Source of the DNA: Desulfotignum sp.
Lineage (GTDB): Bacteria; Desulfobacterota; Desulfobacteria; Desulfobacterales; Desulfobacteraceae
Length of the DNA: 33,526 nucleotides
Direction: 5' to 3'
Assembly: GCA_011389715.1 (NCBI GenBank)
Contig: JAABTU010000333.1
Coordinates: forward strand, 1-33,526
Part shown: positions 1 to 33,526 of the stretch, piece after piece
How positions within the stretch are numbered: position 1 is the first letter of the stretch
Layout of the letters: the number at the start of each line of letters is the position of its first letter
The notes under the pieces: generated by a model
Seen by the model: the letters and a program-made list of their open reading frames with translations, nothing else
What the model was told of the DNA's origin: nothing
Database searches by the model: none
Position numbers and translations under genes: made by a program

Positions 1-719
1 AAAGCCTGCACCACAGAAATTTCGGAGCGCAGCAAGTCTTGTCCGGAGCCTTCAAAAATGATGATACCGTCATCCAGCAGGGCAATGTGCTGGGCCAGAT
101 CAAAAATATGCGGGATATCATGGCTCACAATCACAGCGGTAAATCCAAATTGTTTCTGGTATGATTTTATCATGGTGTGTACATCTTTTTTGCGTATGGG
201 ATCCAGGCCTGTGGTAGGCTCATCAAACAGTATCACCTCCGGATCTGTCACAAGTGCCCGTGCCAGGGCCACCCGCTTGCGCATCCCCCCGGACAGTTCT
301 GCGGGGTATTTGTGGTCAATGCCGTCAATACCCAGCTGTTTCATGCGGGCATGCACCTTTTGCTGCAATGCGGCATCTGCGATTTTTGATGTTTCCTTCA
401 GGGGCAGCGCAATGTTGTCATATACGGTGAGAAAGTCAAACAAGGCGTTGTCCTGGAACATATAGCTTGTTTTGTTTTTGAACCGGCGAAACTTTTCCCC
501 GGACAACCGGTCCAAAGGCTCCCCCTGGATCAGCAGCTGGCCGGAATCCTGGTGTATCAGCCCCACAATATGCTTGAGCAATACGGATTTTCCTGTTCCG
601 CTTTTGCCGATAACAACGGTAACCTGCCCTTTGGTTATGGACAGGTTTACCCCCTTGAGCACCTCCAGGGCACCAAATTTTTTCTTTATGTTTTTAAACT
701 GGATAAAAGGGATTGCCAT
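1..719 (-). CDS. mlaF: Mla-type ABC transporter ATP-binding protein (MlaF-like), 3' end outside window
   Basis: This is the cytoplasmic ATPase of an Mla/MCE-type phospholipid transporter, which moves lipids between inner and outer membrane to keep outer-membrane asymmetry. Reading the minus strand from ATG at 719 gives MAIPFIQFKNIKKKFG, Walker A GKSGTGKS, the ABC signature LSGGMRKRVALARAL and Walker B VILFDEPTTGLDP followed by a VSHD His switch. About 239 residues are visible, and the reading frame is still open at base 1, so the C-terminus lies outside. It starts 3 bp after the stop of the mlaE permease gene, so the two form one operon. The mlaD, mlaC and mlaB partners would be expected further left. 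The family assignment is firm; the Mla subtype rests on the MlaE neighbour. Confidence 0.93.
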   Translation of the reverse strand, partial: MAIPFIQFKNIKKKFGALEVLKGVNLSITKGQVTVVIGKSGTGKSVLLKHIVGLIHQDSGQLLIQGEPLDRLSGEKFRRFKNKTSYMFQDNALFDFLTVYDNIALPLKETSKIADAALQQKVHARMKQLGIDGIDHKYPAELSGGMRKRVALARALVTDPEVILFDEPTTGLDPIRKKDVHTMIKSYQKQFGFTAVIVSHDIPHIFDLAQHIALLDDGIIIFEGSGQDLLRSEISVVQA

Positions 720-722
720 GGG

Positions 723-1514
723 TTACACCAGAAAAGAGGTAATGACATAGTCACAGATCAGGACACAGACACAAGATTGTACCACAGCACTGGTGGTTGC
801 CAGGGACACGGCTTTGGCCCCGAACTCGCCCTGGCGGTTCACATGGGAATAATACCCGCGGTAGCAGCATATGGTGGTCACCACAACGGCAAACACCAGA
901 GATTTGAAAAATCCCCCCCAGATATCAATAAGTTTCACACTGTTTATCACCCTGTCCATGTAAACGGCTTCATTTATCCCCAGAAACAGAGATCCGGACA
1001 GGTATCCGCCGAAAATCCCCACCATGTCAAAGAGTGCGGTAAGCAAAGGAAAGCTCAAGACTGCTGCCAGAAGTCTGGGGGTAAACACAAAGCGCACAGG
1101 GTCTATCTGCATGGTGAACAGGGCATCGATCTGCTCTGACATGCGCATGACCCCTATTTCAGCAGCCATGGCGGAACCTGCCCTGGCAGTGACCATGATA
1201 GCGCCCAGTACAGGTCCCAGTTCCCGGATCAGGGTCAGAGAAACAGCCGTGCCAAGGGCTGCCTCAGATCCGAATGTAACCAGGGTATAGTATCCCTGGA
1301 GCCCTAAAACCATACCGGTGAACAGCCCGGTGAGCAAAATGACGAAAACGGATTTGGCGCCGACAAACCAGATATGGTCCAGTATTTTGCCTGTTTGAAA
1401 AGGGATATGAAATATCTGGTTTACCCCTGACACAAAAAACAGAAAAAATCTGCCCACAGATGCAGTTAACCTGGTAAAAAAACTGCCTATGTCCTCAATA
1501 TAACCGGTTATCAT
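723..1514 (-). CDS. mlaE: MlaE-type lipid ABC transporter permease
   Basis: Inner-membrane permease of the Mla/MCE lipid transporter (MlaE/DUF140 family), 263 aa from ATG 1514. It has the family pattern of an amphipathic N-terminal helix, several hydrophobic segments, and the conserved stretch RELGPVLGAIMVTARAGSAM followed by AAEIG and a conserved EQIDAL. An in-frame TTG at 1553 would add 13 residues that do not look like the family N-terminus, so ATG 1514 is preferred. Neither start has a strong Shine-Dalgarno sequence. It is followed after 3 bp by the mlaF ATPase gene, so transcription and assembly are probably joint. The divergent gene at 1670 shares the upstream 155-bp region. Confidence 0.93.
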   Translation of the reverse strand: MITGYIEDIGSFFTRLTASVGRFFLFFVSGVNQIFHIPFQTGKILDHIWFVGAKSVFVILLTGLFTGMVLGLQGYYTLVTFGSEAALGTAVSLTLIRELGPVLGAIMVTARAGSAMAAEIGVMRMSEQIDALFTMQIDPVRFVFTPRLLAAVLSFPLLTALFDMVGIFGGYLSGSLFLGINEAVYMDRVINSVKLIDIWGGFFKSLVFAVVVTTICCYRGYYSHVNRQGEFGAKAVSLATTSAVVQSCVCVLICDYVITSFLV

Positions 1515-1633
1515 AATGGGTTGTTTTATATCGGATTCACAAAGGAAATACAAGATTATGTTGACAAACAGATTGACACGTACAGTAAAAACCGCTACGT
1601 ATAAAGGCCGGTTTATGTGAAAATTCAGGGATA

Positions 1634-1652
1634 ATACATAACTTAGATGTAT
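1634..1652. promoter_or_regulatory. Dyad upstream of RHH-like gene, candidate operator
   Basis: The sequence ATACAT-7 nt-ATGTAT is a perfect 6-bp inverted repeat. It ends 17 bp before the ATG of the RHH-like gene and just before its AAAGGA ribosome binding site (1658-1663). A GATAAT hexamer at 1630-1635 overlaps the left arm, but I find no good -35 at standard spacing. Small RHH regulators often bind such dyads in their own promoters, so autoregulation is possible; this is inference. Confidence 0.35.
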
Positions 1653-1669
1653 GGTGTAAAGGAAAATCC

Positions 1670-2143
1670 ATGGCCCAGAAAATCACCCTGAGCATACCTG
1701 ACATGCTCCACGAACGTCTCACACAATGGCGGGATTCTTTTAATTTTTCAAAAATGTTTCAGGATGCGGTCACAGAAGCCATCCAGAAAAAAGAAGAATT
1801 CCAGAAGCGCTTTTCCCAGGAATTTGATATGCCCGAGGTTGTAAAACGGCTGCAACAGGAAAAACAGGCTTGGGTCAAACAGTTTTACAGGCTCGGACGA
1901 AAAGAAGGCATACGATGGGGAAAATCCGCCCATTTTGAAGACCTGCTATACGTACTGCATGTACAGGATACGTATGACCTGGTGCAGGACACAAAACTGT
2001 CAACATATTTTAATAATATCTTAGGCAGTTACGGGGTTGACAAATTTACCATAGATGGACAAAAAGACCACCAAAAAATGTTTTTGGATGGCTGGATGAA
2101 CGGGGTTAAAGAATTCTGGAACCAGGTAAAGGAAGCTTTGTAA
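1670..2143 (+). CDS. Small protein with ribbon-helix-helix-like N-terminus, coupled to activase
   Basis: A 157-aa soluble protein of unknown function. The first 40 residues (KITLSIPDMLHERLTQWRD, then FNFSKMFQDAV) have the pattern of a ribbon-helix-helix DNA-binding domain: a short beta strand with alternating hydrophobics, then two helices. Residues 40-75 are charged and probably helical (KKEEFQKRF...RLQQEKQAW). The rest, around WGKSAHFEDLLYVL and MNGVKEFWNQV, is not recognised. ATG 1670 has AAAGGA seven bases upstream. The stop codon ends one base before the ATG of the giant activase gene, which implies translational coupling and a shared task. It may be a regulator of the operon or a small partner of the activase; the sequence does not decide. 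Confidence 0.8.
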   Translation: MAQKITLSIPDMLHERLTQWRDSFNFSKMFQDAVTEAIQKKEEFQKRFSQEFDMPEVVKRLQQEKQAWVKQFYRLGRKEGIRWGKSAHFEDLLYVLHVQDTYDLVQDTKLSTYFNNILGSYGVDKFTIDGQKDHQKMFLDGWMNGVKEFWNQVKEAL

Positions 2144-2144
2144 A

Positions 2145-5100
2145 ATGGCATATACAATTGCAGGAATTGATGTAGGATCCGTGTCTGTGAGCATTGCTGT
2201 CATTGACAGCAACAAAAATCTGCTGCACAAGGCCACTGCTGTTCACCAGGGAGATGTCACCTCCTGTCTGTCCGCACTGTTGTCCCATGATGCACTGAAA
2301 AAAGTGCAGTACGTGGCTGTAACCGATGCCACTCCCTCTTTTGTCTTTTCCCATGAAAGGTTTGATGAGCAGGTTGCTGTCATCAGGGCTGCCAGGGCAT
2401 TTCACAAAAATGGCTGTGATGCCCTGCTGCATGTGGGCGGAGAAAAATTTTCCTTGAGCCTGTTTGACGGACAAAACAATTACACCGGGACCAGGCACAA
2501 CACCTCCTGTGCCGCCGGCACCGGCAGTTTTTTAGACCAGCAGGCCAGGCGGCTTAATTTGAAAGGGTCTGGTGAAATCAGTGAAAAAGCGTTGAAAAAC
2601 CGGCAAAAAAGGCCTGACATCGCCACCAGGTGTGCGGTTTTTGCCAAGACTGATCTGATACATGCCCAGCAGGAGGGGTACAACATTGAACAGATCTGTG
2701 ACGGGTTATGTTACGGGCTGGCCAGAAATATTGTCAACACCCTTTTTACGGGCAATGACATCCAGGGCACCGTCCTTTTTTGCGGCGGTGTTGCCAAAAA
2801 CACGGCCGTAACCCGGTATCTGGAATCCCTTCTCAGGCTTTTGCTGGTCATTGACCTACATGCAGACGTTTACGGTGCAGCCGGCGCAGCCCTGTGCCTG
2901 TGGGACCAAATGCAGGAAAAAAAACCGGCCCCTGCAAGCTTTGGTTCTGCTGATGCATTTTTCAAAATTCTGCCGAAAAAAAACAGCTACCTGTACCCTG
3001 CCCTGTCTCTTTCAATGTCAGATTATCCTGATTTTCACTGCTTTAAACAGGTTGTGCATGAAGGGGTGGAAACCGATATCTACACCGATCCGGCCCGGGT
3101 GGATCTCTCCTGCACCTATCTGGGGCTCGATGTGGGGTCCACATCCACCAAGAGCATATTGATAAACCAGAACGGAGACCCCATTGTGGGGTGCTATACC
3201 AAAACCGCATCACGCCCGGTCCAGGCGGTCCAGAAAATATGCAAAGCCATGGACACCTTTTTGGCGGACGCCGGTCTTGCGGTTTGTGTCAAGGGGTGCG
3301 GCACCACAGGTTCCGGCCGGCGCATCAGCGGCAGGGTTATCGGGGCGGATATCGAACCTGATGAAATAACGGCCCATGCCACAGCAGCGGTGAATTTAAA
3401 CAAAAATGTGGATACCATCATTGAAATCGGGGGACAGGATGCCAAATTCACCCTTTTAAAGGACGGCAGGGTGACCGCTTCTGTGATGAATACCGTGTGC
3501 GCAGCCGGTACCGGCAGTTTCATTGAAGAACAGGCTGAAAAACTGTCCTGCCCGCTTTCAGAATATTCCCTGCGTGCAGAAGGGGTCAAGGCCCCGGTGT
3601 CCAGCGACCGGTGTACGGTTTTCATGGAACGTGACATCAACTACTTTTTTGCTGAAGGGTATGAGAAAAATGAAATTCTGGCATCGGTTCTCCATTCGGT
3701 CAGAGACAATTATCTGACCAAGGTGGCCACTGTGGGCAGGATCGGAGACTGTATTCTCTTCCAGGGGGCTACGGCCAGAAACAAGGCATTGGTGGCGGCG
3801 TTTGAACAAAAGTTGCAAAAACCGATCCATGTATCCCGTTTGTGCCATTTGACCGGGGCCTTAGGCGTGGCGCTGCTGGCCCGTGAAAAACGCATCAGCC
3901 GTACACAGTTCAGGGGATTTGGCCTGTGGGAAAAAAACATTCCAGTGCGCCAGGAAGTGTGCCGGTTGTGCACCAACCTTTGCAAGCTCACCATTGCCCA
4001 GGTGGACGGCCGGCCCCATGCCTATGGTTTTTTGTGCGGCCGGGATTATGATACCCAAAAAATGGTGCCCCAAAAAAATGCATATGATCTGAAAAAACTG
4101 CGCAAACAGCAGTTGCTGCCCATTGCCCGCCGTCCTGAAAAGCATGGGTTCACCATCGGCATACCCGCAGCCCTGCATCTGTTCGAAGACCTGGAATTCT
4201 GGGAATACTTTTTTTCACACCTGGGCATTAAAACCATTGCCAGCCGGAACCTGAAACAGCCGGTGGCTTTGGGAAAAACCATTGCCAGGGCGGAATTCTG
4301 TGCACCGGTGACTGCCCTGCACGGCCATGTGGCGCATCTTTTAGAAAAAGCGGATTATGTGTTTTTGCCCTTTTATTTTGAAGAAAAAACCGATCAAAAA
4401 CGGGTCAGGCGCCAGCATTGTTATTACACCCAGTTCAGTCCTGCAATCATTGCCTGCCTGGACCATTGTGATACCCGACGGCTGGTCATGCCCACCATTA
4501 AATACCTGTATACCAGTTTTCATACCAAAATAGCGCTGTACCAGTCTTTGAAAGAGATTTCTCCGGATTTTTTGTTTTCTTTTTTTGATATCCATACTGC
4601 CTGGGACAGGGCTGTGGAATTTCGCAAAGGAAACCAGACAAAACTGTCAGCCCTTTACAAAACACGTGGCCAGTCACGACCGGGAATCAAGGCCCTGCTG
4701 CTGGGACGTCCCTATACAGTGCTGTCTGACACCATGAACCACCATATTCCCCGGATCTTTGAAAACCTGGGGGTTGAAACCTATTTCCAGGATATGGTGG
4801 ACACATCAGACATAGATTTTACCCCCATTCGTCCTTTGTTGAAAGAGATCCACTGGAAATACGCCGCCCATATACTGAAAGCCGCTTATGCAGCGGCACT
4901 TACAGATGATCTGTACCCGGTATACATCACCTCTTTCAAATGTTCCCCTGATGCCTTTGGTGTGGAATATTTCAAACAGATCATGGCAGGTTTCAACAAA
5001 CCCTATCTGGTACTGGAACTGGATGAGCATGATTCCAGTACCGGGTATGAAACCCGGATTGAAGCAGCAGTGGGGGCTTTTACCAATCACCATCAGGCCA

Positions 5101-6350
5101 GGGACAAATCCGGGCACCGACCCCTGGATTTTTCACCCAGATTTGTGGAGTCCCTGGATGGAAAAAATATCATTTTTCCAAACTGGGATGCCCTTACCGG
5201 GCATCTGATTGTTTCCACCTTTCAGAGTGAGGGACTTCAGGCCTTTTTGATGGAAGAAACCAGTGAAACCCTGAAAAAAAGTCTGCTGACCAATACCGGC
5301 CAGTGCCTCCCCCTCAACGCCGTGGCTGCAGGTTTTATCCATACGGTGAAAAAACATGGCCTGGATCCGGAAAATACCCTGCTCTGGCTCAACCGCTCTG
5401 ATATCGCCTGCAACATCAGGATGTATCCCTATCATATCCAGCATATATTCAAGCAGGAGGGAAACGGATTCGAAAAATCAGGCATTTATCACGGGGAGCT
5501 GTCTTTGTTTGACATATCGTTCAGGGCATCCACCAATGCCTATTTTGCCTATATGTTCGGCGGACTTCTCAGAAGCATTGGATGCAAGATACGGCCCTAT
5601 GAAAAAAACAAAGGAGAAACAGACAGGACACTGGCCACAGCACTGGAGATCATCGGCAGGGCATTTGCCGGCAATGGCTCCAAACAGGATGCCCTTGCAG
5701 CGGCCATTCCTTTGTTCAGCCGGATAAAAACAGATGGTTCCGGTACCCGGCCCAAGGTGGCCATTTTCGGGGATCTGTATGTCAGGGACAATGATATCAT
5801 GAACCAGGATCTGATGCATTACATTGAAGCCAACGGCGGAGAGGTGGTCATAACCCCTTACTATAAATACATCAAGATTATTGCCAACTCCTATTTTAAA
5901 AAATGGTTCAAGGAGGGCAAATACCTGAGCCTCATTTCCAACAAAGCCCTGATGGTTGCCATGCAGGCCATGGAAAAAAAATATTTCCAGTATTTTGAAC
6001 CGGTGCTGCAGGAATCAGATTTTCTGGTCACCGATGCCTATGAAAACATCCTGGAACAATACGGCATCCAGCCGGAGCATACCGGCGAGTCCATGGATAA
6101 TGTGTTAAAAATTCACCATATCATCCGGGAACATCCAGATCTGGCACTTCTGGTGCAGACCAACCCGGGCTTCTGCTGCCCCGGGCTTGTAACAGAGGCC
6201 ATGGCTGCCAAACTGGAAGCAAAAACCGGGGTGCCCATTGTCAGTATCACCTATGATCTTTCCGGCGGCAATAAAAACAAGCTGGTGGTACCATTCATTA
6301 AATACTTCAGGCAGAAAAACTATTCCCATAACTGGAAAGTTTCTGTCTGA
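2145..6350 (+). CDS. Giant fused CoA-dehydratase-type activase (two BcrA/BadF/HgdC ATPase modules + DUF2229-like region)
   Basis: A 1401-aa cytoplasmic protein of the 2-hydroxyacyl-CoA dehydratase/benzoyl-CoA reductase activator family. In the known family, ATP hydrolysis drives an electron from a [4Fe-4S] cluster held between two subunits onto a partner enzyme. Here two ASKHA ATPase modules lie in one chain: residues ~4-255 (GIDVGSVSVS, CAAGTGSF, GGVAKN) and ~323-585 (GLDVGSTSTKS, IGGQDAKF, CAAGTGSF). Cluster-ligand cysteines are present in both (Cys122/Cys163 and Cys452/Cys490). Module 1 has GGEKF where module 2 has GGQDAKF. A Cys-rich segment follows at ~606-634 (VCRLCTNLCKL, FLCGRDYD). 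The remaining ~750 residues resemble the DUF2229/HgdB-like part of long activases and end with CCPGLV and SITYDLSGG. No dehydratase subunit genes lie nearby, so the substrate is unknown. Confidence 0.88.
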   Translation: MAYTIAGIDVGSVSVSIAVIDSNKNLLHKATAVHQGDVTSCLSALLSHDALKKVQYVAVTDATPSFVFSHERFDEQVAVIRAARAFHKNGCDALLHVGGEKFSLSLFDGQNNYTGTRHNTSCAAGTGSFLDQQARRLNLKGSGEISEKALKNRQKRPDIATRCAVFAKTDLIHAQQEGYNIEQICDGLCYGLARNIVNTLFTGNDIQGTVLFCGGVAKNTAVTRYLESLLRLLLVIDLHADVYGAAGAALCLWDQMQEKKPAPASFGSADAFFKILPKKNSYLYPALSLSMSDYPDFHCFKQVVHEGVETDIYTDPARVDLSCTYLGLDVGSTSTKSILINQNGDPIVGCYTKTASRPVQAVQKICKAMDTFLADAGLAVCVKGCGTTGSGRRISGRVIGADIEPDEITAHATAAVNLNKNVDTIIEIGGQDAKFTLLKDGRVTASVMNTVCAAGTGSFIEEQAEKLSCPLSEYSLRAEGVKAPVSSDRCTVFMERDINYFFAEGYEKNEILASVLHSVRDNYLTKVATVGRIGDCILFQGATARNKALVAAFEQKLQKPIHVSRLCHLTGALGVALLAREKRISRTQFRGFGLWEKNIPVRQEVCRLCTNLCKLTIAQVDGRPHAYGFLCGRDYDTQKMVPQKNAYDLKKLRKQQLLPIARRPEKHGFTIGIPAALHLFEDLEFWEYFFSHLGIKTIASRNLKQPVALGKTIARAEFCAPVTALHGHVAHLLEKADYVFLPFYFEEKTDQKRVRRQHCYYTQFSPAIIACLDHCDTRRLVMPTIKYLYTSFHTKIALYQSLKEISPDFLFSFFDIHTAWDRAVEFRKGNQTKLSALYKTRGQSRPGIKALLLGRPYTVLSDTMNHHIPRIFENLGVETYFQDMVDTSDIDFTPIRPLLKEIHWKYAAHILKAAYAAALTDDLYPVYITSFKCSPDAFGVEYFKQIMAGFNKPYLVLELDEHDSSTGYETRIEAAVGAFTNHHQARDKSGHRPLDFSPRFVESLDGKNIIFPNWDALTGHLIVSTFQSEGLQAFLMEETSETLKKSLLTNTGQCLPLNAVAAGFIHTVKKHGLDPENTLLWLNRSDIACNIRMYPYHIQHIFKQEGNGFEKSGIYHGELSLFDISFRASTNAYFAYMFGGLLRSIGCKIRPYEKNKGETDRTLATALEIIGRAFAGNGSKQDALAAAIPLFSRIKTDGSGTRPKVAIFGDLYVRDNDIMNQDLMHYIEANGGEVVITPYYKYIKIIANSYFKKWFKEGKYLSLISNKALMVAMQAMEKKYFQYFEPVLQESDFLVTDAYENILEQYGIQPEHTGESMDNVLKIHHIIREHPDLALLVQTNPGFCCPGLVTEAMAAKLEAKTGVPIVSITYDLSGGNKNKLVVPFIKYFRQKNYSHNWKVSV

Positions 6351-7150
6351 CGTTCTCCCGGCAGGTACGCTTTGATGGCAGGGTATTTTTTCACATAATT
6401 GTTCTGAAACGCGATCCGCTGCACATTAAAGGCATTGTGACGGTCTACTGCCCGCCGGTACCGCAGATAGTATTCATCATAATTTTTCAGACTTTCGGGA
6501 TCGTTGTGGTCGGCAATCTGTGAAAAATTGGTATAGGCATAGGTGAGCAGCGCGGTAAAATCATTCAGGTAGGTTTCAAGGCTTTGAAAGTGACGGATGA
6601 CGTGGCGGTTGGTATAATACTGGCGGACCTGATAAATCCAGTGCAGTTCTTTTTTCATGAAATACTCTTTGTAATCTGTGGTAAGTTTGACCAGCCGGTC
6701 AATGGCATCCTGGTTGCGTGCCAGGGTCAGGCGCAAAGATTTGATAAACGCGATGGTCTGTTGCAGTTTTTCAAGACTGGATTCCACTTTGGACATATTT
6801 TCCAGCTGCACCAATCCGTCATCCAGGTCGGTTGTGCTCTGTTTGAGATTGTTGCACAGCAGGATTACCTGGGTGGTTATGGGAGGCAGGTGGGCGTATC
6901 TGTTCTTTTCTTTTTCATGGGCCCAGATATACAGTTCAGCCCCCACAACCGCAGAAAAACTGGTCAAAAACAGCATGAACAAAATCATGCCCGCGGTCTT
7001 TCTGGATTTAAAGATCACATACGGGGTGGTGACTGGTGCCAGCAATACCATGGCTGCCCACCACCTGGGATTTTTTTTTCTCTTACAGTCCAGTAGAATC
7101 AGTCCGGACAACAGCAGAACATAAAAAAAATAAATATAAAACACGATCAC
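6320..7150 (-). CDS. Hypothetical membrane protein downstream of comEC
   Basis: A 276-aa protein I do not recognise. The N-terminus has three hydrophobic segments (about residues 3-20, 31-48 and 54-74). It is followed by ~190 polar, mostly helical residues (for example LVQLENMSKVESSLEKLQQT) that could form coiled coils, so it is probably anchored in the inner membrane with one long soluble domain. The GTG start at 7150 overlaps the comEC stop as GTGA, giving translational coupling. The 3' end overlaps the convergent activase gene by 31 bp. Co-expression with comEC and murA is likely, but nothing in the sequence shows a role in DNA uptake. Confidence 0.75.
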   Translation of the reverse strand: MIVFYIYFFYVLLLSGLILLDCKRKKNPRWWAAMVLLAPVTTPYVIFKSRKTAGMILFMLFLTSFSAVVGAELYIWAHEKEKNRYAHLPPITTQVILLCNNLKQSTTDLDDGLVQLENMSKVESSLEKLQQTIAFIKSLRLTLARNQDAIDRLVKLTTDYKEYFMKKELHWIYQVRQYYTNRHVIRHFQSLETYLNDFTALLTYAYTNFSQIADHNDPESLKNYDEYYLRYRRAVDRHNAFNVQRIAFQNNYVKKYPAIKAYLPGERQTETFQLWE

Positions 7151-9600
7151 CCGCCTTTATGGGTAGCAATTGTATACCCGTTACCAGAAGATGTAATGGT
7201 AACCGCACCCTGGGTATCGGTTCTGAAAACCTGAATACCCCTTTGCCGGTAACGCGCCAGAACATCTGGATGGGGAAATTTATAGCGGTTGTTAAACCCG
7301 CAGGATACTATTACCCTTTCAGGGTGAATTTTATCAAGGAAAAACTTGGTTGAAGAGGTATTGCTGCCGTGGTGGGGGGCCAGCAGAATGCTGGACACAA
7401 GATTTTTATGTACCACCTGTGCCAGTAAGTGTTCCCTTGCTTTCATGATATCTCCTGGAAAAAGCATGGAAAAATCCTGCAGTTTCAGTTTGAAAACCAG
7501 AGAATTATCATTGGGATCCAATCCGGGACGAACAGATGCACACTGGAAAAATGCAAGCTCTGTTTTGTCATACAGGATTTGTTTTTTTTTGCAGTTCGGA
7601 ACAAAAACCGGAATCTGTCTGCGCTCACAGGCCGTCATGATACGGGTAAAAGCGTCATGGGCGCTTTTGTCCCCATTTGTGACCAGGGTACCGGTCCTGA
7701 AATTTTCCAGTATAAATACCAGCCCGTTCATGTGATCTGAATCAGGGTGAGTGAGTATGACGGCATCCAGTGCCATGATGCGCTGCTGCCACAAAAAAGG
7801 GGCCACCACATGCCTGCCTGTATCAAAACTACTGGTTCCGGGAAAACCGCCCCCGTCCACCAGCATGTTTTTTCCTTCAATGGTCTGAATCAGGGCGGCA
7901 TTTCCCTGGCCCACATCCAGTATTGTGATGACCATGTGCCCGGCAAGCTTTGTGCGTGTCACCGCCTGTATCCCGTATACGCCGGCAATTGTTATGACGG
8001 CAGAGCACACCAATATTACCGGTTTTGTCCTTTTAAAAGACAACAAACAAAAACCTGCTCCCATGGCCGTATACATGGCCACCATATCATATACAGACAA
8101 AGACGGTACATGGGACCAGGCAAAGGGAAGTTCCGTCAGCCAGGCAAGAAATGTGAGGCACAGGGAAACCAGTTTTGCCGCCATGGCCAAAAGCACACCG
8201 GAAACACCGGGAAAAAAAGGCCAGACAAGCAGGCTCACCAGACCAAGGGGGAGACAGACAAATCCGATTAAAGGTACCAGTATCAAGTTTGCCGGTAATT
8301 GCACCATGGAAATCATGTTGAAATACCGGGCGATCAACGGAAATGTGCCAATTCCTGCCAGCACGGTTACAAGGCAGATGGATGCGGGATATTTTAAAAT
8401 CTTCGGGATATGGGGTTTTTGGTATTTTCCAGCAATCCCCAGGCCGGAAATGATGAACAGCACCGCTGTAAAAGACAATTGAAATGAGATGGAGAACAAA
8501 GCACCCGGATCAGCAAGCAGAATAAGAATACCGGCCCCTGCCAGGATATTGACAGGATGGCTTTGTTTTTCCCCCAGAAAAGAAAACATAAACATGCTGA
8601 TCATGATAAAAGCCCGCTGTGTGGAAGGAGAAAACCCGCAAAACAACGCATACAGACCCAGGGGGACAAGGGTAAGTATGCCGGCAGCTTTCCTTGCCTT
8701 TGCAGAAATCAGCAGCCGTGGAAAACATGACAAAATCCGATAAAACAGATAAAAAAAGATGGCCGTCAATATTCCCAGATGAAGGCCTGAAATGGCAAGC
8801 AGATGGGACGCCCCTGACCGGGCGAACAGGTCTTTTATCTGTGTGGGCATCTGCTGCTTTATACCGGTAACCAGGGCCGCCAGGACATGGGCTGGAGCCT
8901 GGTGATCAAGACGGTTCATGGTAAAATGGTAAAACCGGTTCCGTGTATTTTCCAATGCCTGTATCCACCGGATCAATACAAAAGATTTTTCTTGGGAAAC
9001 CATGGCAATCTTATTTGCTCCTGTGTGGACAGCACCAAAGATGCCCTGGCGTTTGAGAAATGTCTGGTAATCAAATGCACCGGGATTTCCAAAATTCCGG
9101 ATGGGCCTTATGGGGCCGGGGCATTGGATAAGATCATGAAACTTGAAAGAGTGGTCTGTTTTTCCGTAAATATTCAGATACAGGCGGCCTGTGGCGGAAA
9201 TGACCTGGGTTTCTGTGTCTGAATCTGTTGTAACAATTTTCCTGCAGTCCAGCACCACCCGGATTTTATAGGGGTATTTTCGTGAAAAAGAAACAATTCT
9301 GCCCACAACACGGATGTCGGGATCATTGTAAAAATGGGACACATGGCCAGGTGAAAGCCTTGGAGAATGGATGTAAAAACTCTGATAACCGGACCAGATG
9401 CCCGCCAGAAGACAGATCCAGAAAACAAGCCATTTCCTGTAAAAAAATTTCGATAGGAACAGGGCAGCCAGAACAGCAAAGCAAAGAACAGCCAATAACA
9501 GATGCGTATGAGAAGAGACATTTCCCGCCAGGATCCCTGTAATCATGGCCAGGATTACAGGGACAAGGGGTGGAACCAGAGGGTGTGACGAATCTTTCAC
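7147..9600 (-). CDS. comEC: ComEC/Rec2-family DNA uptake channel protein
   Basis: An 817-aa inner-membrane protein of the ComEC/Rec2 family, which forms the channel carrying single-stranded DNA into the cytoplasm during natural transformation. The N-terminal part holds hydrophobic helices and a soluble DUF4131-like region. The central competence domain carries SGASHLLAISGLHLGI and GFSPSTQRAF. The C-terminal metallo-beta-lactamase-like domain carries DVGQGNAALI, a GG turn and the metal-site motif THPDSDHMNG, later APHHGSNTSS. The length is in the usual range for full proteins with the nuclease-like domain. The GTG start at 9600 is preceded by GCGAGGATAT, a good ribosome site. It sits 29 bp after murA in the same direction and overlaps the next gene by four bases. 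Confidence 0.93.
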   Translation of the reverse strand: MKDSSHPLVPPLVPVILAMITGILAGNVSSHTHLLLAVLCFAVLAALFLSKFFYRKWLVFWICLLAGIWSGYQSFYIHSPRLSPGHVSHFYNDPDIRVVGRIVSFSRKYPYKIRVVLDCRKIVTTDSDTETQVISATGRLYLNIYGKTDHSFKFHDLIQCPGPIRPIRNFGNPGAFDYQTFLKRQGIFGAVHTGANKIAMVSQEKSFVLIRWIQALENTRNRFYHFTMNRLDHQAPAHVLAALVTGIKQQMPTQIKDLFARSGASHLLAISGLHLGILTAIFFYLFYRILSCFPRLLISAKARKAAGILTLVPLGLYALFCGFSPSTQRAFIMISMFMFSFLGEKQSHPVNILAGAGILILLADPGALFSISFQLSFTAVLFIISGLGIAGKYQKPHIPKILKYPASICLVTVLAGIGTFPLIARYFNMISMVQLPANLILVPLIGFVCLPLGLVSLLVWPFFPGVSGVLLAMAAKLVSLCLTFLAWLTELPFAWSHVPSLSVYDMVAMYTAMGAGFCLLSFKRTKPVILVCSAVITIAGVYGIQAVTRTKLAGHMVITILDVGQGNAALIQTIEGKNMLVDGGGFPGTSSFDTGRHVVAPFLWQQRIMALDAVILTHPDSDHMNGLVFILENFRTGTLVTNGDKSAHDAFTRIMTACERRQIPVFVPNCKKKQILYDKTELAFFQCASVRPGLDPNDNSLVFKLKLQDFSMLFPGDIMKAREHLLAQVVHKNLVSSILLAPHHGSNTSSTKFFLDKIHPERVIVSCGFNNRYKFPHPDVLARYRQRGIQVFRTDTQGAVTITSSGNGYTIATHKGG

Positions 9601-9629
9601 ATATCCTCGCCCGCATATATGGTTTCAGC

Positions 9630-10883
9630 CTATTTGATGCGCACCATGTCAGCTCCCAAGGCACAGAATTTTTTTTCAATGGCTTCATATCCCCGGTCCA
9701 TATGGTACACCCGGGAAATCAGGGTGGTGCCTCTGGCCATCAGCCCTGCGATTACCAAAGATGCACTGGCACGCAGATCTGACGCCATAACCGGTGCTGC
9801 CTGGAGTTCCGGCACCCCCCTGACCATGGCAATGTCTGCCCTGGACAGGGTGATATCCGCCCCCATGCGCATCAATTCATTGGCATGAATAAACCGGTTT
9901 TCAAAAATGGATTCATGGATAACACTTGTGCCGTCTGCAATACACATCAATGTCATGAACTGGGCCTGCATGTCAGTGGGAAATCCCGGATAGGGAAGGG
10001 TTTTGATGTCCACACTTTTGACCTGTTCCATCCCCCTGACCCGGATCTGATCACCGCAGATTTCCACCCCGGCACCTGATGCTTTGAGTTTACTGATTAT
10101 CCCACCGATATGGTCCGGGTTACAGCCTTTGATCAGTACATTTCCCCGGGTGGCAGCGGCCGCCACCATAAAGGTGCCTGTTTCAATGCGGTCCGGAATC
10201 ACGGTGACCAGTGCCGGTGCAAGGCGGTCCACCCCTTCGATGGTAATGATGGGTGTGCCGGCCCCTGATATTTTTGCCCCCATTCGGCTTAGGGCATCTG
10301 CCAGGCATATAATCTCAGGTTCACGGGCTGCATTTCTGAGAACGGTTTTGCCTTTTGCCAGCACAGCAGCCATCATCAGATTTTCGGTCCCGGTGACCGT
10401 AGGGATGTCAAAATAGATCTCATTTCCCGTAAGTTTTTCCGCCTTGGCTTCAATGTAGCCATGATCAATGCCGATTTTCGCACCCAATGCCTCCAGGCCT
10501 GCCAGATGCATGTTCACCGGCCTGGCGCCGATGGCACACCCCCCGGGCAAAGATACCTTGGCATGCCCGAATCTGGCCACCAGCGGTCCCAGCACAAGAA
10601 TGGAAGCCCGCATTTTGCGCACAAGCTCATATTCCGCTTCTATTTTCTGTATGCCTGACCCGTCCACAGTCATGACATGGTTGTCAAAGGCACACCTGGC
10701 CCCTAAATCTTCCAACAGAAGCTTTATGCTGTGAATGTCCATAAGATTTGGAACGTTTGTGAATTCACAGGTGCCATCCACCAGGATACTGGCTGCAATA
10801 AGCGGCAGTGCCGCGTTTTTTGCCCCTGAGATGACAACTTCACCCGCAAGTTTTCTGCCGCCGTTTATTTGAATTTTGTCCAT
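9630..10883 (-). CDS. murA: UDP-N-acetylglucosamine 1-carboxyvinyltransferase
   Basis: Cytoplasmic MurA, the first committed enzyme of peptidoglycan synthesis, which transfers enolpyruvate from PEP to UDP-GlcNAc. From ATG 10883 the protein is 417 aa, the normal family length. It starts MDKIQINGG, then has the conserved [10 protein letters not shown] substrate motif and the catalytic loop [11 protein letters not shown] with the active-site cysteine intact. Fosfomycin-sensitive chemistry is therefore predicted. The frame is open upstream to 10934, but those 17 codons run into the terminator region after the tRNA and do not match the family. It is the first gene of the murA-comEC-membrane protein operon, and it begins just after the tRNA-Leu terminator. 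Confidence 0.96.
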
Positions 10884-10910
10884 AGAAACTACATACCGGA
10901 TTTTTAAGAA

Positions 10911-10943
10911 AAAAGGGTTTTGGAAAAAGGCCAAAACCCTTTT
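10911..10943 (-). terminator. Rho-independent terminator after tRNA-Leu
   Basis: A perfect 13-bp inverted repeat (AAAAGGGTTTTGG, 7-nt loop, CCAAAACCCTTTT) lies 10 bases past the tRNA 3' end in the minus direction. The T-rich run TTTTTTCTT follows it. It should end the tRNA transcript before murA, so murA needs its own promoter or depends on readthrough. Confidence 0.8.
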
Positions 10944-10953
10944 GCAGTTATGA

Positions 10954-11041
10954 TGGTACCTGGGACGAGAATTGAACTCGTACAGCCATTTTGGCCGAGG
11001 GATTTTAAGTCCCTTGCGTCTACCAGTTCCGCCACCCAGGC
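10954..11041 (-). tRNA. tRNA-Leu (anticodon UAA)
   Basis: The minus strand folds into an 88-nt class II tRNA. It has acceptor GCCTGGG/CCCAGGT, a D arm with GGTAGAC, anticodon stem AGGGA/TCCCT around loop CTTAAAA (anticodon TAA), a long variable arm typical of leucine, and T arm ACGAG-TTCAATT-CTCGT. Discriminator A and an encoded CCA end the gene. It reads UUA and UUG. The first acceptor pair is a G1-U72 wobble rather than the usual G-C. A strong terminator follows. Confidence 0.96.
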
Positions 11042-11159
11042 ATAATCTTAAATTTTTTATCGCATTTGCCAGGATTTTGCAAGGTCAAAATGCAGGATCA
11101 ACAGGACAATCACATGTAAAAAAATCATTCAGCAGAGGCTTTGATCATCCAGGCCCTGG

Positions 11160-12038
11160 TCAGGGTTTTGGATGGTGGTGTTTTATGAATTCAAAGGTAT
11201 ACAGGATAACACCGGCCCAGATGCAGGCAAAGGTGATCAGGTTGTGGATGGAAAACGGTTCTTTGTATACAAACACCCCCAGCACAAAGGCAATGGACGG
11301 GGCAAGATACTGCAGGATACCGATGGTGGACAGATTCAGCCGTCTGGCCGCTGACGCAAACCACAGCAGCGGCAGGGAGGTCACCACCCCTGCCCCGATC
11401 ATCCAGAAAGTGAGTCCAATATCTTTTAAGAACAAGGAACTGCCTGTTCCCATTAAAAAGAGAATATATGCCAGGGCCGGGACCATCAGGATCAGGGTTT
11501 CAACAAACAGCCCGGGCATGGGGGCCACCTGGATCCGTTTTCGGCAGTATCCATAAAAAGCAAAGGAAAAGGCCAGGGTCAGGCCGAATATGGGCAGGGC
11601 GCCATAGGCTGCCAGAGAATAGATCACCCCTGCCAGGGCAAACCCCAGGGAAATGCACTGCAGGCGGGTAAAGGTTTCCCCCAGCAGCAGATAGCCCAGC
11701 AGCACATTGATCATGGGATTGATATAATACCCCAGGCTGGTTTCCACCACCCGGCCGGAATTCACGGCCCATATATAGACAAACCAGTTCAGGGCAATCA
11801 GTGAACTGCTTATGGCAAGGCCTTTTACCAGGGAAGGGGTGCGAAGAATCCGAAACACCTCTTTTCCCCTTTTCTGGTAACAGATGATAATAAAAACAAA
11901 CACACAGGACCAGACAACCCGGTGGCACAATATCTCAAACGGTGAAGCTGCCTGCATCTGTTTCCAGTAGGCCGGCAGAAGCCCCCAGGCTGCAAAGGCA
12001 GCAAGTGCAAAAAGTACCCCGTAAAAAGGTTGTTTCAT
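11160..12038 (-). CDS. rarD: EamA/DMT-family transporter RarD
   Basis: A 292-aa inner-membrane protein of the drug/metabolite transporter superfamily, RarD subgroup (annotated in E. coli as chloramphenicol-sensitivity protein). It has about ten hydrophobic segments in two EamA repeats. It starts MKQPFYGVLFALAAFAAWG and carries the RarD-typical LCHRVVWS, LNWFVYIWAVN and the second-repeat hallmark LQYLAPSIAFVLGVFVYKEP. ATG 12038 is preceded by AAGGATA at good distance; an upstream in-frame extension to 12221 crosses the divergent maf start and is rejected. The substrate is unknown. It is transcribed alone, divergently from maf. Confidence 0.9.
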   Translation of the reverse strand: MKQPFYGVLFALAAFAAWGLLPAYWKQMQAASPFEILCHRVVWSCVFVFIIICYQKRGKEVFRILRTPSLVKGLAISSSLIALNWFVYIWAVNSGRVVETSLGYYINPMINVLLGYLLLGETFTRLQCISLGFALAGVIYSLAAYGALPIFGLTLAFSFAFYGYCRKRIQVAPMPGLFVETLILMVPALAYILFLMGTGSSLFLKDIGLTFWMIGAGVVTSLPLLWFASAARRLNLSTIGILQYLAPSIAFVLGVFVYKEPFSIHNLITFACIWAGVILYTFEFIKHHHPKP

Positions 12039-12204
12039 GTGGTATCCTTCATATGATTTTTTTTTGTGCCCCAGTGTAGCACCATTGGCTGGATTGGCAA
12101 CCAAAAATACAAGGGCCCTGCTGCATGCAGCCTGGAAACAGGAACTGAGGAGTAAGGCACTAATCGATTGCCCTGGCTTTTTTTTTCTGGTAAACACAAC
12201 ACCC

Positions 12205-12819
12205 ATGAAATGGATGAACACAGAAAAACTGGTACTGGCATCCCGGTCTCCCAGGAGAAAAGAACTGCTGGAACAGATGGGACTTGCCGTCGAGATTCTT
12301 CCTGCTGATGTGGATGAAACCGAAGAACCGGGTCAGCAGCCCCTGGAACTTGTCAAAGTATTGTCGGAAAAAAAAACCCGTCACATCATGCAGCTGAAAA
12401 AAAATGCCTGGGTACTCGGGGCAGATACCATTGTTGTAAAAGACAGGCAGATCCTTGGAAAACCGGAAAACAGAGAACAGGCCATTCACATGCTCGGCCT
12501 TTTGAGCGGCCGGACACACGCGGTTTATACAGGATATTCAGTGGGCCATTTTGCCCGCAGGCAGATGAAAACCCATGCGGTTGCAACACAGGTTGTGTTC
12601 AAAACTTTGACAAGACAGGAGATCCTCTGGTACACTGGCACACAAGAACCCTATGACAAGGCCGGGGGATACGCCATCCAGGGACTGGGCGCCTTTCTGG
12701 TCAAAGAGATTCACGGTTCCTATTCCAATGTGGTGGGCCTGCCGGTGTGTGAACTCATTCAGACCCTTGCGGCCCTGGAGGTGATTCAATTTAAGGACAG
12801 CCATCATGACCCGGATTAA
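12205..12819 (+). CDS. maf: Maf family nucleotide pyrophosphatase
   Basis: A cytoplasmic Maf/HAM1-type house-cleaning pyrophosphatase of about 204 aa that hydrolyses non-canonical or dTTP/UTP-type nucleoside triphosphates. Visible family motifs are LVLASRSPRRKELLEQMG near the N-terminus, ADVDETEEP, the catalytic GADTIVV, and EPYDKAGGYAIQG. Two ATGs are possible (12205 and 12214); neither has a clear ribosome site, and the second gives the more family-like MNTEKLVLAS start. The frame is open upstream, but that part overlaps the rarD promoter region. The 3' end overlaps yggS by 14 bp, so maf, yggS and queH form one operon. Confidence 0.92.
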   Translation: MKWMNTEKLVLASRSPRRKELLEQMGLAVEILPADVDETEEPGQQPLELVKVLSEKKTRHIMQLKKNAWVLGADTIVVKDRQILGKPENREQAIHMLGLLSGRTHAVYTGYSVGHFARRQMKTHAVATQVVFKTLTRQEILWYTGTQEPYDKAGGYAIQGLGAFLVKEIHGSYSNVVGLPVCELIQTLAALEVIQFKDSHHDPD

Positions 12820-13498
12820 AGAAAACCTTATGGCCATTCACCGGAATATCCTAGATACCGCAAACAGCTGCGGCAGAAACCCTGAAGATATTCAATTAAT
12901 TGGTGTCAGCAAGAAAAAACCTGTCCAGATGATAAAACAGGCCATCGATGCGGGCCTTACCACCCTGGGGGAAAATTATATCCAGGAAGCCATGGAAAAA
13001 ATAGATGCCATCGGCCGGGATGCTGCTGCCTGGCATTTTATCGGTCACCTGCAGTCCAACAAAGCCAGATTCGCTGTCCAATATTTTGATCTCATACACA
13101 CGGTGGACAGCTTTAAACTGGCAAAAGAGATTGATAAACAGGCCGGAAAAATCCAAAAATGCCAAAAAATTCTGCTCCAGATAAATATTGCCATGGAAGA
13201 CACCAAATCCGGCGCCCAGAAAGATGCGGCAGTGGATCTGGCCAAAAAAATCATGGGGTTTGAAAAGCTTTCTCTCCAGGGCCTGATGTGTATGCCCCCG
13301 TACTTTGATGATCCCGAAGATGCCAGAAGCTATTTCAAACAGCTGGTTCAGATCAGAGAAGAGATCCTGGCGGCCGGGGTGAACCCCGGTGCCATGGCAC
13401 AGCTGTCCATGGGCATGAGCAATGATTTTATGGTGGCCATCCAGGAAGGGGCCACCATGGTGCGGGTGGGAACCGCCATTTTCGGGAGCCGGATGTGA
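12806..13498 (+). CDS. yggS: YggS/PROSC family PLP homeostasis protein
   Basis: A 230-aa cytoplasmic pyridoxal-phosphate-binding protein of the YggS/PLPBP family, a single alanine-racemase-like barrel involved in PLP balance rather than catalysis. Family hallmarks seen are LIGVSKKKPVQMIKQAI (PLP-lysine region), GENYIQEA, WHFIGHLQSNKA, VDSFKLA, GLMCMPP and LSMGMSNDF with GATMVRVGTAIFG at the end. The length matches the family. It overlaps maf at its 5' end and queH as GTGA at its 3' end. Confidence 0.95.
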   Translation: MTRIKENLMAIHRNILDTANSCGRNPEDIQLIGVSKKKPVQMIKQAIDAGLTTLGENYIQEAMEKIDAIGRDAAAWHFIGHLQSNKARFAVQYFDLIHTVDSFKLAKEIDKQAGKIQKCQKILLQINIAMEDTKSGAQKDAAVDLAKKIMGFEKLSLQGLMCMPPYFDDPEDARSYFKQLVQIREEILAAGVNPGAMAQLSMGMSNDFMVAIQEGATMVRVGTAIFGSRM

Positions 13499-14052
13499 AA
13501 CTGCTGCTGCATGCCTGCTGCGGTCCCTGCACCATCTATCCCCTCCAGGTGCTCAGGGCCATGGATATCAAGGTGATGGGGTTTTTCTTCCGCCACAATA
13601 TCCATCCCTTCACGGAATGCCTCAAACGAGAAGAAACACTTCGCCAATATGCAGATGCGCAGGAATTAAAAATGATCTGGCAGCAGGATTATGATCTGGA
13701 AACATTTCTCAGATCTGTTGCATTCCGGGAAAAAGACCGGTGCCGCTACTGCTACCATGCCCGGCTGACCGCAACTGCCAAAATTGCAAAAAAAGGAAAA
13801 TTTGACGGATTTTCCTCCACCCTGCTCTACAGCCGGTTTCAGAACCATGCCCTTATCCGGGAAACGGGAGAATCCGTGGCAAAGGAAACCGGGGTGGATT
13901 TTTTTTACCATGACTTCAGGGAAGGCTGGAAACAGGGTATTGCGGAATCAAAAGCCATGGGCATGTACAGGCAGTCCTACTGCGGATGCATTTACAGTGA
14001 AAAGGACCGGTACTACCGGCCGGCAAAAAAAACCCTGCATGATACGCAATGA
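13495..14052 (+). CDS. queH: Epoxyqueuosine reductase QueH
   Basis: A 185-aa cytoplasmic enzyme of the QueH (DUF208) family, which reduces epoxyqueuosine to queuosine in tRNA and replaces the cobalamin enzyme QueG in many anaerobes. The cysteine ligands typical of the family are present: HACCGPCT at the N-terminus, DRCRYCYHARL in the middle and QSYCGCIYSE near the end. YSRFQNHALIR and the FYHDFREGW motif also fit. The GTG start overlaps the yggS stop (GTGA). The other queuosine genes are not in this window. Confidence 0.93.
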   Translation: MKLLLHACCGPCTIYPLQVLRAMDIKVMGFFFRHNIHPFTECLKREETLRQYADAQELKMIWQQDYDLETFLRSVAFREKDRCRYCYHARLTATAKIAKKGKFDGFSSTLLYSRFQNHALIRETGESVAKETGVDFFYHDFREGWKQGIAESKAMGMYRQSYCGCIYSEKDRYYRPAKKTLHDTQ

Positions 14053-14162
14053 TCAAATTTTTTGAAACTCGTGAGCGGTCAGACTTGCGTTTTTTCAGAA
14101 ACCATACACAAAAACGTGATCATCGCACGATAAGACAGGTTTGTGATCTGCAGCCAGGTCCT

Positions 14163-16379
14163 TTAGTTGGGGGGGACCCGTTTGATCTGGTTGATCATGG
14201 AAACAAGCCGTCTGTCAGTCTGGTGAAGCCGGGCGGCCAGCACTGTGAACAGATGCTTTGCCACTTCCGGATATTTTTCAATGATCTCTTCGAGCTTGTC
14301 TCCGGGAAACCGCTTGACTTTGGACCGCCCCTTGGAGATGATGGATGCGGACCGGGCATCTTTGGTGATGGCGGCCATCTCTCCGAAATATTCACCGGGC
14401 TGGGTGATTTCAGCAATTTTTTTGCCCCCTTTCACCACATACACGGCACCCTGGACCAGTTTGAAAAAATCGATGTCTGTATTGTTTTCCCGGATAATGA
14501 CATCCTTGTCTTCATATTGTTCCACATCCGGATTCACCAGGTAGGCGGGCAGAGATTCCTTGGTGATCACTGTTTTTTTCACCACCTCTTCCAGGGAGGT
14601 CTCCCCGGTTCTGACCTTCTGGAGCCCGGCATCCCGTAATGTGACCATGCCTTCCTGAACCCCCACTTTCCGCAGCTGGTCTTCGGCCACCTCCGCGCTG
14701 ATCGCCTTGGCCACTTCATCGGTGACTTCCATGAGTTCATAGAGCCCTACCCTGCCCTTGTATCCGGTGCCGTTGCAGTGGCTGCACCCATTGGGGCCCA
14801 TAATTGTAAGCTGAGAGATCTCATCTTTGGGAAACCCCTCGAGTTCCAGCTCTTTGGGGTTATGACCGGTGACCTGTTTCTTGCATTCCGGACACAGCCG
14901 CCGGGTCAACCGCTGGGACAAAACCATGGTTACAGATGCTGCCAGCATATAGGGCGGAATACCGATATCCACCAGACGGCCGATGGTGGAGGGACAGTCA
15001 TTGGTATGCAGGGTGGCAAAGACCAGATGCCCTGTCATGGCAGCCTTTATGGCGATTTCCGCAGTATCGAGATCACGGATCTCCCCCACCATGATAATGT
15101 CCGGATCCTGCCGCAGAAAGGCTTTCAGGGCAGCGGCAAAGGTCATACCGATCTCTTCTCTCACCGGCACCTGGTTGATTCCCTTGAAGTTGAATTCCAC
15201 CGGATCTTCTGCAGTCAGAATTTTAATATCATCCTTGTTGAGCCGGTTGAGGATGGAATACAGGGTGGTGGTTTTTCCGGAACCGGTCGGCCCTGTCACC
15301 AGCAGCAGGCCGTAGGGCCGTGAAATGCTGCGCTTGAGCATGTCAAAAGTGGCGGATTCAAATCCCAGCCGGGTCAGATCGATATTCAAAGCGCTCTGGT
15401 CAAGTATCCGCATGACAATGCTCTCCCCGAACAGGGTGGGCAGAGAGGATACCCGGAAATCAACGGATTTTTTTCTGCCCAGGCGCAATTTGATCCGGCC
15501 GTCCTGGGGAACCCGTCTTTCAGCAATATCCAGGGATGCCAGAATTTTTATGCGGGAAACCACTGCATTTTTAATGGAAACCGGCAGATTCATGGCTTTG
15601 TACATGCCGCCGTCCAGCCGGTACCGGACCTGGAAAGATTTTTCAAAGGGTTCGATGTGGATGTCTGACACCCCGTCGTTGATGGCCTTGGTCAGAATCC
15701 CGTTGACAAGCTTGATGATGGGGGCATCCGAGGCCATGAATTCATCCTGGCCGTCATCTCTTTCAGCCGTGCCCACCTCGATCTCTTCAGCCGCCTCGGA
15801 AACCAGAGACCCAAAATCTTCCACAGAGGTGACAGGGGTGTCGTCTTCTGCATCTTCCTCAAAATGGAGAAAATTTTTGTACGCGTCATCACTGATCTTG
15901 TAAAAATCCCGGTAGGCCTGGATGATATCATTTTCAGTGGTGACATACACATGGATATTCTTTTTTGTCTTGTTGTGCAGGTCTTCCACCACCTGGGTAT
16001 CGGTAGGTTCCACCATGGCCACGAAAAGGTCGTCATTTTTCAGGGCCAGGGGAAAGACCATGTTTTCTTTGGCCAGATCAAAGGGGAGAATTTTCTGGGC
16101 CGCCGCATCAGGCTTCATTTCTGAAAACCGGATCACATTGTAATTATAAATCCGCCCCAATACATTGATGATGGTTTCCGGATCAATATACCCTTTGTTG
16201 AGGAGAATGGCGCTGAGGCGTTCGCCGGTCTTTCTGTGCACCCCTAAGGCCTCATCCAGCTGGAGACTGGTAATCTGGCCCTCTTTGGAAAGAATTTCCC
16301 CTATCCGGGTCTTTCCGGCGCCGGACTGGTCCTTGATGGTGGATGTAAGACTGGATTTTCCCTTTGGATTTTTAACCAT
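14163..16379 (-). CDS. PilB/GspE-type secretion ATPase with C-terminal cyclic-nucleotide-binding domain
   Basis: A 738-aa cytoplasmic hexameric-type ATPase of the type IV pilus/type II secretion family. An MshEN/GspE N-terminal region occupies ~24-165. The ATPase core follows: Walker A GPTGSGKTT (363-371), Walker B DPDIIMVGEIRD, a His box HLVFATLHTND, and the zinc-type CPEC...CSHC pair (496-535). The family normally ends near residue 600. Here ~120 more residues form a cNMP-binding domain with phosphate-cassette residues GEYFGEMA and ARSASI (Glu667, Arg676), so ligand binding looks possible. It may couple pilus extension or secretion to a cyclic nucleotide. It is last in an operon after an ABC-F gene and a 69-aa membrane protein. 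No other pilus genes are in the window. ATG 16379 has only a weak ribosome site. Confidence 0.92.
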   Translation of the reverse strand: MVKNPKGKSSLTSTIKDQSGAGKTRIGEILSKEGQITSLQLDEALGVHRKTGERLSAILLNKGYIDPETIINVLGRIYNYNVIRFSEMKPDAAAQKILPFDLAKENMVFPLALKNDDLFVAMVEPTDTQVVEDLHNKTKKNIHVYVTTENDIIQAYRDFYKISDDAYKNFLHFEEDAEDDTPVTSVEDFGSLVSEAAEEIEVGTAERDDGQDEFMASDAPIIKLVNGILTKAINDGVSDIHIEPFEKSFQVRYRLDGGMYKAMNLPVSIKNAVVSRIKILASLDIAERRVPQDGRIKLRLGRKKSVDFRVSSLPTLFGESIVMRILDQSALNIDLTRLGFESATFDMLKRSISRPYGLLLVTGPTGSGKTTTLYSILNRLNKDDIKILTAEDPVEFNFKGINQVPVREEIGMTFAAALKAFLRQDPDIIMVGEIRDLDTAEIAIKAAMTGHLVFATLHTNDCPSTIGRLVDIGIPPYMLAASVTMVLSQRLTRRLCPECKKQVTGHNPKELELEGFPKDEISQLTIMGPNGCSHCNGTGYKGRVGLYELMEVTDEVAKAISAEVAEDQLRKVGVQEGMVTLRDAGLQKVRTGETSLEEVVKKTVITKESLPAYLVNPDVEQYEDKDVIIRENNTDIDFFKLVQGAVYVVKGGKKIAEITQPGEYFGEMAAITKDARSASIISKGRSKVKRFPGDKLEEIIEKYPEVAKHLFTVLAARLHQTDRRLVSMINQIKRVPPN

Positions 16380-16396
16380 GTGTCTCTGTATCTGAC

Positions 16397-16606
16397 TTAT
16401 CTAAAATTTTTATACACCCGGATACTGCCTGCAATCACCAGAAATATTCCCAGCATATAAAAACAGAACCTGACAATCAAGAGTTTGTTACTGAAAAAAG
16501 CGATGTTCGCCACCTGCTCCGTCACGTCAGGTATCCGGTAAAAGACCCCTAATCCCACTGCAATGAGAACAATCCCATAATAGAATGCGAATTTTTTTTT
16601 GTCCAT
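16397..16606 (-). CDS. Small two-helix membrane protein
   Basis: A 69-aa protein with two hydrophobic segments (about residues 7-23 and 42-63) and basic ends (MDKKKF, RVYKNFR), so both termini are probably cytoplasmic. I do not recognise a family. It starts 6 bp after the ABC-F stop codon and ends 17 bp before the PilB-type gene, so it is an operon member. An inner-membrane partner of the ATPase is conceivable but not shown by the sequence. Confidence 0.7.
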   Translation of the reverse strand: MDKKKFAFYYGIVLIAVGLGVFYRIPDVTEQVANIAFFSNKLLIVRFCFYMLGIFLVIAGSIRVYKNFR

Positions 16607-16612
16607 CCTAAA

Positions 16613-18454
16613 TCACAGCCTTTCCAATTCTTTGAGTTGTTTTTCAAACTGTACGTTCTGAGACTCCAGGTCCTCCATTTTTTCTCCAAGGTCTGAAAAC
16701 AGGGTTTCCACCGCATTTTCAAGGTCTGACAACTGCTTTGAAAGCGTCTGGATGTTTTTGCCGTCCGCGTTTTCAGATGCTGTGAGCAGTTCTGCATTCA
16801 CCGTCTGAATACGGTTTTCAAGGGTTTCTATCTCATCTTCTATCAGTGAAATCTTTTTCTGGATGGGTCCCAGCACCCTGGACCTGCCTGCAATGATTTC
16901 CGATTTTTTCTGGCGCATCTCCTTTTTGTTCAAACCGGTGGATTTTTTTTGCTTTCCTGAAACCGTGCCGGCCTCTTCCCAGCCGTCCTTGTCCAGAAAT
17001 TCCTGGTAACTGCCTTCAAACAGATCGATGCAATCTTTTTTAAACACCACCAGCCGGGTGGCCAGAGAATGCAGGAACAGCTCATTATGGGTCACCAGGA
17101 TCAGGGCGCCGCAAAAATCCTGCAATGCCGCTGAAAATGCATCACAGGCCTCGATATCCAGGTGATTGGTGGGTTCATCCAGCAGCAGCAGGTTCACCGG
17201 GGCCAAAAGAAGTTTGCCCAGCATGACCCGGGATTTTTCCCCCCCTGACAATACGCTGATCTTTTTCAGGGCAGCGTCTTTTTCAAACATCATGGCACCG
17301 CAGATATTTCTGGCAGCCTGGCGGTCGAAATCCGGGTGGGCATCCATCAGCTCTTCTTCAATGGTATGGCCCTCATTGAGAGTGTGCACATTGGTCTGTT
17401 CAAAATATCCCGGGACAACCCCCGGGTTGCAGGTGACACTGCCGGATGCAGGGGCAAGTCTGCCGGTGAGCAGCTTGACCAGGGTGGTCTTGCCTTTGCC
17501 GTTCTGGCCGATGACGGCAATTCTGTCCCCTGGCTGGACAGTTACGCAAAAATCAGTGATCAGCGGTTTTTGCGGTTCATAACCAAAACACAGCTTGTCG
17601 GCAGTGAGCATCTGTTTGCCGTTAAAAGGCAGATAGTTGAAAGAAAAATCCAGATTTTTGGACTGGGAGAGTTTTTCTTTTGATTCCTGCTTTTCAAGGG
17701 TTTTGATTCTGGATTGTACCATGTTTGCCAGCCGGGCCTTGGCCCGGAACCGCGTGATAAACGTTTCAATCTCTTTTTTGCGTTTTTCCTCATTCAGCCT
17801 GGTTTTTTCATATACCGCTTCATCCTGGGCCACCTGGTCATAGTATTTGGCCGTATCTCCCGGGATTTTTCTGATTTTAAGGCGATGGATGCCGGCAATA
17901 TGGGTGACCACATGGTCCATGAATCCCCGGTCATGGGTTACCAGAAGAACCTCCCTGGGCCAGGCTGTCAGAAACTGGGATATCCATCGAATGGAGGTGA
18001 TATCCAAGTAATTGGTGGGTTCGTCCAGAATAAGCAGATCCGGTTCAGACACCATCACCTTGGCCAGGTTCAGCCTGACCTGGAAGCCGCCGGAAAAAAC
18101 AGCCGGATCCCTGTCCATGTCCCCGGGAGAAAACCCCAGTCCGGCCAGCACTTTTTCCGCTTTCCAATAGTGTTCTCTTTCATGCTCCGGCAGCCCTGTC
18201 ATGGCTTCTTTGCGTACCGTGTTTTCTGAAAATACAATTTTCTGGGACAGCATGCCGATGCGGTATCCGGCCGGGCAGTTTATTCTGCCCCCGTCCGGGT
18301 GATCATATCCTGCGATGATATTCAGCAGGGTGGTTTTTCCGTGGCCGTTCCTGCCCACAAGCCCCACCCGTTCTCCAGGGTTTATCTGCAGACTGGCATC
18401 ATCAAACAGGGTCTGGTCACCAAACCCCTTGCAAATGGATTCAATGGTAAACAT
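16613..18454 (-). CDS. ABC-F family ATPase (Uup/EttA-like)
   Basis: A 613-aa soluble protein with two ABC ATPase domains and no membrane part, as in the ABC-F proteins that act on ribosomes. Domain 1 has GRNGHGKTT, the signature SGGFQVRLNLAK and DEPTNYLD. Domain 2 has GQNGKGKTT, LSGGEKSRVMLGK and DEPTNHLD. The linker is highly charged (KTRLNEEKRKKEIE). The last ~90 residues form a coiled coil, as in Uup/YheS types, which have been linked to translation or structured-DNA processing. ATG 18454 (MFTIESICKGFG) fits the family; the frame runs open to 18628, but that part overlaps the promoter region. The subgroup is not certain. Confidence 0.92.
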   Translation of the reverse strand: MFTIESICKGFGDQTLFDDASLQINPGERVGLVGRNGHGKTTLLNIIAGYDHPDGGRINCPAGYRIGMLSQKIVFSENTVRKEAMTGLPEHEREHYWKAEKVLAGLGFSPGDMDRDPAVFSGGFQVRLNLAKVMVSEPDLLILDEPTNYLDITSIRWISQFLTAWPREVLLVTHDRGFMDHVVTHIAGIHRLKIRKIPGDTAKYYDQVAQDEAVYEKTRLNEEKRKKEIETFITRFRAKARLANMVQSRIKTLEKQESKEKLSQSKNLDFSFNYLPFNGKQMLTADKLCFGYEPQKPLITDFCVTVQPGDRIAVIGQNGKGKTTLVKLLTGRLAPASGSVTCNPGVVPGYFEQTNVHTLNEGHTIEEELMDAHPDFDRQAARNICGAMMFEKDAALKKISVLSGGEKSRVMLGKLLLAPVNLLLLDEPTNHLDIEACDAFSAALQDFCGALILVTHNELFLHSLATRLVVFKKDCIDLFEGSYQEFLDKDGWEEAGTVSGKQKKSTGLNKKEMRQKKSEIIAGRSRVLGPIQKKISLIEDEIETLENRIQTVNAELLTASENADGKNIQTLSKQLSDLENAVETLFSDLGEKMEDLESQNVQFEKQLKELERL

Positions 18455-18508
18455 ATGGTATCTGTTCCGACATGGGTATCTGTTTTGATTTTTTAAAATT
18501 AGGCTATT

Positions 18509-18537
18509 ATTATAACATTGGTGCTGGAATTTATAAA
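18509..18537 (-). promoter_or_regulatory. Candidate sigma70 promoter for the ABC-F operon
   Basis: On the minus strand the -10 hexamer TATAAT (18509-18514) is preceded at 17 bp by TTTATA (18532-18537), a 4/6 match to the -35 consensus. It lies ~55 bp upstream of the ABC-F start, in the region shared with divergent ppdK. Confidence 0.45.
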
Positions 18538-18550
18538 CATCAGATTTTGC

Positions 18551-18578
18551 TTGACTTGGATTTTCAATCTTGCATAGT
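18551..18578 (+). promoter_or_regulatory. Candidate sigma70 promoter for ppdK
   Basis: TTGACT (18551-18556, 5/6 match) is followed at 16 bp by CATAGT (18573-18578, 4/6 match), about 50 bp upstream of the ppdK start. Position and matches are reasonable, but this is consensus matching only. Confidence 0.4.
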
Positions 18579-18630
18579 AACAGGATAAGCAAGGCAATTT
18601 CATTCGTATAAAAATTAAACAGAGGCAATC

Positions 18631-21342
18631 ATGACCAGATATATCTATGAGTTCAGCCCGAAAAAAACAGACGGGGATGCATCCTTAAAAAACCTTCTTG
18701 GCGGCAAAGGTGCCAACCTTGCTGAAATGGCACGTATGGGCCTTCCCGTACCTCCGGGATTCACCATTTCCACGGCATGCTGCAACCACTATTTTGAACT
18801 GGGGGGCAAGTTTCCCCCTGGCCTTGAACAGCAGATCATGACAGCCATGGCCAATGTGGAAAGCCGGATGGGGCTGGTATTTGGTGATCCCAAGGCCCCT
18901 TTGCTGGTGTCCTGCCGGTCCGGGGCCAGAAGCTCCATGCCCGGTATGATGGAAACCATTCTCAATGTGGGACTGTGCCCGGAAACCATCCCCGGCCTGG
19001 TGGAAAAAACCGGTAATGAATGGTTTGTGTATGATGCATACCGCCGGTTGATCATGATGTACTCAGATGTGGTCATGGAAAAAGCAGAACAGGTGGTGCC
19101 TGAAGACGGCATGGGCATCCGGCTGAATCTGGAAATGATGATGAACAACCTGAAAAACGACAAAGGATATGAAAATGATACCGACATTTCCACGCAGGAT
19201 ATGAAGGCCCTGTGCGACAGGTTCAAAAAAAAGATATGCCAGTATCTGAAACAAGATTTTCCTGATGATCCCCATGCACAGCTCATGGGGGCAATAGCGG
19301 CGGTTTTTAAAAGCTGGAACGGAAAACGCGCGGTTTCCTACCGGCGCATTGAACATATTCCTGACTCCTGGGGAACAGCCGTAAATGTCCAGAGCATGGT
19401 GTTCGGGAATATGGGAAACACCTCTGCCACAGGCGTGGCATTTACCCGTAATCCTGCCACCGGAAAGAACGTTTTTTACGGGGAATGGCTGGTGAATGCC
19501 CAGGGCGAAGATGTGGTGGCAGGCAGCCGTACCCCCAATCCCCTGAACACCGACACCAAAAACATGCAGAACCAGCATCTTGTATCCCTGGAAGAGGCCA
19601 TGCCGGGACTCTACAGCCAGCTGTATGATATCCGGAACAGGCTGGAAGCCCATTACAAGGATATGCAGGATATTGAATTCACCATCCAGGAAGGCAGGTT
19701 ATACATGCTCCAGTGCCGGGTGGGAAAACGGACCGTCACCGCTGCCTTGAACATGGCAATGGACATGTATGAACAGGGCATGATCGATGAAAAGACCATG
19801 GTCTGCCGTTTGAATCCCAAAACCCTTGATGAGATGCTTCACCCCATTGTGGATCCGGAACAGGAAAAAAGTGCTGTAAAAGTGGCTGAAGGCCTGCCGG
19901 CCGGACCCGGCGGGGCCTGGGGAAAGATTGTGTTTACATCAGAAGATGCGGTGCAGCGGGCAAAAACCGGTGAAAATGTGATTCTGGTCAGAGAGGAAAC
20001 CAATCCGGAAGATATTGAAGGGATGCGCTCTGCTGCTGCCATTCTTACTGCCAGAGGGGGCATGACCAGCCATGCCGCCCTGGTGGCCAGGGGATGGGGA
20101 AAGTGCTGCATTGTGGGTGCCGGTGCCCTGAAAATCAATGCAAAAAACCGACAGATGCAGGCAGGCACCCGGATTTTCAATGAAGGGGATATTTTCACTT
20201 TGAACGGCACCCGCGGGATAGTTTATGAAGGCCGGCTCAAAATGAAAGATGCCCTGGAAAACCCCAAATTCAAAAAATTCATGGCCATTGCCGACCGCCA
20301 CCGGACCATGGCGGTGCGCACCAATGCAGATACCCCTGAAGATGCGGCAACCGCCCTGGAGTTCGGGGCACAGGGTATCGGGCTTTTCCGCACCGAGCAT
20401 ATGTTTTACGGGGCTGATTCAGACCGGCCCCTGTTTCTTTTGCGGAAAATGATTTTAAGCAAAACCACAGAAGAACGCCAGGTTGCTCTGGATGAGCTGT
20501 TTCCCTTTGTAAAAGGGGAAATTGCAAAAACCCTTGCTGTCATGGACAACCTGCCGGTCACCCTGCGTCTGCTGGACCCGCCGCTGCACGAATTTGTACC
20601 CAGCTCGGAAAAGAACCAGATGGAAATAGCCCGGGCACTGGGAATAGATATAGAGGAGGTGATCAAGCGGAGTATGCTTCTCAAGGAATCCAACCCCATG
20701 ATCGGGCACCGGGGGGTACGCCTGGGAATAAGTTTTCCTGAAATCACCAGAATGCAGGTACAGGCCATTTTTGCCGCATCTGCCGACCTGATCCGCCAAG
20801 GCAGACACCCTTTGCCGGAAATCATGGTGCCGGTCACCTGCAATGAAAAGGAGTTGTCCTTTACCAGAAAAATTGTTGACGACTGCCATAAACAGGCCCT
20901 GAAAACCCATAATCTTGCACAGATTCCCTATCTGTTCGGCACCATGATCGAAATTCCCAGGGCTGCCCTGATAGCCGATAAAATGGCCCAAGAAGCCCAA
21001 TTTTTTTCCTTTGGCACCAATGACCTCACCCAGATGACCTTTGGCTTTTCCAGAGATGATATCGGGTCTTTTATGAACGATTATATTGACAATGCCATTC
21101 TGGACGCAGATCCCTTTGAAACCCTGGACCAGGAAGCAGTGGGCAGCCTTATTGAAATTGCTGTGGAAAGGGGAAAAAAAAACCGGCCGGACATCAAACT
21201 GGGCATCTGCGGAGAGCACGGCGGTGATCCTGAATCAGTGGCATTCTGCCACAGGGCAGGCCTCACCTATGTATCGTGCTCTCCTTACCGGGTGCCCATT
21301 GCACGGCTGGCCGCAGCCCAGGCCGCCATCATGGACAAATAG
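18631..21342 (+). CDS. ppdK: Pyruvate, phosphate dikinase
   Basis: A 903-aa cytoplasmic PPDK interconverting pyruvate + ATP + Pi and PEP + AMP + PPi; in anaerobes it can serve gluconeogenesis from acetyl-CoA-derived pyruvate. The order of domains is the usual one. The N-terminal ATP-grasp begins with LLGGKGANLAEMARMGLPVPPGF. The swivelling phosphohistidine domain carries GGMTSHAALVARGWGK (His481 catalytic). The C-terminal PEP/pyruvate barrel has GIGLFRTEHMF and GICGEHGGDP with the catalytic cysteine. Full length for the family. ATG 18631 follows AGAGG. Thr479, two residues before the histidine, is the position phosphorylated by PPDK regulatory proteins; such a protein is encoded at 23975-24826. 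The gene is monocistronic with a terminator. Confidence 0.97.
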   Translation: MTRYIYEFSPKKTDGDASLKNLLGGKGANLAEMARMGLPVPPGFTISTACCNHYFELGGKFPPGLEQQIMTAMANVESRMGLVFGDPKAPLLVSCRSGARSSMPGMMETILNVGLCPETIPGLVEKTGNEWFVYDAYRRLIMMYSDVVMEKAEQVVPEDGMGIRLNLEMMMNNLKNDKGYENDTDISTQDMKALCDRFKKKICQYLKQDFPDDPHAQLMGAIAAVFKSWNGKRAVSYRRIEHIPDSWGTAVNVQSMVFGNMGNTSATGVAFTRNPATGKNVFYGEWLVNAQGEDVVAGSRTPNPLNTDTKNMQNQHLVSLEEAMPGLYSQLYDIRNRLEAHYKDMQDIEFTIQEGRLYMLQCRVGKRTVTAALNMAMDMYEQGMIDEKTMVCRLNPKTLDEMLHPIVDPEQEKSAVKVAEGLPAGPGGAWGKIVFTSEDAVQRAKTGENVILVREETNPEDIEGMRSAAAILTARGGMTSHAALVARGWGKCCIVGAGALKINAKNRQMQAGTRIFNEGDIFTLNGTRGIVYEGRLKMKDALENPKFKKFMAIADRHRTMAVRTNADTPEDAATALEFGAQGIGLFRTEHMFYGADSDRPLFLLRKMILSKTTEERQVALDELFPFVKGEIAKTLAVMDNLPVTLRLLDPPLHEFVPSSEKNQMEIARALGIDIEEVIKRSMLLKESNPMIGHRGVRLGISFPEITRMQVQAIFAASADLIRQGRHPLPEIMVPVTCNEKELSFTRKIVDDCHKQALKTHNLAQIPYLFGTMIEIPRAALIADKMAQEAQFFSFGTNDLTQMTFGFSRDDIGSFMNDYIDNAILDADPFETLDQEAVGSLIEIAVERGKKNRPDIKLGICGEHGGDPESVAFCHRAGLTYVSCSPYRVPIARLAAAQAAIMDK

Positions 21343-21350
21343 CGATGCAG

Positions 21351-21390
21351 GCCCTCTGCCGCCATGTTCCAGGCAGGGGGCTTTAGCTTT
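21351..21390 (+). terminator. Probable Rho-independent terminator of ppdK
   Basis: A 10-bp stem with one G-U pair (GCCCTCTGCC, 11-nt loop, GGCAGGGGGC) starts 9 bases after the ppdK stop and is followed by TTTAGCTTTAATT. The T run is interrupted, so strength is uncertain. Confidence 0.6.
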
Positions 21391-21826
21391 AATTGATATC
21401 CACCCGGTACCGTGACCAGCCGCAGCGTTCCTTGTAGGGATAGCGCATCAGTTCTGTGGCAAGAATGGAAAAATCTTTGGACCGGATGGTAAAATACACC
21501 ACTTTTTCCGTGCCCATGATGGTTTTGACTCCCACTGCGCCGTAAAGGGTTTTGTAGGTATCTTCCACAAAACACTGCACAGCCCCTGTGATGATCACCA
21601 GATCAGATTCAGTGCGCACCTCATACACATCAATCATGGTGATATCAACGGATTTGCCCTTGAAATAGGAGGTGGGTCCGATACGCGTAAGTTCACAGGT
21701 GACAAAATTTTTAAATCCCATTTCATACCGGCGAAATTGCGCTTCATCCCCCCTGGCCAAACCGGCTGATGCCAGAAAAACAGACAAAAAAACAAACAGA
21801 TACGTCGATATGGGCCATCGCATCAT
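21389..21826 (-). CDS. Secreted/periplasmic hypothetical protein
   Basis: A 145-aa protein with a clear signal peptide (two Met, Arg, then a hydrophobic core YLFVFLSVFLASAG, cleavage likely near LARG). The mature part is ~120 residues, beta-rich in appearance (SVDITMIDVYEVR, LVIITGAVQCFVED, KVVYFTIRS), with three cysteines. I do not recognise a family. Its ATG overlaps the stop of the upstream exported pseudo-receiver gene (ATGA), so the two are translationally coupled and likely act together in the envelope. The 3' end meets the ppdK terminator head-on. Confidence 0.75.
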   Translation of the reverse strand: MMRWPISTYLFVFLSVFLASAGLARGDEAQFRRYEMGFKNFVTCELTRIGPTSYFKGKSVDITMIDVYEVRTESDLVIITGAVQCFVEDTYKTLYGAVGVKTIMGTEKVVYFTIRSKDFSILATELMRYPYKERCGWSRYRVDIN

Positions 21827-22656
21827 AACGCGGCCTGTGGGTTGTCCATGGAAGGCCCCTGTTCAGTGGACACATTTTTTATCATGCCCTGGATATTTTT
21901 TTGCAGGTCTTTGAGGACCATGGGGGTAAGGACCACTGAGCCGGCACCGGAAAAAAGGTTCTGATAGTGCCGGCGGGTTTTGAGATCACGGTACCCTGTT
22001 TCCACCAGGATGGGAACCTGGTAATCGATTTTCAGCACCTGCGCCACAAAGGTTTCTGTATCAATGCCGGGCGCTTTGTGATTGGCAATGATCATCTTGA
22101 ATTTTTCAGGCTGGCTCCGGAACATCTCCAGGGCCTGGATTCCGTTCCTGGAGATCACCGGGGTAAATCCCATTGCACTGATGACATCTGCAATCAGGTT
22201 GCTGCGAATCGGGTTGGTATCAATCACCAGAATATGCCGGGTGCCCATGATGGTCACGGTTTGTTCTGCTGGTGCACCTGCGGGAAAAAGGGCGGCCCAG
22301 TTCTCATTGCCCACAGGATGCAGCTGGGTAACATCCATTTCATAGGCATGGGAAGCCACAAACTGATCATCTTCAGTATCTGCCAGCCGGGCGATGAACC
22401 GGTTGTTTTCTGCAATGTACTGGCGCAGCCATGTACGGTAGATCAGATCTTCTCCTTTGAGAATCAGCAGTTTGGGACCTGCATGGGTATTCACCTGGAT
22501 GGAATGATAGATCTGCGGGGTGTTGGAATAGGGAATCCGGGTTTCCTTGTAGTTTTCCGCTATAAATTCAACCATGAAATCCCTGGCAGAACAGGGGGTG
22601 ACTACCAGCACAATGATAAGTACCGGGATAAGCAAAATGCCTGTTATCTGTTTCAT
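21823..22656 (-). CDS. Exported protein with degenerate CheY-like receiver domain
   Basis: A 277-aa protein. Residues 1-24 look like a signal peptide (MKQ then a long hydrophobic core, cleavage near CSA-RD). Residues ~25-135 are unrecognised. Residues ~140-257 have the receiver pattern HILVIDTNPIRSNLIADVIS, AMGFTPVISRNGIQALEMF, MIIANHKAPGIDT, VPILVETGY, GAGSVVLTP. The acidic pair is reduced to Asp146, the phosphoacceptor position is Asn192, and the conserved lysine is Thr244, so it cannot be phosphorylated in the normal way. A receiver fold outside the cytoplasm is unexpected; the N-terminal segment could instead be an uncleaved anchor with the domain inside. ATG 22656 follows AAAGGA. It lies between a membrane protein gene and a coupled secreted-protein gene. 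Confidence 0.8.
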   Translation of the reverse strand: MKQITGILLIPVLIIVLVVTPCSARDFMVEFIAENYKETRIPYSNTPQIYHSIQVNTHAGPKLLILKGEDLIYRTWLRQYIAENNRFIARLADTEDDQFVASHAYEMDVTQLHPVGNENWAALFPAGAPAEQTVTIMGTRHILVIDTNPIRSNLIADVISAMGFTPVISRNGIQALEMFRSQPEKFKMIIANHKAPGIDTETFVAQVLKIDYQVPILVETGYRDLKTRRHYQNLFSGAGSVVLTPMVLKDLQKNIQGMIKNVSTEQGPSMDNPQAAL

Positions 22657-22693
22657 GATCCGATCCTTTTTTCAGTTCCAGCACAAATATACC

Positions 22694-23092
22694 TTATATC
22701 GGCCAGAGTCCTGACAATCTTGAACCCCATATCATGAGCCAGTATATGAAAAACAGGGTCAGGTAAAGGCCGCCCAGAACTATCATCTGTTTTTTCAGGT
22801 CATTTTTGCGCCGGGCCCGAAACCGTGCCAGAATCACACCAAAAATACTGATGGCAAGTCCCAGAAAAATAATATATAACAGGGACTGCAAAAAACGCAA
22901 CTCCCAGACTGTTCTGAGATCAAGCTGGTAAAACCGGTCAAAAAAGGTTTCAAACTCCGGCTGGGCCAGGTGAAATACCAGCATAAAAACAAAAAGAACG
23001 GTCCAGGCAAACAGATGCAGGGCAGTGAACACCCTGGCCCAGACATCTTTTGATTTGCGCCGTTCAAAGGGTTTTGTGCTGTAATTGTTCAG
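22694..23092 (-). CDS. Three-helix membrane protein, probable CTG start
   Basis: A protein with three hydrophobic segments, ending LMIWGSRLSGLWPI. No family is recognised. No ATG is available. A GTG at 23032 would give 112 aa but cuts into the frame. The same frame continues upstream as NNYSTKPFERRKSKDVWARV to a CTG at 23092, which has a perfect AAGGAG (23098-23103) five bases ahead. The extended form is 132 aa with a basic cytoplasmic leader. It is first in a cluster with the exported pseudo-receiver gene (37 bp downstream) and is divergent from cheR. Confidence 0.72.
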   Translation of the reverse strand: MNNYSTKPFERRKSKDVWARVFTALHLFAWTVLFVFMLVFHLAQPEFETFFDRFYQLDLRTVWELRFLQSLLYIIFLGLAISIFGVILARFRARRKNDLKKQMIVLGGLYLTLFFIYWLMIWGSRLSGLWPI

Positions 23093-23118
23093 GTTTTCTC
23101 CTTGGTTTTTTTATTGGG

Positions 23119-23133
23119 TATGTTGACAACATA
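23119..23133. promoter_or_regulatory. Perfect 15-bp palindrome between divergent genes, candidate operator
   Basis: TATGTTGACAACATA is a perfect 7+1+7 palindrome. It lies 16 bp upstream of the cheR ATG and 16 bp beyond the ribosome site of the divergent membrane protein gene, a position suited to a repressor or activator serving both. The binding protein is unknown. Confidence 0.5.
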
Positions 23134-23148
23134 TATTATGGTTTTGCC

Positions 23149-23946
23149 ATGAATGAAATAGTTCTTTCCAAAAACCAGTTTCTTGAATTAAAGCATCTGG
23201 TATACCAGACGTCTGGGATCAATCTGCATGAGGGCAAAAAAGAGCTGCTCAAATCCAAACTTGCCAAGCGGATGCGTCTGACCAGAAAAAATTTTGACCA
23301 ATACCTTGCCTATCTGGCTTCCAATGAACAGGAAGTGGTGGAATTTATTGACACTGTCACCACCAACCACTCCTATTTTTTCAGGGAAAACAAAAGCATT
23401 GCTTACATGGTGCAGCATTTTAAAGGCAATGCCCCCCAAAAAAATCAGGTCTTCAAAATATGGTGTGCTGCCTGTTCCACCGGAGATGAACCCTATTCCA
23501 TTGCCATTCAGCTTCTGGAAGCAGGCCTGAATTTTTCCATACTGGCCACTGACATATCCCATTCTGTTCTGGCCACGGCTGTCCGGGGCATTTACCGCGT
23601 TGACAAGACCAGAAATATCCCCAATCCCTTGCTGCGCCGGTATTTTCAACAGGGAACCGGCAAATACCAGAACCATGTAAAAATCAAAAAACAGGTGCAG
23701 GGATATATCAGTTTCCAGCGATTCAACCTGATAACGGACACACCGCAAGACCAGGGGTTTGATGCGGTTGTCTGCCGGAATGTCATGATATATTTTGATC
23801 TGCCCACCAGCGAAAAGGTTGTAAACAAACTCTATGGGGCGGTTGTGCCCAAGGGTTTTTTTGCCATTGGCAATGCAGAAAGTCTCATGAACCTGAAACA
23901 CAAATTTTCATCCATACCAAAGGTACCCTCTTTGTATGTGAAATAA
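23149..23946 (+). CDS. cheR: CheR-type chemotaxis protein methyltransferase
   Basis: A 265-aa cytoplasmic SAM-dependent methyltransferase that methylates glutamates of chemoreceptors. The N-terminal CheR helical domain covers ~1-75 (LKHLVYQTSGINLHEGKKELL). The catalytic domain has TTNHSYFFRE, the SAM motif WCAACSTGDEPYSIAI, ILATDIS, and DAVVCRNVMIYFD, with GFFAIGNAESL at the end. ATG 23149 gives the family-like N-terminus; the frame open further upstream runs across the palindrome and the divergent promoter region. No ribosome site is obvious. No other chemotaxis gene is in the window, so this may serve a chemosensory array encoded elsewhere. Confidence 0.94.
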   Translation: MNEIVLSKNQFLELKHLVYQTSGINLHEGKKELLKSKLAKRMRLTRKNFDQYLAYLASNEQEVVEFIDTVTTNHSYFFRENKSIAYMVQHFKGNAPQKNQVFKIWCAACSTGDEPYSIAIQLLEAGLNFSILATDISHSVLATAVRGIYRVDKTRNIPNPLLRRYFQQGTGKYQNHVKIKKQVQGYISFQRFNLITDTPQDQGFDAVVCRNVMIYFDLPTSEKVVNKLYGAVVPKGFFAIGNAESLMNLKHKFSSIPKVPSLYVK

Positions 23947-23974
23947 TGCCCCCTTTTTTTAGCAGTATGCGGTA

Positions 23975-24826
23975 TCAATGTGCCAGGTGAGCGTCGGTTT
24001 TAAAGCGGCGGGTGACCATCTCATTGATCTCTTCTGCACTGGTTTCAATGGGCTTGTTGCTCACATTGATGATGGAATACCCTTTGGCAATATAATGGCG
24101 GTGGGCCATGAGAATTTCTTCCTCAATATCTTTTTTCCTCGAATAGGCTTTCATGTCCGATGCCCCGAGGCTTTCCTGGCGCATTTTTCGATGGGCCACA
24201 AGCTGCTTGGCATTGATGTTCAAGGCAAAAATCCGCCGCCGGTCGACAGCATCCAGTACGGCCGGCATGGGAACCCCTGGAACAAAAGGAATATTGGCCA
24301 CTTTCCATCCCAGCACCGCCATGTACATGGACAAAGGGGTCTTGCCGGCCCGGGACAGCCCCAGCAGGATAATCTCCGCCTCAGTGAGGGTTTCGGGGTT
24401 CAGGCCATCATCATGGGCCAGGGCAAAGTCAATGGCAGAAACCTGCTTGAGATTCACCTGGTGGCGTTCCCTGTAAAGGCCGGGCTTTTCCAAGGGATCC
24501 TGGTTCAAAAATGCCTGGATTTTTGAAAGCACCGGACCCATAAGATCAATGGTGACTATTTTATGTTCCATGCCCTTGCGGGTGAGGTATTTGCGCAGGT
24601 TTGAGTTGACAATGGTATGGACGATCAGACTTTCAAGATCCTTGACTTTGTCGATAAGTTCATCCACCTGGACCTCGGACCGGATCTGTGGTACCTTGAC
24701 AACCGTAATTTTGTTATCGGGAAACTGTATCAGTGTTGATTCCACCAGGTGAAAGGCATTGATGCCCTCTCCGCAGGATGCAATGTAGATCATTTGAAAG
24801 GCTGAAGGATCATGAGTATCTGTCAT
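23975..24826 (-). CDS. ppsR: Pyruvate phosphate dikinase/PEP synthase regulatory protein (DUF299)
   Basis: A 283-aa cytoplasmic bifunctional regulator of the DUF299/PSRP family, an ADP-dependent Thr kinase and Pi-dependent phosphorylase that switches PPDK or PEP synthase off and on. The family P-loop is present as ILLGLSRAGKTPLSMYMA (GLSRAGKT at 156-163), with the following IPFVPGVPMPAVL and the C-terminal SRKKDIEEEI and YSIINVSNKPIE motifs. ATG 24826 has AAAGGA eight bases ahead. The ppdK gene at 18631-21342 carries the target Thr-Ser-His, so PPDK is the likely substrate. The gene stands alone between cheR and a divergent gene. Confidence 0.93.
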   Translation of the reverse strand: MTDTHDPSAFQMIYIASCGEGINAFHLVESTLIQFPDNKITVVKVPQIRSEVQVDELIDKVKDLESLIVHTIVNSNLRKYLTRKGMEHKIVTIDLMGPVLSKIQAFLNQDPLEKPGLYRERHQVNLKQVSAIDFALAHDDGLNPETLTEAEIILLGLSRAGKTPLSMYMAVLGWKVANIPFVPGVPMPAVLDAVDRRRIFALNINAKQLVAHRKMRQESLGASDMKAYSRKKDIEEEILMAHRHYIAKGYSIINVSNKPIETSAEEINEMVTRRFKTDAHLAH

Positions 24827-24854
24827 GAATTAATTCCTTTATTGCGGGCATTTT

Positions 24855-24882
24855 TTGTTTTATAATGTTACTTTTATATACT
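24855..24882 (+). promoter_or_regulatory. Candidate promoter of the 143-aa protein gene
   Basis: TTGTTT (24855-24860) and TATACT (24877-24882, 5/6) at 16-bp spacing lie 26 bp before the ATG; a second TATAAT is at 24861-24866. The -35 match is weak. Confidence 0.3.
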
Positions 24883-24908
24883 AACCGGAAAATTTGGGGA
24901 AGGCAACC

Positions 24909-25340
24909 ATGGCACACCAGGATAAGGGACATTATGCAGGCAAACATCCGGATCAGAAGACTGATCCGGTGATTGTCAAAAAACTCAGTGAAATCACGGA
25001 AAAAAATCAGTTAAGCTGTGCCTCTGCCCATAAAGCGGCAAAAAATCTGGGGGTTTCCCCCAAAGAAATCGGGATTCAGGCAGACCTGATGGAGCTGCGC
25101 ATTGTAAAGTGCCAGCTGGGGCTGTTCGGGTATGAACCGGAACAAAAACGGATTGACCCGGGCATCGACGTTTCAGATGAATTGTGGGCAGCAATTGAGA
25201 ACAAGAGCGTTGACGGCCGGCTTTCCTGCCGGGAATGCTGGGATATTGCCGGAGAATGGAAAATCAGCCGACTGGATATGGGATCTGCCTGTGAAAAAAT
25301 CAATATCCGCGTCAAACCCTGCCAGCTGGGGGCATTTTAA
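24909..25340 (+). CDS. Conserved-looking protein with internally duplicated HTH-like CQLG module
   Basis: A 143-aa cytoplasmic protein I cannot name. It is built from two copies of a ~40-residue module that align without gaps. Residues 35-73 run from LSCASAHKAAKNLGVS to KCQLGLF, and residues 105-143 run from LSCRECWDIAGEWKIS to PCQLGAF, with the two cysteines exactly 31 residues apart in each. The pattern of an alanine-rich helix, a V/IS turn, a second helix and then I(V/R)xxCQLG suggests a helix-turn-helix-like fold, and the paired cysteines may bind a metal. ATG 24909 follows GGAAGG; a TTG at 24894 in the same frame is less likely. It is co-directional with the DUF503 gene 9 bp downstream. 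Confidence 0.8.
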   Translation: MAHQDKGHYAGKHPDQKTDPVIVKKLSEITEKNQLSCASAHKAAKNLGVSPKEIGIQADLMELRIVKCQLGLFGYEPEQKRIDPGIDVSDELWAAIENKSVDGRLSCRECWDIAGEWKISRLDMGSACEKINIRVKPCQLGAF

Positions 25341-25349
25341 GGAACGGGC

Positions 25350-25637
25350 ATGGTGGTGGGATGTGGGCGGATCAGGTTACGGCTGTATGATATCCATTCG
25401 CTAAAAGCCAAGCGCAAAATTGTAAAAAGCATTGTTGCAAAAATTCAGAACCGGTTCAAGGCGGCGGCGGCCGAAACAGGTTTGAATGACAGCCATGAAT
25501 GGGCCGGAATCGGGTTTTGTGTTGTGGGCAATGACAGTGCCCGGGTGAATTCACAGGTGGATAAAATATTTAATTTTGTGGATGATACGGGACTGGCCAT
25601 GGTTGCAGATACAAACATGGAAATCATTCATCTGTAG
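25350..25637 (+). CDS. DUF503 family protein
   Basis: A 95-aa protein of the DUF503/YlxP family, small ferredoxin-like-fold proteins of unknown function that are often near rbfA or infB in other bacteria but not here. The hallmark RLRLYDIHSLKAKRKIVKSI is followed by NRFKAAAAETG and SHEWAGIGFCVVGND, close to the family pattern. ATG 25350 follows AAGGA. It probably shares a transcript with the upstream duplicated-module gene. The 3' end overlaps the convergent release-factor-like gene by 14 bp. Confidence 0.88.
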   Translation: MVVGCGRIRLRLYDIHSLKAKRKIVKSIVAKIQNRFKAAAAETGLNDSHEWAGIGFCVVGNDSARVNSQVDKIFNFVDDTGLAMVADTNMEIIHL

Positions 25638-25995
25638 TATTACGGGCTGGTGCCAGTTTTTTGCGGGTTTTCTGTCTGCGCCGCAGTTTCTGCTTCCGGA
25701 TTTTTTTTATCTGTTCCAGCCGGGCCGTATCTGTGCCTGATTGCAGGGCTTCAATTTTTTCAGCCAAAGCCCGTAACGCCAGAAAACGGTTCAGGTGCAG
25801 GGACCGGTGCTTGTCCATTTTTACGGACAGACCGGTTTTTTTGTGGCGGACAAACACGGCGGAAGAAGATTTGTTCACCTTCTGCCCTCCCCTGCCCGAA
25901 GCTTTGATGAATTTTTCTTCCAGATCCTTTTTTTGAATACCCAGATCAGCCAGCTTCTGTTCCAGGGCAGCCAGTTTTTTTTCATTGGGGCCCAT
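25624..25995 (-). CDS. Release-factor-like protein with GGQ motif
   Basis: A 123-aa protein consisting of the class I release factor peptidyl-hydrolase domain only. It carries ASGRGGQKVNKSSSAV (GGQ catalytic motif) and ends in a very basic tail (KKIRKQKLRRRQKTRKK), as in ribosome-rescue proteins of the ArfB/C12orf65 group. It lacks the codon-reading domains, so a role in stalled-ribosome rescue is the likely function. ATG 25995 has AAAGGA nine bases ahead; an in-frame start at 26013 is less well placed. It lies 21 bp downstream of the cyclase gene and may be co-transcribed. Confidence 0.88.
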   Translation of the reverse strand: MGPNEKKLAALEQKLADLGIQKKDLEEKFIKASGRGGQKVNKSSSAVFVRHKKTGLSVKMDKHRSLHLNRFLALRALAEKIEALQSGTDTARLEQIKKIRKQKLRRRQKTRKKLAPARNTTDE

Positions 25996-26016
25996 GGTAT
26001 TATCCTTTATCACCGT

Positions 26017-27288
26017 TCAACAGGTTTCAGGGATGATGCGGCAGACATCCAAAATCTGTGTTTTTCCCTTTATTTTCAACGCACCCAGCTGATCGATCCG
26101 GGCTATGTTGCCAAGGGTTTCAATATCCGCTTTCATCTCATCAAAGACCTTTGCGGACAGATAAATCTCATTTCCCCTGGCCATGGACTGCAGGCGCTGG
26201 GCCGAATTCACCGTATCTCCTATGACCGTATAGTTCAGATGGTTCTCCTCGCCTAAAAACCCGGCAATCAACTCCCCGGTGTTGATGCCCACCGTCATTT
26301 TCAATTTTTCACAGATCCCCCCTTTTTTATGCTTGAACCGGTTAAAGGCAAAAAACATGTCAAGGGCCGCAGACACGGCATGGAGACTGCATTTTTCATC
26401 ATGCAGGGGGGCGCCGAAAATGGCCATCACGCAGTCACCCATCAATTTATCCAGGGTTCCGGAATGTTTAAATACAACGGGAATCATATGGGAAAAAAAA
26501 TCATTCAGGATCACCACCACCTCTTCAGGGGAAATCGTTTCTGAAAGGGTTGTGAACCCCTGAAGATCTGCAAAAAGAATACAGGCTTTTATCCGCTCCC
26601 CGCCCAGTCGGGGCCGGCCGCTTTTCAAAATTTTATCCACCACATTTTTTGAAAAAAAACGGGACAAGTACATAATATGCTTTTCTTCACTGAGCTTGTC
26701 GAAATAAAACCGCTGAAAGGAAACCGTATTCATCAAATGATCCCTGACAATGGCATAAAAGTAGCTGTCTGCGGCTTGAAACCCCTGTTTTTTATTTTTA
26801 AATAAAACCAAAGCCCCATGAACATCTCCCCGTGAAATCATGGGCATCGCATAAAGCGATCCTTCCATATCATTGAATTCATCATAGTTGCTTACGTCTT
26901 CAATGATGATTTCTTCTTTGCCCGTTGTCAGGTTTTTCAACAGGCGGCTTTGCCGTAAAAAAGAATAATCCATCTGATTGTCAAAACTCGATCCGATGAT
27001 TTTCCCCTGGTGGTGCAAAAAATCCTTAAACAGATACAACACCGCACCGGACAGATTTTTATACTTGACCAGACAATCCAGTTGACTTCGCCAGATCCGA
27101 TCATGATCGGTAACGTCAATGGATTTCATTGCGGCAACCATTTCTTTTATAATGGACAGTTCATTGATTTTATGTTCATACTTTTGCTGGACAGTTAAAA
27201 ATTTATTTGTAATAAATTGAAACTGGGCCGGGCTCGGGGTGCTTGTCAGCTTTGTGCCGTCCATCATATCTTCCTTTTCCGACATCAT
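26017..27288 (-). CDS. GAF-type sensor with class III adenylate/guanylate cyclase domain
   Basis: A 423-aa cytoplasmic protein. Residues ~45-205 look like a GAF sensor domain (LSGAVLYLF, GSLYAMPMISRGDVHGALVLF). Residues ~230-400 form a class III nucleotide cyclase: CILFADLQGFTTLSE with the first metal Asp, HSGTLDKLMGDCVMAIFGAP with the second, VGINTGELIAGFLG, and YTVIGDTVNSAQRLQ. The catalytic core looks intact, so it should make a cyclic nucleotide; cAMP versus cGMP cannot be decided by eye. Its ATG overlaps the stop of the HDOD gene (ATGA), so both are produced together. A plausible receiver of its product is the cNMP-binding PilB-type ATPase at 14163-16379. Confidence 0.92.
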   Translation of the reverse strand: MMSEKEDMMDGTKLTSTPSPAQFQFITNKFLTVQQKYEHKINELSIIKEMVAAMKSIDVTDHDRIWRSQLDCLVKYKNLSGAVLYLFKDFLHHQGKIIGSSFDNQMDYSFLRQSRLLKNLTTGKEEIIIEDVSNYDEFNDMEGSLYAMPMISRGDVHGALVLFKNKKQGFQAADSYFYAIVRDHLMNTVSFQRFYFDKLSEEKHIMYLSRFFSKNVVDKILKSGRPRLGGERIKACILFADLQGFTTLSETISPEEVVVILNDFFSHMIPVVFKHSGTLDKLMGDCVMAIFGAPLHDEKCSLHAVSAALDMFFAFNRFKHKKGGICEKLKMTVGINTGELIAGFLGEENHLNYTVIGDTVNSAQRLQSMARGNEIYLSAKVFDEMKADIETLGNIARIDQLGALKIKGKTQILDVCRIIPETC

Positions 27289-29162
27289 GAAATCAAGCGT
27301 ACCAATTGGTTGTTTTCTTTTAAAAATACCCCGATATCTGCAATGCGGTCCGCAATTGTTCCAATGGCGACATCTTCAAATAACCCTGTCAGAAGATCCA
27401 TGTGGTCCTTCTGCAGCCCGGGGGTACCGTTTATGCAGTTTTTTTGATCATCTTTATACGTCATGTCCGCCAGGTAATCAGCCAGCCCGGTGATGGCAGC
27501 CAGCCGGGTATGGCTGGCGGAAGATGATGGGAGATGATGAAATGAGATGGCATGCACAAGGGATTCCGGCAGGTTCCACTTCTTTACAATAAGCCCGCCC
27601 ACAACACCGTGGTTATAGCCGAACACCTCCTCTTCAAACTCATGGACCGGCACGCCGGTCTGATTTGACCATTTGATAATCTGCCCGTATTCTTCCGGGA
27701 AATGGTCAATCAAAAAAATTTTGCCAAAATCGTGTAGAATACAGGCGGTAAATATTCCCTGATCTGAAAATTCTTTTTTGTTCCGACACATATACTGCCC
27801 AACCAGAGCGGTTTCAATGGAATGATGCCACAAATTCTTCGGATCAAACAATCCGTCTAAATTTGAGACAGTGAAGGCTTTTGACAGGCTCAATCCAAAG
27901 GCAAGATTCATAATTTCATCCCTGCCCAGAATAATCGACGCCTCTTTTACGGAACTGACCTTCCGGGCCAGGCCGTAAAAAGCGGAATTCACCAGTTTAA
28001 GGATTTTCAGGGTCAATACCTGATCCACCTCAATGATTTTTTTGATATCTTCAATTTCCGTATCAGGGTCCATGGTCAGATTGTAAAGTTGCAATGCCAC
28101 AGACGGTATGGTGGTCAAAGACTCAACACGGTTCAATTTTGAGATGACGTCGGACTGCCTGTTTTTACGCTGGATCAACTGCTTTTCAATTTCGCCTTTC
28201 AAGGCAAGTTCATTGATGATGCTATCACCCCGGCCATTAACCGTTGCGGGGGCCTGGGACTTGATCTTGCCCGATAAGAAAGGAATTAAAGGAGAATTAA
28301 AGGGGAGCCGGGAATAAAAGTTTTTTTGGGCAGAAATGGGAAGGGTGGACAACCCGGCCCAAATCACTTCCTGATCCATTGCCAAAAGTTTATGAAACAA
28401 ACGACCCCGGGCATGTTTAAACATCAAGACATCGGCTTTTAAAGCCGATGCCCGGGTGTCTTCAGCCGGAACCCCACCAGCCGGACCGGATTCCGGAATG
28501 GCACCAGGTGGATGCAATGCATCACCATAGGGTCTAAGACGGGTCAGTGCAACCTGGATCATTTCAGAAAAAGAATGGCCGTCCTTTGGGAAAACAGCCT
28601 CCCCCACTTTGATGGACGCAGTTTTTTCTACCAGTTCTATGATGGTATGGCCAATTTTGGGGACCAGATATTTCAGGCCGGATTCATCTGTGGTATATCC
28701 GAAAACAAGCACTTTGTTGTCTTCAATCACATAAACCGAATCGCTGTCCCGAAAGGCATTTTCGATATCCCCCTCTTTGCCCAGAAGGGACCGGGGAATA
28801 TCTTCTTTGTCACCGGGTTCAACCACCACATACACCATGGCCGTATCCACCCCGGCCCGCAAGGTCATATTGAACAGTTTTGAAATCCACTTGAGCTGCA
28901 ATTCATCAATATGAAAGGGGAACTGATCATCCTTGACCACCCGGGAAACCGACACGCCGGCATTCATGGCTCTCAGCTGTTTTATAATCCGGGCGGCCCT
29001 TTCCTTGTGAGGAATGTCACAGAGGATGGCCGGGTGATGCGCAAGTACCGTTTCCGCCTTTTTTCTGGAAAAATGAAATTCCCGGACAAGATAGTCAAGA
29101 AACGGTTCCGTATTTTGCAGATTCAGCTGTCGGAAAACAATTCTGTATAATGATTGCTGCAT
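27285..29162 (-). CDS. HDOD-domain signalling protein
   Basis: A 625-aa cytoplasmic protein. The HDOD domain at ~340-570 has LTTIPSVALQLYNL, LTLKILKLVNSAFYGL, and ACILHDFGKIFLIDHF with His477-Asp478, then FHHLP. HDOD domains are HD-GYP relatives mostly with regulatory, non-enzymatic roles. The first ~75 residues (YRIVFRQLNL... AGVSVSRV) look like a small alpha/beta domain. Residues ~85-215 have the spacing of a degenerate GGDEF-like domain, ending VGEAVFPKDGHSFSEMIQVA but lacking the GGDEF motif. Between them and the HDOD lies a variable, Pro/Gly-rich linker. It is first gene of the operon with the cyclase. ATG 29162 has no strong ribosome site. Confidence 0.88.
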   Translation of the reverse strand: MQQSLYRIVFRQLNLQNTEPFLDYLVREFHFSRKKAETVLAHHPAILCDIPHKERAARIIKQLRAMNAGVSVSRVVKDDQFPFHIDELQLKWISKLFNMTLRAGVDTAMVYVVVEPGDKEDIPRSLLGKEGDIENAFRDSDSVYVIEDNKVLVFGYTTDESGLKYLVPKIGHTIIELVEKTASIKVGEAVFPKDGHSFSEMIQVALTRLRPYGDALHPPGAIPESGPAGGVPAEDTRASALKADVLMFKHARGRLFHKLLAMDQEVIWAGLSTLPISAQKNFYSRLPFNSPLIPFLSGKIKSQAPATVNGRGDSIINELALKGEIEKQLIQRKNRQSDVISKLNRVESLTTIPSVALQLYNLTMDPDTEIEDIKKIIEVDQVLTLKILKLVNSAFYGLARKVSSVKEASIILGRDEIMNLAFGLSLSKAFTVSNLDGLFDPKNLWHHSIETALVGQYMCRNKKEFSDQGIFTACILHDFGKIFLIDHFPEEYGQIIKWSNQTGVPVHEFEEEVFGYNHGVVGGLIVKKWNLPESLVHAISFHHLPSSSASHTRLAAITGLADYLADMTYKDDQKNCINGTPGLQKDHMDLLTGLFEDVAIGTIADRIADIGVFLKENNQLVRLIS

Positions 29163-29407
29163 GTCACACGTTCATAATTTTCAGCTGGTTCATACCGGCC
29201 GGGTATAAAATTTTATTCCCGTCTCCTTTAATCTTACGCAGATCATTTAAAATATTTACAGATTACAAAATATTAATTTTTTCAACATTGCATTATTTAC
29301 CTTTTCTGTCAATGTTGTATTGCACCCCCGCCCAAAGGGGGATTTTCTGGTGGATAATTCCCTGGTTTTTGAGGTCGGCGGTAAAGGCAAAACCTTTAAA
29401 CAGGTCA

Positions 29408-30101
29408 ACGACCTCCGGCAAAGCCGGAGGCTTGTATTGTGAACCGCTCAAAGCGGTCATAAAAGCGTGAGCCACCTAAAGGTGACTAAAACAATTCCAG
29501 TTGATCTGTTTTTCTATCAGCAGTTTCTGTTTCTGGATGTATTTCCTTACAGTCTCTTCATCTCGTCCAACTGTTGAAACCTAACGCGGGAAACCCGCAA
29601 CCCAGATGCTCCTCCTCATTTTCTTGTTTTTTTTACAGAAACTGAGGAGTAATGCAATAATAACCTCTGGCCCAAAAGTTTTGCCCAACAAAATTGCGTT
29701 TTTTGCCAGCATAGGTTCGAGCTATATGAATAGCGCTTTTCCCTTTAATGTAACCGACAACTTGAGCTACTGAATACTTCGGTGGTATTGCTATCAGCAT
29801 ATGAACGTGATCTCCCATCAGATGCCCTTCAAGAATCTCTGATTCTCTTTGTAATGCCAAATCTCTAAAAACTTCAACGAGATATTTTCTCAGCTGGCCA
29901 TATATTGCTTTTTTCGATATTTTGGAATCCAAACAATATGATACTTGCAATCATAGGTCGTATGGTTTAATTTTCTATTGTTATTCATTAAAAGTCTCCT
30001 TCTCTGTGATCTTTAAGCGGTTCACAGTTTGGGAGACTTTCTTATATTCCCGCAAATGTCAAACTTTGGGAGTCTCCCCGGCATAGCCGGGGGTTTACCT
30101 T
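29408..30101 (-). mobile_element. Decayed IS200/IS605-family element
   Basis: A ~0.7-kb element carrying a broken tnpA on the minus strand. Like IS200/IS605 elements it has subterminal hairpins instead of terminal inverted repeats: CCCCGGC-ATA-GCCGGGG (30076-30092) before tnpA, and CCTCCGGC-AAA-GCCGGAGG (29412-29430), ACCGCT-CAA-AGCGGT (29443-29457) and GCGGG-AAA-CCCGC (29586-29598) after it. Boundaries are estimated from the hairpins and are uncertain by tens of bases. No tnpB or omega-RNA gene is present. Confidence 0.75.
29633..29988 (-). pseudogene. tnpA: IS200/IS605 transposase TnpA, frameshifted and truncated
   Basis: The Y1 HUH transposase starts at ATG 29988 behind AGGAGA and reads MNNNRKLNHTTYDCKYHIVW, then IPKYRKK. 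An A6 run near 29917 puts the rest in the -1 frame, which continues AIYGQLRKYLVEVF with the HUH motif GDHVHMLIAIPPKY and FWARGYYC. The frame ends at a TAA; KKQENEEE, normally following the catalytic-Tyr helix, appears after that stop, while the Tyr itself is missing. The protein should be inactive. The slip site reads A AAA AAG, the classic -1 frameshift heptamer, but the lost Tyr argues for decay. Confidence 0.85.
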
Positions 30102-30133
30102 TGATTAATTACACAAATGATTAATTACACAAA
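30102..30133. repeat. 16-bp tandem direct repeat at element/gene edge
   Basis: TGATTAATTACACAAA occurs twice head to tail with no gap, exactly at the border between the IS200-like element and the broken substrate-binding gene. The second copy forms the first codons of the remaining open frame. It may mark the insertion or a deletion event. Confidence 0.85.
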
Positions 30134-31176
30134 AGCCCTGCAGACCGCCGGTGATGTGTTTGCCGCCAGAAATGAAGACAGCCAGGCTTTTTATTTTTAT
30201 CTGGAGGGCATGGGCCATGCAACCGATGCCCATCAAAACCAGGACTTTCTTGAACGTATCCTGGCTGTCACGGCCCGGATGCCCTCGGAAAAGATCATCG
30301 CCCTGGTTGACGGGGCAGGTGCACAGGATACTGACAATACCGGAAGAATTTTGTATGGGTCTGGTGTGGCAAAATTGGAAGGCCAGGACAAAGAAGGGGC
30401 TGCAAAGCTTTTGAAGGAAATTGTCGCAAGGTTTGCCGGCACCCCTGAAGCTGAGCAGGCAGCCGGAGAACGGGCGTTAAACGCCATACAGATGGCTGTG
30501 GATGCGGTGAACCAGTCAGGACAGAGCGGTTTTACCCTGCTGGTCCGGGACACCCTGTCAGATCCGGCAGGGGCTGCGGCCGCGGTGCGGTATCTGGAAA
30601 AAACAAGGCTGCCTGTATCATCGGCCCCATGGTGACGGCGGAACCTGCCGCTGTCCAGGCCCAGGCGCTGCAAATCCCCATGATCACCCTGAGCCAGCAG
30701 GCCGGGATCCCGGAAACCGGGCAAAGGTGAACTTTGATGCCCTGTTCATTCCGGACAGTCCCCTAAGAGCAGGCCAGATTGCCATGCAGCTCAAATATCA
30801 CGGCTTTCGCGATGTGGTCCTTTTAGGCACAAACATCTGGAATGCAGATACTTTTTTTGAGGCGGTGGGCGATTATCCGCCTCGCACGGTTTTTCCGGTG
30901 GATTTTTATGCGGATAATCCAGCAGAACAGGTGCAGGGATTTGTTGCTGCCTATGAAGAGATGTTCGGCGCCCTGCCCGATTATTTTGCCGCCATTGCCT
31001 TTGATACCGCCAATCTGGTCATGCACTGCCTGTCTGAGCCCGGGCTGACCTCAAAATCCCAATTTGTGCAGACTTTGAAAACCCTGCGTTATGACGGCGG
31101 CGTCACCAGCCCCACATCCTTTGACAAAACCGGGGAATGCATCAAATCCCTCCACCTGCTCGGGGTCACGAACTGA
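30117..31176 (+). pseudogene. Broken LpoA-like/Peripla_BP_6 penicillin-binding protein activator
   Basis: The remnant spans three reading frames. Frame a (30117-30635) has TPR-like helices (ALQTAGDVFAARNEDSQAFY) and then the start of a periplasmic-binding domain (ALNAIQMAVDAVNQSG) from which the strand before it seems deleted. An A6 run near 30598 shifts to frame b (ACIIGPMVTAEPAAVQAQAL... LSQQAGIPETG) that stops at 30729. Frame c (30727-31176) resumes with NFDALFIPDSPLRAGQIA and LGTNIWNADTF to the end, with ~100 or more residues missing between. The 5' end (signal peptide) is gone. The family takes part in activating envelope peptidoglycan synthases; this copy should be non-functional. Confidence 0.8.
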
Positions 31177-31408
31177 ATGGGTAGAGTAGAGCACTGATTC
31201 GGACAGAGATTCCGGCCCTTGCCATTACCGTGCTTTAAAAAAAACAGGCGTTATTGTTGTTCCAACGCCCTATGAACAAAAGTACAATGATGGAAAATCA
31301 AAAAAGGATTTACCATCTATCGGGAAAAACCCCATTACGGTATTTTAATGATCTCTCTTTATCTGATGACAATAAAATTCAATTATCTTTTGCGCTCTTT
31401 TGCGCTGA

Positions 31409-31615
31409 AAAGACAAGAAAAACCTGGCCAGGGAGATGGTATCGGCCCCCAAAATCATTTCGATTTCGAACGGCACTTCAATTTCCGGGAACAGCGAGGT
31501 TACACATTCTCAAAATCCGGAACCGGCCACATTCATTCTCTTTGGCCTCGGCCTGCTGGGTGCTGCCGGTATCGGCAGAAGATCTGGAACTGACCGGCGG
31601 GTGACGTCAAGATAG
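31409..31615 (+). pseudogene. 3' remnant of a PEP-CTERM protein gene
   Basis: In one frame (TAG stop 31613-31615) the sequence ends NPEPATFILFGLGLLGAAGI followed by GRR, the PEP-CTERM sorting signal: Pro-Glu-Pro, a hydrophobic helix and a basic tail, recognised by EpsH/exosortase. The frame is closed 27 bp before the internal ATG at 31436, and no signal peptide or further coding sequence is seen upstream. Only the tail of a former secreted protein therefore remains, unless a 59-aa protein is made from 31436. A terminator follows directly, as expected for the end of a real gene. Confidence 0.65.
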
Positions 31616-31632
31616 GAAAAAATGCAGAAAAG

Positions 31633-31667
31633 AGGCAGGGCTGTTGATTCAGTACCTGCCTTTTTTT
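31633..31667 (+). terminator. Rho-independent terminator after the PEP-CTERM remnant
   Basis: Stem AGGCAGG/CCTGCCT with a 15-nt loop, followed directly by TTTTTTT in total. It is correctly placed and oriented 18 bp after the TAG of the remnant frame. Confidence 0.8.
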
Positions 31668-32200
31668 ATGCCAGTGCCATCAATGCGTATTTTTATTCAC
31701 TGGGCATGACAACCAGATGGAAGATAGTTGTGTCCGGAAGTATTTTTTTCTTGACAATTTGAAATATTTTCTGGAAAGAATAAATAAGATTTTTCCCGGG
31801 ATAACCTCCACAATTTGAGGTCTGAATGAGAAAATTATTAAAATGCTGCACACATCGCTCCTAACTGGAATTGTCTTTTTCGGTTAGGGGCTATTGGTTT
31901 TGAAGAAATGGCACCATGGAAACAGTATCTTTATGTTCCAAATGATTAAATCTAAATGCAATCACATTCAAATAAGTTCCTTTTGCGCCGCAATTACCTG
32001 CTGTATCTAAAAAGCTCCTTTTAAATTATTCGTGAAGTTACTGGTTAATTTGGGGTGTCGGGCATCTGCTGGCGCGATTGCCCTTAAACTACTTCTGTTG
32101 TTATTTCAGCTTTCTATCCTAAAATTGATCATATCGTCAAAGAAATGTTGCTCCATGATCAACCCACATCAGTTTTCAAATTTCATGAAAGGAGAACAAA
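31668..32200 (+). other. Gene-free AT-rich stretch upstream of the secreted protein gene
   Basis: I see no convincing gene here. It holds a hairpin GCTCCTAAC/GTTAGGGGC (31857-31891, 17-nt loop, one G-U pair) and an inverted repeat TTGATCAT/ATGATCAA (32125-32162, 22-nt spacer). The latter ends 38 bp before the next ATG and could be a 5' leader structure or protein site. TTGACA occurs at 31751 without a matching -10. The ribosome site AAAGGAG (32188-32194) belongs to the next gene. Confidence 0.5.
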
Positions 32201-33526
32201 ATGAAACACACAAGCACAATGATTTTGACTGCTTTGTTTATTTTTTTTTCCGCTGTTTGTTTTGCAACAAATGTATGCGCCCAAAATCCTAATTCAGCAT
32301 GGGCTGTGCATTATGGGGGAGATTATTCTCATACCGCCATTTCAGTCGCCCAAACTAAAGATGGCGGGTATATTATTGCAGGTGACGGATATTTGATTAC
32401 AAAATTAGATCCCGGCGGAACGGTTGAATGGCAAAAAGATTACCAGTTAGATTTCTTTTATGCCGCGTATTCCATTGAAGAAACGCAAGATGGTGGTTTC
32501 ATCGTTGCTGGTACAAACCAAAAGAACTACGATGATAAAGTGTGGATATTAAAACTTGATTCCTCTGGAGACACCGAGTGGCAAAAAATGACGACCTACG
32601 AAGGAAATAGTTATTTCAAGTCGAGAGCATATTCAGTAAAAGAGACATTTGACCAGGCAGGCAATGTGGACGGGTACGTAATTGCGGGATCGACAATTCA
32701 TTTGACTAGACAATCATGGGGTATATGGGTGTTAAAACTTGATCTGGAAGGCACCATTGATTGGCAAAAAACATTTAATAAGGGTACTGCTGGTGCTTTC
32801 TCTATTGAACAAACATTTGACAGTGACGGCAATCCTGATGGATATATCATTGCTGGTTCAAACTATTATTATTACGTCTCAAAAGCCTGGATTTTGAAGC
32901 TTGATCAGGATGGAACTTTAATTTGGGACAGGACATATGGCGGCAGCTCACACAATACCCGATCGGTTAAGCAAACTGCTGACGGTGGGTTCATAGCAGC
33001 AGGCTCCGGTAAAGATCTTGACAGTTATCTTGCCCCTGGAAGACATTACTGGGTAGTCAAGCTTGATCAAAATCTTTCTGTCGAATGGAACAAGCTTTAT
33101 GGTGGCTCAATTGGTGAGGATGTACCCTTTTCTGTTCAAGAAGTTGTTGATGCTTTTCGTAATCCCAATGGATATGTCATAGCAGGGGAAACGGCTAATT
33201 TCGGTGCGGGTCAAAAAGACGTTTGGATAATTAAAATTGGTCCTGATGGAAACATCGAATGGGAAAAGACCTATGGCGGCAGTCTTAACGAAAGTGCCAA
33301 TTCAATCCAACAGACTTTTGACCAATTTGGCTATCCAAACGGATATGTTGTTGCAGGTTATACGTGGTCTTATGGCAGCGGCCGCAACAGCTTTATACTG
33401 AAACTAAATGTTAACGGAGAAATACCAGGCTGTGAACTAATGAACACTAGCGATGCAGATGTATTAGATGGATATGTCTTTTTTTATGACAACCCCGTTG
33501 CAACAATAGTTGAAAATTCATATGCA
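32201..33526 (+). CDS. Secreted seven-repeat (probable beta-propeller) protein, 3' end outside window
   Basis: An open frame of 442 codons without a stop up to the window end. The signal peptide is MKHTSTMILTALFIFFSAV then CFATNVCA, with cleavage near CA-Q. Then come seven repeats of ~50-60 residues with the pattern S-(V/I)-x-(Q/E)-T-x-DGG(Y/F)I-(I/V)AG, a variable loop, W-(I/V)-(L/V)-KLD-x-x-G-x-x-x-W-x-K and often TYGG. Seven such units fit a closed beta-propeller. Repeat 7 has lost the tryptophan (LKLNVNGEIPGC). ATG 32201 follows AAAGGAG. Codon use is more AT-rich than in genes left of 29 kb, suggesting separate origin. Function and ligand are unknown; binding or adhesion at the surface is a guess. 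Confidence 0.85.
   Translation, partial: MKHTSTMILTALFIFFSAVCFATNVCAQNPNSAWAVHYGGDYSHTAISVAQTKDGGYIIAGDGYLITKLDPGGTVEWQKDYQLDFFYAAYSIEETQDGGFIVAGTNQKNYDDKVWILKLDSSGDTEWQKMTTYEGNSYFKSRAYSVKETFDQAGNVDGYVIAGSTIHLTRQSWGIWVLKLDLEGTIDWQKTFNKGTAGAFSIEQTFDSDGNPDGYIIAGSNYYYYVSKAWILKLDQDGTLIWDRTYGGSSHNTRSVKQTADGGFIAAGSGKDLDSYLAPGRHYWVVKLDQNLSVEWNKLYGGSIGEDVPFSVQEVVDAFRNPNGYVIAGETANFGAGQKDVWIIKIGPDGNIEWEKTYGGSLNESANSIQQTFDQFGYPNGYVVAGYTWSYGSGRNSFILKLNVNGEIPGCELMNTSDADVLDGYVFFYDNPVATIVENSYA

Follow-up and report, generated by a model that had tools for sequence, protein, structure and literature searches.

That a second messenger can act on an assembly ATPase itself is known from MshE of Vibrio cholerae and PilF of Thermus (PMC5013675). 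The c-di-GMP site of MshEN consists of two 24-residue motifs, RLGxx(L/V/I)(L/V/I)xxG...LxxxLxxQ (PMC5013675). In the passages of a 2024 review that deal with PilB, control of this motor is described as c-di-GMP at the N-terminus together with partner proteins, and cAMP is described as acting through Vfr transcription (PMC11656802).

Here we describe pilB-cNMP, a gene in which a PilB-type motor and a cyclic-nucleotide-binding (CNB) domain are encoded in one chain. It lies in a stretch of DNA of 33,526 nucleotides, referred to below as the window, which lies on contig 223 of a Desulfotignum-like MAG (3.47 Mb, 515 contigs, completeness 78.6%).

Results

Domain organisation of the fused protein

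The pilB-cNMP gene is located at 14163..16379 on the minus strand and is open from the ATG to the stop codon, without a frameshift. The encoded protein of 738 aa was annotated as a type IVa pilus extension ATPase with a C-terminal CNB domain (TIGR02538; PF05157, PF00437 and PF00027). Pfam places MshEN at residues 79-162 (57 bits), T2SSE at residues 217-600 (459 bits) and cNMP_binding at residues 620-703 (51.0-54.9 bits, with E 1.4e-13 at 51 bits; the gathering cut-off is 27.5). The initial annotation had proposed a search for PF00437 and PF00027 in one chain, and both score above their cut-offs in this single 738-aa ORF. PF00027 was also the sole Pfam match in 59 of 59 members of the C-terminal alignment.

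Because the TIGR02538 model stops at residue 604, the C-terminal addition amounts to approximately 134 residues. The extra stretch is thus real, and slightly longer than the ~120 residues originally claimed. The PF00027 match is far above chance, and the architecture recurs in other genomes, as described below.

Distribution and origin of the fusion

The fused architecture was found in 146 other loci, a number that is redundant between collections, with 63 representatives under 88% identity. It is kept in every genome of the same family that was examined, at 61-100% identity. Among named relatives, a Desulfotignum MAG comes closest, with 99% identity in the C-terminal stretch. Named isolates with the fusion belong to Desulfospira, Desulfobacter and Desulfocicer. 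The phyletic spread of the architecture, raised in the initial annotation, extends across Desulfobacterales, Desulfobulbales and deeper Desulfobacterota; the genera named among the matches included Desulfotignum, Desulfospira, Desulfobacter, Desulfobacula, Desulfobacterium, Desulfocicer, Desulfamplus, Desulfobulbus and Desulfocapsa. Of the genomes sampled, 21 of 194 in the order and approximately 32 of 395 in the phylum carried the fusion. Four further matches in the phylum were short frames, and those that were read proved to be unfused tandem-CNB proteins.

A scan of one genome per species by two short patterns yielded 248 relatives. The best 80 of these 248 carry Desulfobacterota names or unspecific old proteobacterial ones, and all are fused PilBs or contig-edge pieces, except L133 and L081. 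Loss of the domain in some members was considered and rejected, the apparent cases being edge-cut contigs plus L133 and L081, in which a frameshift-like change lies upstream of an intact C-terminus. An assembly chimera or frameshift was ruled out by the same fusion in isolate genomes and in single-contig assemblies.

Scored on residues 1-604 alone, fused proteins reached at least 629 bits and non-fused proteins at most 588 bits. In a tree based on the columns before the CNB domain, which is of moderate weight (quick method, long branches present), all 31 fused rows were placed on one branch (SH-aLRT 96). The fused PilBs therefore appear to form one clade, consistent with a single ancient fusion without clear loss. 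Repeated independent fusions in the phylum were rejected on the basis of this single clade, and a close non-fused member was not found.

Related arrangements were seen outside this architecture and at its margin. Stand-alone tandem CNB proteins of 250-273 aa with a PKA-R-like layout occur in other Desulfobacterota (L150:5905-6726, L151:5611-6363 and L153:5759-6541), and some of their genes adjoin a miaB-like gene. The second domain of these proteins shares 36-40% identity with the PilB-fused domain and may have a common origin with it. In one deep family, f148 (L146:1036-3735, L147:1743-4541 and L148:2697-5489), a Pro/Ala-rich tail of approximately 150 residues extends beyond the CNB domain.

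Identity of the motor

On the NCBIfam model TIGR02538 (type_IV_pilB) the protein scored 738.4 bits (cut-off 675.65), matching positions 2-563 of 564, and on the GspE model it scored 574.6 bits, under the cut-off of 630.25. The T2SSE motor domain (residues 217-600; 14580..15731, minus strand), a Pfam match, contains Walker A (363-371), the catalytic Glu, Walker B with E433 and a zinc site (Cys496/499/532/535), all of which are invariant or nearly so among the 63 representatives. No other GspE/PilB-like protein of the genome passes the TIGR02538 cut-off; the remaining four motors score 598, 549, 522 and 462 bits. One of these belongs to a gsp cluster on contig 479, whose GspE it is (GspE score 659 bits). 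That the fusion is a T2SS GspE was ruled out by its score under the GspE cut-off and by this separate cluster with its own GspE.

Family searches, used for presence only, located PilMNOPQ on contig 505, PilC on contig 466 and PilT and PilU together on contig 125. The assignment to PilB-type ATPases in the initial annotation was borne out by the TIGR02538 score and by the presence in this genome of PilC, PilT/PilU and PilMNOPQ. We conclude that pilB-cNMP encodes the predicted extension motor (PilB) of the type IVa pilus of this organism.

In Desulfobacteraceae the fused gene lies away from the rest of the pil genes, with an ABC-F gene on one side and queH or another gene on the other; a dispersed set of T4aP genes is usual for deltaproteobacteria (PMC6060248). 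In deeper lineages the next genes are pilC and one for a PilS-like kinase (L157), or the next gene is pilM (L154, L155 and L156). These neighbours were named by eye, except pilM of L155, which passes TIGR01175, and pilC of L157, which passes PF00482.

Two unassigned PilB/GspE-like ATPases are encoded on contig 477 of the same genome (L158:2046-3911 and 9545-11389), without full pil or gsp clusters. One of them contains an MshE-type c-di-GMP domain (55 bits), and the product of the next gene starts HDOD-like.

The N-terminal region

The MshEN-type N-terminal region (residues 25-162; 15894..16307, minus strand) was recognised by PF05157 and by the NCBIfam model of the MshE-type c-di-GMP domain (NF053729; 49 bits, cut-off 38), and its c-di-GMP motif II is degenerate. 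Of the 14 positions in these motifs for which a ligand contact is reported (PMC5013675), 5 are changed: L10I, Q32H, G40S, L54I and Q61I. Of 63 fused PilBs, 39 have Ser at position 40 and just 17 have Gln at position 61; most non-fused sister PilBs keep Gly40 and Gln61. In XpsE, c-di-GMP binding was lost via changes at several of the same motif positions (PMC5013675).

The suggestion in the initial annotation that c-di-GMP might control the protein through its N-terminus is less well supported than the rest of that reading: the score lies above the cut-off of the domain model, but 5 of 14 contact positions differ. Since key MshEN residues are altered, c-di-GMP sensing by this region is doubtful. 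Dual control of the fused PilB, with c-di-GMP acting beside a cyclic mononucleotide, would be possible.

The CNB domain and its pocket

The CNB (cNMP_binding) domain (residues 620-703; 14271..14522, minus strand; PF00027) contains a phosphate-binding cassette, YFGEMAAITKDARSASI, at residues 664-680. Both motifs quoted in the initial annotation are present, GEYFGEMA at 662-669 and ARSASI at 675-680. The domain is followed by a C-terminal capping helix (residues 704-738; 14166..14270, minus strand), in which R717 and T721 align with R123 and T127 of CRP. In a CNB cassette the Glu contacts the 2'-OH and the Arg contacts the phosphate, and E72, R82, S83 and T127 of CRP are cAMP contacts. BLASTP and hhalign aligned E667, R676, S677 and T721 with these four residues of E. 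coli CRP (crystal numbering).

All 63 representatives share F665, G666, E667 and R676 in the cassette and R717 in the lid helix, and 60 of them have Ser or Thr at position 677. All known-pocket residues that were tested are kept, save the equivalent of CRP S128, where Asp or Asn predominates; 28 of the 63 have Ala at position 721. The contact to the base therefore seems less fixed than that to the sugar-phosphate. Within the genus, dN/dS was lowest in the CNB domain (0.032), followed by the motor (0.053), the spacer (0.067) and MshEN (0.11), showing that purifying selection is stronger on the CNB domain than on the motor.

A ColabFold model of residues 600-738 (59-row alignment; mean pLDDT 88.6) consists of a beta-roll, a phosphate-binding-cassette helix and a C-terminal lid helix. 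The best PDB matches of the CNB model in Foldseek were the CNBDs of HCN2 and HCN4, a Mycobacterium CRP with cAMP, E. coli CAP-cAMP, GlxR and Bd1971; the matches to GlxR and to cAMP- or cGMP-bound structures of HCN (HCN2 among them), CRP and PKA-R had a probability of 1.00. In a profile search of PDB sequences PKG, PKA-R and HCN ranked first among the named receptors, and the CNB domain of PycTIR was also among the PDB matches. The cNMP fold and conserved pocket residues recognised in the initial annotation were thus recovered by the PF00027 match, by E667 and R676 in 63 of 63 representatives, by the CRP alignment and by the HCN, CRP and PKA-R fold matches. The pocket is predicted to be intact and retained under selection, with the residues of cAMP/cGMP binders.

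A CNB fold can also serve without a ligand. Cyclic nucleotides are not bound by many CNB domains of the bacterial CRP/FNR family and of the eukaryotic EAG type, and extra C-terminal interfaces can be used by hexamers, so the domain could have a structural or dimerisation role, stabilising the hexamer or docking PilC/PilM. In degenerate CNB domains the Arg/Glu pair is usually lost, whereas here E667, R676 and G666 are found in each of the 63 representatives, which cover at least two classes, with Ser/Thr677 in 60 of 63. Because the Glu/Arg pair is invariant, a purely structural role is disfavoured, and we regard it as improbable.

It is more improbable still that the ligand is a cyclic dinucleotide, as in the CRP-like Clp proteins, or cCMP/cUMP. 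CRP-fold domains that bind c-di-GMP or cUMP do exist, PycTIR is among the PDB matches, and with the N-terminal c-di-GMP site degraded, c-di-GMP sensing could have moved to the C-terminus. The spacing of the cassette, however, is the canonical one of PKG, PKA and HCN (nine residues from E to R), the closest likeness is to PKG and HCN, and nothing points specifically to a dinucleotide.

Coupling to the motor

The spacer between motor and CNB domain (residues 601-619; 14523..14579, minus strand; ITKESLPAYLVNPDV) has a mean pairwise identity of 0.68 among the 63 representatives, nearly that of the motor (0.73), from which it follows that it is not a free linker; the value for the capping helix is 0.39. 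A full-length structure prediction gave a mean pLDDT of 42 and a pTM of 0.27, at which the placement of the CNB domain on the motor is not readable; the alignment was probably too shallow and too uniform.

These values also bear on whether the CNB domain, while binding a cyclic mononucleotide, steers the location of the motor (poles, contact sites or a partner), its assembly or its stability instead of ATP turnover. Conservation of the pocket fits this equally, the C-terminal end is plausibly exposed in the hexamer, and the variable capping helix is what would be expected of a lineage-specific interface. Targeting of PilB by partner proteins is moreover a known layer of control in the relevant passages of the 2024 review (PMC11656802). 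The conserved spacer fits mechanical coupling better, and no partner was identified. We consider this explanation, the strongest of the alternatives, unlikely, and favour a ligand signal that would be passed on to the motor itself.

Neighbouring genes and possible signal sources

Directly upstream of pilB-cNMP is a gene (16397..16606, minus strand) for an unannotated 69-aa protein with two likely membrane helices (MDKKKFAFYYGIVLIAVGLGVFYRIP...). It is situated between the ABC-F gene and pilB-cNMP, with gaps of 6 and 17 nt, and 13 of 14 Desulfobacteraceae have it in this position (47-87% identity). The protein had no match in a Pfam search. It is a possible candidate partner of the fused PilB. 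In one lineage the gene for a zinc-ribbon protein (MJ0042-like by eye; L171:7662-8723) overlaps the end of the fused pilB, and similar genes lie close by in L164 and L166; this protein, too, is a possible functional partner.

By family searches, the genome contains 9 class III cyclase domains and, besides the one in PilB, five CNB domains. The 9 cyclase domains are possible signal sources for pilB-cNMP. One class III nucleotide cyclase protein is encoded in the window (26017-27288, minus strand; PF00211, 97 bits; class IIIb adenylate cyclase landmarks by eye), where its gene overlaps the end of the neighbouring HDOD-domain gene (27285-29162). This cyclase was rejected as a dedicated partner, since it is absent from the equivalent neighbourhood in two congeners and cyclases show no enrichment: class III cyclases occurred in 21 of 21 genomes with the fusion and in 163 of 173 without it (Fisher p 0.60). 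Thus no dedicated cyclase was found.

Discussion

We propose that pilB-cNMP encodes a PilB with a permanently attached sensor for a cyclic mononucleotide, and that binding of the ligand would gate pilus extension post-translationally. From the sequence and model data, we put the probability of this reading at roughly two in three. Six CNB domains would hang from the hexameric motor, and a 3',5'-cyclic mononucleotide, most likely cAMP and next cGMP, would bind at E667, R676 and S677. The capping helix would then close over the base through T721, and the movement would be passed by the spacer (601-619) to the C-terminal lobe of the motor. ATP turnover or engagement of PilC/PilM would change, so that pili are extended or not. 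By analogy with the CNB modules of CRP, PatA-type proteins and HCN, we lean to activation as the effect of the ligand. Direct allosteric control of the motor by a cyclic nucleotide, as suggested in the initial annotation, is in line with this proposal and is something we infer.

More tentatively, Desulfobacterales, Desulfobulbales and their relatives may have replaced control of the motor at the N-terminal c-di-GMP site by control through a cAMP/cGMP receptor fused to its C-terminus. Such a PilB might be the first known secretion-type ATPase on which a cyclic mononucleotide acts as a direct gate, on a timescale of seconds and not by CRP/Vfr transcription; we give this broader idea somewhat less than an even chance.

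With an apparently intact CNB domain in the motor chain throughout the clade, direct control of pilus extension by cAMP or cGMP can be tested with one purified protein. If the proposal is true, the fused PilB would be a candidate target for the abundant and largely unassigned class III cyclases of sulfate reducers, and pilus growth may be switched by a small signal molecule at the motor itself, beyond gene expression alone. In sulfate reducers, pili are important for attachment and may be so for syntrophy and electron transfer.

In the titles and selected passages of the openly licensed literature, no description was found of a PilB or secretion ATPase with a cyclic-nucleotide-binding domain. 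The components are known and their combination is apparently new, and domain databases may list the architecture unremarked.

Among the best solved-structure matches of the PilB part were the PilB proteins of Myxococcus xanthus and Geobacter metallireducens (3jc8 and 5tsg; residues 23-604, 517-528 bits). These have the same Walker, catalytic and zinc residues, but, unlike pilB-cNMP, end without a CNB domain. MshE of V. cholerae and PilF of Thermus share an MshEN-type N-terminus and a motor with pilB-cNMP; their sensor is N-terminal and responds to c-di-GMP, whereas in pilB-cNMP the N-terminal motif is degenerate and another, putative sensor is found at the C-terminus. CRP and Vfr have the CNB fold and pocket residues in common with pilB-cNMP. 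In Pseudomonas cAMP controls pili too, but through transcription via Vfr, according to the passages of the review concerned (PMC11656802). In pilB-cNMP, unlike CRP and Vfr, the CNB domain is part of the motor chain, without a DNA-binding domain. The HCN and SthK channels, PKA-R and PKG, the cAMP-bound EAL protein Bd1971 (6hq4) and PycTIR, which were among the leading matches by sequence or by fold, all have a CNB domain attached to a gated effector, as is proposed for pilB-cNMP. What would set pilB-cNMP apart from all of these structures is its effector, a hexameric secretion/pilus motor.
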